From Candidatus Gastranaerophilales bacterium (GTDB taxonomy: Bacteria; Cyanobacteriota; Vampirovibrionia; Gastranaerophilales; Gastranaerophilaceae), in the NCBI GenBank assembly GCA_944325025.1, contig CALUYN010000012.1, forward strand, positions 1-54,510: 54,510 nt of DNA, given 5' to 3'. Each line of letters starts with the position of its first letter. The first letter of the stretch is position 1. The notes beneath the pieces were generated by a model. It was not told the DNA's origin. It saw only the letters and a program-made list of their open reading frames with translations, and ran no database searches. The translations under genes and the position numbers were made by a program. Of this stretch, positions 1-54,510 are shown piece after piece.

Positions 1-6
1 CCTTTA

Positions 7-64
7 TATATTATCATGCAACTTGTAGAGTGCTTACGCCAATAATCACTCAACAAGTAAAGGA
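7..64 (+). promoter_or_regulatory. rpsO promoter -10 and leader hairpin
   Basis: A -10-like TATATT/TATTAT lies at 7-14. It is followed by a hairpin with arms 21-32 and 47-58 (ACTTGT-A-GAGTG pairing with CACTC-A-ACAAGT, one A/A mismatch, 14-nt loop). The 3' arm abuts the Shine-Dalgarno AAAGGA at 59-64. S15 is known to repress its own translation through unrelated leader structures in several bacteria, so an autoregulatory role is plausible here, but that is inference. Confidence 0.5.
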
Positions 65-72
65 AAATTGAT

Positions 73-336
73 ATGAACTTAAAAAACAAACAGGAAATAG
101 TTAAAAAATACGGTAAAAATGAAAAAGACACAGGTTCTACAGCCGTTCAGGTTGCTATGATGAGCCAGAAAATTACCGAACTTACTGAACATCTTAAATC
201 AAATCAAAAAGATTTCGCTACAAAAAGAGGTCTTTTGATGATGGTAGGTAAGAGAAAAAGACTACTTTCTTATTTGAAATCTCAAAATCTTGATGAATAC
301 AGAGATTTAATCAAGAAATTGGGTATCAGAGGCTAA
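73..336 (+). CDS. rpsO: 30S ribosomal protein S15
   Basis: Primary 16S rRNA-binding protein of the small subunit platform. The 87-residue product is close to the usual 88-89 and is collinear with S15. It has the N-terminal helix (KQEIVKKYG), the conserved TGSTAVQVAMMSQKITELTEHLK stretch (residues ~20-42; described here by position, key residues T20, G21, S22, Q26 and T35) and the C-terminal KRKRLLSYL-L-YRDLIKKLGIRG segment. The ATG at 73 follows the Shine-Dalgarno AAAGGA with 8-nt spacing. The gene is followed by its own terminator, so it appears monocistronic, with a possible autoregulatory leader hairpin upstream. Confidence 0.97.
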   Translation: MNLKNKQEIVKKYGKNEKDTGSTAVQVAMMSQKITELTEHLKSNQKDFATKRGLLMMVGKRKRLLSYLKSQNLDEYRDLIKKLGIRG

Positions 337-362
337 TCTAAAGCTTATGAAAAATTTTAAAG

Positions 363-387
363 GGCTGTCAAATGACGGCCTTTTTTA
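363..387 (+). terminator. Rho-independent terminator of rpsO
   Basis: Stem GGCTGTC (363-369) pairs with GACGGCC (374-380), one G-U pair and a 4-nt loop, followed by six T residues. It lies 27 nt after the rpsO stop. Confidence 0.85.
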
Positions 388-390
388 ATA

Positions 391-440
391 TAAACATAAC
401 CTCCCTTGAAAAGGGAGGGGGACCGCGAAAGCGGTGGAGT
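391..440 (+). repeat. Double-hairpin repeat, copy 1
   Basis: Two consecutive hairpins: CCTCCCTT-GAA-AAGGGAGG, then CCGC-GAAA-GCGG with a GNRA-type loop. It is repeated almost exactly 70 bp downstream (461-511). Related CCTCCC/GGGAGG hairpins recur at about 2747, 22371, 24712 and 30106. Confidence 0.8.
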
Positions 441-460
441 TAATTCCGAAATAAAAATAA

Positions 461-511
461 TAAACATAACCTCCCTTGAAAAGGGAGGGGGATCGCGTAA
501 GCGGTGGAGGG
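461..511 (+). repeat. Double-hairpin repeat, copy 2, carrying the hydF ribosome-binding site
   Basis: Near-identical to the copy at 391-440; the second hairpin is CGC-GTAA-GCG. The repeat ends in GGTGGAGGG (503-511), which is positioned as the Shine-Dalgarno of hydF (ATG at 520). Confidence 0.8.
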
Positions 512-519
512 ATTTTATC

Positions 520-1773
520 ATGAAAACATTAAAATCAATGCGTCTTCATATCGGAGTTTTTGGCAGAACAAATGTCGGCAAATCATCGTTATTAAACAGA
601 ATTACCGGACAGGAAATTTCAATTGTGTCGGATGTTGCAGGAACAACAACCGATGTTGTTGAAAAGTCAATGGAGCTTTTGCCTGTGGGGCCTGTAACTT
701 TTTTAGACACTGCAGGGCTTGATGACAGCACAGAACTCGGGGAAAAACGTATTGAAAAAACAATGAAAATTGTCAACCGTATTGATGTCGGGGTAATTGT
801 ATGCGATTTTAACGGGCTTGACGATTATGAAAAAGAACTTATTAAAAAATTTGATGAGCTTGAAATTCCTTATTTAGTAGTCGTAAATAAATGCGACATA
901 AAGAAAAAAGAAATTGAGGGCTTTAAAAATATTTTATACACTTCTGTAAAAGAGGATGAAAGGCTTGTTTTCAGGTTTAAAGAGGCGCTTGTAAAGCTCC
1001 TGCCTGATGATTTTGTAAATTCTCCAAAAATTGTAGGAGATCTTGTGCCGGAAGGAAGCACGGTCATCCTTGTTATTCCAATTGACAAAGAAGCCCCGAA
1101 AGGCCGAATTATTTTACCGCAGGTTCAGACCATAAGGGATTTGCTTGACAGTAATTGTTTGCCTTATGTTGTTAAAGAAACTGAGCTAAAACAGGCTCTT
1201 GAAAATTTGAAAACGCCGCCGGCTCTTGTTATCACAGACAGTCAGGCTTTTAAACAGGTAGCGGAAATTGTTCCTGAAAATATTCCTCTGACATCTTTTT
1301 CAATTCTTTTTGCACGATTGAAAGGTGATTTGGATGAATTTGTTAAGGGGGCGCAAGCTATTGAAAATTTGAAAGACGGCGATGCGGTATTAATACTTGA
1401 AAGCTGTACACATCACGCAATAGAAGATGATATTGGACGCGTCAAAATTCCTAATCTTCTGCGTAAAAAAACGGGAACGAGCGAATGCGAAGTGACTAAC
1501 CAAGATATTATAAATCAGAATAAAGTTGGAGGAGTGGGTAGAAAAACAGGTAAAAATCTTGTAATACATAATTATGCAGGTCATGATTTCCCTGATATAA
1601 GCAACTACAAACTAATAATCCACTGCGGTGCCTGTATGACAAACAGGCGCGAGGTTTTGTCGCGGATATTAATTGCAAATCAGGCAGGCGTTCCAATCAC
1701 AAATTACGGGGTTGTAATATCATATTGCCTCGGGATTTTGCCGCGTGCTGTCAAAATTTTTACGGATAAATAG
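520..1773 (+). CDS. hydF: [FeFe]-hydrogenase maturation GTPase HydF
   Basis: GTPase scaffold that, with the radical-SAM proteins HydE and HydG, builds and delivers the 2Fe subcluster of [FeFe] hydrogenase. The 417-residue product starts with a G domain: P-loop GRTNVGKSS at residues 15-23, DTAGLDD, and NKCD. A HydF-specific middle part contains IDKEAPKGRIILPQVQT and RDLLD, and the C-terminal cluster domain has ESCTHH and HCGACM cysteines/histidine. An open frame runs upstream to 406, but that stretch is repeat DNA. ATG 520 has GGAGGG 8 nt upstream and begins the conserved protein. hydE and hydG are not in this window. It implies hydrogen metabolism and an anaerobic lifestyle. Confidence 0.93.
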   Translation: MKTLKSMRLHIGVFGRTNVGKSSLLNRITGQEISIVSDVAGTTTDVVEKSMELLPVGPVTFLDTAGLDDSTELGEKRIEKTMKIVNRIDVGVIVCDFNGLDDYEKELIKKFDELEIPYLVVVNKCDIKKKEIEGFKNILYTSVKEDERLVFRFKEALVKLLPDDFVNSPKIVGDLVPEGSTVILVIPIDKEAPKGRIILPQVQTIRDLLDSNCLPYVVKETELKQALENLKTPPALVITDSQAFKQVAEIVPENIPLTSFSILFARLKGDLDEFVKGAQAIENLKDGDAVLILESCTHHAIEDDIGRVKIPNLLRKKTGTSECEVTNQDIINQNKVGGVGRKTGKNLVIHNYAGHDFPDISNYKLIIHCGACMTNRREVLSRILIANQAGVPITNYGVVISYCLGILPRAVKIFTDK

Positions 1774-2205
1774 TTAGAGATTTTTTTTATAAAAATTGAA
1801 AGTTTCCATAAACCATCTTGCAAGATTATCGGGTTTTTCCTGCGGGTTCATGTAAAAATTCTGCGTTTTATTACTTCCTGCCATCTGCATGTATATATTT
1901 TCACGTCCAAACCTGTCAAAAGTTTGCTTTATACGATTTTCTCCGCTGTAATAGAATTCGTCATAAGTTCCGTTTTTGACATAATTGGCTTTTGACGGAT
2001 GTAAAGCATAAATTTTAAGTTCCGAATTATTCGGCTCTCTGGTTAAAAATTTGCTTATAAGACTGAAGGCTTCTTTTAAATTGTTTTGTTCTTCTCTGAA
2101 GTGGAAACTATTAATATACTTTTTTAAACTTGGCGTTTGTATCAATTTCATTTGAAAATTAGGCTGATAATTGGATGCACCTGGATTAATACTATCTATT
2201 TTCAT
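1774..2205 (-). CDS. Unknown protein with lineage-type N-terminal motif
   Basis: 143-residue protein of unrecognised family. Its start, MKIDSI...NYQPNF, resembles that of the 534-residue protein at 22473-24077 (MRINNIQNYNITPKF), which suggests a shared N-terminal signature in this lineage. The rest is mixed polar and aromatic (for example a YDEFYYSGENRIKQTFDRFG segment, residues ~80-99), with no signal peptide or membrane segment. The upstream AGGGGTATA gives a weak Shine-Dalgarno. It is convergent with hydF, ending 1 nt from its stop. Confidence 0.65.
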   Translation of the reverse strand: MKIDSINPGASNYQPNFQMKLIQTPSLKKYINSFHFREEQNNLKEAFSLISKFLTREPNNSELKIYALHPSKANYVKNGTYDEFYYSGENRIKQTFDRFGRENIYMQMAGSNKTQNFYMNPQEKPDNLARWFMETFNFYKKNL

Positions 2206-2362
2206 AAAAATATACCCCTATCACACTTTTTTCTATAATATAATAATTTTTTTAAATTTTGTTTTAATTCCCTGAATTATTAATAAAATGTTACAAATGT
2301 AATATATAATTTTACTCTAAAGAAATGATAAAAATTTTTATTTTTGGTTTTAATATAGTTGT

Positions 2363-2686
2363 ATGTATGATTATATGCCGGAAATTGAAGATAAAGAATT
2401 AAAAAAAGTCGGACTTGAACTGATGTTTATGACGCCTGAAAAAGGTGCTGTAGATAACTGGGTTACGGCAGTAGAGCTTGCGAAAATGGTTGATTTGCCT
2501 GTTGAAACGGTGAAGAAAAAACTAATTATTTTACGTGATGCAGGGATAGTCAGTGTAAAGGGAATTAATCCTAAGTTTTGGAAGTTTGATAATTATAATT
2601 TTCAGCGTATGGATGAGGATGATGAAGTTTATAAACTGCTTTGCAGTTTTGACGATGTGGATTTTGACAGATATTTCAGTTATTAG
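2363..2686 (+). CDS. Small winged-helix-like protein
   Basis: 107-residue protein without a recognised family name. Residues ~30-60 (VTAVELAKMVDLPVETVKKK, then LIILRDAGIVSVKG) look like a helix-turn-helix and wing of the kind found in MarR/ArsR-like regulators, and the C-terminus is acidic (MDEDDEVYKLLCSFDDVDFD). No Shine-Dalgarno is visible. A -10-like TAATAT at 2351-2356 stands 6 nt before the ATG, so the mRNA may be leaderless. A regulatory role is inferred from the fold only. Confidence 0.6.
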   Translation: MYDYMPEIEDKELKKVGLELMFMTPEKGAVDNWVTAVELAKMVDLPVETVKKKLIILRDAGIVSVKGINPKFWKFDNYNFQRMDEDDEVYKLLCSFDDVDFDRYFSY

Positions 2687-2746
2687 AGAATATAGATCGG
2701 GCTGAAGCCTGACCAAAATACCTTAATCCCAATTTTTTTTCTAATT

Positions 2747-2780
2747 ACCCTCTCCCCTGCCCTCCCCCAAGGGAGGGGGC
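2747..2780. repeat. CCTCCC/GGGAGG hairpin repeat
   Basis: Imperfect hairpin (CCCTCCC, CCAA, GGGAGGG) in the convergent gap between the winged-helix-like gene and mnmE. It belongs to the family seen at 391-511, 24712 and 30106. Confidence 0.6.
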
Positions 2781-2816
2781 TATGGTAATCTTTAAAAAAA
2801 TTATATAAACTGCGCT

Positions 2817-4151
2817 TCATTTCCCGATACAAAAATGGTCAAAAATATTATTCAGGATATCATCAGTGATTACTTCGCCTGTGATTTCGTCTAAAAATAA
2901 CAGTGCTGATTTTAAATCAATTGAGATTAAATCTTGCAATTGATGTTCTTTTGCGGCATCAAGTGCCTGAACTAAGCTTTCTCTGCATTTTTTAAGACAA
3001 TCCTGCTGACGGTTGTTTGTTACAAATTCTGTGTCATCCAAAGAGAAGTTGTAAGAAATTTCTTTTATTTTGTTTTTCAGTTCTTCAAGACCTTCTTTTG
3101 TCTTGGTGGAAAGATAGAATGTGCCTTCTTGTTTTTCTGATATGAGGTCTGATTTGTTGGCGATTATGATGTGATTTTTGTCTTTAATTAAGTCAAGAAT
3201 AGCTTTATCGTCATCGTTCACTCCTTTTGAAGCGTCATATAAAAACAGAACTAAATCTGCTTCATCAGCGGATTGTTTTGAGTATTCAATTCCGATTTCT
3301 TCAACTTTCCCGACTTCATCGTTATCGCGGATACCGGCTGTGTCAATCAGGGTAATTGCAACATCCCAATCGAGAGTTTCTTTTAAGACATCGCGTGTTG
3401 TGCCTGCAATATCTGTTACGATTGCACGTTCAACATTTAAAAGAGTGTTGAATAATGAAGATTTGCCGACATTGGGTTTGCCGACAATCGCAATTTTTAT
3501 CCCCTGACGCATAATGTTTGAAGAATTTGCGCAGGCTAAAATTTTATCTATTTTTTCAAGAGCTTTTTCAAATTCCGTAATTATATAATCGTATTCGGGT
3601 TCTGATACGTCTTCTGGAAAATCAATCCCTGCAATAATTTTTGAGAGCACTTCAAATATATCTTTTCTTATTTCTTTAATTTTAGTGCTGAGGACTCCTG
3701 AAAGGTTTTTGGCGGATTGTTTTGCAAAATCTCTGGTTTTAGCGTGGATTAAGTCTGCAACTGCTTCTGCCTGTGACAAATCCATTTTTTTATTCAAAAA
3801 AGCGCGTTTTGTAAATTCCCCGCGCTCGGCCATACGTGCGCCGTTTTTTAAAACAACGTCAAGAATATTTCTTACAACATTGATTCCGCCGTGGCAGTGA
3901 ATTTCAATAACATCTTCACCGGTGTAACTGTTTGGATTTCTAAAAGGCAGAAGCAAAACTTCATCAATTTTTCTGCCGTCGTCGACAATCCAACCGTGTG
4001 AAATTTTTCCTGCTTCAAGATTTTGTTTTGAGTAAATTTTATCTGCTATGTCAAAACTTTTTCCGCCGGAAATTCTAATAACTCCGACGCCGCCTGTGCC
4101 TATCGGCGTTGCAATTGCAGCTATTGTATCAAATTCCTGTAAGATGTTCAT
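2817..4151 (-). CDS. mnmE: tRNA U34 5-carboxymethylaminomethyl modification GTPase MnmE
   Basis: With MnmG it forms the 5-carboxymethylaminomethyl group on tRNA wobble uridine. The 444 residues comprise an N-terminal formyl-THF-binding domain (DTIAAIATPIGTGGVGVIRISG), a helical domain, and an inserted G domain with GKPNVGKSS, DTAGIRD and NKSDL. It ends with the invariant CIGK. The frame stays open 18 nt further (MMYNQN), but those codons are the -10 box TATAAT itself. The ATG at 4151 matches the family start and lies 6 nt after the box, so translation is probably leaderless. Confidence 0.96.
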   Translation of the reverse strand: MNILQEFDTIAAIATPIGTGGVGVIRISGGKSFDIADKIYSKQNLEAGKISHGWIVDDGRKIDEVLLLPFRNPNSYTGEDVIEIHCHGGINVVRNILDVVLKNGARMAERGEFTKRAFLNKKMDLSQAEAVADLIHAKTRDFAKQSAKNLSGVLSTKIKEIRKDIFEVLSKIIAGIDFPEDVSEPEYDYIITEFEKALEKIDKILACANSSNIMRQGIKIAIVGKPNVGKSSLFNTLLNVERAIVTDIAGTTRDVLKETLDWDVAITLIDTAGIRDNDEVGKVEEIGIEYSKQSADEADLVLFLYDASKGVNDDDKAILDLIKDKNHIIIANKSDLISEKQEGTFYLSTKTKEGLEELKNKIKEISYNFSLDDTEFVTNNRQQDCLKKCRESLVQALDAAKEHQLQDLISIDLKSALLFLDEITGEVITDDILNNIFDHFCIGK

Positions 4152-4157
4152 ATTTTG

Positions 4158-4163
4158 ATTATA
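4158..4163 (-). promoter_or_regulatory. -10 box of leaderless mnmE
   Basis: TATAAT on the minus strand, 6 nt before the mnmE ATG, with no Shine-Dalgarno between. The same TGATGTATAAT-N6-ATG arrangement occurs at 5133-5150. Confidence 0.6.
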
Positions 4164-4173
4164 CATCAAAAAT

Positions 4174-4202
4174 AACGGGCTTTTATTTTATAAAAGCCCG
4201 TT
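4174..4202 (-). terminator. Terminator after the 4211-4909 gene
   Basis: Perfect 13-bp stem AACGGGCTTTTAT / ATAAAAGCCCGTT with a 3-nt loop, followed on the minus strand by TTATTTTTG. It sits between this gene and the mnmE promoter. Confidence 0.8.
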
Positions 4203-4210
4203 CCATGTTG

Positions 4211-4909
4211 TTACACATAATTTTTTGCAACCTGCAGCGCAGCAGAAGCGGCTATTCCGTATGGCCCCATCATACTTAAGGCGCCGGATGCTAGATTTGC
4301 ATAATTGTCAAATGTGCTGCCGGAAGCCTGATTGGCTGCGTAAGCCCGCGCATTATAGTCGTTGCCTGCTGAACTGTTTTGCTGAGAACCTGAAATATAA
4401 TTAAGAATATTTGAATTAATATTGTTTTGTAAGTCTTGTAAAAATCCAAGATAGGTATATCTTTGGGATAATTCGTTATTGATGAGCTCGTCGCGTTTGG
4501 CAAGAACATCCTGCGCAAGGTTGTTAATTGATTCTGCGCGGTTTTCTTCAATTGAGTTCAAGTTATCCATAAATACAGAGTTATCAAAGTTGCCGAAACG
4601 TGATGCAATATCTGTTTTCAAATCCTCTATCATAGGAGTATACATATTATTTATAAGTTTTTGTCCGTTAAGGGTATATGCATCAAGCTGCGATTGCAGA
4701 TTTTTCTTGGTATCTTCGTCAAAGACATTCACTGACGGCAATGAGCTTGCAAGAGAATTCTGAGCGTAATCAAAGATTTTTTTCTCTGCATCAGACATAT
4801 TATAATTTGAAACTATATTATTCCCTTGCTTGTTAGTAGTAGCTTTGTTTGTTCCGTTAATAGAGATAGTTCCGCCTGAAAATGACGGATATTTTGAGGA
4901 TTTTCCCAT
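4211..4909 (-). CDS. Unknown coiled-coil-rich protein with small-residue C-terminus
   Basis: 232-residue protein of unrecognised function. The N-terminus is Gly/Ser/Asn-rich and disordered-looking (SFSGGTISINGTNK). The centre is helical and polar (QSQLDAYTLNGQKLINN, RFGNFDNSVFMDNLNSIEEN). The C-terminus is Ala/Gly-rich (ASGALSMMGPYGIAASAALQ). That profile recalls small phage virion or ejection proteins, but no other phage genes are nearby. The ATG at 4909 follows AAGGAAC; codons further upstream overlap the promoter and were excluded. Confidence 0.6.
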   Translation of the reverse strand: MGKSSKYPSFSGGTISINGTNKATTNKQGNNIVSNYNMSDAEKKIFDYAQNSLASSLPSVNVFDEDTKKNLQSQLDAYTLNGQKLINNMYTPMIEDLKTDIASRFGNFDNSVFMDNLNSIEENRAESINNLAQDVLAKRDELINNELSQRYTYLGFLQDLQNNINSNILNYISGSQQNSSAGNDYNARAYAANQASGSTFDNYANLASGALSMMGPYGIAASAALQVAKNYV

Positions 4910-4961
4910 TTTTGTTCCTTTCCGGACAAAAATGTAATGAATTTTAAGGCGTTGATATAAT

Positions 4962-4991
4962 ATTATACCACGTGTTTCCAAAATCTGTAAA
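4962..4991 (-). promoter_or_regulatory. Promoter of the 4211-4909 gene
   Basis: Minus-strand -35 TTTACA (4986-4991), 18-nt spacer, -10 TATAAT (4962-4967). This predicts a 5' leader of about 45 nt. Confidence 0.6.
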
Positions 4992-5028
4992 GTAATAAAT
5001 TGGCTTAACATCTATTTTTGTTAATTTT

Positions 5029-5086
5029 GGTCATCCTGAACTTGTTTCAGGATCTAATTGAGATACTGAAATAAATTCAGCATGAC
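5029..5086. repeat. Dispersed hairpin repeat pair (TCATCCTGAA...TTCAGGATC family)
   Basis: One copy (5029-5055) is followed by an inverted diverged copy (5062-5086). Each forms a hairpin around TCCTGAA/TTCAGGA-type arms. Other copies in this window are near 15149, 16380, 18858, 18932, 30088 (truncated), 36645, 36705 and 54055. Confidence 0.75.
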
Positions 5087-5135
5087 AATTTAATCATTCT
5101 GGCTTAAAACTGTATATAAATCCCTTTGTTTGATG

Positions 5136-5141
5136 TATAAT
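5136..5141 (+). promoter_or_regulatory. -10 box of leaderless TPR gene
   Basis: TATAAT followed by TTCAAT and then the ATG at 5148. There is no Shine-Dalgarno. No convincing -35 was found. Confidence 0.6.
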
Positions 5142-5147
5142 TTCAAT

Positions 5148-6908
5148 ATGGAAAATTTAGATAAAATAAATGAGCTTATAAAAGAAAAAAATTTTGAAGA
5201 GGCTAAAAAAGAGCTAACAAATATTATACAGAATGATGAAAAAAATATTGAGGCATTAAAAATGCTCGGTCTTTGCCATATTAATCTCGGGGAATTTAAA
5301 GAAGGACAGGGTGTTTTTGAAACTGTTGTAAAATATAAAGATGATGCAACAAGTTGGTTTTATCTTGCAAACTGCTATGATAATCAGGATGATTTTCTGC
5401 ATGCCATTTCAGCTTATGAAGAAGTTTTGAGAATGCGAAGCAGCTATGTTGATGCTTATAAAAATCTTGCTGTTGTCTACGTCAAAAATAAAGAACCGCA
5501 AAAAGCTGTTGATACAGTTAAAAAAGCAATTGAATTTGCGGGTGACAAGGATTATACAATTTATTATATTGCAGGGACTGCCTGTATGGCAATGAAAAAA
5601 TTTGAGGAGGCTGTTGATTTTTTGGAGAAAGCTATTGCGCTTAACCCGAAACATGCACAGCTTTATAATAATCTCGGCACCTGCTATGTAACGGTCGGAA
5701 CATTAGACAAGGCTTATGAAAACTTTTTGAAAGCAAGCGAATTAGAACCTCAAAATTCCATAACTTACTTTAATATAGGTTCAGTTTTACAGCTTCAGAA
5801 CAAGCATAAAGAGGCTTGTGAATTTTTCAAAAAAGCTTACACTTTAGAACCTCAGGACAATTACCTTGTAGCACTTGCGCTTTCGGAGGTGAAATCAGAA
5901 CAGATGGAAGAAGCTATAAAACATTATAAACTTCTTGTTGCACACCATCCGGAAAAACATAATTTTCAATACAACCTTGCCTGCTGCTATGATGCTGTGG
6001 GACAGCATGCAAATGCTATAGGTATTCTTTCTCATCTTGTGCTGTTAAATCCCAAATCAGTTTCTATGGCAAGAAAACTTGCAGGGATTTATACTAAAAT
6101 AGGCCAGTTTATGGGAGCAAAAGAACTTTATGAAAAAATCCTTCTACAAGGGAATGTTTCTTTTGAGATTTATTATGAATTTGCTCATATATGTGTAAAA
6201 ACCGGTGATATGGACAAAGCTGAGAAAATTTTGAAAAAAGTTGTAGAGCTTAATCCTGATTTTGCTCCGGCTCATAAAGATTTGGGGGTACTGTATCTGG
6301 ATAAAAAATTATTTGATTATGCAGAAGATGAGTTTAATACGGCATTAAAAGCTGCTCCCGATGATTTTGATGTTTTGTTTGAGTATGCCAATTATCTTCA
6401 TGCTACAACTGATTTTGCAAAAGCAGATGAGTACTATCAAAAAGCGCTTGAGAAAAACCCGCATGATATTGATGCGCTCGGATTTTCAGCGTTGAATAAA
6501 ATTCATTTGAAAGATTTTGATAAAGCCTATGAGCAAATTGAACATGTGTTAAAGCATGTTACAAATAACGGATTTATGTACTATATTGCCGGAAAAATCA
6601 AGTATCTTCAAGAACAGTATGAAGATGCAAAGATGTTTTTAATAAAATCATACGAGCTTGAAAAGACACATGATTCGGAAAATCTTCTAGGGCTTTGTTA
6701 TTATGAACTAGGGGATTATGCACAGGCAAATAATATATTTTTAAGTATGCTGAAAGAAAACCCGATGAATGTCAATTTGCTGTTAAGCAGTGCCAGGTGT
6801 TATGAAAAACTCAAAGATAAAGATTCTGCACTTGCAGCATTAGATAAAGTTGTCGAGGCTTTCCCCGAGTGTGAAGAAGCTCAGGAAATGATAAGGGAAA
6901 TTTCATAA
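5148..6908 (+). CDS. Tetratricopeptide-repeat protein
   Basis: 586-residue cytoplasmic-looking protein made almost entirely of ~34-residue TPR units, with A-x-x-x-Y/F and P at repeat ends (for example LNPKHAQLYNNLGTCYV, LEPQNSITYFNIGSVLQ, LNPDFAPAHKDLGVLYL, KNPHDIDALGFSALNKI). TPR superhelices bind peptide partners; the partner here is unknown. The frame continues 18 nt upstream, but that part is the -10 TATAAT, so the ATG at 5148 was chosen. It has no signal peptide, unlike the TPR protein at 8377. Confidence 0.9.
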   Translation: MENLDKINELIKEKNFEEAKKELTNIIQNDEKNIEALKMLGLCHINLGEFKEGQGVFETVVKYKDDATSWFYLANCYDNQDDFLHAISAYEEVLRMRSSYVDAYKNLAVVYVKNKEPQKAVDTVKKAIEFAGDKDYTIYYIAGTACMAMKKFEEAVDFLEKAIALNPKHAQLYNNLGTCYVTVGTLDKAYENFLKASELEPQNSITYFNIGSVLQLQNKHKEACEFFKKAYTLEPQDNYLVALALSEVKSEQMEEAIKHYKLLVAHHPEKHNFQYNLACCYDAVGQHANAIGILSHLVLLNPKSVSMARKLAGIYTKIGQFMGAKELYEKILLQGNVSFEIYYEFAHICVKTGDMDKAEKILKKVVELNPDFAPAHKDLGVLYLDKKLFDYAEDEFNTALKAAPDDFDVLFEYANYLHATTDFAKADEYYQKALEKNPHDIDALGFSALNKIHLKDFDKAYEQIEHVLKHVTNNGFMYYIAGKIKYLQEQYEDAKMFLIKSYELEKTHDSENLLGLCYYELGDYAQANNIFLSMLKENPMNVNLLLSSARCYEKLKDKDSALAALDKVVEAFPECEEAQEMIREIS

Positions 6909-6913
6909 TAAAA

Positions 6914-6970
6914 AACACCCAAAAAGCCGGCCAATTATTTTCAATGGTCGGTTTTGGATGCTGTTTTTTT
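6914..6970 (+). terminator. Terminator of TPR gene
   Basis: Long hairpin, arms 6919-6933 and 6945-6957 (CCAAAA..CCGGCCA with TGGTCGG..TTTTGG), then a run of seven T at 6964-6970. On the minus strand it may also serve the small gene ending at 6997. Confidence 0.8.
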
Positions 6971-6996
6971 ATATTTTAAAATCCTTTTTGTTCTGG

Positions 6997-7158
6997 CTAT
7001 ATCAAGCCGAGTACTTTTCTGTACCAAGAGAATGTTTCAACTTCAATACCGTTGAATGTTGTTTTTAAGCACTGATTTCTTAAATAGTTTTCGAACTCGT
7101 CATTAAATTTTGACTTTGTTCTTTTTTCCTTTTTGGTCTTCGAAACTAACACTGTCAT
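6997..7158 (-). CDS. Small basic unknown protein (53 aa)
   Basis: Short gene. It has an AAGGAG Shine-Dalgarno (7165-7170), 6 nt before the ATG, and a clean 53-codon frame. The N-terminus is strongly basic (SKTKKEKRTKSK) and is followed by an acidic/aromatic part (FNDEFENYLRNQ, EVETFSWYRKVL). No family recognised. The remaining gap to 7416 holds no other gene that I can support. Confidence 0.55.
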   Translation of the reverse strand: MTVLVSKTKKEKRTKSKFNDEFENYLRNQCLKTTFNGIEVETFSWYRKVLGLI

Positions 7159-7404
7159 AATGTACTCCTTTTAATTTCCCATTAGTACCCCATATATAAT
7201 TCATGAATAAATTATAACATATCTTGACAAGTTTTTCTAGTGGCAACAAATTAAGAACTAATCAAAATTTGCGCCCTGTCTGCGAAATTTCGATGTAAAT
7301 TTTTCTTAATAATTTTGGATGCAGTATCGACATTTGTATACTAAGTGTTTCCGGGTAATTTTTCAATTGCCTGAATGGGCTAAAATTTTAATATCTTTTT
7401 GTGA

Positions 7405-7410
7405 TAAAAT
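7405..7410 (+). promoter_or_regulatory. -10 box of leaderless acsE-like gene
   Basis: TAAAAT followed by CTTTTT and the ATG at 7417. No Shine-Dalgarno is present. Confidence 0.5.
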
Positions 7411-7416
7411 CTTTTT

Positions 7417-8331
7417 ATGATTTTAATCGGCGAGAATATTCATGTTATTTCAAAATCCGTGCGAGAAGCTTTAATTGAACGTGACGAAAAATTTATTGCG
7501 GATTTAATTGATATTCAGAAAAATATGGATTATATTGATTTGAACGTGGGGCCTGCAAAGAAAAATCTTGAAGGTATTTTGTCATGGCTTGCGGGGTTGG
7601 CGCAAAGCAGGACTGATGCCGGTATTTCATTTGATACGACAAATTCTGTTGAAATGGAAAAAGGTTTAAAGTCTTTTCACGGAAAAACTTTTATCAATAG
7701 TACGAGCAAAGATGTTGAACGTCTTGAAAAAATGACAGATTTAGCGCTTGAATATAACAGCAACCTGATTGCTCTGACTTTGAGTAAAGAAACAGGTATT
7801 CCAAAAACTTGTGACGGGCGTTTAGAAATTGCCTTTGAAATTTATGAAAAATGTCTTGAAAAAGGGATAGAAAGCGGCAAGATATTTTTTGATCCTCTGA
7901 CTTTACCTGTCTGTGTTGAGCAGGGACAGGCTTTGGAAGCATTAAATACAATTAAAATGATTAAGGAAAGTTTTGACCCGCCTGTAAAAACTGTTATCGG
8001 ACTTTCAAATATCTCAAACGGCTGTTTGAAAGATATAAGGTCTTTAATTAACAGAATTTTTGCCGTACTGGCATTTGGGGCGGGACTTGATGCGGCAATT
8101 GTTGATGCAAGGGATTTGGAACTTATGCGGATTTTTAAAATGCTAGAAACTGATAATCCGCAAACACCGCTTGATGTCCTTTATCTCAAACTCGCAGCAA
8201 TTGTGCGTGATTTCGGTGAAATTGACGGGGTTGAATATGACAGAGATTGCGAAGAACAGGCAAAAGTTGTTAAAACAGCAAGAATTCTCTTGAATAAAGA
8301 GATTTATTCCCCAAGCTTTACACAAATATAA
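7417..8331 (+). CDS. Methyltetrahydrofolate:corrinoid methyltransferase-like protein (AcsE family)
   Basis: Pterin-binding TIM-barrel protein of 304 residues. The landmarks of AcsE/MeTr are present: LIGENI near the start, DLNVGPA (residues ~42-48), FDTTNS, INSTSKD, LTLSKETGIP, the FDPLTLPV strand, IGLSNIS, FGAGLDAAIVDA, and the ending ARILLNKEIYSPSF. AcsE transfers the methyl of CH3-THF to a corrinoid iron-sulfur protein in the Wood-Ljungdahl pathway. No other gene of that pathway is nearby, so it may serve another corrinoid protein. It is longer than the usual ~262 residues because of extra sequence near residues 245-280. Translation appears leaderless. Confidence 0.75.
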   Translation: MILIGENIHVISKSVREALIERDEKFIADLIDIQKNMDYIDLNVGPAKKNLEGILSWLAGLAQSRTDAGISFDTTNSVEMEKGLKSFHGKTFINSTSKDVERLEKMTDLALEYNSNLIALTLSKETGIPKTCDGRLEIAFEIYEKCLEKGIESGKIFFDPLTLPVCVEQGQALEALNTIKMIKESFDPPVKTVIGLSNISNGCLKDIRSLINRIFAVLAFGAGLDAAIVDARDLELMRIFKMLETDNPQTPLDVLYLKLAAIVRDFGEIDGVEYDRDCEEQAKVVKTARILLNKEIYSPSFTQI

Positions 8332-8344
8332 TTTTTGCTATAAT
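8317..8344 (+). promoter_or_regulatory. Promoter of the exported TPR gene
   Basis: -35 TTTACA (8317-8322), 16-nt spacer, -10 TATAAT (8339-8344), at the very end of the acsE-like gene. It places a start near 8351, ahead of the Shine-Dalgarno AGGAG at 8366-8370. Confidence 0.65.
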
Positions 8345-8376
8345 GTTGTTATATAACTAAAGATTAGGAGAGTGGG

Positions 8377-10419
8377 ATTATTAAAAAGCAGTTATTAGTT
8401 TCGGCATTATTATCTTTAATACTTACAGGTTCTCAGGTTCAGGCAATGACACCTGAAGTTAATTTGTTATATCAGCAGGCATGTTCTGCGGAATATAAGG
8501 AAGATTATACAACGGCAGTACAGAAGCTGACTGAAGCCATAAAGCTTGCCGGCAACGATGTTATGCTTTATACAAAACTCGCAGGCGTTTACAGCGAAAT
8601 GGGCGAGTATGATAAAGCACTTGCAGCTTATGCAAAAGTTGCACAGCTGAAACCCGCTGACGGATATATTTACATAAGCGTCGGAAGTATTTATGAAAAT
8701 CAGGGCAAATATAAAGAAGCTCTTGAGGCTTATAACAAAGTTGCACAAATGTGTCCTGAATATCTGTATAATTATTTAAATATTGCAAATGTCCAGTACC
8801 AATTAAGAGATTACAAAGGCGCAATTGAAAATTATAACAAATTTTTAGCAACATACTCACAGCATTCGGAAGCTCGTGAAAATCTCGCAAATTCATATAT
8901 GAATGACGGCAATTTCGCAAGTGCCGCAAATGAGTATGAAAATTTATATGTAAAAAATCCTGCTTCATTTAAGGATTATGCAAACTTTGGACTTGCACTT
9001 TACAGGCTGAAAAATTACGAAAAAGCCTCTGCATTTCTTGAAAAAGCTGTTGAGGCCGAGCCTGATAATATAACTGCACGAATAAGTCTTGCTCTTTCTT
9101 ATCAGGAGCTTGAAAAAGATGACCTTGCGCTTGCACAGTATGATGTTATTTTCAGGCAGCAGCCCGGCTTGAATTCTTTAAGGCTTGATTACGGAAACCT
9201 TCTTGCAGATATGGGTAAAGATGATGCTGCTATTGCGAACTATAGAATTTATATTCAAAACTATCCGCAGGATGCAAGGGCTTATCAGAACATCGGTGTT
9301 GTATACAAACGCATGAACAAGCTCGACGATGTTATCGCAAATTATGAAAAAGCTCTTGAACTTCAAAAAGATAAAAGGGATATAAATCTTGTTGAAGACC
9401 TTGCAGAATGTTATCATATGAAAAAAGATTACGTAAATGCTTTGAAATATTATGATGAAGTTCTTCTTGTTAAAAAAGACGATTACAATCTCAAATATAA
9501 CAAAGCGCTTGTGCTTCATGCAATGGACAGGTATAATGATGCGATTGCAATCTATAATGATTTGCTGAAACAAAAATCTGATGATACTGCCGTAAAGAAT
9601 AATTTAATGGCAGCTCTTGTTGCGCTCGGCGATGTTTATCTGAATGATAAAAATTTCTCCCTTGCAACTTCTGCGTTTGAACAGGCCGTTTCTCTCGGTA
9701 CAAAAGATTCTTATGCATATTACGGGCTTGCAAAGGCTTACCGCGCCTGCGAACTTGACGACAAGGCCGCTGATGCGTATGAAAAAGCTATTGCTCTTGC
9801 GCCTGATAATACAGAATACAGCAATGAATACGCAGAATTTATTTCAACAGCAAATAAACCTGCAGATATAACATCCGCTCCTCAGCCTGACAATTCAGAA
9901 ATTAAAGAGATAAAACTCACAGTAGAGCCTGAGCAGCAAGAAAATCCAGACAAAAATTTGACTAATAAGAGTTTGATTGCTAAGGGTGATGAAAATTATA
10001 AAAGCCAAAAATACGATGATGCGATTACCAATTATCAGGAAGCATTAAAACTTAATCCTTCGGATGAAATTACTCTTTTGAAACTGGGTAATATTTATAA
10101 AATAAAAAATGATAACAAAAACGCATTGGATTTTTATAAAAAAGCTATAGTTGTGAACCCGAACTATGCTGACGGATGGTTTAATCTCGGTTTGGTTTAC
10201 GCGAATGAAGAAAATACTTCTAAGGCAAAAGAATGTTTCCATCGTGTAATTACACTTGATCCTGCATACGGTTATGCATATTATGCACTTGCTCTGGCTT
10301 ATGATCAGGACGGTGATGAAAAAGAAGCTCTTGATAATTACAGAATATTCTTAACCCGCAATAAAGATGAAGCTGTTGCAAAAACAGTCAGAGAAAGAAT
10401 TAAAGCACTCGAAAAATGA
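8377..10419 (+). CDS. Exported tetratricopeptide-repeat protein with AUU start
   Basis: About 680 residues. The first in-frame ATG (8446) would remove an obvious signal peptide. Codons from 8377 read (ATT)-I-K-K-Q-L-L-V-S-A-L-L-S-L-I-L-T-G-S and then QVQA, a classic n-, h- and c-region ending in a signal peptidase I site. AGGAG at 8366-8370 is 6 nt before ATT 8377. A TAG at 8365 closes the frame, and no ATG, GTG or TTG lies between. The mature part consists of TPR units, interrupted by a Pro/Glu/Gln-rich linker (residues ~485-520), with further TPRs after it. It probably acts in the periplasm as a protein scaffold. Its stop overlaps the next ATG (ATGA). Confidence 0.8.
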   Translation: MIKKQLLVSALLSLILTGSQVQAMTPEVNLLYQQACSAEYKEDYTTAVQKLTEAIKLAGNDVMLYTKLAGVYSEMGEYDKALAAYAKVAQLKPADGYIYISVGSIYENQGKYKEALEAYNKVAQMCPEYLYNYLNIANVQYQLRDYKGAIENYNKFLATYSQHSEARENLANSYMNDGNFASAANEYENLYVKNPASFKDYANFGLALYRLKNYEKASAFLEKAVEAEPDNITARISLALSYQELEKDDLALAQYDVIFRQQPGLNSLRLDYGNLLADMGKDDAAIANYRIYIQNYPQDARAYQNIGVVYKRMNKLDDVIANYEKALELQKDKRDINLVEDLAECYHMKKDYVNALKYYDEVLLVKKDDYNLKYNKALVLHAMDRYNDAIAIYNDLLKQKSDDTAVKNNLMAALVALGDVYLNDKNFSLATSAFEQAVSLGTKDSYAYYGLAKAYRACELDDKAADAYEKAIALAPDNTEYSNEYAEFISTANKPADITSAPQPDNSEIKEIKLTVEPEQQENPDKNLTNKSLIAKGDENYKSQKYDDAITNYQEALKLNPSDEITLLKLGNIYKIKNDNKNALDFYKKAIVVNPNYADGWFNLGLVYANEENTSKAKECFHRVITLDPAYGYAYYALALAYDQDGDEKEALDNYRIFLTRNKDEAVAKTVRERIKALEK

Positions 10420-10820
10420 AAAAATTAATTATCGCAGTTTGTTTTATACTTTTATTTACAACAGCCTGCATAAATGATAAAGCCGGCATTTTGTTTAACA
10501 AATATCCAATTACAAAGGATAATATTTATGATTACGAAAAGGTTTTTCCCGCAGGTTCAAGAATTTATTATGTAATTTTGATGCCTAAAAAAGTTGAATC
10601 TAGATATCTTTATATTCAGGTTGTAAAAAAAGATAATGACTACGGACAGTTTGGCTACAAACTCGTCTGGACGCGCGACATAAGATTAAAAGATGAAGAA
10701 ATTAATTATTTTACGGACTACTTTGTTTTACATGAGGACGGTTACTATTTTATGAAGGTTTATTCCAAAGACAATCCGCATAAAGTTCTTGCTGCTGCGG
10801 AGTTTTCTGTTACGAAGTAA
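10416..10820 (+). CDS. Small lipoprotein of unknown function
   Basis: 134 residues beginning [18 protein letters not shown], a lipoprotein signal with a permissive lipobox (TTA-C18). The mature part is beta-rich ([48 protein letters not shown]). It is translationally coupled to the TPR gene by a 4-nt overlap, so the two probably act together at the envelope. No family recognised. Confidence 0.75.
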
Positions 10821-10891
10821 ATAGACAAATAAGTAATTTTATTGTAATATTATTTTCAAATGTGCGGCATACTTTCCAAAAAGAGGTATTT

Positions 10892-11770
10892 ATGAAAGGT
10901 ATTGTATTAGCGGGCGGTTCAGGTACAAGATTATATCCGAGTACCATAGCAGTTTCAAAACAGCTTTTGCCGATTTATGACAAGCCGATGATTTATCATC
11001 CTATTTCTGTTTTGATGCTTGCCGGAATAAAAGATATTTTGATTATTTCAACCCCTGTTGATTTGCCTAATTTTAAAAGAGTTCTCGGTGACGGAAGCCA
11101 ATTTGGCGTAAAATTTTCATATAAACAGCAGCCATCTCCTGACGGGCTTGCACAGGCATTTATTCTAGGCGAAGAATTTATAGGTGATGATAATGCTGCA
11201 CTTATTCTTGGCGATAACATATTTTACGGCGCCGGCTTTTCAGGCAAATTAAAACGTGTTGTAGCAAATATAAATAAAAATGGCGGAGCAACAGTGTTCG
11301 GCTATCAGGTAAAAGATCCGCAAAGGTTCGGGGTCGTTGAGTTTGACCAAAACGGCAAAGCACTTTCTATTGAAGAAAAACCGAAAAATCCCAAATCAAA
11401 TTATGCAGTCACAGGTTTGTATTTTTATGATAACAAAGTTGTTGAATATGCGAAGAACTTAAAACCTTCTCTAAGGGGCGAGCTTGAAATTACGGATTTA
11501 AATAATATTTACCTGAAAAACAATAAATTAAGTGTGGAGCTTTTTCCGCGCGGCTTTGCATGGCTTGATACAGGAACACACGATTCACTTTTACAGGCAA
11601 GCCAGTACGTAAAAACAATTGAAGAAAATCAGGGGATAAAAATAGCCTGCCTTGAAGAAGTTGCCTATCGTATGGGTTTTGTAACAAAAGAAGATTTACA
11701 AAAATCTGTTGAAAAGTTCAATAATAATGAATATTTTGCTTATATAAAAAATATGCTTAACAAGTTGTAA
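10892..11770 (+). CDS. rmlA: Glucose-1-phosphate thymidylyltransferase
   Basis: Makes dTDP-glucose from dTTP and glucose-1-phosphate, the first step towards dTDP-L-rhamnose and related sugars. The 292 residues carry the nucleotide-binding [51 protein letters not shown], and [16 protein letters not shown]. The start at 10892 (MKGIVLAGG) follows AAAGAGG; ten codons further upstream are non-homologous and were left out. rmlB, rmlC and rmlD are not in the window. Confidence 0.95.
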
Positions 11771-11828
11771 GATTTTTTATTTTAACCTATAATTACTTTT
11801 GAGATTTAGGGTAATGTGCGAGGTGAGC

Positions 11829-13079
11829 ATGAATATTGAGAACATTAAAAAAGTTGATCCGCAGGTAGCAGCAGAAATAGAAAAAGAGTTTGAAAGACAG
11901 CAAAATACTATAGAGCTGATTGCAAGCGAGAATATAACATCAAAAGCTGTTATGGAAGCATGCGGAAGTGTTTTGACAAATAAATACGCAGAAGGCAAGC
12001 CCCATAAAAGATTTTATAACGGCTGCGAGCATGTGGATGTGATTGAAGAACTTGCTCAAAAAAGGGCATGCGAACTTTTTAAAATGGATCATGCAAATGT
12101 TCAGCCCCACAGTGGTGCTCAGGCAAATATGGCTGTTTTTATGGCGGTTTTAAAACCGGGTGATAAGGTTCTCGGTATGGATTTGTCAAACGGCGGCCAC
12201 CTGTCGCATGGTTCACCTGTCAATTTTTCAGGGCTTTACTTTGATGTAAAAAGCTACGGAGTCGATGAATACGGTAATATAGATTATGAAAACGTTCGTC
12301 AGATGGCTCACGAACACAAACCAAAACTTATTATCTGCGGTGCAAGCAACTATTCTAAAATTATTGACTTTAAAAAGTTCAGAGAAATTGCCGATGAAGT
12401 TGGAGCATATTTGTTAGCTGATATTGCACACATTGCAGGACTTGTTGCAGCAGGTTTGCATCCATCTCCTGCGGGTTATGCTCAGTTTGTAACAACAACT
12501 ACTCACAAATCTTTAAGAGGCCCCAGAGGCGGAATTACTATGTGTGATGAGGAGTTTGCACAAATTATTGATAAAGCTATTTTCCCCGGCATGCAGGGCG
12601 GCCCTTTAGAACACATTATTGCAGGTAAAGCTGTTGCGCTGTTGGAAGCTTCAAAACCGGAATTTAAAGAGTATGCGCAGCAGATTTTGAAAAATGCAAA
12701 AGCTCTTGCGCAGGGCTTAATGGACGAAGGCATGGATATTGTCGGCGGAATGACCGAAAATCATTTGATGACGCTTGACCTTCGCAAAACCGGCAAAACC
12801 GGAAAAGATATGGCAAATGTTCTTGAGCGTGTCGGAATTACCGCAAACAAAAATACAGTGCCAAATGATCCGCAAAGCCCCTTTATTACAAGCGGCATAA
12901 GATTAGGGGTTCCTGCTGTAACCACTCGTGGCTTTAAAGAAGATGATATGACGGAAGTTGCAAAAATTATTGCATCTGCGATATTTTCATCAGATAATGA
13001 ATTGGGATTGCAAAATTTAAGAGAACGTTCTCTCAAACTTTGCAAGAAATACCCGATATATCAGAAGATAGGAGGGTAA
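11829..13079 (+). CDS. glyA: Serine hydroxymethyltransferase
   Basis: PLP enzyme converting serine plus THF to glycine plus 5,10-methylene-THF. 416 residues with [54 protein letters not shown], and the PLP-lysine motif [14 protein letters not shown]. The ATG at 11829 follows GAGGTGA. An upstream in-frame start exists, but it would add non-homologous residues. Confidence 0.97.
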
Positions 13080-13167
13080 GAAGGTAGGAAGGCAGGCTGT
13101 TATCGGGAAATAAACATTTTGAGTAGAAATTAGCTTGACCTCCTGATCTCCGTACTTCTGGCCTTCT
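13080..13167. repeat. Intergenic AAGGCAGG-type repeat
   Basis: GAAGGTAGGAAGGCAGGC just after glyA, and CT-rich sequence (CTCCTGATCTCC, GGCCTTC) near 13141-13167, form loose inverted arms. The same AAGGCAGG unit, as its complement CTGCCTTC in tandem, is found inside priA at 31318-31344. Confidence 0.45.
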
Positions 13168-13187
13168 AATTACAAAGGATTAATTCA

Positions 13188-14219
13188 ATGCTTATAAAAC
13201 TAACACACGCACACGTAATCGGAACAGTAATAGCTTATTTAATCGGGGTATGTCTTGTGCCTCTTGTTATAAGCTTTTCTAAAAAAGAGGGGCTTGTAGA
13301 TGTTCCGAACGAAAGGAAAATTCATACCAAACCTATATCAAGAATAGGCGGAGTTGCCATCTGGGCAAGTACAATGCTCACGTTCTTGTGTCTTGTTTTT
13401 ATGAGCTACTACCCTTACGGAAGTCTGTTATCAGGTATTTTGCTCGGCGGCTCTTTGATGTTTTTGCTCGGGCTTGTTGATGATATTTATAATCTTGATG
13501 CAAAATTTAAACTGTTTTTACAGGTTTCAATAGCGACACTGGTTTATCTTCTGGGTGTTCAGATTAATAATGTTCCATTCATAGGTGATTTGGGTATATT
13601 TTCATACCCGATAACTTTATTATGGATTGTCGGAATTTCAAATGCTTTGAATTTTATCGACGGTGTAGACGGGCTTGCAGGTTCTGTTGTAACCATAAAT
13701 GCAGTAACCCTTGCCATTATTGCTGTTGCAATGACACCGCCAAATCCCATAAGTGCTTTAATCGGATTTATTCTAGCAGGTTCAATGCTCGCGTTTTTAA
13801 CTTATAACTTTAATCCCGCAAGAATTTTTATGGGGGACAGCGGAGCGCTGTTTTCTGGCTTTTTACTGGCAACCATATCAATAACAGGAGTTATGAAAGC
13901 TGCAACACTCGCAATTTTATTGCCGTTTCTTGTATTGGCTGTTCCTATTATGGACATAACTTTTTCATCATTACGCAGAATTGCCAAAGGAAAATCCCCT
14001 TTTGTAGCTGATGCTGAGCATATTCATCATAAATTGCTGCACGCCGGTTTTTCTCAGAAAAAGACTGTTATGATTTTAACATCTGTTGCAATTATCGCAG
14101 GTGCGCTTGCGTCGCTCTTTATGGGAAGCCAGACAATAAAACACTATTTTATCTATATTCTGGTAATAGTTGCCATAATGTTGTTGTTAAACTTCATAAA
14201 GGTCTTGACAAAAAAATAA
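13188..14219 (+). CDS. Undecaprenyl-phosphate N-acetylhexosamine-1-phosphate transferase (WecA/TagO type)
   Basis: Polytopic inner-membrane enzyme of the MraY/WecA family that loads a sugar-1-phosphate onto the undecaprenyl carrier to begin polysaccharide synthesis. 343 residues and about ten hydrophobic segments. Family motifs: VDVPNERKIHTKPISRIGG, LVDDIYNLDAKFKL (catalytic DD), NALNFIDGVDGLAG, RIFMGDSGALFSGF, and HIHHKLLHAGFS. These fit WecA/TagO rather than MraY. AAAGGA precedes the ATG. It follows rmlA and glyA in the same direction, which suits a role in surface glycan assembly. Confidence 0.88.
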   Translation: MLIKLTHAHVIGTVIAYLIGVCLVPLVISFSKKEGLVDVPNERKIHTKPISRIGGVAIWASTMLTFLCLVFMSYYPYGSLLSGILLGGSLMFLLGLVDDIYNLDAKFKLFLQVSIATLVYLLGVQINNVPFIGDLGIFSYPITLLWIVGISNALNFIDGVDGLAGSVVTINAVTLAIIAVAMTPPNPISALIGFILAGSMLAFLTYNFNPARIFMGDSGALFSGFLLATISITGVMKAATLAILLPFLVLAVPIMDITFSSLRRIAKGKSPFVADAEHIHHKLLHAGFSQKKTVMILTSVAIIAGALASLFMGSQTIKHYFIYILVIVAIMLLLNFIKVLTKK

Positions 14220-14328
14220 TTATGTGTTATCATCCCACATGGATTTAATTACTCAGTTTTGAGCCATGTCGTTTTCACGAGATAGATGTTCAAAATATTT
14301 AAGTGTAAGTCCGCCTATATAGTTGAAT

Positions 14329-14356
14329 GTTAAACTTTTTTGTTTACAAGTTTAAC
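14329..14356 (+). promoter_or_regulatory. Leader hairpin before the 14402 gene
   Basis: Perfect 9-bp stem GTTAAACTT / AAGTTTAAC around a 10-nt loop, about 46 nt before the start codon. There is no T-run, so it is not a terminator. Function unknown. Confidence 0.4.
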
Positions 14357-14401
14357 AGTAGAAGACGTTACGTGTATTAGTTAAGTAAAGGTTTATTAGC
14401 T

Positions 14402-14929
14402 ATGACAGTAAGTAAAGTTGGACAAAATGAAAATACTCATTTAAATACGATTGTTAAATCTACGGCATTAGGTACGGCGGCAGGATACTCTCTCAAATAT
14501 TTGTGGCCTGTAACAAAACAGGAAAATGATTTTAACCCGCGCACAGTTATCAATTACTGCCGTAAAGTTACGAACAAAAATTGTGTTGCAGAATTCAAAT
14601 TAAAAAAACAAATGACACCTGCTCAGGATACGTTTGTCAAAATGATTGAAAATGAAGACAAAATCAAAAAAGATGCATTCACATTTGAGAATATTACTAA
14701 TAAGGTAAAAGCTCTGGGCGGCGAAGAGTCTGCTGCGGGAAAAGAATTCAGAAATATCATCAGATATGTGAATGAAACATCTAAATCAATGACAAGAAAA
14801 TTTGCAACAGCTTATCATATTATGTTGAAATTTAAAAGACCGGCTGTACCGTTTTTGGTAGCAGGTGCAGGCGCAGGCTTTTTGGCAGGATTTGCGCATA
14901 ATGTCATGAAAGATGACTTTAGTGCATAA
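14402..14929 (+). CDS. Unknown membrane-associated protein
   Basis: 175 residues. A Gly/Ala-rich segment at residues ~20-37 (STALGTAAGYSLKYLWPV) and a hydrophobic C-terminal segment at ~148-168 (AVPFLVAGAGAGFLAGFAH) flank a basic/acidic helical centre (KLKKQMTPAQDTFVKMIENE, VKALGGEESAAGKEFRNIIR). AAAGG lies upstream of the ATG, and the gene has its own terminator. No family recognised; the layout suggests a small membrane-anchored protein. Confidence 0.65.
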   Translation: MTVSKVGQNENTHLNTIVKSTALGTAAGYSLKYLWPVTKQENDFNPRTVINYCRKVTNKNCVAEFKLKKQMTPAQDTFVKMIENEDKIKKDAFTFENITNKVKALGGEESAAGKEFRNIIRYVNETSKSMTRKFATAYHIMLKFKRPAVPFLVAGAGAGFLAGFAHNVMKDDFSA

Positions 14930-14957
14930 TTTTATATTTTTTCACCAAAAAAATATA

Positions 14958-14990
14958 AGGTCGAATTGATTCAATTCGGCTATTTTTTTT
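14958..14990 (+). terminator. Terminator of the 14402 gene
   Basis: Stem GTCGAATTG / CAATTCGGC (one G-U pair), then a T-rich tract at 14981-14990. Confidence 0.8.
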
Positions 14991-15401
14991 CATAATAAAT
15001 GTTATGGGAAGTGGAACAATATAATAAAGCTACCTTGTTGGTACTTTCTTGTACCGACAAGAAAGTACCGCAAAGAAACTCCCGGCAGTCACTTCGTTCA
15101 CTAATCAATTGTAATTGCTCAACTCAAGCCGGCTAAACTCGCTCATACGTCATTCTGAACTTGTTTCAGAATCTTTAAATATTACGCTCAGACAATAGCC
15201 GGCTTGTTGTTGTTTCGCAAACATTGATTGTTCACTACGTTAAATGCCGGATTATTTTTTTTATTTTTCGTGCGCTTCGCGCACTGTAAAGAACTTAACG
15301 TCCTATCGCCTTAACGTCTTATCGACTTCAGATAACATTTATTATGTACATTATCTTGTTTGTAATATAATGTTACTGTCAGGTAAAGGGAGAAATTACA
15401 A
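14991..15401. other. Gene-free repeat-rich stretch
   Basis: No supportable gene. It holds the 15040-15069 hairpin, a TCATTCTGAA...TTCAGAATCT dispersed repeat (15149-15174), the small hairpin GTGCGCTTCGCGCAC (15270-15284), and a twice-repeated CTTAACGTCxTATCG unit near 15295-15330. A 60-codon frame at 15244 runs through these repeats and has no ribosome-binding site, so it was not annotated. Confidence 0.6.
15040..15069. repeat. Perfect 13-bp hairpin repeat
   Basis: GGTACTTTCTTGT, ACCG, ACAAGAAAGTACC. It resembles a dispersed hairpin known from many bacterial genomes and lies in a gene-free stretch. Confidence 0.7.
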
Positions 15402-16355
15402 ATGGGAAAGAATAGAATTGGTATAGATGTAGGCGGAACTAATGTTAAAATTGCACTTGTTAATGACAAAGGCGAAATCAAATATTCAAACTCTGTTCCG
15501 ACACGTGCTGAGATGGGTTATGAATACACTGTTAATAATATAAAACAGGCAATTCATGACCTTCTGGCAGAAACAAAGCTGACAACAAAAGATATTGAAG
15601 GTATAGGCTTTGGATTTCCGGGACAGGTTGATTATAAAGCAGGAATTGTCAGAAACGCTCCAAACATCCCGGGCTGGGTAGAAGTTCCTATTGCAAAACT
15701 TATTGAAGACGAATTTCATATCCCGACACGTGTTGATAACGACGTAAGATGCGCTGCACTAGGCGAACTCAATTACGGTGCCGGCAAGGGCTGCGAAAAT
15801 TTAATCTGTATTACTGTAGGGACAGGTATAGGTTCAGGATTAATTGTTAACGGAAAACTTGTGCGCGGCGCTTCAAACGCAGCCGGCGAAATCGGTCATA
15901 TCAAACTTCAAATGACAGACGGGCCTATATGCGGATGCGGTGATACAGGTTGTTTAGAAGCATTTGCCTCAGGTCCTTCCATAGTTGCAATGGCTAATGA
16001 CTATATCAGAGGCGGAAAATCTGCGAAATTCCGTGAAATGGCTGAAGGCGGAGCAATAACACCTTTCATAGTTTGCGAAGCTGCAAAAGCAGGAGATCCT
16101 GTTGCACAAAGAATTTTCACAATTATGGGTGAATACATAGGAATAGGTATGGCAAGCGTTGTCAATCTTTTGAACCCTGAAAAAATTATTGTGGGCGGCG
16201 GAGTTGCAGATGCAGGTGACTTTCTTTTAAATCCTTTAAAAGAAACACTTTACAAACGTGCAATGAAAGTTGCAGGCGCGGCAGTAGAAGTTGTTCCCGC
16301 TCAACTTGGCAACACAGCAGGCGTTATCGGCGCAAGCTTATTGATTGAAAGCTAA
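15402..16355 (+). CDS. ROK-family sugar kinase (glucokinase-like)
   Basis: 317 residues. The ATP-binding GIDVGGTNVKIALV is at the start, followed by GFGFPGQV, RVDNDVRCAALGE, and TVGTGIGSGLIVNG. The ROK zinc-binding signature CGCGDTGCLEAFASG is near residues 180-195, with EIGHI just before it. The best fit is glucose to glucose-6-phosphate, but ROK kinases also use fructose, allose or N-acetylmannosamine, so the substrate is not certain. AAAGGGAG precedes the ATG. Confidence 0.88.
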   Translation: MGKNRIGIDVGGTNVKIALVNDKGEIKYSNSVPTRAEMGYEYTVNNIKQAIHDLLAETKLTTKDIEGIGFGFPGQVDYKAGIVRNAPNIPGWVEVPIAKLIEDEFHIPTRVDNDVRCAALGELNYGAGKGCENLICITVGTGIGSGLIVNGKLVRGASNAAGEIGHIKLQMTDGPICGCGDTGCLEAFASGPSIVAMANDYIRGGKSAKFREMAEGGAITPFIVCEAAKAGDPVAQRIFTIMGEYIGIGMASVVNLLNPEKIIVGGGVADAGDFLLNPLKETLYKRAMKVAGAAVEVVPAQLGNTAGVIGASLLIES

Positions 16356-16379
16356 AGTGAGAAGTATTTTTTTCTTTTC

Positions 16380-16404
16380 TCATCCTGAATTTATTTCAGG
16401 ATCT
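16380..16404. repeat. Dispersed TCATCCTGAATT...TTCAGGATCT hairpin
   Basis: Inserted between the ROK kinase and holA. The open frame of holA continues through it (giving SHPEFISGS), but this is repeat DNA, not conserved protein. Confidence 0.75.
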
Positions 16405-16443
16405 CACATAATGACGCAGCTGACAAAAATAAAAATAAATTAT

Positions 16444-17400
16444 ATGGCAATATACTTTTTTTACGGCGAAGAAGATTTTAATATTGAACAGGAAATCGGG
16501 AAACTGAAAAAAGGACTCGATAAGAATTTTCTTGAAATGTCTTTCAAGACTTATGACAATCTAAAGTTTCCCGATTTAATTTCAATTCTCCGATCACAGC
16601 CCATGATGTTTGGCAAAATGCTCATTATAATCAACTGTCTTGATTATTTTTCCAAAACTTTTGACGATAAAGAGATAAAAGAAATTGAAAATGCACTTGA
16701 AGGAAATAACGAAAACCTTGATATAGTTTTTGCAGCCGCTCTTCCAAGAGGGGAGGGGAAAAAACTAGACAGCCGCAAAAAATTCTTCAAACTCCTGAAA
16801 AAATATAATGCAGTTGAATGTAATGTTATTCCCACATACAAAACATCAGAGCTTGAAAGCTGGATTGTAAAACAGGGAAAATCAAAGGGAATAAAGTTTG
16901 ACAAAGACGCTCTGACAGCTATAATTTCCCAAATCGGCAACAATCTGCGCCAAATTGATAGAGAACTTGATAAATTAAAGCTTTTTGCCTATCCCTCTGA
17001 TACAGTCACTGCCGATATGGTCAGAGAAATTTGTATTTCTAATGAAGATTTGTTTGCCTTTTCGGATTTTTTAATGGAAAACGAAAAAGACAGGGCGCTT
17101 CTTGAATACAGAAAACTTCTTGATACAAGGTACCCACTTGAAATACTGTCAACGCTGCAAACTATGCTCAGACGCTGGATAATTCTTAAAGCAAAGGCGC
17201 AAAGCTCAACACCGTTTGAACTTGCAAAACTTACAGGGATGCACGAATATGTTGTTAAACTAAATCTCCAAAAACTGAAAAAAACTAATCTTAAAGATTT
17301 AGTGAAATTAAAAGAAAATTTGACGGAAGCGGAATACAGGATTAAATCAGGACTTGCGCTTGATGTTGAAAAAGAGGTGGAAAATGCACTCTTTAGATGA
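16444..17400 (+). CDS. holA: DNA polymerase III subunit delta
   Basis: Clamp-loader subunit that opens the beta clamp. About 318 residues starting MAIYFFYGEEDFNIEQEIGKL, the usual delta opening. Later features are LRSQPMMFGKMLIII, YKTSELESWIVKQ, QIGNNLRQIDRELDKLKLF, and the C-terminal helical collar domain (LEILSTLQTMLRRWIILKA). Longer frames upstream contain a dispersed repeat. An alternative ATG at 16411 is possible, because the repeat supplies AGGA before it. It overlaps holB by 17 nt. Confidence 0.88.
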   Translation: MAIYFFYGEEDFNIEQEIGKLKKGLDKNFLEMSFKTYDNLKFPDLISILRSQPMMFGKMLIIINCLDYFSKTFDDKEIKEIENALEGNNENLDIVFAAALPRGEGKKLDSRKKFFKLLKKYNAVECNVIPTYKTSELESWIVKQGKSKGIKFDKDALTAIISQIGNNLRQIDRELDKLKLFAYPSDTVTADMVREICISNEDLFAFSDFLMENEKDRALLEYRKLLDTRYPLEILSTLQTMLRRWIILKAKAQSSTPFELAKLTGMHEYVVKLNLQKLKKTNLKDLVKLKENLTEAEYRIKSGLALDVEKEVENALFR

Positions 17401-18244
17401 AAAATATCCATTTTTAATGAAATATTTTCATAACGGTATATCGTCACAAAATCGTCAAATTGCGCATTGTATTTTGTTTTACGGCTCTGATATTCAGGCT
17501 CAGTACGATTTAGCGCTTGAAATTGCAAGACTGCTCAATTGCACCGGTGACCGTACGGAAACCTGTCAGTGTCTGAATTGTAAATGGATTAGGGAAAACA
17601 ATCATCCTGCTGTTTTAACAATTTCAAAAGTCGACAATAAACCTTCCGATGATACATCAAAAACAGTTATTTCTATTGATCAGGCAAGAATGATTAAAAA
17701 TGATTTGCTTGTTACATCAGATTATCACAGAGTTTTAATTTTCTGCGACAGAGATAAAGAAGGAAACATCCAAGGGCTTAATCAATTGAATTTTCAGGCA
17801 GATGCTGCAAATGCTTTGCTTAAAACTTTTGAAGAACCGCCTTCCAGGACAACATTTTTCTTTTTAACTAAAGATAAAACGGATGTGATTAATACGGTTG
17901 TTTCGCGTGCGCAGTGTTTCTATGTCCCGTCTATGAAAGAAGAGGAAAGAGATTTTTCACTTGTTAAAGATGCAATGGAAGGTTATTTGGAGCTTGAACG
18001 GGGAGAGGTATTAGATTTTAACGACAAAATTTTAGCTCTTGCTAGAGAACATGAACCTGATGAAATTTTCACGCAAATGCAAAATTATATTGAGGCCTTA
18101 TTAAAAACAAATCTTGATAATTTGCCGCTGAAAGTAAAACTAATTTCTGATCTTAAAGCAATTGAAACAGCTAAAAAAGAAAACCGTTTGAACATGAATA
18201 TCCAAACGATAGTTGAAACTCTTAGTTTCAAATTGATATTATAA
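17384..18244 (+). CDS. holB: DNA polymerase III subunit delta'
   Basis: AAA+-type clamp-loader stator subunit, 286 residues. The P-loop region is degenerate (FYGSDIQAQYDLALEIA; no GKT), as is common for delta', followed by a zinc knuckle (C..ETCQCLNC). ANALLKTFEEPPSRTTFFFLT contains the conserved EEPP, and VVSRAQC is the sensor/SRC motif. AGAGGTGG precedes the ATG, which lies inside the end of holA, so the two clamp-loader genes are translationally coupled. Confidence 0.9.
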   Translation: MHSLDEKYPFLMKYFHNGISSQNRQIAHCILFYGSDIQAQYDLALEIARLLNCTGDRTETCQCLNCKWIRENNHPAVLTISKVDNKPSDDTSKTVISIDQARMIKNDLLVTSDYHRVLIFCDRDKEGNIQGLNQLNFQADAANALLKTFEEPPSRTTFFFLTKDKTDVINTVVSRAQCFYVPSMKEEERDFSLVKDAMEGYLELERGEVLDFNDKILALAREHEPDEIFTQMQNYIEALLKTNLDNLPLKVKLISDLKAIETAKKENRLNMNIQTIVETLSFKLIL

Positions 18245-18248
18245 TATC

Positions 18249-18470
18249 TCAGGGATTAAGAAGCATTTCTATCTTTCCTTCATTGAACAATTTATTTAAT
18301 TTATCAACGTGTTCTTCCATTTTAGAAAGGCAAAAATCAATTTCTTTAATGTCTTTATTGTCAGCTTTTCCGTCAGTATATTTTTGTGCAATATCAAGTA
18401 AACTTTTAAGCTCAACAGCTGCGCTTTCAATAGTTCCAACAGTTTTTAAATTATCTTTTTTTATATCCAT
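18249..18470 (-). CDS. Small helical protein of divergent regulator pair 1
   Basis: 73 residues, charged and probably all helical (AAVELKSLLDIAQKY, IDFCLSKMEEHVDKLNKLF). A strong Shine-Dalgarno GGAGGT lies 5 nt before the ATG. It is divergent from the HTH gene at 18583 and convergent with holB (4-nt gap). The same layout recurs at 36739/37013 and 53475/53809 with similarly sized helical proteins. No family recognised. Confidence 0.65.
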   Translation of the reverse strand: MDIKKDNLKTVGTIESAAVELKSLLDIAQKYTDGKADNKDIKEIDFCLSKMEEHVDKLNKLFNEGKIEMLLNP

Positions 18471-18481
18471 TTCGTACCTCC

Positions 18482-18595
18482 AATATTAATATATATTAAT
18501 ATTTTTGGTAAGTATATTACCCATACGGTTATAATTTAATCTGGGCGTGTGATTTTTTATCATAATGGTTAGTATAAATACCATGATAAAAAATC
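18482..18595. promoter_or_regulatory. Divergent control region of regulator pair 1
   Basis: It contains a perfect 22-bp palindrome (two 11-nt halves AATATTAATAT / ATATTAATATT, 18482-18503). It also holds a 13-bp perfect inverted repeat, GATTTTTTATCAT (18551-18563) / ATGATAAAAAATC (18583-18595), whose right arm includes the HTH start codon. Plus-strand TATAAT (18530-18535) and TATAAA (18573-18578) are candidate -10 boxes. This is suited to autorepression by the HTH protein. Confidence 0.6.
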
Positions 18596-18792
18596 GAGTT
18601 TCTATTTACATGGGAATAAAAAGAATGTCAAAACGTGATATTACAAAACTCACAGGAATTGACCGACATGTTTTGGATAGAATTTATAAAGGCGAAGTAA
18701 AGGGTATAAAATTTGAAACACTTAACAAACTCTGTTTTGCATTGGACTGCACCCCGAATGACCTGTTCAAATATGTACCTGACGAAAATTAA
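18583..18792 (+). CDS. Small Cro/CI-type HTH regulator (pair 1)
   Basis: 69 residues, a complete single HTH domain of the HTH_26 kind: SKRDITKLTGIDRHVLDRIY as helix 2-turn-helix 3, then KFETLNKLCFALDCTPNDLF and the terminal YVPDEN. It is a DNA-binding repressor by family. The frame is open 18 nt further up, but the ATG at 18583 gives the family-typical start and lies just after TATAAA. It is divergent from the helical gene at 18249. Confidence 0.85.
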   Translation: MIKNRVSIYMGIKRMSKRDITKLTGIDRHVLDRIYKGEVKGIKFETLNKLCFALDCTPNDLFKYVPDEN

Positions 18793-18857
18793 GTTTACGC
18801 TAATTATAGGCAAAAACGTCATTCTGAAATTGTTTGATAAAACGAACCAAAATTTTT

Positions 18858-18956
18858 GTCATCCTGAATTTATTTCAGGATCTTAAAAATTTTGAGTGAG
18901 TTTGTCCTTACGAAATGAAGCATCTCTTATAGATCCCGAAACAAGTTCGGGATGAC
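18858..18956. repeat. Two dispersed TCATCCTGAA-family repeats in opposite orientation
   Basis: Copy at 18858-18883 and an inverted variant, GATCCCGAAACAAGTTCGGGATGAC, at 18932-18956 (positions given; arms CCCGAA/TTCGGG). A partial third copy starts near 18818. The rest of the gap up to 19020 holds no gene. Confidence 0.7.
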
Positions 18957-19021
18957 ATTATGTTATTAGTTCCTTACCACCCACTTGAAATTTGTATAAA
19001 CATAAGTTATAATATAGAAAA

Positions 19022-19058
19022 GGGCGGGACAAGTTACCGCTTGCCCCTTTAAAAGCCC
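19022..19058 (-). terminator. Terminator-like double stem of peptide element copy 1
   Basis: On the minus strand an inner stem, GGGGCAAG / CTTGTCCC, with a 6-nt loop is enclosed by an outer GGGC/GCCC stem (19055-19058 with 19022-19025), then TTTTC. It is conserved in copy 2 (38981-39021). Confidence 0.65.
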
Positions 19059-19130
19059 TCAAAGTAGTTTAAGTGCTAGTATTATCAGTAAAATGATTAC
19101 TAGCGCTTTTTCAGTTACACTGAAATCCAC
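19059..19130 (-). CDS. 23-residue hydrophobic peptide (element copy 1), candidate type I toxin
   Basis: A GTG start with GGAGG 9 nt upstream (19140-19144, minus strand) opens a 23-codon frame. The peptide begins MDFSVTEKAL and continues with about 12 almost purely Val/Ile/Leu/Ala residues, then a Lys and two Leu: a one-span membrane peptide with an acidic N-terminus. The paralogue at 39025-39093 differs only by conservative changes (V5I, I12L, A19V) and at the very end. The size, hydrophobicity and structured mRNA recall Ibs, Fst or AapA-type type I toxins. No function is proven, and no antitoxin RNA can be assigned from sequence alone. Confidence 0.65.
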   Translation of the reverse strand: MDFSVTEKALVIILLIILALKLL

Positions 19131-19139
19131 TTTTTACCA

Positions 19140-19215
19140 CCTCCTTTCCTCTACTGGTTTGACAAATTTGTAGTTTGTGCCGCAGAGGTATGGATACGAT
19201 AAAAAAGGGCTTACC
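19140..19215 (-). ncRNA. Structured 5' leader of peptide element copy 1
   Basis: The leader begins with AGGGTAAGCCCT-type sequence (19206-19217), followed by a hairpin pairing 19182-19188 with 19148-19154. The segment AAGCCCT (rc of 19206-19212) is complementary to AGGGCTT at the stop codon (rc of 19053-19059), allowing 5'-3' closure of the mRNA. Pairing is kept in copy 2, with at least one compensatory change (C-G to U-A). A -10-like TATGAT lies just upstream. Confidence 0.55.
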
Positions 19216-19280
19216 CTCAATCATATATTAACAGTAAATGCAAAAATTAAATCATTTATATAGTGGAAATATTATTAAAT

Positions 19281-19613
19281 TTAAGAAATATATTTTTTAG
19301 CTTCTTGCTTTAACTTTTCCTGCTTTGCCATTTTTTTGAGAAGTTTTTCTTCAGGTGTTTTTATTCTAAACAGATTTAAAAACCATACTTTTGCCATTCT
19401 CAGGCCTGCTTTAGAAAACAAAGGAGCTTTAACTGACGGCGATGATATATTTTTTGATAGTTCAAAATTATCTACAGCTAATTTTGCGTATTCTTTTATT
19501 GCATGTTTAAATCCTTTGTAATCGCCGGTTACTGCAGAAAAAGCTGTATCAGATTTTAATTGTGCAATTCTTTTTGCAACAGGAGATGTAAGATCCGGTG
19601 AAATTTTTATCAT
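19281..19613 (-). CDS. Unknown basic helical protein
   Basis: 110 residues, no family recognised. It begins MIKISPDLTSPVAKRIAQLK and ends in a Lys/Glu-rich helix (TPEEKLLKKMAKQEKLKQEA). Shine-Dalgarno AAAGGAG. It is the last gene of the run aminopeptidase-GNAT-this gene, 13 nt after the GNAT stop. Confidence 0.65.
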   Translation of the reverse strand: MIKISPDLTSPVAKRIAQLKSDTAFSAVTGDYKGFKHAIKEYAKLAVDNFELSKNISSPSVKAPLFSKAGLRMAKVWFLNLFRIKTPEEKLLKKMAKQEKLKQEAKKYIS

Positions 19614-19626
19614 ATCGCAGCTCCTT

Positions 19627-20202
19627 TTAAATTTCTTTTTTGAAAATTAGCGTATTTATATTTTTGTTATTTACATTACATTCAAATTCTTTAACAAGCG
19701 TAAATTTATTTTTTTGATAGTAATCAAAGTCGCAGGCTGTATCAGTCCAGAGATAGATATTTTTTATATTATTTTCTTTTGCTGTTTCCACAAGTTTTGA
19801 AAGAAGCATTCTGCCGCCGCCTTTTTGCGTGCTGATAAAAAGCCCCATCATCAAATCATCTTCATTCATTATCGTTTTAACTTCTTTACCGGTATTTTCA
19901 ACGTAATCAAGAAAATTAAATGCGGTAATTTTATCATCCTGCGCCAAAGTTTGGATGCCTGCAGCAAAATTTTCAACGCTGCCATTTTTGTCAGCTTTTG
20001 ATGATGCAAAAACAAGCCCTTTCAGCCCGTTATCATCAAGCGCAAAAGAATAGGTTTTATTCAAATAATAGTATTTGAGCGTAAAATCATAGATAAAAGT
20101 TTGAAGCTCTGTGCTTTCTTTTGCATACAAATCACCCCAGACAAGGCGGGTGATTTTGGAAGCTTCCTCAATATCTTTATCTATAAAATTTCTAACTATC
20201 AT
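19627..20202 (-). CDS. GNAT-family N-acetyltransferase
   Basis: 191 residues. The acetyl-CoA-binding fold is recognisable: an N-terminal strand MIVRNFIDKDIEEASKI, LKGLVFASS (beta 4), STQKGGGRMLLSKLVETAKE (motif A, though the usual R/Q-x-x-G-x-G/A is altered to K-G-G-G-R) and LWTDTACDFDYYQKNKFTLV (beta 5/alpha 4). The substrate is unknown. It overlaps the aminopeptidase stop by 4 nt (ATGA), so it is co-translated with it. Confidence 0.78.
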   Translation of the reverse strand: MIVRNFIDKDIEEASKITRLVWGDLYAKESTELQTFIYDFTLKYYYLNKTYSFALDDNGLKGLVFASSKADKNGSVENFAAGIQTLAQDDKITAFNFLDYVENTGKEVKTIMNEDDLMMGLFISTQKGGGRMLLSKLVETAKENNIKNIYLWTDTACDFDYYQKNKFTLVKEFECNVNNKNINTLIFKKEI

Positions 20203-21320
20203 ATAAGGAATTTTCCGTTTTCATAAATAAGTCTGTCATCGGCATAAATTTTTCCGCCTGCATTTCCTTCAGCTGGTTTCATATTTTTAATCATGTCCCA
20301 GTGAACGCCTGACACATTTTTTCCGCCGGTTTCAGGGTAAGATGCGCCGACTGCCATGTGAATTGCTCCGCCGATTTTTTCATCAAAGAGAATATTTCCT
20401 GTAACTTCCTGAATTTCATTATTTGTTCCGATTGCAATTTCTCCGATGCCTTTTGAACCTTCATCAGTGTTGAGCATTGCTTCAAGGAAATCGCGTCCTG
20501 TATCAGCGTCAAATTTTACTATCTGTCCGTTTTCAATCCAGAGATGAACACCGGTTGCAGAGTTGCCGCGGTAATTTTGCGGAAAATCAAAGTAGATTTC
20601 GCCGTTAATATCATCTTCAACAGGTGATGTGAAAACTTCGCCGTCAGGATAGTTGTTAATCCCTGAACAGCTAATCCATTTTCTGCCTTCAATGTTGAAA
20701 GTTATATCTGTCTTTTCGCCTACAATGTGCAGCTTTTTAACACCGTTTAAGTAATTTGCCCATTTGGTTTGTTTTTCGTCAAGTTCTTTTAATTTTGCAA
20801 CAGGATCATCCAGATTAAGATAGCAGGATTTAAATAAAAATTCTGAATATTCGTCAAAAGACATTTTTGCTTCCTGAGCAAGAGCATGGGTCGGGACATC
20901 TGCTATAACCCATTTTGCTTCCCCTTTTGCTGATCTGTCCATAAGAAGTTTTGACAATCCTTGAGAGGCTTTTGACCTGCGTGCAAGTTTTTTCATATCT
21001 GCACGCGCCATATTTTTTGTATTCATAGGAGCGCCGATTGAAATAAATTTATCTATTTTTTCATATTCAAGCTTAATAATCGGGTCGATATAATCAAGCT
21101 GTTCGTCTGATGCATATTTGATAAAAATATCAGAAAAATCTTCAAAAGATGTTCTCAAAATTGGATGAGCTCCTTTTTCTAAAACTCTTTTGTAAACGGC
21201 TTTTACAAGATCCTTTGCATAAATACTTGCTGCCCTTATTTGAACAAGATCGCCTTTTTGAACGTCTGTCGAATAATCGACAAGAACTTGGGCATATTTT
21301 TCCCAGATAGTTTTTTGCAT
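20199..21320 (-). CDS. M29-family aminopeptidase
   Basis: Metal-dependent aminopeptidase of the AmpS/PepS/AmpT type, 373 residues. It opens MQKTIWEKYAQVLVDYSTDVQKGD and LVQIRA. Metal-site and family motifs follow: GRKWISCSGINNYPDGEVFTSPVED (conserved N, P, E, E), LWIENGQIVKFDA, IGEIAIGTN, and GGAIHMAVGASYPETGG with HWDMI. AGAGGT precedes the ATG at 21320. Cytoplasmic. Confidence 0.9.
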   Translation of the reverse strand: MQKTIWEKYAQVLVDYSTDVQKGDLVQIRAASIYAKDLVKAVYKRVLEKGAHPILRTSFEDFSDIFIKYASDEQLDYIDPIIKLEYEKIDKFISIGAPMNTKNMARADMKKLARRSKASQGLSKLLMDRSAKGEAKWVIADVPTHALAQEAKMSFDEYSEFLFKSCYLNLDDPVAKLKELDEKQTKWANYLNGVKKLHIVGEKTDITFNIEGRKWISCSGINNYPDGEVFTSPVEDDINGEIYFDFPQNYRGNSATGVHLWIENGQIVKFDADTGRDFLEAMLNTDEGSKGIGEIAIGTNNEIQEVTGNILFDEKIGGAIHMAVGASYPETGGKNVSGVHWDMIKNMKPAEGNAGGKIYADDRLIYENGKFLI

Positions 21321-21339
21321 ATAATACCTCTTTTTTCCC

Positions 21340-21472
21340 TCACCCATTTTTCAAATGCTCATCCTTCGCATTGAAAAATTTCCCTCTCCCGCAAGCCACT
21401 CGCTCTAAATAAATAAATAAAATGGCCTAATCTTAGTCCTCTACTCGCTCGTTCGGGCGAGGGGAAATTTAT
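21340..21472. repeat. Intergenic hairpin repeats
   Basis: Hairpin of TTTTTCAAATGC / GCATTGAAAAA (21350-21382), CCCTCTCCCGCAAG sequence shared with ~22375, an AAAT microsatellite (21407-21422), and a CTCG-rich hairpin at 21443-21460. No gene. Confidence 0.55.
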
Positions 21473-22279
21473 TTAATTATCTTCCAATGATTCGTGGCCT
21501 GATTTGTGGGTTTTTAAAAGAACTCCGCGTTTTGATGTCTGAATAAATTCAATCATTTTTTCAATATACTCATTCATCGGGATTTCAGCTTTAATCTTTT
21601 CGATTGCCTGAGATGTGTTATATTCATCTGAAATCAATAGTTTGAAAGCTTCATTAACATGGGTTCTTATATCCTGAGGAACCCCGCGGCGCTTCATCGC
21701 AATAACATTCAAGCCGCGCGGAACAGGCGGTCTGCCTTCGCCTTTTGAGTATGGCAGAATATCCTGACGCGAAGCTGAAAATCCGCTTATTATTGCCATG
21801 TCCCCTATTCTTATATTCTGGTGGAATACGCTCATACCGCCAACAAATGCGCCAAAACCAACATGAACATGTCCGCCTAAAGTTACAAGGTTAGCTAAAA
21901 TAACCTGGTCTTCCAAAACGCAATTGTGAGCAACATGTGAACCTACCATTAATAGGCATTTATTCCCTATTCTTGTTGTAAAGTCACCGCATGCAGCACC
22001 TCTATGGACAGTTACGTTTTCTTTAATAATTGTACCGTCGCCTATAACGACTTTTGTGGGTTCGCCTTTGTAACCCAAATCCTGAGGCTCAGAACCGATT
22101 GTTGCAAACGGAGAAATTGTACAATCATCACCTATTTCTGCAAATTCAATATGAGCATTTGAGATTACTCTTGTTCTGTGACCAATTGTAACGTTTTCAC
22201 CTATAACTACATAAGGCCCTATGATTGCGTCATCTGCAATTTTTGCTGACGGATGAATAATTGCGGTTTTGTCTATCAT
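21473..22279 (-). CDS. lpxA: UDP-N-acetylglucosamine acyltransferase LpxA
   Basis: First step of lipid A synthesis: 3-hydroxyacyl transfer from ACP to UDP-GlcNAc. 268 residues of left-handed beta-helix hexapeptides, with RGAACGDFTTRIGNKCLLMV, catalytic His in GSHVAHNC, LGGHVHVG, FHQNIRIGD and the C-terminal helical part (RGLNVIAMKRRGVPQD). It is separated from fabZ-lpxC-lpxD by the unknown gene at 22473. Confidence 0.95.
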   Translation of the reverse strand: MIDKTAIIHPSAKIADDAIIGPYVVIGENVTIGHRTRVISNAHIEFAEIGDDCTISPFATIGSEPQDLGYKGEPTKVVIGDGTIIKENVTVHRGAACGDFTTRIGNKCLLMVGSHVAHNCVLEDQVILANLVTLGGHVHVGFGAFVGGMSVFHQNIRIGDMAIISGFSASRQDILPYSKGEGRPPVPRGLNVIAMKRRGVPQDIRTHVNEAFKLLISDEYNTSQAIEKIKAEIPMNEYIEKMIEFIQTSKRGVLLKTHKSGHESLEDN

Positions 22280-22327
22280 TTTTTTTATCCTCTTTGTCGA
22301 TTTTCGTGTTACTTATTATTTCTTTGC

Positions 22328-22420
22328 CAGAGGCTTCGCCTCCGTTTTTTATCCTCTCTAAATTTAAATTTCCTCCTCCTCCCTTGCGGGAGAAGGTGTC
22401 TGAAAGACGGATGAAGGGTA
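22328..22420. repeat. Hairpin repeats between lpxA and the 534-aa gene
   Basis: GAGGCTTCGCCTC (about 22329-22342), then a CTCCTCCCTTGCGGGAG-type hairpin with a GGTGTCTGAAAGACGGATGA tail (22371-22420). Confidence 0.55.
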
Positions 22421-22472
22421 ACCCTCTTTATTAATTATAGTACAAATCCTGTTCAGTCACAAAATTTTTATA

Positions 22473-24077
22473 TTATTTTAATATGAAACCTTTTGATTTC
22501 TTATGAAAATCATAAGCGATTTCAAAAGCTTCATCAATAGATTGATTTACTATATTAATTAATTCTTCATTTCGGCTTTCTGCTGCAAACATAGCTAAGT
22601 GTACAAAATCCTGTTGAGCTTCTTCTGTGTATTGAGTTTTGTAACCGCCATTTTTGGATGTGTTCTTGTGTACTATAAGACTTGCTAAATCTAACATTTC
22701 ATTGCATGCCTTATCCTTTTTGCCTGGTTTTAAATCCTTAAGTTTTGCTCCAATATTCAACACAGCCAGTTGATACGTATCGGCCATAAGATTATTAATA
22801 CCTTTAATATCGGTATATTTTGTGAATATTTCATTAGATTTTTCATCTATTGAACTATATTTTGTATAAGGATTAAATACAGTGTAACTCTTTAATGTTC
22901 CTGGTTCCATTCCCGCTTGTTTCTCAATAAATCTTATTAATTGGGTAGGTGCGGTTCTTATAGTAAAAAATGTTTCATTTTCTTCTTTAACTTTTCTCCA
23001 TCCATATTTCATGTTTTTTGAAAAAGCTTTACGCGCCCAATCGTTTAATCCCCAGAACGCTCTCATTGCTTTTGACTGTTCTTGATTTAATTTCTCAGGA
23101 GATGTTTCCAGATCAAATGTTTCAACTTTACGTCCTTTTAAGAATTTTGACAAAGCAGCTTTAATTCTGTCTGCGGGCGGCAAGTTCCATGCTTTTTTCA
23201 AAACACGGGATAATTCTTCTGATTTTTCAGGGTTTTGTCTGTAAAACTCTTTTTGTCTTTCAGACATTTCATAAATTCTTTCAGGATTTTCCTGATAATA
23301 TTTTTTCAAACCTTCTGATATTCTCTGTTTATGTTCTGCAGAAAGTGGACCGCGTTTGATATATACAGGTTCTCCTGTTTCAATTTGAGCTTTTCTATCC
23401 AACGTTGCAAGACGTTTTTCTGTCATCTCACGCATTAAACGTTCGTTATATTCAGGGTCAGAAAATTTTAAAATATGACCGTAATTTCTGCTTGCTGTCG
23501 GGATATTAAGCTTTTTCATTGTATGGTACAAATCTTGCCCGTCAGCATATCGTTTTAAATCGTTTGTAGAGAAACCTTCTCCCCAGTATAATTTTATTAA
23601 CTGAACCGTTAAATCTTCATCATTGTCAAAATATTCAAGTTCGCCTTTGCGGAATTTATCTATTACTGAACCTTTTACAGCAGTAACATTTTCTGATGAG
23701 ATAACATCTTTAAATTCCGGGAATTTTTCTTTTATTTCGTCTAAACTAAAACATTCTTTAAGGCTTGCAAAATATTTTTTGTGAATACTAATTAATGTTT
23801 CTTTAGCTTTGTTGCCTTCTTCCAAAATCAGCCCTGCCCATTCTCTTATGTTCGGCGGGTATATGGAAGAATTTTTTTCGGCAAATTTGTCAAGCTGCTG
23901 AATAGTTTTTGCCAAATCAAGGCTGTAGCCGCCTGTAAAAGCCAAATACTGTGCGGTTGTCGGGAGTTGTGTATTTGACACCTCAGGCTTGTTTTCGCTT
24001 TGAATTGGTTGGGTTGTATATTTATAAGTATTAAATTTAGGGGTAATGTTATAATTTTGTATATTATTTATTCTCAT
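22473..24077 (-). CDS. Large unknown protein with NUMOD3-like stretch
   Basis: 534 residues. The start MRINNIQNYNITPKF resembles the protein at 1774-2205. Residues ~240-310 contain LSAEHKQRISEGLKKYYQEN followed by related repeats (KEFYRQNPEKSEELSRVLKK, then RIKAALSKFLKGRK), resembling the DNA-binding NUMOD3 motifs of homing endonucleases. No HNH or GIY-YIG catalytic domain was seen. GGAGAAG is upstream. It sits between lpxA and fabZ, splitting an otherwise compact lipid A cluster. Function unknown. Confidence 0.7.
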   Translation of the reverse strand: MRINNIQNYNITPKFNTYKYTTQPIQSENKPEVSNTQLPTTAQYLAFTGGYSLDLAKTIQQLDKFAEKNSSIYPPNIREWAGLILEEGNKAKETLISIHKKYFASLKECFSLDEIKEKFPEFKDVISSENVTAVKGSVIDKFRKGELEYFDNDEDLTVQLIKLYWGEGFSTNDLKRYADGQDLYHTMKKLNIPTASRNYGHILKFSDPEYNERLMREMTEKRLATLDRKAQIETGEPVYIKRGPLSAEHKQRISEGLKKYYQENPERIYEMSERQKEFYRQNPEKSEELSRVLKKAWNLPPADRIKAALSKFLKGRKVETFDLETSPEKLNQEQSKAMRAFWGLNDWARKAFSKNMKYGWRKVKEENETFFTIRTAPTQLIRFIEKQAGMEPGTLKSYTVFNPYTKYSSIDEKSNEIFTKYTDIKGINNLMADTYQLAVLNIGAKLKDLKPGKKDKACNEMLDLASLIVHKNTSKNGGYKTQYTEEAQQDFVHLAMFAAESRNEELINIVNQSIDEAFEIAYDFHKKSKGFILK

Positions 24078-24129
24078 TTTATCTTCTCCGGACTATATAA
24101 ATCTTGTAAAAATTTTTTTTTGCCAACAA

Positions 24130-24160
24130 AAAAGTAAATCGTTACATTCGATTTACTTTT
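24130..24160 (-). terminator. Terminator after fabZ
   Basis: Perfect stem AAAAGTAAATCG / CGATTTACTTTT with a 7-nt loop, T-rich on both strands (bidirectional possible). It separates the lpxD-lpxC-fabZ run from the 534-residue gene. Confidence 0.8.
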
Positions 24161-24182
24161 TTATATGACAATTAACGTAAAC

Positions 24183-24635
24183 TTATTTTAAAGCAAAAGT
24201 CATATCAGCTTCCACGCATACTTTACCGTCAACTTTTCCTACCCCGTGAGCTTTGCAGACAGGGCCTTTTACTTTTACAAGTTCAACTTCCATTTCAAAC
24301 TTGTCGCCCGGTCTTACGATATTTTTAAATCTTACGCCGTCAACACCTGCGTATAAAGTTAATTTCCCTTTAAATTCAGGCATTGTCATTAAAATTGGAG
24401 CAGAACATTGCGCCATAGCCTCCAACTGCAATACACCCGGCATAATCGGATTGTTCGGGAAGTGCCCCTGGAAAAATTCTTCGTTCATCGTCAAATTTTT
24501 ATACCCTTTTGCGCTTTTACCCGGGATACATTCCGTTATTCTGTCTACTAATAAAAACGGATATCTGTGGGGAATCATTTTCATGATATCCATAATGTCA
24601 AAACTCAATGCTTCTGTTTTTGTTTCTTCTGTCAT
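24183..24635 (-). CDS. fabZ: 3-hydroxyacyl-ACP dehydratase FabZ
   Basis: Hot-dog fold dehydratase of fatty-acid elongation. 150 residues with MKMIPHRYPFLLVDRI (catalytic His), EEFFQGHFPNNPIMPGVLQL with the catalytic Glu in LEAMAQ, and GVDGVRFKNIVRPGD. AAGGAG Shine-Dalgarno. It is placed with lpxC and lpxD, as in many Gram-negatives, which couples lipid A and phospholipid supply. Confidence 0.96.
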   Translation of the reverse strand: MTEETKTEALSFDIMDIMKMIPHRYPFLLVDRITECIPGKSAKGYKNLTMNEEFFQGHFPNNPIMPGVLQLEAMAQCSAPILMTMPEFKGKLTLYAGVDGVRFKNIVRPGDKFEMEVELVKVKGPVCKAHGVGKVDGKVCVEADMTFALK

Positions 24636-24711
24636 TTTTTCTCTCCTTATTTTTGTTATCTATTTTTGTTATTCTAAATTTATTTCAAGGTTTAGGTTTG
24701 CCTTTTGACTG

Positions 24712-24752
24712 TCACCCACCCCTTTACATCCCCTTCCCTCAAGGGAGGGGAG
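24712..24752. repeat. CCCTTCCCTCAAGGGAGGGG hairpin repeat
   Basis: Same family as 30106-30148 and 391-511. It lies between fabZ and lpxC and is preceded by a degenerate TTATTCTAAATT repeat (~24668). Confidence 0.6.
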
Positions 24753-24768
24753 ATTTTGTTATTCTTTT

Positions 24769-25587
24769 TTATTTACATTCTATTAATTTATCTTTTAACA
24801 TTTTTGCTGTCTTTATATGAACTGCATGACCTGCCTCTTTGACTAAAATCTGGCATTTTAAATTCAAAGGATTTACGCCTGTCAAATATAAGTCCCCGAT
24901 TAAATCAAGAATTTTGTGTTTTATTGGCTCATTTTCACTGCGCAATTCTGATGTGTAACCGTTATCCTGCAGTCCGAGGGTGTTTTCAATTGTGACCCCT
25001 TGAGCAAACCCGAGCATTTGGAATTTTCTCAAATCCTTGTAAAAACCGAAGGTTCTTGCCTCAATAATTTCCTGTTTGTTTTTAGGATTGTAAGCTGCCC
25101 AGCGTCTTGTAAGATCCGGATGATCGTAATTTACTGCGTAAGAAATATACAATTCTTTATCCGGCAGAATAACTAAACTTGTTTTTCCATTCAGATAATA
25201 AACAGGTTCAGATACTGTATAGCATTTTGGTTTTTCAAACAAATGTTTTTCAATCCCTGCTTTTTCAAAAAGTTCTATCCATTTTTTAGAACTTCCATCT
25301 AAAGCCGGAACTTCCATTTCATCCATACATATATCAATACTGTCTATTCCGCAAAAGGCAAGAGCTGCAGTTAAATGTTCTGTCAGCATTGCTTTTGTCT
25401 TTTTATTCCCTAAAACAACGCAATGATCTGTTGACAAAACATTGTCAACGCTAGCTTCAAACGGCTCTCCGCCATCGACAAAATAACGAATTTTCCCGGT
25501 TTTGGACGGAAAAAAGTTAATCGTACACGGTTTGTTTTTCATTAAACCGTTACCGGATATCGAGATTTCTTTAAGAATTGTGGTCAT
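24769..25587 (-). CDS. lpxC: UDP-3-O-acyl-N-acetylglucosamine deacetylase LpxC
   Basis: Zinc amidase, the committed step of lipid A synthesis. 272 residues: TEHLTAALAFCGID holds the first zinc His, ALDGSS follows, and KHKILDLIGDLYLTG holds the second His and the Asp. The catalytic His is in EAGHAVHIKT. It overlaps lpxD by 17 nt, so the pair is translationally coupled. Confidence 0.95.
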   Translation of the reverse strand: MTTILKEISISGNGLMKNKPCTINFFPSKTGKIRYFVDGGEPFEASVDNVLSTDHCVVLGNKKTKAMLTEHLTAALAFCGIDSIDICMDEMEVPALDGSSKKWIELFEKAGIEKHLFEKPKCYTVSEPVYYLNGKTSLVILPDKELYISYAVNYDHPDLTRRWAAYNPKNKQEIIEARTFGFYKDLRKFQMLGFAQGVTIENTLGLQDNGYTSELRSENEPIKHKILDLIGDLYLTGVNPLNLKCQILVKEAGHAVHIKTAKMLKDKLIECK

Positions 25588-26674
25588 GGTTTATATTGTC
25601 CTCAAATTCTTTCAATAACGGTTCATATTTTCTGAATTTTGCAAAGATTTCCTGAGCGTCTTTCATTGTTTTCAATTGTTTTATGAAATCTTTTCTAGGC
25701 ATTGCAGGAATACCGACAACAATTGATTTTTCAGGGAATGATTTTGTAACACCTGCTTTTGCTGTGATAATTGTATCCGATCCGATTTCAATGTGATCAG
25801 CCAAGCCTGCCTGACCTGCAATTGTTACTCTGTCGCCGATTACACAGCTTCCTGCAATACCAACCTGTGACACGATGAAGCATCCCTGGCCGATTTTACA
25901 GTTATGGCCTATCATTACAAGGTCATCAATTTTTGTGTTATCACCGATTGTTGTATTTTCGATAGTTCCTCTGTCGATTGCTGTATTTGCACCTATTTCA
26001 ACGTTATTTCCGATTTCAACAGAACCGATTGAAGGAATTTTAAAGATAACCTGTTTTGTCAACGCTTCTTTAATTTCGCCGTCTTTTCTTGCCTGTTCAA
26101 TGTTATCAGGATTTTCTGTTACAAAGCTGAAACCGTCAGCACCAAGTGATACTCCGTGATGAAGAATAACATCGTTGCCGACTTTTACTCTGTCACCGAT
26201 ATTTACACCCGGATGGAAGAAGCAGTTTTTACCGATTACCGCACCGCCGCCGACATAGCAGTTTGCAAGAATTTTTGTATTATCGCCGATAACTGCGTCA
26301 TGTGAAATAACAACATTAGGGCCGATTTGAACATTTTCGCCGAGTTTTGCAGTTTCATGTACAACTGCAGTTGGATGAACCCCCTTATTTACATCCGGAG
26401 CGGTGTAAAACAGATTAAGCAGTTTCATCATTGCAAGTCTTGGTCTTTCAACTTCTATAGTTGTAAATCCGTCAATTTGAACTCCTAAAGGTACTAAAGC
26501 TGCTTTTGCTTTCGATTTTGCAAGGTTTGCAATTTCTTCTTCCCCTAGCGCAAGAGCAAGTGTGTTCTCGTCAGAAAGCAGAGGCGGAGCAATTTGGGAA
26601 ATTTTTACGTCCTGAACTTTTGTCAGCATACCGCCTGTAATCTGTGTAATTTCTTCCAATGTAAAGGTTTTCAT
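25571..26674 (-). CDS. lpxD: UDP-3-O-(3-hydroxyacyl)glucosamine N-acyltransferase LpxD
   Basis: Third acyl step of lipid A. 367 residues: an N-terminal uridine-binding domain (MKTFTLEEITQITGG ... LALGEEEIANL), then beta-helix hexapeptides with VGGGAVIGKNCFFHPGVNIGD, LGADGFSFV, NTAIDRGTIENT, and catalytic MIGHNCKIGQG. A C-terminal helix follows (QLKTMKDAQEIFAKFRKYEP). It heads the lpxD-lpxC-fabZ run. Confidence 0.95.
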   Translation of the reverse strand: MKTFTLEEITQITGGMLTKVQDVKISQIAPPLLSDENTLALALGEEEIANLAKSKAKAALVPLGVQIDGFTTIEVERPRLAMMKLLNLFYTAPDVNKGVHPTAVVHETAKLGENVQIGPNVVISHDAVIGDNTKILANCYVGGGAVIGKNCFFHPGVNIGDRVKVGNDVILHHGVSLGADGFSFVTENPDNIEQARKDGEIKEALTKQVIFKIPSIGSVEIGNNVEIGANTAIDRGTIENTTIGDNTKIDDLVMIGHNCKIGQGCFIVSQVGIAGSCVIGDRVTIAGQAGLADHIEIGSDTIITAKAGVTKSFPEKSIVVGIPAMPRKDFIKQLKTMKDAQEIFAKFRKYEPLLKEFEDNINHDHNS

Positions 26675-26703
26675 ATATCTTCTCCTTTGTATTTAATATA
26701 ATT

Positions 26704-27024
26704 TTATTCTATATCAGATTTTAATGAGTCGCTCCAGACTTTTAAAATTTTGTCATGCAAATCGTCCCAACCGGGATTATCCCGGTTTATCATAGATATT
26801 AAATCATCTTTTGGCATTCCTTCAAGCGTCTTTTTTCTTGTAACAGCATCATTAAACTCGTCATACTTTTCGTAATAAGCGAGCTTATTTGTAGAAAATT
26901 CATTTTCGTAAACTTTGCTTATTTTATTTTTGATTTCATGCATGTGCATCAATAAATTTGAAGTCACGCCTATTATTAAATTTTCATCAGGTCTATTAAA
27001 TAATATGTAAACATATGCGCTCAT
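26704..27024 (-). CDS. GIY-YIG-domain protein with degenerate active site
   Basis: 106 residues aligning by eye to the short stand-alone GIY-YIG proteins (YhbQ/UPF0213-like): YVYILFNRPDENLIIGVTSN, KLAYYEKYDEFNDAVTRKK and NPGWDDL. The catalytic tyrosine of YIG is replaced (IIG). The arginine after the N-L is lost (LLMHMHEIK where LERRVYEHK is usual), and the metal-binding Glu appears to be Lys (TRKKTLEG). It is therefore probably not an active nuclease. It lies between lpxD and hldE. Confidence 0.7.
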   Translation of the reverse strand: MSAYVYILFNRPDENLIIGVTSNLLMHMHEIKNKISKVYENEFSTNKLAYYEKYDEFNDAVTRKKTLEGMPKDDLISMINRDNPGWDDLHDKILKVWSDSLKSDIE

Positions 27025-27044
27025 AACCCGCTCTCCTTAAAAAA

Positions 27045-27509
27045 TTACATATTCTGCATTTTTTCAATAGTTTTTGTAGTTGATTTGCCTTCTACAAATT
27101 CTATGAATTCGACCCTTGTGCCGTTTTTTTTCATAATATCAGCTTCAGGAAGCGTTTCCATATTGTAATCCGCACCTTTTGTATAAACGTCAGGCTTTAT
27201 TTCATCCAAGAGATTTTTAGGACTGTCTTCATCAAATAATACCACATAATCGACACATCTCAAAGCGCTTAATATTTCTGCACGGTCATTTTCGTTGTTT
27301 ACAGGACGTGACGGGCCTTTTATACTCTTGACTGACTTATCGGAATTTAATAAAACTATAGAGTAATCAGCAAAAGATTTAGTTTTCTGAAGATATCTCA
27401 CATGTCCTACATGAAGAATATCAAAACAGCCGTTTGTGCAGACAACTGTCTTGCCTGATTTATGAATTTTATCAACTAAAGCTTTTATATCTTCTCTCTT
27501 TATCAACAT
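27045..27509 (-). CDS. hldE: D-glycero-beta-D-manno-heptose 1-phosphate adenylyltransferase
   Basis: Cytidylyltransferase-fold enzyme making ADP-heptose for the LPS core. It corresponds to the C-terminal half (RfaE2) of bifunctional HldE. 154 residues with VVCTNGCFDILHVGHVRYLQ (HxGH), LLNSDKSVKSIKGPSRPVNN, RAEILSALRCVDYVVLFDED, YTKGADY and EFVEGKSTTKTIEKM. The kinase half is absent from this window. With the lpx genes it shows that LPS with a heptose core is likely made. Confidence 0.93.
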   Translation of the reverse strand: MLIKREDIKALVDKIHKSGKTVVCTNGCFDILHVGHVRYLQKTKSFADYSIVLLNSDKSVKSIKGPSRPVNNENDRAEILSALRCVDYVVLFDEDSPKNLLDEIKPDVYTKGADYNMETLPEADIMKKNGTRVEFIEFVEGKSTTKTIEKMQNM

Positions 27510-27590
27510 ATCCGCTAACCCTAGTTCATAAAGCTTATTTTACCAAAAACATCAATAAAAATCCTCAAAAGTTACCTTTTGTTAAGCATA

Positions 27591-27618
27591 AATAAAACCC
27601 GCCTAAGCGGGTTTTATT
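27591..27618 (-). terminator. Terminator between the 45-aa gene and hldE
   Basis: Perfect 12-bp stem AATAAAACCCGC / GCGGGTTTTATT with CTAA loop and T-rich flanks. It ends the dapB-asd side on the minus strand. Confidence 0.85.
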
Positions 27619-27623
27619 TTAAT

Positions 27624-27761
27624 TTAAGCAATTTGTAATGTCTGATCAAGATAGTCATTTGTTAATCTCGGAATATCAACATTAACTTCTTTTGATTTCT
27701 CAATTTTTTCAGCTAATTCTGATTTTGCTCCTTGATCTTTTTTTGCATTCAATTTTTCCAT
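27624..27761 (-). CDS. Small unknown protein (45 aa)
   Basis: A 45-codon frame with a GGGGGAT ribosome-binding site 8 nt before the ATG, followed directly by a strong terminator. The N-terminal half is Lys/Glu-rich (EKLNAKKDQ, ELAEKIEKSKEVN) and the end reads DIPRLTNDYLDQTLQIA. No family recognised. Confidence 0.55.
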   Translation of the reverse strand: MEKLNAKKDQGAKSELAEKIEKSKEVNVDIPRLTNDYLDQTLQIA

Positions 27762-27849
27762 GATAATTTATCCCCCAATTTTATCCCTAATTGTATAAAA
27801 ATTTTTTTGAAGATAAAATTGCGTTAATCTGAACTAATATTAAGAAATA

Positions 27850-28083
27850 TTACACTGTAGCAAAAAATTTATTATTTTCTGTAATTTTTGTTGATGGGTT
27901 TACAAAACCCTTTAAAAATTTAGGAATTCTTCTGAATACTCTTGGCTTGCTGAAATTATCAGAATAACCTGATACTAATCTTTCTTTTATTAATTGCCTG
28001 GCACTTGAAGTTGAGGGGTAATCAATAACTGCTTGCGGCCAACCCTTAGCAAGCGGGGTAAGGGTTAATTTTGTAATTTGCAT
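27850..28083 (-). CDS. Unknown small protein downstream of asd
   Basis: 77 residues, basic, no recognised domain (MQITKLTLTPLAKGW ... KPRVFRRIPKFLKGF). It starts 2 nt after the asd stop and is probably co-transcribed with it. GGAG lies 11 nt upstream, inside asd. Confidence 0.6.
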   Translation of the reverse strand: MQITKLTLTPLAKGWPQAVIDYPSTSSARQLIKERLVSGYSDNFSKPRVFRRIPKFLKGFVNPSTKITENNKFFATV

Positions 28084-28085
28084 GT

Positions 28086-29102
28086 TTAATATAGCTCCAT
28101 TTCTATTAATTTTTTACATATTCTAACTGTATTGAGTGCAGCGCCTATTCTAAGGTTATCTGCCACACACCAGAGTGAAATTCCGTTTTTAAAGGCAAGA
28201 TTTTTTCTTATGCGGCCGACAAATACCGGATCAACTCCTGAAGCGTCATAAGTTGTCGGGTATTCAAAGTTATCAGGATTATCAATAACTTTTACGCCGA
28301 ATGAACTGCTTAAAATTTCACGCACTTCATCAGGGGTAATTTCGTTTTCAAATTCTATATCAACAGCTTCTGAATGTCCGTTATATACAGGAACACGGGC
28401 TGCCGTGCAGGATATCGGCAAATCAGCGGGAAGATGAAGAATTTTTTTTGTTTCATTAACAACTTTCATTTCTTCTTTTGTGTAGCCGTTTTCGCAGAAA
28501 ACATCAATCTGTGGAATTACATTGAAAGCAATAGGTTTTTTAAAGCATTTGTTCTCAAAACTTTTTCCTTCTAGTTTAGCTTTTGTGTTTTCCGTAAGTT
28601 CATTGATTGCAGCAAGTCCCGCACCTGAAACTGCCTGATATGTTGAAACAATCAATCTTTTCATTGGATTTTTGTCAATTAACGGCTTTAAAACAAGCAT
28701 TAATTGCGATGTTGAGCAGTTGGGATTTGCAACAATTCCTTTGTGGCGTCTTAAATCTTCATCATTAACATAAGCGATAACTAAAGGAACATCAGGCTCC
28801 ATTCTGAAAGCTGAGGAATTATCAACCAGAACACCGCCGCGTTTAACAATTTCAGGGGCAAAAAGTTTAGAAGTTGAGGCGCCTGCTGAGGCAAGAACAA
28901 TATTGACCCTGTCAAAACTTTCAGGCTTTGCTTCTTCAACGGTATATGTCTTTCCTTGAAATTCAAGTTTTGTACCGGCAGAACGGGCACTTGACAGAAA
29001 TTTAATCTCATTAAATTCAATTTTTAATTCGTCAACAATTTTTGTAATTTCTCTGCCTACAACGCCTGTGGCACCTAAAATAGCTATGTTTGGTTTTCTC
29101 AT
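28086..29102 (-). CDS. asd: Aspartate-semialdehyde dehydrogenase
   Basis: Converts aspartyl-4-phosphate to the semialdehyde used for diaminopimelate/lysine, threonine and methionine. 338 residues: NIAILGATGVVGREI (NADP-binding), SSARSAGTKLEFQGK, NPNCSTSQLMLVLKPL (catalytic Cys), VSTYQAVSGAGLAAI, RVPVYNGHSEAV (catalytic His region). The ATG at 29102 follows AAAGG. A TTG five codons upstream is in-frame but lies in the ribosome-binding site. dapB follows the same theme upstream. Confidence 0.96.
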   Translation of the reverse strand: MRKPNIAILGATGVVGREITKIVDELKIEFNEIKFLSSARSAGTKLEFQGKTYTVEEAKPESFDRVNIVLASAGASTSKLFAPEIVKRGGVLVDNSSAFRMEPDVPLVIAYVNDEDLRRHKGIVANPNCSTSQLMLVLKPLIDKNPMKRLIVSTYQAVSGAGLAAINELTENTKAKLEGKSFENKCFKKPIAFNVIPQIDVFCENGYTKEEMKVVNETKKILHLPADLPISCTAARVPVYNGHSEAVDIEFENEITPDEVREILSSSFGVKVIDNPDNFEYPTTYDASGVDPVFVGRIRKNLAFKNGISLWCVADNLRIGAALNTVRICKKLIEMELY

Positions 29103-29123
29103 TCTCCTGCCTTTCAAATTTAA

Positions 29124-29184
29124 CTGTAGGTTGGGCTTTCAGCCCAACGTCATGATTGTTGGGGTAGAAACCCCAACCTACAAT
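29124..29184. repeat. Inverted pair of GTAGGTTGGG hairpin repeats
   Basis: GTTGGGC-TTTCA-GCCCAAC is followed by an inverted relative, GTTGGGGT..ACCCCAAC. The outer GTAGGTTGGG / CCCAACCTAC ends also pair. A related hairpin is near 49877-49899. Confidence 0.7.
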
Positions 29185-29306
29185 TACTACAATAAATATT
29201 CTTTAATTTATAAAAAACATTATTATTTTTCAACAAATTTTATTTCATACCCTAAAATCTCTGCAATAATTTTACATTCGGTAAATGAAATAGTATCTCT
29301 GGTAAA

Positions 29307-30053
29307 CTATAAAATATTGTCTAATCCGTAAACAAAATCATTGTTTTCATAAACATGCTTAACTGCAAGCAGTACACCCTGCATATAACATTTTCTGTCC
29401 ATAGAATCATGTCTTATTGTCATAATCTGGCCGGATGATCCAAAAATAACTTCTTGAGATGCGATGTAGCCTGGCATTCTGACAGAATGGATATGAATGT
29501 TTGAATATGATGTACCGCCTCTTGCCCCTTCTATTGTTTCTGTTTCAGGGCAGTTGCCTTTTGTAAAATCGTCTTTAACTTCTGCCATCATCGCAGCTGT
29601 TTTAATAGCAGTTCCTGAGGGGGCATCTTTTTTCTGGTTGTGATGAAGTTCTATAATTTCCGCGTTATCAAAGTATTTGGAAGCCTGACGCGCAAACATC
29701 ATCATCAAAACTGCGCCTGTTGAAAAATTCGGAGCTATAAGACATCCTGTGCTTTTTTCTTTTGATAAAGTTTTTAATTTAGCGATTTGCTCATCTGATA
29801 ACCCTGTCGTCCCGATTACAATTTTTATTCCGTTATTAAGGCAGTATTTTGCATTTTCAAAAATTGATTTTGGTTGGGTAAAATCAACTAATATATCAAT
29901 TTGACAGGATTTATGTGCTTCTTCAATAGTTTTGAATTCTGCACCTGCAATGTCAATTTGTGCGGCAATTTCTGTATCAGCACAATCAGTTACTGCTTGA
30001 ACAACTTCTTTCCCCATTTTCCCTAAAGCACCGCATACTGCAACTTTTATCAT
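29307..30053 (-). CDS. dapB: 4-hydroxy-tetrahydrodipicolinate reductase
   Basis: NAD(P)H-dependent step of the diaminopimelate/lysine pathway. 248 residues: VAVCGALGKMGKEV (Rossmann), LVDFTQP, IVIGTTGLS, APNFSTGAVLMM, the signature ELHHNQKKDAPSGTA, and RHDSMDRKCYMQGVLLAV. It is on the same strand as asd, 204 nt upstream of its start, with repeats between. Confidence 0.96.
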   Translation of the reverse strand: MIKVAVCGALGKMGKEVVQAVTDCADTEIAAQIDIAGAEFKTIEEAHKSCQIDILVDFTQPKSIFENAKYCLNNGIKIVIGTTGLSDEQIAKLKTLSKEKSTGCLIAPNFSTGAVLMMMFARQASKYFDNAEIIELHHNQKKDAPSGTAIKTAAMMAEVKDDFTKGNCPETETIEGARGGTSYSNIHIHSVRMPGYIASQEVIFGSSGQIMTIRHDSMDRKCYMQGVLLAVKHVYENNDFVYGLDNIL

Positions 30054-30087
30054 AAATTTTTCTCCTTATTTTAATTTTTTGTTTTCT

Positions 30088-30148
30088 GTCATCCTGAATT
30101 TATTTTTCACCCACCCCCTAACCCCCTCCCCTCAAGGGAGGGGGTTAG
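30088..30148. repeat. Truncated TCATCCTGAA repeat joined to CCCCCTAACCCC hairpin repeat
   Basis: A partial dispersed repeat (30088-30105) runs directly into ACCCCCTAACCCCCTCCCC-TCAA-GGGAGGGGGTTAG (hairpin to 30148). Confidence 0.65.
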
Positions 30149-30211
30149 TTGTTTAAAAATTATAGATATATTCTTAACTTTATCATAAAAAAATTTTTCT
30201 GTGATAAAATA

Positions 30212-30264
30212 AAAAGTGAAGCGTAAAAGTAATACTTTTCACTCTTCACGCTTCACTTTTCACA
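30212..30264. repeat. GTGAA-family inverted repeat
   Basis: Perfect 13-bp arms AAAAGTGAAGCGT (30212-30224) and ACGCTTCACTTTT (30248-30260). Relatives are around the priA start (30525-30640) and after fabG (51661-51722). Confidence 0.7.
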
Positions 30265-30285
30265 TAAAAATAAGGAGAGAAAATT

Positions 30286-30522
30286 ATGTCAGATGCAAAA
30301 CTTTTAGCAGCGATTGAAAGAAGCGAAACAGAACAGTTACAGATTTCAATAAGCGAATACAAAGGCAAAAGCTATCTTAATATGAGAATATTTTACACAA
30401 CAGACGGCGGTTCAACTTGGCTTCCGACAAAGAAGGGGGTAACTTTTACTCCAGATCAGCTTGATTTGTTAGAAGAAGCTATTCAGGAAGCACGCAAAGA
30501 ATTTATGGCAGAAGAAGTTTAG
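30286..30522 (+). CDS. PC4-like transcriptional coactivator p15 domain protein
   Basis: 78 residues carrying the single-stranded nucleic-acid-binding fold of the PC4 C-terminal domain: LQISISEYKGKSYLNMRIFY, WLPTKKGVTFTPDQLDLLEE. Bacterial PC4-like proteins bind ssDNA; the precise role is unclear. AAGGAG precedes the ATG. It lies directly upstream of priA, a replication-restart helicase, with a 42-nt gap, so a DNA-repair link is possible but inferred. Confidence 0.85.
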   Translation: MSDAKLLAAIERSETEQLQISISEYKGKSYLNMRIFYTTDGGSTWLPTKKGVTFTPDQLDLLEEAIQEARKEFMAEEV

Positions 30523-30564
30523 ATGGTAAGGGTGAAGTGAAAATAGATTTTAAGGGAATTTAAT

Positions 30565-32910
30565 ATGGTTAAAAATTTAACGGATAATGAACACTCTTCA
30601 CTCTTCACCCTTCACTCTTCACCCAAATACGCATCCGCACTTGTTAATATTAAAGCTCTCGGGGTTAAGACATTCAGCTACCTTATACCTGATGAGATGA
30701 AAGATAAAATCAAAATCGGACAAGCTCTGCTTGTCCCTTTTGGCAGACAGGGGCTGATTAATGCTTTTTGTGTCGGGTTTTCCGATTATTTACCTGGGGA
30801 TTTCAAGGTAAAAAAAATCAGCAAAATTCTTGATGAAACCCCGCTTTTTTCAATTGATTATTTAAAACTTTTGGAGTGGGTTGCAAATTACTATTGCTGT
30901 GATTTGGTAACGGTTTTGAATGCGGCAATTCCTATGAAATTGATTGAAAAAGCATCAAAAACAGAACAGCTGATTGAACTTGTAAAATTTGACGGGGCTA
31001 CAAAACGGCAGATGCAGGTGCTTGAACTGCTTGAAAAATCAGGCAAAATGCCGCTTATTTTATTTGAAAAATATGCAAAAACAACACGTGCAACAGTTAA
31101 AAAACTTGAGCAGGCGGGGTGTATAAGACTTATTCAGGAAGAATTATACAGAAATCCGCTTGATATTTTAAATATAACAGAGCGCGAACCTTTATTTGAA
31201 TTGTCGGGCGATCAGAAAGCTGTTTATGAAGGGATTAAAAAACAAATAGCGGACCAGAGGGCAAGAGGGCAAGAGGGCATGCCTGTTACGTTTGCAAAGC
31301 AAACTAATGATAATAACCTGCCTTCCTGCCTTCCTGCCTTCCCGTTTTCTGAACTGCTTCTTCATGGCGTTACCGCATCCGGAAAAACTGAGGTTTATTT
31401 CAAACTTATTGACGATACCATAAAAGCAGGTAAAAATGTTCTCTTTCTTGCTCCTGAAATTGCTCTTGCATCACAATTAACAAAGCGTCTTGCAAAAAAA
31501 TTCGGCACAAAAGATGTTGCAATCTGGCACAGCAGTATATCAGACGGTGAAAGATACGATGTGTGGCAGAAACTTTACAAAGATGAGATAAAAATTCTTG
31601 CTGGTGCACGTTCTGCTGTTTTTGCGCCTCTGAAAAATATCGGTTTGATAATAATTGATGAGGAGCATGAAAGCGCATATAAACAAACAACTCCTGCACC
31701 GCGCTATGATGCGCGTGTTGTTGCAAGAAAACTTGCGCAATTCCATAACTGTCCGCTTCTTTTAGGCTCTGCAACTCCTGATATTTCAACATATTACAGA
31801 GCCTTAAATTCTGGCAATCTTTTTGAACTTAAAAAACGCTATAATGATGCAAAAGTTCCGCCGGTTACCGTTATAAATATGCAGGAGCACGGACGGGCAG
31901 CTTACAGGAATATTATTTCAGTTCCTCTGCAGACAGAAATTAAAGAAACTTTATCAAAAGGACAGCAGGTAATTCTGCTTATCAACAGACGCGGGTTTTC
32001 AACATTTACACAGTGTCAGGCCTGCGGGCATGTTATTCAATGTCCGAATTGTGCTATTCCGATGATTTGGCATTCAAAAGATCAAATGTTAAAATGCCAC
32101 TACTGCAGCCACGTGGAATATTTTCCTGATGTGTGCCCGGAATGCGGGTCTGACGCATTTAAAAACAGCGGAACAGGTACACAGAAAATCGAACAGTATG
32201 TAAAAGAACTTTTTCCTGAAAATACAGTCGAACGCATAGACAGTGATATTCTTATAAGAAAAGGCGAACATATAAGATTATTAGAAAAATTTCAGCGCAA
32301 AGATATTGATATATTAGTCGGAACACAGATGATTGCGAAAGGTTTGGATAACCCGAACGTTACACTTGTCGGTGTAATTTCCGCTGATGCAAGTTTCAAT
32401 CTGCCGGATTTCAGAGCATCGGAACGCGGTTTTCAGCTTCTGACACAGGTCGCAGGCCGCGCAGGCAGGGGAGAGTTTGCGGGAAAAGTTCTTTTCCAAA
32501 CTTATAACCCTGATTTTTATGCACTGGAAAGTGCAAAATCCCAAAATTACAGAGAGTTTTATGACACAGAAATCACAGCGCGCGAGGAATTTGATTATCC
32601 GCCGTTCAGCCAGATTATAAGACTTGTTCTAAGTTCTATAAATAACTTTCGTGCAGAAAAATCCGCACAGGAAATTGCTCTGCGGCTTTGTACGATGATT
32701 GAAAAATTCGGAATATCAGAGCGTCTGGAAGTTCTCGGCCCAACTCCGTGTGTTATTGAAAGAATTAACAGCCAGTACCGGTTTCAAATTTTAATAAAAA
32801 ATAAACTTGATGAAAAAGGGCATAAATTTATTTCTAGCTTTTTAAATAAAATTACTTTGCCAAAAGATATAAAAATGATTGTAGACGTTGACCCGCTAGA
32901 TATTCTGTAA
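30565..32910 (+). CDS. priA: Primosomal replication-restart helicase PriA
   Basis: 3'-5' helicase restarting stalled forks. 781 residues, longer than the usual ~730. N-terminal 3'BD (KYASALVNIKALGVKTFSYL), Walker A GVTASGKTEVY (about residues 268-278), IDEEHESAYKQ (DEEH), a zinc region with the four pairs CQAC, CPNC, CHYC and CPEC, and GTQMIAKGLDNPNV and QVAGRAGRGE in the second RecA lobe. The extra length includes repeat-derived sequence at residues ~8-20 and ~229-260, just before Walker A. The start at 30565 is chosen with reserve: the first ~20 codons are repeat-like and no strong Shine-Dalgarno is present. Confidence 0.93.
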   Translation: MVKNLTDNEHSSLFTLHSSPKYASALVNIKALGVKTFSYLIPDEMKDKIKIGQALLVPFGRQGLINAFCVGFSDYLPGDFKVKKISKILDETPLFSIDYLKLLEWVANYYCCDLVTVLNAAIPMKLIEKASKTEQLIELVKFDGATKRQMQVLELLEKSGKMPLILFEKYAKTTRATVKKLEQAGCIRLIQEELYRNPLDILNITEREPLFELSGDQKAVYEGIKKQIADQRARGQEGMPVTFAKQTNDNNLPSCLPAFPFSELLLHGVTASGKTEVYFKLIDDTIKAGKNVLFLAPEIALASQLTKRLAKKFGTKDVAIWHSSISDGERYDVWQKLYKDEIKILAGARSAVFAPLKNIGLIIIDEEHESAYKQTTPAPRYDARVVARKLAQFHNCPLLLGSATPDISTYYRALNSGNLFELKKRYNDAKVPPVTVINMQEHGRAAYRNIISVPLQTEIKETLSKGQQVILLINRRGFSTFTQCQACGHVIQCPNCAIPMIWHSKDQMLKCHYCSHVEYFPDVCPECGSDAFKNSGTGTQKIEQYVKELFPENTVERIDSDILIRKGEHIRLLEKFQRKDIDILVGTQMIAKGLDNPNVTLVGVISADASFNLPDFRASERGFQLLTQVAGRAGRGEFAGKVLFQTYNPDFYALESAKSQNYREFYDTEITAREEFDYPPFSQIIRLVLSSINNFRAEKSAQEIALRLCTMIEKFGISERLEVLGPTPCVIERINSQYRFQILIKNKLDEKGHKFISSFLNKITLPKDIKMIVDVDPLDIL
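31252..31344. repeat. In-frame repeat inside priA
   Basis: The left part has tandem GAGGGCAA units (31257-31280) and the right part tandem CTTCCTGC units (31318-31344). The right part is complementary to the AAGGCAGG repeat after glyA (13080). It encodes low-complexity sequence (RARGQEG ... LPSCLPAFP) between conserved PriA blocks. Confidence 0.65.
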
Positions 32911-32929
32911 CAGTAATTACTATTACCCC

Positions 32930-33048
32930 TCACACTAACCATCTCCCGCACGGAGGTCAATCCGACGGGGCGAGGGGAATTATTTTTTGTACGCTTTGCA
33001 CACCTTAAAGACTTATTCGCTTATTCACCTATTTACTTATTCACTTAA
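32930..33048. repeat. Repeat-filled gap between priA and miaB
   Basis: CCCCTCACACTAACC with an inverted GGGGCGAGGGGAATT-like partner (32931-32980), then tandem CTTATTCxC units (33010-33050). No gene. Confidence 0.5.
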
Positions 33049-34374
33049 TTATTTTATTTCACCCTGGAGGTACCAGGTTTTTGCGCCCGTAATTTTTACG
33101 TTTACAAATTCTCCTGTTAAATCTTTGTCACAGGGAATATGAACAGTTTTAAAATTTCGCGTTTTGCCTGTGTTTATCATTTTGCCTTTATGCTCGTAGA
33201 AGTTTTCAATAAGAACTTCCATTTCGCGTCCGACATATTTAAGATTGGATTTTAAACAGTTTTCCTGAACTTTTTTGTTCAAACGTTGAAATCTTTCATC
33301 TTTTACATCTTCTGGAATAAATTTGTCAACCCATTTTGCAGCAACTGTTTTTTCTCTAGGTGAGTATGCAGCAAGGTTTGAATAATCCAGTTCAAATTCA
33401 TCAATAGCGGAAAGCGTTTGTTGGAACTGTTCTTCAGTTTCTCCAGGGAAACCCGCAATAAAATCGCTTGTTATAGTTACATCTGGAACCATATCGCGGA
33501 CTTTTTTAACTATTCTGGCATAGGTTTCTCTGTCATAGCGTCTGTTCATAGCTTTTAAAACTTCGGAACTCCCTGATTGCATCGGAATGTGGAAGTATTC
33601 ACACACCTTATCAAGTTCTACAACGGTTTTTATAAGTTCATCGGTTATGTCTGTCGGATATGACGTTACAAAACGTATTCTGAATTTTCCTTCAACCTTA
33701 TTCAGTTCTCTTAAAAGGTCTGCAAGTCTGTAATCTCTATCCTTAAAATCTTTGCCGTAGCTGTCAACGTTTTGCCCGAGGAGTGTAATTTCTTTGAACC
33801 CTGCATTCAAAGCGTCTTTAGCTTCTTTAAGAATTGTTTCAGGCAGTCTTGAGCGTTCTCTTCCTCTTGTGTAAGGGACTATACAGTATGTACAGAAGTT
33901 GTTGCAGCCTTCTGTTATAGGAATCCAGGCATTAACGCCTTTTACTCTTTTTATGCCATATTTTACAGCTAAATCATCTTCTGTTGAGTTAGTTTCGGTG
34001 CATTCGCACACTTTCTCGCCTCTGTTAATTTTTTCTATAATTTCAGGGAGTGCATAGATTTTATGGGTTCCTAAAACAAAATCAACATAATGTGCACGCT
34101 TAAAAATACTTTGAGCTTTTTGCTGCGCAACACATCCTGCTATACCGATTTTCAAGGCAGGTTTTTCCTGCTTCCATTTTCCCCAGACGCCTAACTGGCT
34201 GAAAGCTTTATCTTCACTTAACTGTCTGATAGAACATGTATTAACTATCAACAAATCTGCCTGTTCAGGATTTTTTGTTTCTTCATAATCAAGATAAGAT
34301 AACATTCCGAGCATTCTTTCTGTATCGGATTTGTTCATCTGGCAGCCCATTGTTTCTATGTAAACTTTTTTCAT
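33049..34374 (-). CDS. miaB: tRNA-2-methylthio-N6-dimethylallyladenosine synthase
   Basis: Radical-SAM methylthiotransferase acting on i6A37 of tRNA. 441 residues: UPF0004 domain with YIETMGCQMNKSDTE, NTCSIRQ and GIAGCVAQQ (three cluster cysteines), radical-SAM CNNFCTYCIVPYTRGRERSR, LLGQNVDSYG, MPVQSG-type MPMQSGSSEVLKAMNR, and a C-terminal TRAM domain. It is convergent with priA. Confidence 0.95.
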   Translation of the reverse strand: MKKVYIETMGCQMNKSDTERMLGMLSYLDYEETKNPEQADLLIVNTCSIRQLSEDKAFSQLGVWGKWKQEKPALKIGIAGCVAQQKAQSIFKRAHYVDFVLGTHKIYALPEIIEKINRGEKVCECTETNSTEDDLAVKYGIKRVKGVNAWIPITEGCNNFCTYCIVPYTRGRERSRLPETILKEAKDALNAGFKEITLLGQNVDSYGKDFKDRDYRLADLLRELNKVEGKFRIRFVTSYPTDITDELIKTVVELDKVCEYFHIPMQSGSSEVLKAMNRRYDRETYARIVKKVRDMVPDVTITSDFIAGFPGETEEQFQQTLSAIDEFELDYSNLAAYSPREKTVAAKWVDKFIPEDVKDERFQRLNKKVQENCLKSNLKYVGREMEVLIENFYEHKGKMINTGKTRNFKTVHIPCDKDLTGEFVNVKITGAKTWYLQGEIK

Positions 34375-34497
34375 CTTTGAAATTCCCGCTATTTATATTA
34401 ACTGTTTAAATTATAATACAAAAATACTTAATACTCTTGACTTCCCATAAAAAAAATTATATTCTTATATCATAATGGTGTGAAAGGTGTTTATTAT

Positions 34498-36171
34498 ATG
34501 GGATTATGTAAAAAGAATGTTTTATTTTTGCTTCAGGAACGTACTGAAAAATACGCAGATAAAGTTGCTCTTGGAATGAAAAACAAATACGGCTGGAGAG
34601 AATTTACTTATCGCGGAATAGGGTTGATGTCACGAAAGTTGGCACATTACCTTATAAATGAAATTAACGTTCAAAAAGGCGACAGGTTAGCAATTTTATC
34701 GGAATCAAAACCCGAATACGGCGCATGTGTTTTTGCATCTGTAATATCCGGAATGACAGCAGTGCCTCTTGATGTAAAACTTACTAAATACGAATTGAAA
34801 TCAATATTATCCGATTGCGAGCCTTCCGTGATTATGGTTTCTGAACACAATATTGAAATGGCAAGGTATTTAAAGGATGTACTTCCTTCTATAAAAGAAG
34901 TTATTTTGATGGATGAGCCGACCGCTAATATTGATGAGAAAAGTATTTATGAACTGCCTGACAATTATGACTGCAGATGGCGGTTTAGAAACTCTAATTC
35001 AACTGCTTTTATAATTTATACATCAGGTACAACCGGTGCGCCAAAAGGGGTTGAAATTACGTTTGCAAATATGATGGCGCAATTAGATGATTTAAAATAT
35101 GCACTTGATCAAATTTTACCGTACAGGCATGTAAACATTCTGTCAATTTTGCCGATGAATCATCTTTTTGAAATGACTGTCGGGTTTTCTACATTTTTAA
35201 ACTTTGGGTTTTCTGTGTATTATACACCGAGTTTGAAGCCCAAAGATGTTTTGAGCATAATGAGAGAAAAGCAGGTAGAATTTATGATTGTTGTTCCTGC
35301 GTTTTTGAAACTTTTGAAAACTGGTATTGAAACAGAATTGAATAATTCCCCCAAAACTGTTCAAACAGCTTTTTCTGTAATGTTTAAACTGGCTAAATTT
35401 ATTCCTTCATACAGAATAAAGAAATTTATGTTCAAAAAAATCCATGCAAAATTCGGCGGACATTTTTCGGGTTGTATTTCAGGCGGAGCGCCTTTAGATG
35501 TTTCGGTGGGCGAGTTTTTTGAAAGAATAGGAATAAAAGTTTATCAGGGTTACGGTTTGTCTGAAACAAGCCCGGTTGTATCAGTAAATACTGATAGGCG
35601 CGGAGATATTGCATCTGTTGGCAGACCGTTGAAGAGTTTTGAAGCAAGAATAGATGAACATACAGGCGAATTAATGCTCAAAGGGCCTTCTGTTATGAAA
35701 GGGTATCACAATCATCCGGAACTTACTGCCGAAGTAATTGAGCCTGACGGTTGGCTTCATACCGGTGATATTGCTAAAATCAGCAAAGAAGGTCATATTT
35801 ATATAACCGGCAGAATTAAAAATATGATAGTTTTATCAGGCGGGAAAAAAGTTTTTCCCGAAGAAGTCGAATCTGTTATTGAAAAAAGTCCATATATTGC
35901 CGAGGTTTGTGTACTAGGAACTTCAAGAACTTTTGGAGCAAAAGACGGCACCGAAGAAATTACAGCTGTTATAGTCCCGTCAGATGAAGTTCTCCAAAAA
36001 TACGAATGGGATACTGTGGACAAACTGATAAAAGATGAGGTTAAAAAATTGTCTTTGAGGTTGACTCCTTACAAAAGACCGATTAATATAGTTGTAAGTA
36101 AAGATCCTTTACCGCGTACTACAACAAGAAAAGTTAAGCGAAAAGAAGTAAAAGAGCTTGTAAATGTATAG
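34498..36171 (+). CDS. Long-chain acyl-CoA synthetase (AMP-forming)
   Basis: ANL-superfamily ligase activating a fatty acid through an acyl-AMP to acyl-CoA. 557 residues: AMP-binding FIIYTSGTTGAPKGVEITFANM, SILPMNHLFEMTVG, YQGYGLSETSPVVSVN, GWLHTGDIAKISKEGHIYITGR, and the C-terminal catalytic lysine region (TPYKRPINIVVSKDPLPRT). AAAGGTG is 8 nt before the ATG at 34498. Chain-length preference cannot be read from sequence; acyl-ACP ligation is an alternative. Confidence 0.88.
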   Translation: MGLCKKNVLFLLQERTEKYADKVALGMKNKYGWREFTYRGIGLMSRKLAHYLINEINVQKGDRLAILSESKPEYGACVFASVISGMTAVPLDVKLTKYELKSILSDCEPSVIMVSEHNIEMARYLKDVLPSIKEVILMDEPTANIDEKSIYELPDNYDCRWRFRNSNSTAFIIYTSGTTGAPKGVEITFANMMAQLDDLKYALDQILPYRHVNILSILPMNHLFEMTVGFSTFLNFGFSVYYTPSLKPKDVLSIMREKQVEFMIVVPAFLKLLKTGIETELNNSPKTVQTAFSVMFKLAKFIPSYRIKKFMFKKIHAKFGGHFSGCISGGAPLDVSVGEFFERIGIKVYQGYGLSETSPVVSVNTDRRGDIASVGRPLKSFEARIDEHTGELMLKGPSVMKGYHNHPELTAEVIEPDGWLHTGDIAKISKEGHIYITGRIKNMIVLSGGKKVFPEEVESVIEKSPYIAEVCVLGTSRTFGAKDGTEEITAVIVPSDEVLQKYEWDTVDKLIKDEVKKLSLRLTPYKRPINIVVSKDPLPRTTTRKVKRKEVKELVNV

Positions 36172-36180
36172 GAGTTATTA

Positions 36181-36627
36181 ATGAAAAAAATATTATTAGC
36201 ATCATTGTTTTTGGCAGTTGGAATGCCTGTGATATGTGATGACGTGATACAGCAGGATAACATCCCGCAATCTGAGGTTATCCCTGCTCAGGAAATTGTG
36301 AAACCCGCAGATCCCGTGAGAGAAGAACTCCCGCCGCAGTGGTCAGAGTTTTGTGAAGCAGGTTATGAAAACGCTGTTTACAAAGACAGCCATGATATTT
36401 TTAATATTTTTAGTTTTGTAAAATCAGAACGGGTTAAAAAAAATTACTGGGCAGAGCGCCGCGTAAGTTTTGAAAAATATTTAAAAACCTGTGAAAATCT
36501 AGACAGCGCTGCAAAATCCGAATGTTATGCAAAGCTCAGAGATATGGAAACACAGAAAAATGACCTTTATAAAATAAAAAGCAGACAGCTTTTGTATGAA
36601 AACAATGTTGATATACATAGACGTTAG
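36181..36627 (+). CDS. Secreted protein of unknown function
   Basis: 148 residues with an N-terminal signal peptide (MKKILLASLFLAVGMPVIC). A Pro/Glu/Gln-rich linker follows, then a charged helical part with three cysteines (FCEAGY, TCENL, ECYAKL). AGGAG precedes the ATG, 9 nt after the acyl-CoA synthetase stop, so the two are probably one operon. No family recognised. Confidence 0.7.
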   Translation: MKKILLASLFLAVGMPVICDDVIQQDNIPQSEVIPAQEIVKPADPVREELPPQWSEFCEAGYENAVYKDSHDIFNIFSFVKSERVKKNYWAERRVSFEKYLKTCENLDSAAKSECYAKLRDMETQKNDLYKIKSRQLLYENNVDIHRR

Positions 36628-36644
36628 TTTCTATGAGCAATTGT

Positions 36645-36729
36645 GTCATGCTGAATTTATTTCAGCATCTTACTAATTTAGAGTTGTAACTTGACTCCCG
36701 GCGAGATCCCGAACCAAGTTCGGGATGAC
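36645..36729. repeat. Two dispersed TCATxCTGAA-family repeats, inverted
   Basis: GTCATGCTGAATTTATTTCA... (36645-36670) and the inverted variant with CCCGAA/TTCGGG arms (36705-36729), in a convergent gap. Confidence 0.7.
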
Positions 36730-36738
36730 TGAATTATG

Positions 36739-36927
36739 TCAGACTTGTTGGGTTATTATGTCGATTTCCTTGACCGCAAGGTCAAGGATTTCATATATAT
36801 TGCCAATTTTATCGTTAAATGTCATTTCGTTTTCTGCATAAACATGTAAAACCTGCAAATAGCTTGAAAGTTTTGTTACATGTTCGGAAATAAATTGTAG
36901 TTGGTTGAAGTATGATTCGTTGTTCAT
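36739..36927 (-). CDS. Small helical protein of divergent regulator pair 2
   Basis: 62 residues, acidic and helical (VTKLSSYLQVLHVYAENE, IYEILDLAVKEIDIITQQ). AAGGAT ribosome-binding site. It is divergent from the AbrB-like gene at 37013, in the same arrangement as 18249/18583 and 53475/53809. It resembles the 53475 protein in size and heptad-like hydrophobic spacing; the similarity is weak and unscored. Confidence 0.6.
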   Translation of the reverse strand: MNNESYFNQLQFISEHVTKLSSYLQVLHVYAENEMTFNDKIGNIYEILDLAVKEIDIITQQV

Positions 36928-36937
36928 TGCTATATCC

Positions 36938-36965
36938 TTACTATTTAATAGTAATTAAATAGTAA
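36938..36965. promoter_or_regulatory. Operator-like inverted repeat of regulator pair 2
   Basis: Perfect 12-bp arms TTACTATTTAAT (36938-36949) and ATTAAATAGTAA (36954-36965), spacer AGTA. The left arm overlaps the ribosome-binding site of the minus-strand gene. It is a likely binding site for the divergent AbrB-like protein. Confidence 0.65.
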
Positions 36966-37012
36966 TTTTTTGTCAAGTTATTATGTTACTATAAAGTTAT
37001 AATATTATTATA

Positions 37013-37189
37013 ATGGATGACAATATGGTTAGAAAATCTTTAAGACCAATAGGTGGCAGTTACGGCATAATAATTCCTAAACTTTATCTGGAAGAAATGG
37101 GGATTAATCCTGTTTTGCACGATGTAGACATTGAGGTAAAAGACAAAGTTTTAATGGTTAAAAAGCTTGAAAAAGAAAAAGATAAATAA
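37013..37189 (+). CDS. AbrB/MazE-like small DNA-binding protein (pair 2)
   Basis: 58 residues: VRKSLRPIGGSYGIIIPKLY, LEEMGI, VDIEVKDKVLMVKK matches the swapped-hairpin SpoVT/AbrB pattern (R-x-G-x-S-x-x-I-x-I-P-K). Proteins of this size act as transition-state regulators or as antitoxins. No Shine-Dalgarno is visible; TATAAT (36998-37003) and TATTAT (37003-37008) precede the ATG, so translation may be leaderless. It is divergent from the helical gene at 36739. Confidence 0.75.
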   Translation: MDDNMVRKSLRPIGGSYGIIIPKLYLEEMGINPVLHDVDIEVKDKVLMVKKLEKEKDK

Positions 37190-37217
37190 AAAAAGGCACT
37201 TTCAAAAAGTGCCTTTT
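37190..37217 (+). terminator. Bidirectional terminator between pair 2 and rubrerythrin
   Basis: AAAGGCACTT / AAGTGCCTTT stem with a short loop, A-rich before and T-rich after. It serves the AbrB-like gene and, on the other strand, the rubrerythrin gene. Confidence 0.8.
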
Positions 37218-37239
37218 TGGTTATTGATTATGACATCAA

Positions 37240-37779
37240 TTATGAAAAATATCTTTTCAACAGACCGTCAAAACCTTTTCCGTGACGTGCTTCATCTTTA
37301 GCCATTTCATGAACTGTGTCATGGATAGCGTCATAGCCTAATTGTTTTGCTCTTGCTGCAATTGCAAGTTTGCCCTCACATGCGCCGTGTTCAGCTTCTG
37401 CACGTAATTCAAGGTTTTTCTTAGTTGAATTTGTTACAACTTCGCCTAACAATTCTGCGAATTTTGCAGCGTGTTCAGCTTCTTCAAAAGCATATCTTTT
37501 GTAAGCTTCTGCAACTTCAGGATAGCCTTCTCTTTCAGCAACTCTTGCCATTGCAAGATACATCCCTACTTCTGTGCATTCACCTGTAAAGTGTGCTCTC
37601 AAACCTTCCATAACTTCTTTATCTTCAACAACGCCGTCGCCTACTTTGTGTTCGCAAGCGTAAACTTTTTCAGCTCCGCCTACTTCTTTAAAAGTTGTAG
37701 CTCCGCATAAAGGACATCTTTCAGGAGCTTTGTCTGCTTCTGTAGACCAACCGCATACTGTACATACAAATTTAGCCAT
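37240..37779 (-). CDS. Reverse rubrerythrin (rubredoxin-first peroxidase)
   Basis: 179 residues. An N-terminal rubredoxin-like iron site, FVCTVCGW and RCPLCG, is followed by a ferritin-like diiron domain with E-x-x-x-Y ([17 protein letters not shown]), [23 protein letters not shown] and [12 protein letters not shown]. Such proteins reduce hydrogen peroxide with NAD(P)H-derived electrons in strict anaerobes. The ATG at 37779 follows AAAGGTGG. It has its own promoter and terminator. Confidence 0.92.
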
Positions 37780-37832
37780 TTTGACCACCTTTCTTAATTC
37801 AAAATTAATAGCATCTCTTTTTCTACTTTATA

Positions 37833-37861
37833 ATAATACAACATAATATTTTATTTGTAAA
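37833..37861 (-). promoter_or_regulatory. Promoter of the rubrerythrin gene
   Basis: Minus strand: -35 TTTACA (37856-37861), 17-nt spacer, -10 TATTAT (37833-37838). This gives a ~45-nt leader. Confidence 0.65.
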
Positions 37862-37980
37862 GTAGGAATTATTATCATTTTTCTTTTATTCCCTTATGAT
37901 AAGTGTAAAATATGCTATATAATGAGTTTATTATAAAGTTTATATAGTATTTTGTTTTATTTAATAAAATGTAAAAACTA

Positions 37981-38014
37981 AAACCCGAAGTTATTTTCTT
38001 CGGGTTTTTTATTT
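37981..38014 (-). terminator. Terminator after tpiA (bidirectional)
   Basis: Stem CCCGAAG / CTTCGGG with a 7-nt loop, A and T tracts on both sides. The 37862-37980 stretch beside it is AT-rich and shows no gene. Confidence 0.8.
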
Positions 38015-38060
38015 TTTGTCACTATGTGCAAACATCAGTTTGCTTAGTAATCTTATTATC

Positions 38061-38873
38061 TTAAACGTTAGCAGTTTCTTTGCTCATCAATTTCATTGTT
38101 TTTTCAATGATTTCGTTTAAGCTTTCAGCTTTTAATGAAGCACCGCCGATTAAGGCGCCATCAATGTCTGATTTAGACATTTGTTCTTCGATTGTAGAAG
38201 GTTTTACAGAACCGCCGTAAAGAATTCTGATAGAATCAGCAGCAGATGCTCCTGCAACTTCTTTAACAACGCTTCTAATCATTGCAATTACTCTGTTAGC
38301 TTCATCTGCGTCGCAGGTTTTACCTGTTCCGATAGCCCAGATAGGTTCGTATGCAATAACTGATTTTGCAACATCTTCTGATGAAATTCCGTCGAGTGCT
38401 GCCTTAATCTGTCCTGCAATCCAGCTGTCTGTTACACCTGATTCTCTCTGTTCAAGAGTTTCGCCGCAGCAGATGATAGGAATTAAACCGCCTGCCAAAA
38501 TTGCTTTTGCTTTTTTGTTAATCATTTCGTCAGTTTCAGAGAAGTACTGTCTTCTTTCTGAGTGACCGATGATTACATAATCACAGCCTGCATCTTTTAA
38601 CATATCAACTGAGATTTCGCCTGTATAAGCGCCTGATTTTTCCCAGTGGCAGTTTTGGCCTGCAATAGAAATTTTGTTTCCGCCGCATCCGCAGTCGCAT
38701 CTAACAGCTTCAACAGCTGAAATTGATGTGAATACCGGTGCAATTACAACTGTAGGTAATTGAACAGCGGTGTAATCTTTTACGAAATTTTTAACCCCTT
38801 CAAAAACTTCTTTAGCTTCACTACGAAGTAAGTTCATTTTCCAGTTTCCTGCAATAATAGGTTTTCTAGACAT
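38061..38873 (-). CDS. tpiA: Triosephosphate isomerase
   Basis: Interconverts DHAP and glyceraldehyde-3-phosphate. 270 residues: substrate lysine in AGNWKMN, catalytic His in IIGHSERRQYF, catalytic Glu in AYEPIWAIGTGK, and phosphate-binding ILYGGSVKP and GALIGGASL. It has a Cys/Gly-rich stretch, RCDCGCGGNK (residues ~59-68), not usual in this family. AAGGAG precedes the ATG. Confidence 0.96.
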   Translation of the reverse strand: MSRKPIIAGNWKMNLLRSEAKEVFEGVKNFVKDYTAVQLPTVVIAPVFTSISAVEAVRCDCGCGGNKISIAGQNCHWEKSGAYTGEISVDMLKDAGCDYVIIGHSERRQYFSETDEMINKKAKAILAGGLIPIICCGETLEQRESGVTDSWIAGQIKAALDGISSEDVAKSVIAYEPIWAIGTGKTCDADEANRVIAMIRSVVKEVAGASAADSIRILYGGSVKPSTIEEQMSKSDIDGALIGGASLKAESLNEIIEKTMKLMSKETANV

Positions 38874-38980
38874 AATATTCTCTCCTTTTTTACTACAATT
38901 AACATGTACATTATATGAAGAAAATATTTTATTGCAATGAGAGATACTTGAAATTTATAAAAACATGATTTATAATAAAG

Positions 38981-39021
38981 AAAAGGGCGGGACAAGTTGC
39001 AGCTTGCCCCATTAAAAGCCC
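38981..39021 (-). terminator. Terminator-like double stem of peptide element copy 2
   Basis: Inner stem GGGGCAAG / CTTGTCCC (39003-39010 with 38989-38996), outer GGGC/GCCC, then TTTTC. Same as copy 1. Confidence 0.65.
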
Positions 39022-39024
39022 CTG

Positions 39025-39093
39025 TTAGTGTTTGAGCACTAGTATTATCAGTAAGATAAGCACTAGTGCTTTTTCAGTTATACTGAAATCCAC
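39025..39093 (-). CDS. 22-residue hydrophobic peptide (element copy 2), candidate type I toxin
   Basis: A GTG start with GGGAGG 7 nt upstream (39101-39106) opens 22 codons. The peptide begins MDFSITEKAL, then has an almost unbroken Val/Leu/Ile run, and ends LKH. Versus copy 1, the differences in the shared part are V5I, I12L and A19V, with several silent third-position changes, as expected for selection on the peptide. The coding region folds into a hairpin (AGCACTAGT / ACTAGTGCT) that is also present in copy 1. Single membrane span predicted. Confidence 0.68.
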   Translation of the reverse strand: MDFSITEKALVLILLIILVLKH

Positions 39094-39100
39094 TCTATCA

Positions 39101-39180
39101 CCTCCCTTCTTCTATCGGTTTTACAAATTTGAAGTTTGCGTCGTAGAAGTATGGATATGATATTTAGGGCTTGCCCTCGG
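39101..39180 (-). ncRNA. Structured 5' leader of peptide element copy 2
   Basis: Hairpin pairing 39144-39149 with 39109-39114. An AGGGCAAGCCCT sequence (39166-39177) includes AAGCCCT, which can pair with GGGGCTT after the stop codon (rc of 39016-39022). The GGGC of that site is also the outer terminator strand, so the two pairings exclude each other. Confidence 0.55.
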
Positions 39181-39185
39181 TTATC

Positions 39186-39214
39186 ATTTTATATTTTGTT
39201 AAATAAAAAGTCAA
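39186..39214 (-). promoter_or_regulatory. Promoter of peptide element copy 2
   Basis: Near-consensus sigma-70 type: -35 TTGACT (39209-39214), 17-nt spacer, -10 TAAAAT (39186-39191). The start is predicted near 39179, giving an RNA of about 195 nt. Confidence 0.75.
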
Positions 39215-39258
39215 TATTATTAAAAAAATAGATATTTAAAGATTAGTCATTTTCATGC

Positions 39259-39264
39259 TACAAT
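39259..39264 (+). promoter_or_regulatory. -10 box of leaderless ribE
   Basis: TACAAT, 6 nt before the ATG. No Shine-Dalgarno, and no room for an FMN riboswitch. Confidence 0.5.
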
Positions 39265-39270
39265 AAACTT

Positions 39271-39864
39271 ATGTTTACAGGGATTGTGGAAGAAACAGGA
39301 TTTATAAAAAGTTTTGACGGCAAAAGACTTGTTGTTGAATGCTCAAAAGTGCTCGAAGGTACTAAAATCGGCGATAGTATATCAATTGACGGCTGCTGTC
39401 AGACTGTTACGTCAATGACGTCAAATACTTTCAGTGCTGATGTGAGTGCGGAAACTTTAAGAATTACAAAGGGATTTAAAGTTGGGGAGTGTGTTAATCT
39501 TGAACGCGCCCTGACACCCCAAACCAGAATGGGCGGGCATATTGTTCAGGGGCATGTTGACGGAACCGCAAAATATCTCGGTGATATGACATTTGAAGTG
39601 CCCAGGGAACTTGATAAATATATTGTTTATAAAGGTTCAATTACCGTAAACGGCGTAAGCCTGACGGTTTCCAAAAATCAAAATAGCACTTTCAGTGTCG
39701 CAATAATTCCTCACACGCTTGAAAATACTAACCTTAAATACCTTAAAACAGGAGATTTGGTTAACATTGAAACAGATATTCTCGGCCGGTATGTTGAAAA
39801 ATTTTTATCAACGAAAAATAATAATATTACAGAAGATTTTTTGAAAGAAAACGGGTTTATATAA
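39271..39864 (+). CDS. ribE: Riboflavin synthase, alpha subunit
   Basis: Dismutates two 6,7-dimethyl-8-ribityllumazine molecules to riboflavin. 197 residues with two lumazine-binding repeats: MFTGIVEETGFI, SISIDGCCQTV, NLERAL and GGHIVQGHVDGTA; then KGSITVNGVSLTV, NLKYLKTGDLVNIETDILGRYVEK. It is followed after 1 nt by ribBA. The usual lumazine synthase and ribD are not in the window. Confidence 0.95.
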   Translation: MFTGIVEETGFIKSFDGKRLVVECSKVLEGTKIGDSISIDGCCQTVTSMTSNTFSADVSAETLRITKGFKVGECVNLERALTPQTRMGGHIVQGHVDGTAKYLGDMTFEVPRELDKYIVYKGSITVNGVSLTVSKNQNSTFSVAIIPHTLENTNLKYLKTGDLVNIETDILGRYVEKFLSTKNNNITEDFLKENGFI

Positions 39865-39865
39865 A

Positions 39866-41074
39866 ATGGAAAACTTTAAATTTGACTCAATAGAAGACGC
39901 ATTAGAAGATTTTAAAAACGGCAGAATGATTATAGTTGCTGATGACGAGGACAGAGAAAACGAAGGCGATTTAATCTGTTCGGGGCAAATGGTTACGCCT
40001 GAAATCATAAAATTTATGGCTGAAAATGCAAAGGGGCTTATTTGTTTAGCTATTTCTCCGGAAATAGCTGAGAAAATGCAGCTCCCTCAAATGGTAGAAC
40101 AAAACAGCGAATCTATGAAAACAGCTTTTACCGTAAGCATTGACGCTGCTGAAAAATACGGAGTAACAACAGGAATTTCTGCCTTTGACAGGGCAAAGAC
40201 AATTGAAGTCTGCCTTGCACCGGACGCGCAGCCGTCAGATCTTCGCCGCCCCGGACATTTGTTCCCTTGTGTTGCAAGGAAGGGCGGAGTCCTCACCCGT
40301 ACAGGGCACACTGAAGCCGTAGTTGATTTAGCACGGCTTTGCGGTCATATTCCCGCCGGCCCTATGTGTGAAATTATGGGACAAGACGGGCATATGGCAA
40401 AGCGCGATGAACTTTATGAATTTGCAAAAACACACGGGATTAAATTTATTTCTGTTGCGGAATTAATTGCATACAGATTAAAAACAGAAAAAATTGTGAC
40501 CCGTGAAGCGGAAGCACATCTTCCGACACAATTTGGTGAATTTGATATTTACGGTTATCAAAATCATCTGACAGGGCAGGAATGCGTTGCGTTAGTAAAA
40601 GACGACGGTTCTGATAAAATTCCGCTTATCCGTGTGCACAGCGAGTGTTTAACCGGTGATATTTTCGGAAGCCTGAAATGCGACTGCAATTATCAGCTTC
40701 ATAGTGCGCTGCAGATGATAGACAAATACGGTAAAGGTGCTGTAGTTTATATGAAAGGGCATGAAGGCAGAGGTATCGGAATTATCAACAAAATTAAGGC
40801 CTACCACCTTCAAGAAGAAGGTCAGGATACTGTTGAAGCAAATATTTCTTTAGGATTTAAGCCTGATTTAAGAGATTACGGTATGGGTGCGCAGGTCATA
40901 AGAGATTTAGGGTTTAACAACTTTAACCTGATTACAAATAATCCGAAAAAAATCGTCGGTTTGAAGGGTTACGGACTGACTGTACATGATATAGTTAAAA
41001 TAGAACCGCAGATAAATTCTTATAACAGACGTTATATGGAAACTAAAAAAGATAAAATGCACCACATGTTATAA
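39866..41074 (+). CDS. ribBA: Bifunctional DHBP synthase / GTP cyclohydrolase II
   Basis: 402 residues. The N-terminal RibB half makes 3,4-dihydroxy-2-butanone 4-phosphate (DDEDRENEGDLI, RPGHLFPC, RTGHTEAVVDLARLCG, EIMGQDG). The C-terminal RibA half opens GTP (RVHSECLTGDIFGSLKCDCN with the zinc cysteines, GHEGRGIGIINKIKAY, DYGMGAQVIRDLG, NNPKKIVGLKGYGL). It starts 1 nt after ribE with no clear Shine-Dalgarno, so coupling is likely. Confidence 0.96.
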   Translation: MENFKFDSIEDALEDFKNGRMIIVADDEDRENEGDLICSGQMVTPEIIKFMAENAKGLICLAISPEIAEKMQLPQMVEQNSESMKTAFTVSIDAAEKYGVTTGISAFDRAKTIEVCLAPDAQPSDLRRPGHLFPCVARKGGVLTRTGHTEAVVDLARLCGHIPAGPMCEIMGQDGHMAKRDELYEFAKTHGIKFISVAELIAYRLKTEKIVTREAEAHLPTQFGEFDIYGYQNHLTGQECVALVKDDGSDKIPLIRVHSECLTGDIFGSLKCDCNYQLHSALQMIDKYGKGAVVYMKGHEGRGIGIINKIKAYHLQEEGQDTVEANISLGFKPDLRDYGMGAQVIRDLGFNNFNLITNNPKKIVGLKGYGLTVHDIVKIEPQINSYNRRYMETKKDKMHHML

Positions 41075-41108
41075 CCCCTAAATTAACGATAAAACAAGGA
41101 ATTAAGTT

Positions 41109-42128
41109 ATGCTACCTTATATTCACAGCGAAAATGAAAAAAATGATACAAACTTTGAGGCAAGACTTCTTACCCCTGAGGATTATAAAGGTTTTGCGCC
41201 TGTTTATGAGGATTTTAGAACACGTGCCTGTGATGAATATAAGTTTGAACTTGAGCCGTTGGGATTTGAGGATTTTGCGGATTCTGTCGAGAAAAATTTG
41301 ATAGATTGCCTAGTGCTGTTTGAAAATACAATACCGGTTGCATTTCTAGTTTATACAACAGCAATTTCGGAGGCGGTTGAGCTAAATATTATTCATTCTT
41401 TTAAAATGGAGGATATGACAACAAGAGCAATGTATCTTGTTAAAAAGTTTTTAGAATTAACTAAGGCAGAGAGAACCGAAAAAATTGTGTGCTATCCAAT
41501 GCTTGGCGCACAAAAAGATTTGATTGCAGATATTGCAAGATACGGGTTTAAATTTGTCGGGATTGCGGTTTTAAGATTTATGATGGCGGGTACAAATTCC
41601 CGTGACATTTTGAAAATGGCTCAGTTAAAAGAACTTGAGGACGGTTACAAGCTTGTAGAATGGGATAACAAATACATTGAAGACGCAGTTGAAGTTGTAC
41701 AGGAAGGCTTTGAAACATCTGCTGATGCCCTTTTTGATCCGAGATTTAAGACAATTGAGGGAACACGTGATATAATTTCAAAGATTGTAGAAAATATATA
41801 TGCGGAATTTTTGCCGGAAGCAACATCTGTTATGCTTTATAATGATGAGCCTGTGGGATTTTGTTTTATGAATATTACAGGCGGAAGAATTGCAAATATT
41901 CCGATTGTTTCCATAAGAAAACAGCATCAGGGCAAGGGTTTATCTAAACATATGCTGAAAAAATCTGTTGAAAAGCTTCTTGAATGGGCAGATAACGGCG
42001 ACAAACCGATTAGCGAAGTTAATACAACGACGGAAACAAATAATTTTCAGGCACTGAAAATGTACAGACATCTCGGTTTTAAAGAAGACTACAATTATCC
42101 TCAGGCATATCTGCCTGTGAAAGAGTAA
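41109..42128 (+). CDS. Tandem-GNAT acetyltransferase-like protein
   Basis: 339 residues, apparently two GNAT folds. The N-terminal one (residues ~1-160) lacks a clear acetyl-CoA loop. The C-terminal one has EPVGFCFMNITGGRIANIPI, VSIRKQHQGKGLSKHML (motif A, Q-x-x-G-K-G) and ETNNFQALKMYRHLGFKED (motif B). The substrate is unknown. CAAGGAAT precedes the ATG. Confidence 0.75.
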   Translation: MLPYIHSENEKNDTNFEARLLTPEDYKGFAPVYEDFRTRACDEYKFELEPLGFEDFADSVEKNLIDCLVLFENTIPVAFLVYTTAISEAVELNIIHSFKMEDMTTRAMYLVKKFLELTKAERTEKIVCYPMLGAQKDLIADIARYGFKFVGIAVLRFMMAGTNSRDILKMAQLKELEDGYKLVEWDNKYIEDAVEVVQEGFETSADALFDPRFKTIEGTRDIISKIVENIYAEFLPEATSVMLYNDEPVGFCFMNITGGRIANIPIVSIRKQHQGKGLSKHMLKKSVEKLLEWADNGDKPISEVNTTTETNNFQALKMYRHLGFKEDYNYPQAYLPVKE

Positions 42129-42157
42129 TTTTAATAATATTGTGTAAATTTTTACTC

Positions 42158-42185
42158 TGGACAAAGACAGAAAAATCATTATAAT
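42158..42185 (+). promoter_or_regulatory. Promoter of the 42193 gene (leaderless)
   Basis: -35 TGGACA (42158-42163), 16-nt spacer, -10 TATAAT (42180-42185), then 7 nt to the ATG. Confidence 0.65.
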
Positions 42186-42192
42186 TAATCCT

Positions 42193-43308
42193 ATGGCAGA
42201 TTTAAATTTAGGACATTTGATTTCAAAATTTGTGAATTATAGGGCAATAAATTCACAGACTCAAAGTCATGCAAAATCTGTTGCACAAAATTCATTTACT
42301 GCATCTGCAAGTTCTCAGGCTTCTCAAAGCATTCAAACATCTTATTCGGCACCTCAAATGGGTTCAATGGCTGCAGTTGACCAGTCTGTTTATGTCAAAG
42401 AGATGATGAATTTACCAAAAAATCTCAATGAGTTAATTTATATTCTGCAGAAAAATATTAGTTTAGCTCAGTTTAATCAACGTTTTTCAAGTCAGTTTGC
42501 GCTTCAGAGAAGTTCTCTTTCCCAAACGCAGGCGCAGATTTTAGCACAGCTTCAGGGGTTGTCGCTTACAGAGGCGCAAAATATGCTTCTTACAGGGAAC
42601 AAAGCCGTGTTGAACCAGCTTCAAAATTCTATAAAAAATCTTGCCATATCATCAAATGGTTTGATAAACCTTTCTCAAATTGCTGCTATGATTCAGGCAA
42701 ACGGGAAAGATGCGGTTGCAAAACTTATTACAGCAATGGCAAATTCTGCTAAATTAGGCATTACGGATTTATCGCAGCTGAAAGATACTGCAAAACTGAT
42801 TAATGCAAGTGTGGCAGCGGCTTCTCAAAACGATTCAGCGCAGACTATGAAAATGCTGCTTTTGTTGTATTTGCCCTGGCTGCCTTTGCAGGAAGGCGTA
42901 GGTTTTGATCTTGATATTGAGGCCGGAGCAAAAGAGGACGGCTCAGACAGTATTCTTGTTATTACGATTTCTACGTTAAATTTTGGAAATGTTATCGCAA
43001 CTTTGATTTTAGAAAGTTCAAATTCGGTTCATGTAAATATAGAATGTGTAAAAGAATTCCCGAAAGAAGAACTTCAACGCCGTATTGAAGGAGATGAAAA
43101 GCATTACTCAATGTCATCTGTACTGTCTTTTGAAACTTCCGGTCAGACAACTATAAATGAAGCTCAGGAAAAACCGCAGGCAAAAATTAATATGTCTGAT
43201 ACTAATGAAATTAATCCTTATATGCTTTTAATGGCGCATACAATTATAAGACATGTAATAGAAATTGATAAAAATGCATCAAACGGTGTTATATCACATG
43301 TTGATTAA
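42193..43308 (+). CDS. Unknown protein, possibly FliK-like
   Basis: 371 residues. A Ser/Gln/Ala-rich N-terminal half (TASASSQASQSIQTSYSAP, LQRSSLSQTQAQILAQLQ) is followed by a folded C-terminal part with LLLYLPWLPLQEGVGFDLDI and ISTLNFGNVIATLILES. That layout recalls hook-length/needle-length control proteins (FliK/HrpP), with a Q/S-rich tape measure and a beta-rich C-domain. No other flagellar or type III genes are nearby, so this is tentative. Confidence 0.6.
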   Translation: MADLNLGHLISKFVNYRAINSQTQSHAKSVAQNSFTASASSQASQSIQTSYSAPQMGSMAAVDQSVYVKEMMNLPKNLNELIYILQKNISLAQFNQRFSSQFALQRSSLSQTQAQILAQLQGLSLTEAQNMLLTGNKAVLNQLQNSIKNLAISSNGLINLSQIAAMIQANGKDAVAKLITAMANSAKLGITDLSQLKDTAKLINASVAAASQNDSAQTMKMLLLLYLPWLPLQEGVGFDLDIEAGAKEDGSDSILVITISTLNFGNVIATLILESSNSVHVNIECVKEFPKEELQRRIEGDEKHYSMSSVLSFETSGQTTINEAQEKPQAKINMSDTNEINPYMLLMAHTIIRHVIEIDKNASNGVISHVD

Positions 43309-43367
43309 AAATTTTTTTTTAACAAAATTCTTTTGATGTGCTAAACTAAAATCAAAAGGAGGAATAT

Positions 43368-43742
43368 ATGAGATTTTTACATGCAATGATCAGGGTTAAA
43401 GACATTGATGAATCTATGAAGTTTTATACAGAACTTCTTGACTTGAATAGAACCGGCGAGGTAAAACTTGATGACAGTACCTTGTATTATTTAAGCGACG
43501 AAGACGGGCAGACTCAGATTGAACTTACATACAATAATGAAACTCCCAAAGATGGTTACAAAAACGGGGACGCTTTCGGACATTTCGCGTTTGAGGCAAA
43601 ATCAATGGAAGAGTTTACTGAAAAAATGAATAAATTCGGTTACAAATATCTCTATGAACCGTTTTTTATGCCGGAAGTTAATATGCACATTGCGTTTTTA
43701 AAAGACCCTGACGGCAACGAAATTGAAATCATGGCAAAATAA
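43368..43742 (+). CDS. gloA: Glyoxalase I-like VOC protein
   Basis: Lactoylglutathione lyase family: detoxifies methylglyoxal hemithioacetal. 124 residues, two beta-alpha-beta-beta-beta modules. Metal ligands are His5 (FLHAMIRVKD), Glu in TQIELTYN, His in GHFAFEAKS and Glu in GNEIEIMAK; SMKFYTELL follows the first strand. AAAGGAGG Shine-Dalgarno. Confidence 0.88.
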   Translation: MRFLHAMIRVKDIDESMKFYTELLDLNRTGEVKLDDSTLYYLSDEDGQTQIELTYNNETPKDGYKNGDAFGHFAFEAKSMEEFTEKMNKFGYKYLYEPFFMPEVNMHIAFLKDPDGNEIEIMAK

Positions 43743-43831
43743 ATTATAAATAATTCTTTACAAAGCCCGAAAAATTAGCAATTATCAAGGATAATATCTT
43801 TTTTATATATGTATAGGGGATATTAAAGATA

Positions 43832-45253
43832 ATGGCTAATTTTTTGTCTGTTTCCAAGATAATTGGCAAACAGTTCCGTAAACTTATATCATCAAATAAA
43901 AGCAATATTCGCAGCAGCGGCAAAATCTTTGTTTCAAAACCTGATGTGCCAGTAAAAAACATAGTTTCGCCGTATGCTGTCAAAATAAAAACGCAAAAAG
44001 ATTCTATAAAAAAAATAGCTGATATAACTAAACTAGATAAAAAAACGGCGGCAAAATTATATGATTTTCTTCCTGAATCTGCAAGGGAAAATTTTTCAGC
44101 TTTACTGGCAGCAGGTGAAAAACTCGGTTATATAACAAGAACTTCTAATGGCAGTGTTACCGGCAAATCTCTTGAACGATTTTTAACTGTATTGGATAAA
44201 AACACATATGATAAGATTATTACACTTGAGCAAAATTATAAAAATTTGTCTAGAGCAGATTTTAATAAAGTTTTAAATTTATATAAATCATCTGATGAAA
44301 TAATTCAAAATCGTACAAACATTGAAAAATGGCTTTCTGTAAAAGAGGATTTGTACAAGTATGCAAAGCAGCTTGAAATTGAAGGAGAAAAAGCTGCAGG
44401 GCTAATAAAAGACGAAACAGGGAAAGTTATAGGGTTTGAAAACGGCTCTGCTGCCGAACAAATCTATGAAATTTTCGGGATTGTCCCTCAGGCAAGAGGC
44501 AAAGGGCTTGAATCTATCTATGATAAACTAAGTAAAAAAGTTTTGAAAAAAGGTGCTGACATCCGCAGCCTTGAAGATGCCCGCTCGCAAATAGGCGACC
44601 TTGTTGGAACAAGGCTTGTACTGGATGACATATCTCCAGATGGTATTCAAAAAGTGGTTGATAATCTATGTAAAGCTATAGAGAATGGTAAAATTGATGT
44701 TACTGAAATTAATAACTATGCGAAAAGTTCTTCCAGATATTTTTCACAAGCTCACTTTAAACAAATTGACAAATCTGCGGCAAGAGTGCATATGAAAGTA
44801 AAAAATCTTGATACTGATAAACAATTGAGCGAATCAGGTTATGTTACAACCCAGATGAATATAGTTCATTCAAATGGTGCTCAAGGCGAACTTCAAATCA
44901 GAGGGAAATTAATGATGAAATATGCTGAGATAGAGCATATTCCTTATGATATAAGGATGGGCAAAAATATTGGTAAAAATATTCCCGAGTTAGAAAGTTT
45001 TTACAGACCCGTACAGGATGCCGTAACAAAACTAAAACGTAACGGATTGGATAAAGAATATGATAATTATATTTTGAAATGTTATCAATATATAAGAAAA
45101 TACGAACTCGGTGAAATTCAGGGTGAGTTTAAATTACCTAAACTTCCTTCAAAATTGAAGGATTATTCAATTTTAAGTTTTGAAAATCTGGAGATAATAC
45201 ATTGTAACGCAAAAGCCATAAAAGATGCAGCAGAACATGTTGTAAAAAATTAA
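43832..45253 (+). CDS. ppGpp-synthetase-fold (RelA/SpoT domain) protein without hydrolase domain
   Basis: 473 residues. Residues 1-205 are helical and unrecognised. The synthetase fold follows: R222-x-K224-x3-S228-x3-K232 (ATP site; RGKGLESIYDK), D256 in IGDLVGTRLVLDD (metal), G336-Y337 (guanine stacking; the usual following H is replaced, GYVTTQ), and E353 in ELQIRG (metal). AEIEHIPYD corresponds to the conserved end of the fold. There is no HD hydrolase, TGS or ACT domain. It could be a small alarmone synthetase, a toxic synthetase (toxSAS/CapRel-like) or an effector. The next gene is 27 nt downstream. Confidence 0.78.
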   Translation: MANFLSVSKIIGKQFRKLISSNKSNIRSSGKIFVSKPDVPVKNIVSPYAVKIKTQKDSIKKIADITKLDKKTAAKLYDFLPESARENFSALLAAGEKLGYITRTSNGSVTGKSLERFLTVLDKNTYDKIITLEQNYKNLSRADFNKVLNLYKSSDEIIQNRTNIEKWLSVKEDLYKYAKQLEIEGEKAAGLIKDETGKVIGFENGSAAEQIYEIFGIVPQARGKGLESIYDKLSKKVLKKGADIRSLEDARSQIGDLVGTRLVLDDISPDGIQKVVDNLCKAIENGKIDVTEINNYAKSSSRYFSQAHFKQIDKSAARVHMKVKNLDTDKQLSESGYVTTQMNIVHSNGAQGELQIRGKLMMKYAEIEHIPYDIRMGKNIGKNIPELESFYRPVQDAVTKLKRNGLDKEYDNYILKCYQYIRKYELGEIQGEFKLPKLPSKLKDYSILSFENLEIIHCNAKAIKDAAEHVVKN

Positions 45254-45280
45254 ACATTCGGTTAAAATAGTGGAGGAAAT

Positions 45281-45715
45281 ATGATAAAACCTGCTGACAA
45301 TATTATGAATAAGAAAACGTTAAGAACTATTTTTTCAAAAAAGGAAAAACAGCTTTCGGATAACGCAAGCAAAATTGCTGATGCTTTAAAAAAACTTTAT
45401 GCAGAATCTGAACGCGCTGTTCCGGAATACGGAGATTTTAGAGCAGTCACAACGAATTTTAAAAATTCTGATAAAAATCTAGGTGTAAAAGATATTACAT
45501 TATCAATCCATCCTTCTGTTCTGGGTAAAGAACGCCCGAAAGAGCGGGAACTAAGAATTTCAATTAATTCATTGAACAAAGGCACTTCTTATTCAACTGT
45601 TCTTGAATTTGGGGAGAAAGCTGATATTTTAAAACTTCTCCAGAACGAAAAAACATCTCAGGATATTCAAAAATTCATAGAAAAGGCTTCTGACAAATTT
45701 TCTGATTTAGATTAA
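45281..45715 (+). CDS. Unknown small partner gene of the RelA/SpoT-domain protein
   Basis: 144 residues, no recognised family. A basic helical N-terminus (NKKTLRTIFSKKEKQLSDN) leads to a beta-rich middle (VKDITLSIHPSVLGKER, ELRISINSL) and an acidic C-terminus (FIEKASDKFSDLD). GGAGG lies 5 nt before the ATG. Its 27-nt distance to the synthetase gene suggests a two-gene operon. An antitoxin or immunity role is one hypothesis only. Confidence 0.65.
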   Translation: MIKPADNIMNKKTLRTIFSKKEKQLSDNASKIADALKKLYAESERAVPEYGDFRAVTTNFKNSDKNLGVKDITLSIHPSVLGKERPKERELRISINSLNKGTSYSTVLEFGEKADILKLLQNEKTSQDIQKFIEKASDKFSDLD

Positions 45716-45785
45716 TATATTTGCATAATCTCTCTTTTTATTTTATAATTTATATGATTGTTATACTTATAAGAAGGAGTGAGAA

Positions 45786-46037
45786 ATGGCTCAGCAATTT
45801 AATGCACAAAATATTAAAAAAAGAACTTCTGTTCTAGTATTTTTAAAAGGTTCAACAGCACCTCTGGTTTTGTATGTGGAAAAACCGGAAGAACTTTATG
45901 CAGAGCTTCAGCAGGCAATAAAAAGCGCATCTTCAGCTTTGATTGAAAAAGAAACACTGGGACCTTTGAAAAAAGTATGCTTTATTTCAAACCAGATTGC
46001 AGCAGTTGCAGTTCAGGAAGAACAGTTCGTCGGATAA
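45786..46037 (+). CDS. Small conserved-looking protein at head of the yceD-rpmF-plsX-fab operon
   Basis: 83 residues, unrecognised: strand-rich (RTSVLVFLKGSTAPLVLYV) then helical (ELYAELQQAIKSASSALIEK) then VCFISNQIAAVAVQEEQF. AAGGAG precedes the ATG, and yceD begins 3 nt after its stop. The pattern (two-sided beta with a helix) fits a small binding protein. Confidence 0.7.
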   Translation: MAQQFNAQNIKKRTSVLVFLKGSTAPLVLYVEKPEELYAELQQAIKSASSALIEKETLGPLKKVCFISNQIAAVAVQEEQFVG

Positions 46038-46040
46038 TAT

Positions 46041-46529
46041 ATGGAATACAAAATTTCTATTGAAGAACTTGAAAATACGCCGTCAAAAACTCTTGATTTT
46101 CATTTTGAAGATAAAATTGAGGGACTCAATTGTGTTACGCCGATAACATCCGATTTAGAAATAAAATCACTTGGAGAATTTATAGAAGTTACAGGGAATG
46201 TTAAAGGAACTTTAAAACTTGAATGTGACTTATGCTTAAAAGAATTTGATTATCCATTTGATTTTAAAATTGATGAGATGTATGCAAAACAGGCTCTGAT
46301 GGATGATTACGGGCAGGAAACAGAGCTTAAAGAAGGCCAGTTTATTACAGATCTCAATGGGCAGGATGAAATTGATATTTATGACTTATTGTATCAATCT
46401 GTAATATTAAATTTACCAAATAAAAAAGTTTGTGGTATAAATTGTAATGGGGATAAATTTCTTGCAGAAGAAAATTTATCTGATCCGCGGCTTGATGTCT
46501 TTAAAAACATCAAAATAGACAGGGAATAA
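46041..46529 (+). CDS. yceD: YceD/DUF177 family protein
   Basis: 162 residues with the family's placement directly before rpmF. LKLECDLCLKEFDYPFDFKIDEMY contains the C-x-x-C, DIYDLLYQSVILNLPNKKVC and INCNGD carry the second cysteine pair. In other bacteria and in plants YceD relatives are linked to 23S rRNA processing. There is no clear Shine-Dalgarno; it follows the 45786 gene by 3 nt. Confidence 0.88.
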   Translation: MEYKISIEELENTPSKTLDFHFEDKIEGLNCVTPITSDLEIKSLGEFIEVTGNVKGTLKLECDLCLKEFDYPFDFKIDEMYAKQALMDDYGQETELKEGQFITDLNGQDEIDIYDLLYQSVILNLPNKKVCGINCNGDKFLAEENLSDPRLDVFKNIKIDRE

Positions 46530-46616
46530 CTCCCATCTCAGGTTCTTACGCTCTGGCGTTTGGCCTGATAAAAGGAAATATAAGTAGTATAACAAAATAA
46601 AAAAGGAAAAAGAAAA

Positions 46617-46961
46617 ATGGCAGTACCTAAGAAAAGAACAGGACATTCCGCTCAAGGACACAGAAGAAGCAACTGGAAAGCTACAAAACCGGAAACTACA
46701 AAGTGCCCTAACTGCGGAGCAACAGTTTTAACACACACAGTATGTACAGCTTGCGGAACATACAAAGGAAAACCCGTAAGCCTTAAAGACAGAGTAGAAG
46801 AAACTCCGGTTAAAGAAGAAAAGAAACCGGCAAAGAAAAAATCAACTAAGAAAGCTGAAGTTGAAGAAGTTAAGACAGCAGAAGCTGTTGAAGAAACTAA
46901 ATCTGAAACTCCTGTTGAAGAAGTAAAAACTGAAGAAACTTCTGAAACTGAAGAAAAATAA
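46617..46961 (+). CDS. rpmF: 50S ribosomal protein L32 with long C-terminal tail
   Basis: The first ~58 residues are a normal L32: MAVPKKRTGHSAQGHRRSNW, zinc ribbon CPNC and CTAC. L32 is usually ~57 residues; this one has 114, with a Lys/Glu/Thr/Val-rich tail (PVKEEKKPAKKKSTKKAEVE, then acidic repeats of EE and TE). The tail is in frame without an obvious frameshift. AAAAAGGAAAAAG Shine-Dalgarno region. Confidence 0.93.
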   Translation: MAVPKKRTGHSAQGHRRSNWKATKPETTKCPNCGATVLTHTVCTACGTYKGKPVSLKDRVEETPVKEEKKPAKKKSTKKAEVEEVKTAEAVEETKSETPVEEVKTEETSETEEK

Positions 46962-46970
46962 TTTAAAGAG

Positions 46971-47001
46971 AATGGTTGAAAGTTTCAACCTTTCAACCAT
47001 T
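46971..47001 (+). repeat. Perfect 12-bp hairpin between rpmF and plsX
   Basis: AATGGTTGAAAG (46971-46982) and CTTTCAACCATT (46990-47001), 7-nt loop, no T-run. It may attenuate or process the operon mRNA, or be a dispersed repeat. Confidence 0.6.
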
Positions 47002-47039
47002 CAACTTTAAACCGTTAAACTAGATTTGAGAGGGATAAG

Positions 47040-48098
47040 ATGACAAGAATAGCGATAGATGCAATGGGCGGTGACCATGCTCCTCACGAAATAGTCGCAG
47101 GAGCTGTTTGGGCAGCAAAAGAATACGGTGTTGCAATTGAATTGGTTGGAAAACAGGATAGAATTGAACAAGAATTAGATAAAATTTCTCATGAAGGTTT
47201 TATGACTGATTATGGCAAGGGCGGAGCTGCTAAGTATCGTATGAAAATAGATACGTCTAAGCTTGATATAAAAATTACCCATGCCTCTGAAGTTATTGAA
47301 ATGGGCGAGGCACCGGGACAGGCTATCCGCAAAAAGAAAAAATCATCTATAGTTCTTGCAGTCGATGCTGTTGCTCAAGGTAGTTCTGACGCTGTTGTTG
47401 CAGCAGGTTCAACAGGCGCTGCTATGGCATCTAGCTTATTTGGTTTAGGCAGAATTCCAGGCATTGACAGACCTGCAATTGCTGTTACTTTGCCGACTAT
47501 AAAAAAACCTATTGTTGTTATTGACGGCGGCGCAAACAGCAACTGTACACCGGAAATGCTTCATCAGTTTGCAATTATGGGTGCAACTTTCTCTAAAAAC
47601 GTTTTGGGAATTGAGCATCCGAGAGTCGGCGTTTTGAATATTGGTGAAGAAGCAGGAAAAGGTAACGAACTTGCTCAGGCTACATATAAACTGTTAGAAG
47701 AACAGCAGGATAAATTAAATTTTGTCGGAAATATTGAAGGTAAAGAAATTTTCTTAAGTGTTTGCGATGTTGTTGTCTGCGACGGCTTTGTCGGTAACGT
47801 TGCATTAAAGGTAACCGAAGGAACTTCTCAAATGCTTTTCAGAATGCTCAAGCAGGAATTTAAAGCAGATTTGTTGGGTAAAATAATCGGATTGCTTGCA
47901 AAACCGTTTATGAAAAGAATTTATACAAAAATTAACTATGAAGAATTTGGCGGAGCTCTGCTTCTTGGTGTTAAAGGTATTACAGTTATATCTCACGGCA
48001 GAAGCAAGGCTTATGCGATTAAAAATGCGGTTAGAGTTGCAAAATTTGCAGTTGAAACCGGTATAAATGAGAAAATAGCTAAATTTTATGAGGAATAA
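47040..48098 (+). CDS. plsX: Phosphate acyltransferase PlsX
   Basis: Makes acyl-phosphate from acyl-ACP for phospholipid synthesis with PlsY. 352 residues: IAIDAMGGDHAPHEIVAGAV, VIEMGEAPGQAIRKKKKSS, AVVAAGSTGAAMASSLF, GVLNIGEEAGKGNEL, DVVVCDGFVGNVALKVTEG. GAGAGGGA precedes the ATG. Confidence 0.96.
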   Translation: MTRIAIDAMGGDHAPHEIVAGAVWAAKEYGVAIELVGKQDRIEQELDKISHEGFMTDYGKGGAAKYRMKIDTSKLDIKITHASEVIEMGEAPGQAIRKKKKSSIVLAVDAVAQGSSDAVVAAGSTGAAMASSLFGLGRIPGIDRPAIAVTLPTIKKPIVVIDGGANSNCTPEMLHQFAIMGATFSKNVLGIEHPRVGVLNIGEEAGKGNELAQATYKLLEEQQDKLNFVGNIEGKEIFLSVCDVVVCDGFVGNVALKVTEGTSQMLFRMLKQEFKADLLGKIIGLLAKPFMKRIYTKINYEEFGGALLLGVKGITVISHGRSKAYAIKNAVRVAKFAVETGINEKIAKFYEE

Positions 48099-48100
48099 AA

Positions 48101-49111
48101 ATGACAGATAAATTAATTCCGTTGAGAATTGCAGGGGTTGGATACAGTTTACCCGAAACAGTTATTACAAACGATGATTTAACGCAATTGTACGAAACAT
48201 CTGATGAGTGGATTTATACACGTACAGGGATTAAAGAACGCCGTGTTGTGTCCGGTGAACAAAATGCTATTGATTTGGGCTTGGAAGCTGCTCAAAAAGC
48301 TCTTGAAAAAGCAAAAATGAATCCGGATGATATTGATTTAATTGTTGCAGCATCTTCTGCTCCGCCTGATTTGTATCCGGCAATTGCCTGTCATATTCAT
48401 CAAAGATTAGGTATCAAAGCTCAAATACCTGCATTTGATATTACTGCAGCATGCTCAGGACTGATTTACGGTTTGAGTATTGCAAAGGCTTATATTGCAT
48501 CGGGCATGTACAAAAATATTTTGATTGTTGCAACAGATAACAATTCTCGCCTTGTAAATTGGGAGGATAGAAGTACATCTATTCTTTTCGGCGACGGTGC
48601 AGGCGCAATGGTTGTTACTCAGGCAGAAGATGGAATTGATGATGTTATTGCAATTGATATCAAAGCTGACGGGAATTACGGCAACCTAATCGAACTTTCA
48701 TTCGACGGAAAAAATTGCCCGTTGGTTGAACAATATGAAGAAAAACCAAAGGGTATAAGAATGAACGGACGCGGGGTCTATACTTTCGTTGCAAAAGTTC
48801 TTCCTCATTATGTTGAAGAGTTGATTTCAAATGCAGGGTTAAAGCCCGAAGATATTGATTATTTAATTCCTCATCAGGCAAATATCAGAATTATTCAAGC
48901 TGTTCAGGAAAGACTCGGCTATCCAGATGAAAAAGTTGTTACAAATATCAAATATTATGGAAACACATCTGCTGCTTCAATTCCTATCGCTTTAGCAGAA
49001 AGTGTAGAAAAAGGCAATGTAAAACTCGGAACAACAGCAGTTCTTTGCGGCTTTGGCGCAGGTATGACCTGGGGCGGAGCAATTATAAGACTTAGAGAAG
49101 GTATTTGCTGA
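48101..49111 (+). CDS. fabH: 3-oxoacyl-ACP synthase III (KAS III)
   Basis: Initiates fatty-acid synthesis by condensing acetyl-CoA with malonyl-ACP. 336 residues: SDEWIYTRTGIKERR, active-site Cys in DITAACSGLIYGL, LFGDGAGAMVV, His in LIPHQANIRII, Asn in YYGNTSAASIPIAL, and GFGAGMTWGGAII. It starts 2 nt after the plsX stop. Confidence 0.96.
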   Translation: MTDKLIPLRIAGVGYSLPETVITNDDLTQLYETSDEWIYTRTGIKERRVVSGEQNAIDLGLEAAQKALEKAKMNPDDIDLIVAASSAPPDLYPAIACHIHQRLGIKAQIPAFDITAACSGLIYGLSIAKAYIASGMYKNILIVATDNNSRLVNWEDRSTSILFGDGAGAMVVTQAEDGIDDVIAIDIKADGNYGNLIELSFDGKNCPLVEQYEEKPKGIRMNGRGVYTFVAKVLPHYVEELISNAGLKPEDIDYLIPHQANIRIIQAVQERLGYPDEKVVTNIKYYGNTSAASIPIALAESVEKGNVKLGTTAVLCGFGAGMTWGGAIIRLREGIC

Positions 49112-49129
49112 TAAGCTTTCGGAGAGGTT

Positions 49130-49531
49130 ATGCGAGAAGGGACTTTTGATATATCATCACTTGAAAATGCTGTGAAAAGGCTTGGAGAAATCCTTGTAAG
49201 ATATCAAAAAGACGTAACTGATGACGGAATAAGAGATTCGGTAATCCAACGATTTGAGTTTACTTATTCTATTGCATTGAAAACTTTAAAGAAATATTTT
49301 ATTGAACGAGCTTTTGTTGTTGATGATATTGAGCATATGTCATTTAATGACATGATTAGGACTGCAAATCAGTTGGATTTGCTAAAATCTGACCTTGAAA
49401 CGTGGGCTAATTACAGAAATATGCGGAATTTGACTTCTCATACTTATGATGAAGAAGTTGCTTTGAAAGTTGTTAGCATAATACCTGCATTTTATGAAGA
49501 AGTTTTATATCTTTTGGATAAATTAAAATGA
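49130..49531 (+). CDS. HEPN-domain protein (nucleotidyltransferase substrate-binding, HepT-like)
   Basis: 133 residues of the HI0074-like HEPN family: LENAVKRLGEILVRYQKD, VIQRFEFTYSIALKTLKKYF, and the RX4HXY signature in RNLTSHTY (residues ~103-110). In HepT-MntA type VII systems the HEPN protein is an RNase toxin, neutralised by AMPylation of the Tyr of this motif. Its stop overlaps the start of the next gene by 4 nt. It sits between fabH and fabD. Confidence 0.88.
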   Translation: MREGTFDISSLENAVKRLGEILVRYQKDVTDDGIRDSVIQRFEFTYSIALKTLKKYFIERAFVVDDIEHMSFNDMIRTANQLDLLKSDLETWANYRNMRNLTSHTYDEEVALKVVSIIPAFYEEVLYLLDKLK

Positions 49532-49815
49532 TTGATTTAGAAGATAAGTACGTTGAATTTATAAAAAATACTGTTTACAGTGTTTTGCCTGATGTCGAAA
49601 TTTTTATTTACGGCTCAAGAGTTCAAGGCAAGGCGCGAAAGTATTCCGATGTTGACATAGCTTTAAAGGGCGATATTCCATTTAATGACTTATTAAAAAT
49701 AAGGGGTATATTTGAAAATTCAGCTTTCCCTTACAAAGTCGATATTGTTGATTTAGATAGTTTAAAACCTGATTTTTTTAGAATAATTGAAAAAGATTTG
49801 TATAAAATAAATTAA
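49528..49815 (+). CDS. Minimal nucleotidyltransferase (MntA-like antitoxin)
   Basis: 95 residues with the complete active site GS-x10-DxD (IYGSRVQGKARKYSDVDIAL) and a third acidic residue in VDIVDLD. This is the expected partner of the HEPN gene: MNT proteins AMPylate the HEPN toxin. The ATGA overlap shows translational coupling. Confidence 0.88.
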   Translation: MIDLEDKYVEFIKNTVYSVLPDVEIFIYGSRVQGKARKYSDVDIALKGDIPFNDLLKIRGIFENSAFPYKVDIVDLDSLKPDFFRIIEKDLYKIN

Positions 49816-49928
49816 ATAATAATGAACACCTTAATTATTTACTTTTTTCGTGTTTATTGTATAATTGAGGCAGGAAAGTTAGAGAGTAGGTTGGGCATAC
49901 TTGCCCAATGTTTGAGAAGGGATTACGT

Positions 49929-50879
49929 ATGACAAAGAAAATTGCGTTTCTTTTTCCGGGACAGGGCTCTCAATCTGTCGGCATGGGAAAAGATTTGTAT
50001 GACAGTTTTGAAAGTTCAAAATCAGTATTTGACACGGCTGATAAGGTTTTAGGGAAAAGTATTACAACCTTGTGTTTTGAAGGGCCGGAAGATGCTTTAA
50101 AACAGACTGTGAACACTCAGCCTTGTATCGTTACAATGTCAATTGCAGCTTTGGAAGCTTTGAAATCTCAAATGGATATTAAACCTGACTATGTTGCCGG
50201 GCATTCACTTGGGGAATATTGTGCTATGTATGAAGCGGGTGTTATGTCTTTGGAAACAACTTTGAAAGCCATTCAAAAACGTGCTGACTTGATGAATGCT
50301 TCTGCTAACGGCGGTGCTATGGCAGCTGTTTTGAATGCAAGCGAAGAACAGTTAAAAGCAGGATTACAAGAGGGTTCAAAGGTTGGATATGTTGATGTTG
50401 CAAACTACAACTCTCCGGCTCAGGTTGTTATTACAGGTGATGAAAATGCAGTAAAGGCTGCGTCTGATTACCTGCTTGCAAACGGCGTAAGACGTGTTGT
50501 TCCTCTTGCAGTATCAGGAGCTTTCCATTCAAAGTTTATGGAAAATGCAGGGCATGAGTTTGAAAGTTTTGTAAGTTCTTTAGATTTAAATAATGCTTCA
50601 ATCCCTGTTATTACCAATGTTGACGCCTCTGCAACTTCAGAAAGTGCTGACTTCAGAGTAAAAATGCCTAAACAAATTTATTCATCGGTTCACTGGACGC
50701 AAACTATAGAAAAAATGGCATCTGACGGTGTTGAAATTTTTGTTGAAATCGGTCCGGGCAAAGTTCTTGCAGGTTTGAATAAAAAAATTGTGCCGGATGC
50801 TAAGGTATTTAATATTTTTGATAAAGAATCACTAAATTCAACAATAACTTCTTTAAAAGAAGAACTAATGTGTGTATAA
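49929..50879 (+). CDS. fabD: Malonyl-CoA:ACP transacylase
   Basis: Loads malonyl groups onto ACP. 316 residues: FLFPGQGSQSVGMGKDLY, active-site Ser in AGHSLGEYCAM, ANYNSPAQVVITGD, SGAFHSKFMENA (catalytic His), FVEIGPGKVLAGL. AAGGGAT precedes the ATG at 49929; upstream codons lie in a GTTGGGC hairpin repeat (about 49877-49899). Confidence 0.95.
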   Translation: MTKKIAFLFPGQGSQSVGMGKDLYDSFESSKSVFDTADKVLGKSITTLCFEGPEDALKQTVNTQPCIVTMSIAALEALKSQMDIKPDYVAGHSLGEYCAMYEAGVMSLETTLKAIQKRADLMNASANGGAMAAVLNASEEQLKAGLQEGSKVGYVDVANYNSPAQVVITGDENAVKAASDYLLANGVRRVVPLAVSGAFHSKFMENAGHEFESFVSSLDLNNASIPVITNVDASATSESADFRVKMPKQIYSSVHWTQTIEKMASDGVEIFVEIGPGKVLAGLNKKIVPDAKVFNIFDKESLNSTITSLKEELMCV

Positions 50880-50927
50880 AAATGTAGGCCAGGGTTCTTC
50901 CCTGACATAAAATAAGGAGAAAGATTA

Positions 50928-51659
50928 ATGACAGAAAGAAAAATTGCATTGATTACAGGCGGTTCCCGCGGTATTGGTTTAGCTTGCGCGTTGGAACTTG
51001 CAAAAGCAGGATGCGACATTATTATTAACGATATCTGTGAAGCTGAAAAAGCTCAGCCTGCTCTTGATGAAATAAAAGCATGCGGTGTAAATGCTTATTT
51101 TTACAGATTTGACGTTTCAAACGATGAAGAAGTTCAGGCAAACGTTGATAAAATGATTGCAGAACACGGAAAAATTGATGTCTTGCTTAACAATGCAGGT
51201 ATTACAAAAGACGGTTTATTCATCAGAATGGATATGGAACAGTGGGAAAGAGTTATTAAAATTAACCTTACAAGCGCATATTGCGTAACCCATGCTGTTA
51301 TCAAACACATGATGAAAGCACGTCAGGGTTCAATTATCAATATGTCGAGCGTTGTAGGCTTGCACGGAAACCCCGGTCAGGCAAACTATTCAGCATCTAA
51401 AGCCGGTTTGGTAGGTTTGACAAAAACTCTTGCAAAAGAATTCGGTTCAAGAAATATCAGAGTTAACGCAGTATGTCCTGGATTTATCCAAACAGCTATG
51501 ACTGCAAATCTTCCTAATATTGAAGAATACTTAAAAGCTATTCCGATGAAGAGATTAGGAACTCCTGAAGATATTGCAAAAACTGTTAAGTACCTTGCAC
51601 TTGATGCTGATTATGTTTCAGGTCAGGCAATTGAAGTTGCAGGTGCGTTAATTATATAA
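50928..51659 (+). CDS. fabG: 3-oxoacyl-ACP reductase
   Basis: NADPH-dependent SDR enzyme of fatty-acid elongation. 243 residues: LITGGSRGIGLACALELAKAG, NNAGITKDGL, INMSSVVGLHGNPGQANYSASKAG (Ser, Tyr and Lys triad), VCPGFIQTAMT, and VSGQAIEVAGALII. AAGGAG precedes the ATG. Confidence 0.95.
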   Translation: MTERKIALITGGSRGIGLACALELAKAGCDIIINDICEAEKAQPALDEIKACGVNAYFYRFDVSNDEEVQANVDKMIAEHGKIDVLLNNAGITKDGLFIRMDMEQWERVIKINLTSAYCVTHAVIKHMMKARQGSIINMSSVVGLHGNPGQANYSASKAGLVGLTKTLAKEFGSRNIRVNAVCPGFIQTAMTANLPNIEEYLKAIPMKRLGTPEDIAKTVKYLALDADYVSGQAIEVAGALII

Positions 51660-51660
51660 G

Positions 51661-51722
51661 GTGAAAAGTGAAACGTGAAGGATGAAGCGAGCACTTCACG
51701 TTTTCACTCTTCACACTTCACT
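51661..51722. repeat. GTGAA-family inverted repeat between fabG and acpP
   Basis: Arms GTGAAAAGTGAAACGTGAAG and near-perfect complement CTTCACGTTTTCACTCTTCAC-like sequence (51693-51713). Related to 30212-30264 and to the priA start region. No T-run. Confidence 0.65.
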
Positions 51723-51847
51723 TCTAAAAAAGTAAAGATTTTTAACAAAATGATGAGAGGATTGTAAATTCCTTGCAAAAAAATCTTGCTCTAAGTATAA
51801 TATTAGAGAACAAATAGTATAGTAATTTAATTATGAGGAAATTAGAA

Positions 51848-52081
51848 ATGAGTACATTTGAAAAAGTAAAAAAAGTTGTAGTAGATCAATTAAGCGTTGA
51901 TGAAGCTTTAGTTACTCCAGAAGCTAGCTTTACAGCTGATTTGGGTGCTGATTCATTAGATACAGTTGAATTGGTTATGGCTTTTGAAGAAGAATTCGGC
52001 TGCGAAATTCCTGATGAAGAAGCTGAAAAAATTCAAACAGTTCAAGATGCTGTAAACTATATTGATGCTCACAGCAAATAA
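51848..52081 (+). CDS. acpP: Acyl carrier protein
   Basis: 77 residues; 4'-phosphopantetheine attaches to Ser36 in [18 protein letters not shown]. Helix I ([14 protein letters not shown]) and helix III ([17 protein letters not shown]) are typical. The ATG at 51848 has GAGG 9 nt upstream. A 188-nt gap with a repeat precedes it, so acpP may also have its own promoter (TATAAT at 51797-51802). Confidence 0.97.
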
Positions 52082-52189
52082 GCAGCAATTAGCGTTTTAA
52101 CGCTGACTAAATAATTTTATGCGGGGGCGAAAATTTAATATTAATTTTCCCCTCGTATATTTAAAAGATAGTTTTAAAAAGGTAAAGAG

Positions 52190-53443
52190 ATGACAAAGAG
52201 AAGAGTAGTTATCACAGGACTTGGTGCCGTTACTCCTTTTGGTGTCGGTGTAGATAAATTTTGGAATAGTCTTGTAGAAGGAAAAAGCGGAATTAGTACT
52301 TCCGAACTTATTGATGTTTCAAAACATGTTGTTAAAATTTCAGGTGAAGTTAAAAACTTTAACCCTGAAGAATATCTGGATCCTAAAGAAGCTAAAAAAA
52401 TGGATAGATTTATTCAGTTTGCAATGATTGCAGCTGATGAAGCCGTAAAAGATGCTAAACTGGAAGAAGTTACAGATGTAGATCCTTATAAAATCGGAGT
52501 CATGGTTAGTTCTGCAGCGGGCGGTTTCAGAACTTTCGAAGATAACCATGTTAGAATTCTTGAAAAAGGCCCTAATAAATGTTCCCCGTTTACAATTCCT
52601 ATGATGATTGTAAATATGGCATCAGGCAGAATTTCTATGAAATACGGTTTTAAAGGTTTAAATAAAGTCGTAGTTTCAGCTTGCGCAACAGGAACTCATA
52701 CAATCGGCGATGCTTTCCGCTCAATTCAATACGGTGATGCTGATATTATGGTTGCAGGCGGATGTGAAGCAACAATTTGTGATGTAGGTATTGGAGCGTT
52801 TTCAAGTGCAAGAACGTTATCAAAACGTAATGACGAACCAACCAAAGCTTCTCGTCCGTGGGATGTTGACAGAGATGGGTTTGTAATGTCTGAAGGTGCC
52901 GGTGTTCTTATTCTTGAAGAATATGAACATGCTAAAAAGCGCGGAGCAAAAATTTATGCGGAAGTTGTAGGCTACGGTCAGACTGCTGATGCTTATGATG
53001 TTGTTGCTCCTGATCCTGAAGGGAAAGGCGCTACTCATTCTATGAAATTTGCTCTTGAAGATGCAGGGCTTAAGCCAACAGATGTTGATTACATTAATGC
53101 ACACGGTACAAGCACAGGATTAGGCGATATTGCAGAATCTAAAGCAATTGAAGGTTTGTTCGGCAGTAAAGAAGAAAATAAAAATCTTCTTGTAAGTTCA
53201 ACAAAATCAATGCATGGCCACTTGCTTGGCGCTACAGGTGCTGTTGAATGTATTGCCTGTGTAAAAACTATTAATGAACATCTTGTTCCTCCGACAATTA
53301 ACCTTGACAATCAGGATGAAAAAGTTGGAAACCTTGATTATGTACCGCATAAAGCAAGAAAAGCCGATATTCATGTTGCTCTGTCAAATTCATTCGGTTT
53401 TGGCGGACAGAATGCTTCTATAGTAATTAAAGAAGTTAAATAA
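52190..53443 (+). CDS. fabF: 3-oxoacyl-ACP synthase II (KAS II)
   Basis: Elongating condensing enzyme. 417 residues: RRVVITGLGAVTPFGVGVDKF, active-site Cys in VVSACATGTHTIGDA, ARTLSKRNDEPTKASRPWD, His in NAHGTSTGLGDIAE, Lys and His in STKSMHGHLLGATGAVE, and NSFGFGGQNASIVI. AAAAGGTAAAG precedes the ATG. It is the last gene of the fab run. Confidence 0.96.
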   Translation: MTKRRVVITGLGAVTPFGVGVDKFWNSLVEGKSGISTSELIDVSKHVVKISGEVKNFNPEEYLDPKEAKKMDRFIQFAMIAADEAVKDAKLEEVTDVDPYKIGVMVSSAAGGFRTFEDNHVRILEKGPNKCSPFTIPMMIVNMASGRISMKYGFKGLNKVVVSACATGTHTIGDAFRSIQYGDADIMVAGGCEATICDVGIGAFSSARTLSKRNDEPTKASRPWDVDRDGFVMSEGAGVLILEEYEHAKKRGAKIYAEVVGYGQTADAYDVVAPDPEGKGATHSMKFALEDAGLKPTDVDYINAHGTSTGLGDIAESKAIEGLFGSKEENKNLLVSSTKSMHGHLLGATGAVECIACVKTINEHLVPPTINLDNQDEKVGNLDYVPHKARKADIHVALSNSFGFGGQNASIVIKEVK

Positions 53444-53460
53444 ATTTGGTTAATAACTTT

Positions 53461-53501
53461 AAAATACAGCTGTCTTAAATTATTTGACAGCTGTATTTTT
53501 T
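53461..53501 (+). terminator. Terminator of fabF, overlapping the end of the convergent gene
   Basis: Stem AAAATACAGCTGTC / GACAGCTGTATTTT (53461-53474 with 53486-53499), then T residues. The 3' arm lies within the last codons of the minus-strand gene ending at 53475. Confidence 0.85.
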
Positions 53502-53702
53502 GTAATGTTCTTGCTCGACCAATTTATCAAGGTCGTCAGCAAGAATTTCAATTCTCTTTTCAATAACTTTTGCAAAAGTATTGGCTCTGTCTGCGATATA
53601 AGTCTCGTCAACGTAGTTTTCAAGATATTCATTGAGAATAATGCACAGCTGATGAATTTCATAGCAATCCATGTAGCAGTCATCGATTGTTTTGTTGTCC
53701 AT
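53475..53702 (-). CDS. Small helical protein of divergent regulator pair 3
   Basis: 75 residues, acidic and helical: DCYEIHQLCIILNEYLENY, then RANTFAKVIEKRIEILADDL and DKLVEQEHYKKY. AAGGAT ribosome-binding site. It is divergent from the HTH gene at 53809, in the same layout as the 18249 and 36739 genes. Its last codons form part of the fabF terminator. Confidence 0.62.
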   Translation of the reverse strand: MDNKTIDDCYMDCYEIHQLCIILNEYLENYVDETYIADRANTFAKVIEKRIEILADDLDKLVEQEHYKKYSCQII

Positions 53703-53739
53703 AAAATCCTTATTAATAAAATTTGTTTAATGTAACAAT

Positions 53740-53761
53740 TATTTGTTATATACAACAAATA
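53740..53761. promoter_or_regulatory. Operator-like inverted repeat of regulator pair 3
   Basis: TATTTGTT (53740-53747) and AACAAATA (53754-53761), spacer ATATAC. It lies in the 106-nt divergent gap; an ATTAATTAAT palindrome follows near 53768. Confidence 0.55.
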
Positions 53762-53795
53762 TTATATATTAATTAATAATTTTTGTCAAATATAT

Positions 53796-53801
53796 TATGA
53801 T
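53796..53801 (+). promoter_or_regulatory. -10 box of leaderless HTH gene (pair 3)
   Basis: TATGAT, 7 nt before the ATG at 53809, with no Shine-Dalgarno. Confidence 0.5.
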
Positions 53802-53808
53802 ATACTCT

Positions 53809-54021
53809 ATGGATATTAATATAAGGAATTATATAAAATCATTATTATCTTTAAATGGAATAACGCTTACAGAAGTGGCTGACAAGCTTACGGAAAAAAC
53901 AGGTAAACAATATACACTTGATAGTTTAACAGGTAAACTTAAAAGAGAAAGTTTTTCATTAAAAGAAGCTTTTATTCTGGCTGACATTCTCGGGTATGAG
54001 ATTAAATTTATAAAAAAATAA
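53809..54021 (+). CDS. Small HTH DNA-binding protein (pair 3)
   Basis: 70 residues, one helix-turn-helix domain: IRNYIKSLLSLNGITLTEVA (helices 1-2), DSLTGKLKRESFSLKEAFIL (recognition helix and helix 4), ADILGYEIKFI. It looks like phage- or plasmid-type small XRE-like repressors. The ATG at 53809 is preferred over one four codons earlier, which is part of the -10 box. Confidence 0.75.
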   Translation: MDINIRNYIKSLLSLNGITLTEVADKLTEKTGKQYTLDSLTGKLKRESFSLKEAFILADILGYEIKFIKK

Positions 54022-54054
54022 AGTTAGTAATTTATATCGCAGTTTACATTGAAT

Positions 54055-54132
54055 GTCATCCCGAACTTTGTTTGACTGCTTTTGCCGAAATCTATGATTT
54101 CGTGCAAAATGTCCCAATGCGGGCGGGATCTA
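54055..54132. repeat. Dispersed TCATCCCGAA repeat split by inserted sequence
   Basis: GTCATCCCGAACTTTGTTTGA begins the element; its complement-like end, GGGCGGGATCT, is at 54121-54131. Between them is ~50 bp with a GAAATCTATGATTTCG hairpin. Confidence 0.55.
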
Positions 54133-54162
54133 ATTAAGATGTTGAAACACAGAAATCAATAT

Positions 54163-54504
54163 TTATTCTTCAATCAGAACCCTGTCAAGGCATGCTTTTG
54201 GCGAATACTGCCATTCGCGGTATGTTATGCGTTTGACTTTAAAGCCTGAGCGCTCAATTATTGCCTGTTTTTTCATGTTAGAAATTTTATCGCCGTTTTT
54301 GTCTTCAAGCCCGTCAATTTCCACTACAAATTTGTCATCAACAAGTAAATCAGCACTCAAGCCTGCAATTTCAGCGCCTGCAACAACCCTGTGGCCGAGT
54401 TCTCTCATTTTTTCGGCAACTTCACGCTCAAGCGGATTTTTGTAGATATTTTCGTCTATGTCGCCTGAGAGCATGGCCTGTTTGCGGTCTTGATAAAGCT
54501 GCAT
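54163..54504 (-). CDS. DUF559/RAP-like nuclease-fold protein, possibly truncated by window edge
   Basis: At least 113 residues. NPLEREVAEKMRELGHRVV, SADLLVDDKFVVEIDGLEDK, IIERSGFKVKRITYREW match the PD-(D/E)XK pattern of DUF559/very-short-patch-repair-like and RAP domains (D..., then E-I-D). The frame is still open at the window end (two codons upstream of the ATG at 54504), and no ribosome-binding site can be seen, so the true start may lie outside. This may be the C-terminal domain of a larger protein. Confidence 0.65.
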   Translation of the reverse strand: MQLYQDRKQAMLSGDIDENIYKNPLEREVAEKMRELGHRVVAGAEIAGLSADLLVDDKFVVEIDGLEDKNGDKISNMKKQAIIERSGFKVKRITYREWQYSPKACLDRVLIEE

Positions 54505-54510
54505 ATATGA

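Follow-up and report, generated by a model that had tools for sequence, protein, structure and literature searches.

The window, by which we mean the whole stretch of 54,510 nucleotides analysed here (Candidatus Gastranaerophilales bacterium, contig CALUYN010000012.1), contains two copies of a small element, copy B at 39214-38980 and copy A at about 19218-19017, both on the minus strand. A blastn alignment of the two copies showed 170 identities over 208 columns (82%), in agreement with an earlier note on this DNA, made from its letters alone, according to which the same element recurs 20 kb away. Three more copies are located on other contigs, and the five copies of the genome encode five different peptides. 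Copy A has the same layout as copy B (Table 1): a sense gene with a short hydrophobic ORF and, beyond the sense terminator and on the opposite strand, a second gene with its own near-consensus promoter, which the earlier note had missed.

The sense promoter was found where it had been placed before, and the three substitutions given for the shared part of the two peptides, V5I, I12L and A19V, are correct (MDFSITEKALVLILLIILVLKH versus MDFSVTEKALVIILLIILALKLL). The reported change from G-C to A-U in the coding hairpin is real; a neighbouring pair, absent from the note, is a C·A mismatch in the sense RNA of copy A and a G·U pair in the antisense. The change between U-A and C-G also exists, but by eye its position fits the second pair of the 5'-UTR stem (39149-39109) and not the 5' hairpin to which it had been assigned. 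The 5' hairpin of copy A is directly followed by a T-run and scores as terminator-like, a possible point of early termination.

Table 1. Positions, in the window, of the features of copies B and A
Feature	Copy	Position	Strand	Remark
Sense promoter TTGACT-N17-TAAAAT	B	39186-39214	-	Matches 10/12
5' end hairpin GAGGGCAAGCCC	B	39167-39178	-	Contains AAGCCC (39172-39167), the 5' side of the end-to-end pairing
AUCAUAUCC, predicted local anti-Shine-Dalgarno	B	39153-39161	-	From the fold; own versus swapped z -2.2
5'-UTR stem-loop just 5' of the ribosome-binding site	B	39109-39149	-	Alignment and strand test
Shine-Dalgarno GGGAGG	B	39101-39106	-	
ORF, GTG start, 22 aa, MDFSITEKALVLILLIILVLKH (candidate toxin)	B	39025-39093	-	Hydrophobic; presumably one membrane helix
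Small hairpin UUUCAGU-AUA-ACUGAAA at the start of the ORF	B	39072-39088	-	
GGGGCUUUU box	B	39014-39022	-	Forms the 3' side of the end-to-end pairing; also outer strand of the sense terminator
Stem-loop and tail of the sense terminator	B	38980-39010	-	
Convergent antisense promoter TTGAAA-N17-TATAAT	B	38948-38976	+	
Predicted antisense RNA (putative antitoxin), about 95 nt	B	38983-39076, ends approximate	+	Complementary to the 3' half of the mRNA
Predicted antisense terminator, hairpin and T-run inside the ORF	B	39035-39075	+	The coding hairpin of the earlier note
5' hairpin GAGGGTAAGCCC	A	19207-19218	-	
ORF, GTG start, 23 aa, MDFSVTEKALVIILLIILALKLL	A	19059-19130	-	
GGGCUUUU box and sense terminator	A	19026-19058	-	
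Antisense promoter TTGAAA-N17-TATAAT	A	18985-19013	+	
Predicted antisense terminator inside the ORF	A	19071-19112	+	

Occurrence of the element in Gastranaerophilales

A DNA search gave matches in 27 of 59 relatives. The covariance model R1, built from 30 copies and with E-values that are rough, was applied to a sample of 384 genomes of the order and detected at least one match in 165 of them, distributed over 35 of 52 genera. In a phylum sample that includes the order, 73 of 292 genomes match; among the matches listed all genomes belong to the same order. The count of copies per genome that the earlier note had proposed ranged from 0 to 10 matches across genomes, and zero matches were found in some near-complete genomes of the genus, which indicates that the element is dispensable. 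The note had also recognised that its copies might be recent duplicates with random differences, and the presence of matches in so many of the sampled genera speaks against their being merely that.

The alignment A1 comprises 30 of 33 copies (L012, L016 and L029 were left out). One search round included 67 of 91 loci, the rest being mostly repeats of copies already included; outside it were L012 (near-identical to L010), L049 (a distinct copy), L062 (the same as L133) and L031, which matches over 26 bp. The 80 stretches studied were chosen from the listed hits, and the 38 genomes examined for copy number were chosen because of their hits. The aligned hits number 175, of which 170 have the 5' end, and the subsets used below (168 for promoters, 165 for end pairing, 152 for folds and 157/166 for ORFs) result from filters of their own for uniqueness, length and a recognisable ribosome-binding site. 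As the copies are related, the counts overstate the number of independent events.

Among the Rfam 15 covariance models none reached the gathering score in the window, and seven loci gave three Rfam matches at chance level (E 0.5-0.6), all far below the gathering score. None of six peptides matched Pfam and none of three matched PADLOC or PHROGs, profile tests that are limited by the shortness of the peptides. NCBIfam gave no match above cut-off for six peptides, one of which had a TatA match of 15.2 bits against a cut-off of 90. The family is unannotated and matched none of the RNA and protein families searched.

The predicted antisense gene and the strand under selection

The site TTGAAA-N16-18-TATAAT, with at least 10 of 12 bases, is located 3' of the sense terminator in 75 of 76 copies, and the sole exception is a marginal hit (L024:1221-1397). 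When antisense promoters were scored against TTGACA/TATAAT within 60 bases, with control windows taken from the same loci, at least 10/12 matches were found in 92.3% of 168 unique copies versus 2.2% of 1403 control windows, and at least 11/12 in 70.8% versus 1.0%. By the same score the sense promoter reaches at least 10/12 in 33.9% and at least 11/12 in 13.7% of the 168 copies, and at least 9/12 in 59.5% versus 13.7% of the control windows. The antisense -10 box ends 1-5 nt past the aligned element in 145 of the 168.

Transcription from the antisense promoter would pass over the sense terminator and into the ORF, as far as the coding hairpin and then TTTTT, and read on this strand the hairpin with its T5 looks like the terminator of the antisense RNA. 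At least four T occur among the 8 nt 3' of the antisense stem in 150 of 157 copies, an uncontrolled count to be read with care because the Glu-Lys codons encoded there, in an AT-rich genome, favour a T-run anyway (the lysine codons of 16 genes of the window are AAA 621 times and AAG 86 times). The predicted RNA of about 95 nt folds at -33.3 kcal/mol versus -20.6 (sd 3.1) for mononucleotide shuffles. By prediction it extends over 38983-39076 (+) and the mRNA over 39178-38980, so that it would overlap the 3' part of the toxin mRNA. A promoter and a terminator for an antisense RNA gene on the opposite strand, as expected of a type I system, are thus both predicted.

A G·U pair in one RNA corresponds to an A·C mismatch in its complement, so imperfect pairs reveal which RNA is under selection. 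In the 175 aligned hits, duplicates included, the numbers of G·U, A·C and other mismatches, read in sense, were 14/38/18 for the coding hairpin, 46/7/13 for the 5' hairpin, 51/9/74 (plus 209 gaps) for the UTR inner stem, 36/17/21 for the SD-tail helix and 94/8/20 for the sense terminator; the alignment model was fitted to the sense structure, a bias that runs against the coding-hairpin result. Minimum energies favour antisense for the coding hairpin in 103 of 150 unique regions, against 46 that favour sense, and for the sense terminator they favour sense in 102 of 143, against 40 that favour antisense. The arms of the outer coding stem correspond to codons 8-11 and 17-20, and a codon-register count over 140 unique regions gave 1075 Watson-Crick pairs, 57 A·C, 27 G·U and 101 others for this stem (40 A·C, 26 G·U and 88 others in 81 unique arm combinations). 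The inner coding stem, with 18 A·C, 24 G·U and 144 others, has no such bias, and the antisense bias is therefore limited to the outer stem. The earlier note had proposed selection on both peptide and RNA structure; this holds in view of the pN/pS ratio and of the covariation reported below, but the outer coding stem is selected mainly on the antisense strand.

The codons of the candidate toxin that form this stem are coupled. We counted regions with A or E at codon 9 and L at codon 10, omitting a few with L at residue 19. When the third base of codon 9, a synonymous position, is A, residue 19 is V in 51 unique regions and A or T in 3; when it is G, the numbers are 0 and 68. In unique arms the corresponding ratios are 19:3 (A) and 0:41 (G), and the substitution A19V between copies A and B is an instance of this coupling. 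At codon 10, CTA accounts for 112 of 137 listed leucine codons; across 16 genes of the window it is the rarest leucine codon, used for 16 of 655 leucines. The shape of the RNA thus appears to set in part the amino acids usable by the peptide, two genes overlapping tightly. We give an even chance to the further idea that the antitoxin RNA terminator sets toxin residues in this way and that, through the exchange of ORF and terminator blocks among copies at fixed sites of the chromosome, every genome retains distinct toxin/antisense types that possibly do not cross-react.

Folding of the mRNA, peptide and genomic setting

The boxes near the 5' and 3' ends of the mRNA covary across the family, for example as AUGCCC/GGGCAU, AAACCC/GGGUUU and UAUACCC/GGGUAU. 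The duplex formed by the own boxes of a copy has a mean energy of -10.86 kcal/mol versus -9.40 for swapped boxes (sd 0.12, n=165; z -12.3), and in 88 non-consensus copies -9.97 versus -7.87 (sd 0.20; z -10.4). Controls on these 88 copies, with windows shifted by -60, -40, -20 and +20 and with a reversed box, gave z values of -2.0 to 0.8. The pairing of 5' AAGCCC with 3' GGGC suggested in the earlier note is therefore supported by 165 unique box combinations, and the covariation, which the note had thought might fade as more copies were aligned, extends across the family. Column by column, in 78 unique box pairs, only two of the seven pairs covary more than shuffling would give, the observed value being reached in 0 and 3 of 2000 shuffles, and the remaining five pairs have too little variation or are misaligned. 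By the comparison of own with swapped partners, there is covariation in the outer terminator pairing (z -9.5) and less of it between the arms of the 5' hairpin (z -4.7), and it is weak for GAGGGC with the 3' tail (z -2.9) and for the anti-Shine-Dalgarno helix (z -2.2). At least three expected end-to-end pairs are present in 132 of 152 mRNA folds, and this, with the covariation of the boxes, leads us to conclude that the ends pair. Over 152 copies the sense RNA has a mean energy of -65.9 kcal/mol, and ten dinucleotide shuffles of each copy average -42.0.

The note had further suggested that end pairing switches the RNA between an inert and a translated form. In the thermodynamic model, freeing of the Shine-Dalgarno sequence by 3' or 5' trimming was not seen in 152 folds: its mean accessibility was 0.18 in the full-length and in both trimmed forms, and in the model a local upstream helix masks it whether the ends are paired or not. 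Because this helix masks the ribosome-binding site in every form folded, a simple switch of that kind is unsupported. A pairing of the Shine-Dalgarno sequence with the 3' tail, suggested by RNAalifold, was dropped (mean of 0.01 expected pairs, and 0 of 152 folds with at least three).

The ORF is in register with the ribosome-binding site in 157 of 166 copies, starting with GTG (70), ATG (59) or TTG (28). It encodes 140 unique peptides, 127 of them of 19-25 aa and 10, from distant members, of 35-40 aa. A hydrophobic stretch of 12 aa was found in all 140 (Kyte-Doolittle median 3.52, lowest 2.56), and the 18-codon core has a pN/pS of 0.35 in 524 pairs at 85% identity or more, pairs that are non-independent. 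A conserved small hydrophobic ORF with its own ribosome-binding site, which is expected of a type I toxin, is thus found. The hairpin at the start of the ORF, with a stem of at least 5, is present in 80 of 128 unique regions versus 27% in shuffles, with compensatory variants and with imperfect pairs that lean mildly towards sense (26 G·U, 14 A·C); it is absent in 24 of the 128, mostly (by eye) of the VINTEEL peptide type. Its variants alter residues 4 and 6 (S..T, A..S, C..T).

Flanks are common to copies at several chromosomal sites. The genes on either side of copy B, recognised by eye, we take to be tpiA and ribE. Over 323-1195 bp, the flanks of copy B agree at 77-92% with the flanks of other copies within the genus and with those of loci L056 and L091, which come from a second genus (g27). 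Judging from these sequences, the copy B locus is an old intergenic site common to several species. At this one orthologous site, represented by L007, L010, L013, L015, L019 and L001, blocks are exchanged: the UTRs of L007 and L013 are 100% identical but their ORFs, of different peptide types, are 67% identical, and L007 and L010 agree at 94% in the UTR and at 62% in the 3' end. A decayed copy occupies the tpiA-ribE site in L016 (1097-1271): by eye, the sense promoter and the 5' box are eroded, the start codon is gone and 24 nt are missing between two stem arms, with the antisense promoter intact. Loss of the toxin side with retention of the antisense promoter is as expected if the peptide is harmful. 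One genome carries a tandem array of four copies, 303-308 bp apart (L058:886-2009), and further tandem arrays occur in L146, L165, L200 and L201. Searches for phage, plasmid and viral-contig matches, by blastn with one copy or with one exact pattern, gave no match, and together with the old shared intergenic site this leaves no addiction role evident.

Interpretation and relation to known systems

We consider that the element is probably a type I toxin-antitoxin locus, with a probability of about 0.8, of a family for which we found no description. The best reading of the sequences is that this new family would join a hok- and aapA-like pairing of the two mRNA ends with a convergent antisense RNA like RatA. 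ORF conservation, both promoters, both terminators, end-to-end pairing and the selected strand of most hairpins are backed by sequence; from these we infer transcription, toxicity, neutralisation and an activating step. One strand would give an mRNA of about 200 nt for a hydrophobic, presumably membrane-spanning peptide, mostly of 19-25 aa (up to 40). The other would give an antisense RNA of about 95 nt that starts at a promoter just past the mRNA 3' end, falls entirely inside the extent of the mRNA and ends at a terminator that the peptide codons form. In the full-length mRNA 5' AAGCCC would pair with 3' GGGCUU, joining the ends, and the copy that was folded adds a pairing of GAGGGC with GCCCUU; with its ends paired and its Shine-Dalgarno sequence masked by the upstream helix, the mRNA would be stable and poorly translated. 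The antisense RNA would bind the 3' half of this mRNA by base pairing, and a double-strand RNase would probably cut the duplex. If the antisense RNA were lost or outrun, the mRNA, perhaps after processing, would be translated and the peptide would disturb the membrane.

The same RNA logic could control a small membrane protein that is regulated by antisense RNA but is no toxin, for instance a modulator of a membrane complex. The conservation of the peptide is compatible with this, and a housekeeping role would suit the fixed intergenic position of copy B in several species and a second genus; we nevertheless hold it to be unlikely, given a number of matches per genome that varies from 0 to 10 and is none in some near-complete genomes, the swapping of peptide types at one site, the tandem arrays and the decayed copy that still has its antisense promoter. 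A structured regulatory RNA made in sense only, with hairpins and a short ORF that form an inert/translated switch and with no antisense partner, would account for a sense fold far more stable than shuffles, for the covarying ends and for the UTR stem and sense terminator being selected in sense. It would leave unexplained a convergent promoter conserved in nearly all copies and an outer coding stem selected in antisense with a T-run next to it on that strand, and is very improbable in our view. Hardly any weight falls on a small non-autonomous mobile repeat, or on recent duplicates in random drift: several dispersed copies and tandem arrays are what such a repeat would produce, but covariation and coding constraint contradict it, and a mobile-repeat origin was set aside because of the synteny of the copy B flanks across the genus and a second genus and the lack of any match in the phage, plasmid and viral-contig searches.

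As a type I toxin-antitoxin locus the element resembles several described systems, a likeness that in the case of aapA/IsoA and hok/Sok is drawn from published descriptions. The aapA/IsoA system of Helicobacter pylori, as presented in passages of Masachis et al. 2019 (PMC6733600), likewise has a small peptide, several chromosomal copies, a cis-overlapping antisense RNA and a highly stable mRNA with a 5'-3' long-distance interaction. In the full-length aapA mRNA this interaction masks the Shine-Dalgarno sequence and 3' truncation frees it (passages of PMC6733600), whereas here the masking is local in all the forms folded; the antisense RNA of our family, unlike IsoA, is predicted to start past the mRNA 3' end and to cover the 3' half. 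The hok/Sok system, also treated in these passages (PMC6733600), has a metastable 5' hairpin that guides the mRNA to an inert fold, 3' processing and pairing of both ends. The control proposed for our element is similar, and the element differs in having no Rfam or Pfam match and an antisense RNA on the 3' side. Thus, of the traits of hok and aapA, the 5'-3' long-distance pairing is found here, and freeing of the Shine-Dalgarno sequence on 3' trimming is not seen in the folding model. The end-to-end mRNA pairing looks like an independent case beside these two.

The toxins of txpA/RatA, bsrG/SR4 and the convergent Clostridioides difficile modules are longer than the peptide described here, and no Pfam or NCBIfam match above cut-off links our peptides to them. 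These modules share with our element a convergent, overlapping antisense RNA with long complementarity (according to parts of PMC6563280), and, as with RatA, the antisense RNA is predicted to overlap the 3' part of the toxin mRNA. Degradation is suggested there as the mechanism, by RNase III for txpA-RatA (same parts of PMC6563280); unlike our family, many modules of this type sit in prophages or the skin element.

Among the mostly open-access papers listed by our searches we came upon no description of a type I system for Melainabacteria, Gastranaerophilales or Vampirovibrionia; one listed paper (PMC4914512) mentions Melainabacteria as well as toxin-antitoxin. Melainabacteria are usually placed in the phylum Cyanobacteria. 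The nearest report in the phylum is msoT1/msoA1 of Microcystis aeruginosa, presented by its authors as the first candidate for a type I system in the phylum Cyanobacteria, with relatives reported from cyanobacteria (PMC12390103, partial text); its toxin, unlike the peptide here, has 63 aa and two predicted membrane helices, and in the main text the words Melainabacteria and Vampirovibrio are absent. The same text states that reports of type I systems come from few phyla and that a bias of the search methods is thought to be one reason (PMC12390103). Our results add a widespread unannotated family in Gastranaerophilales, gut bacteria that have been little studied, found via RNA structure and not via protein similarity, and offer more than 100 natural variants in which the mutual constraint of toxin mRNA folding, antisense termination and peptide sequence can be studied. 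The thousands of candidate microbiome RNAs reported in the sections covered of PMC8040213 may include this motif, unnamed.
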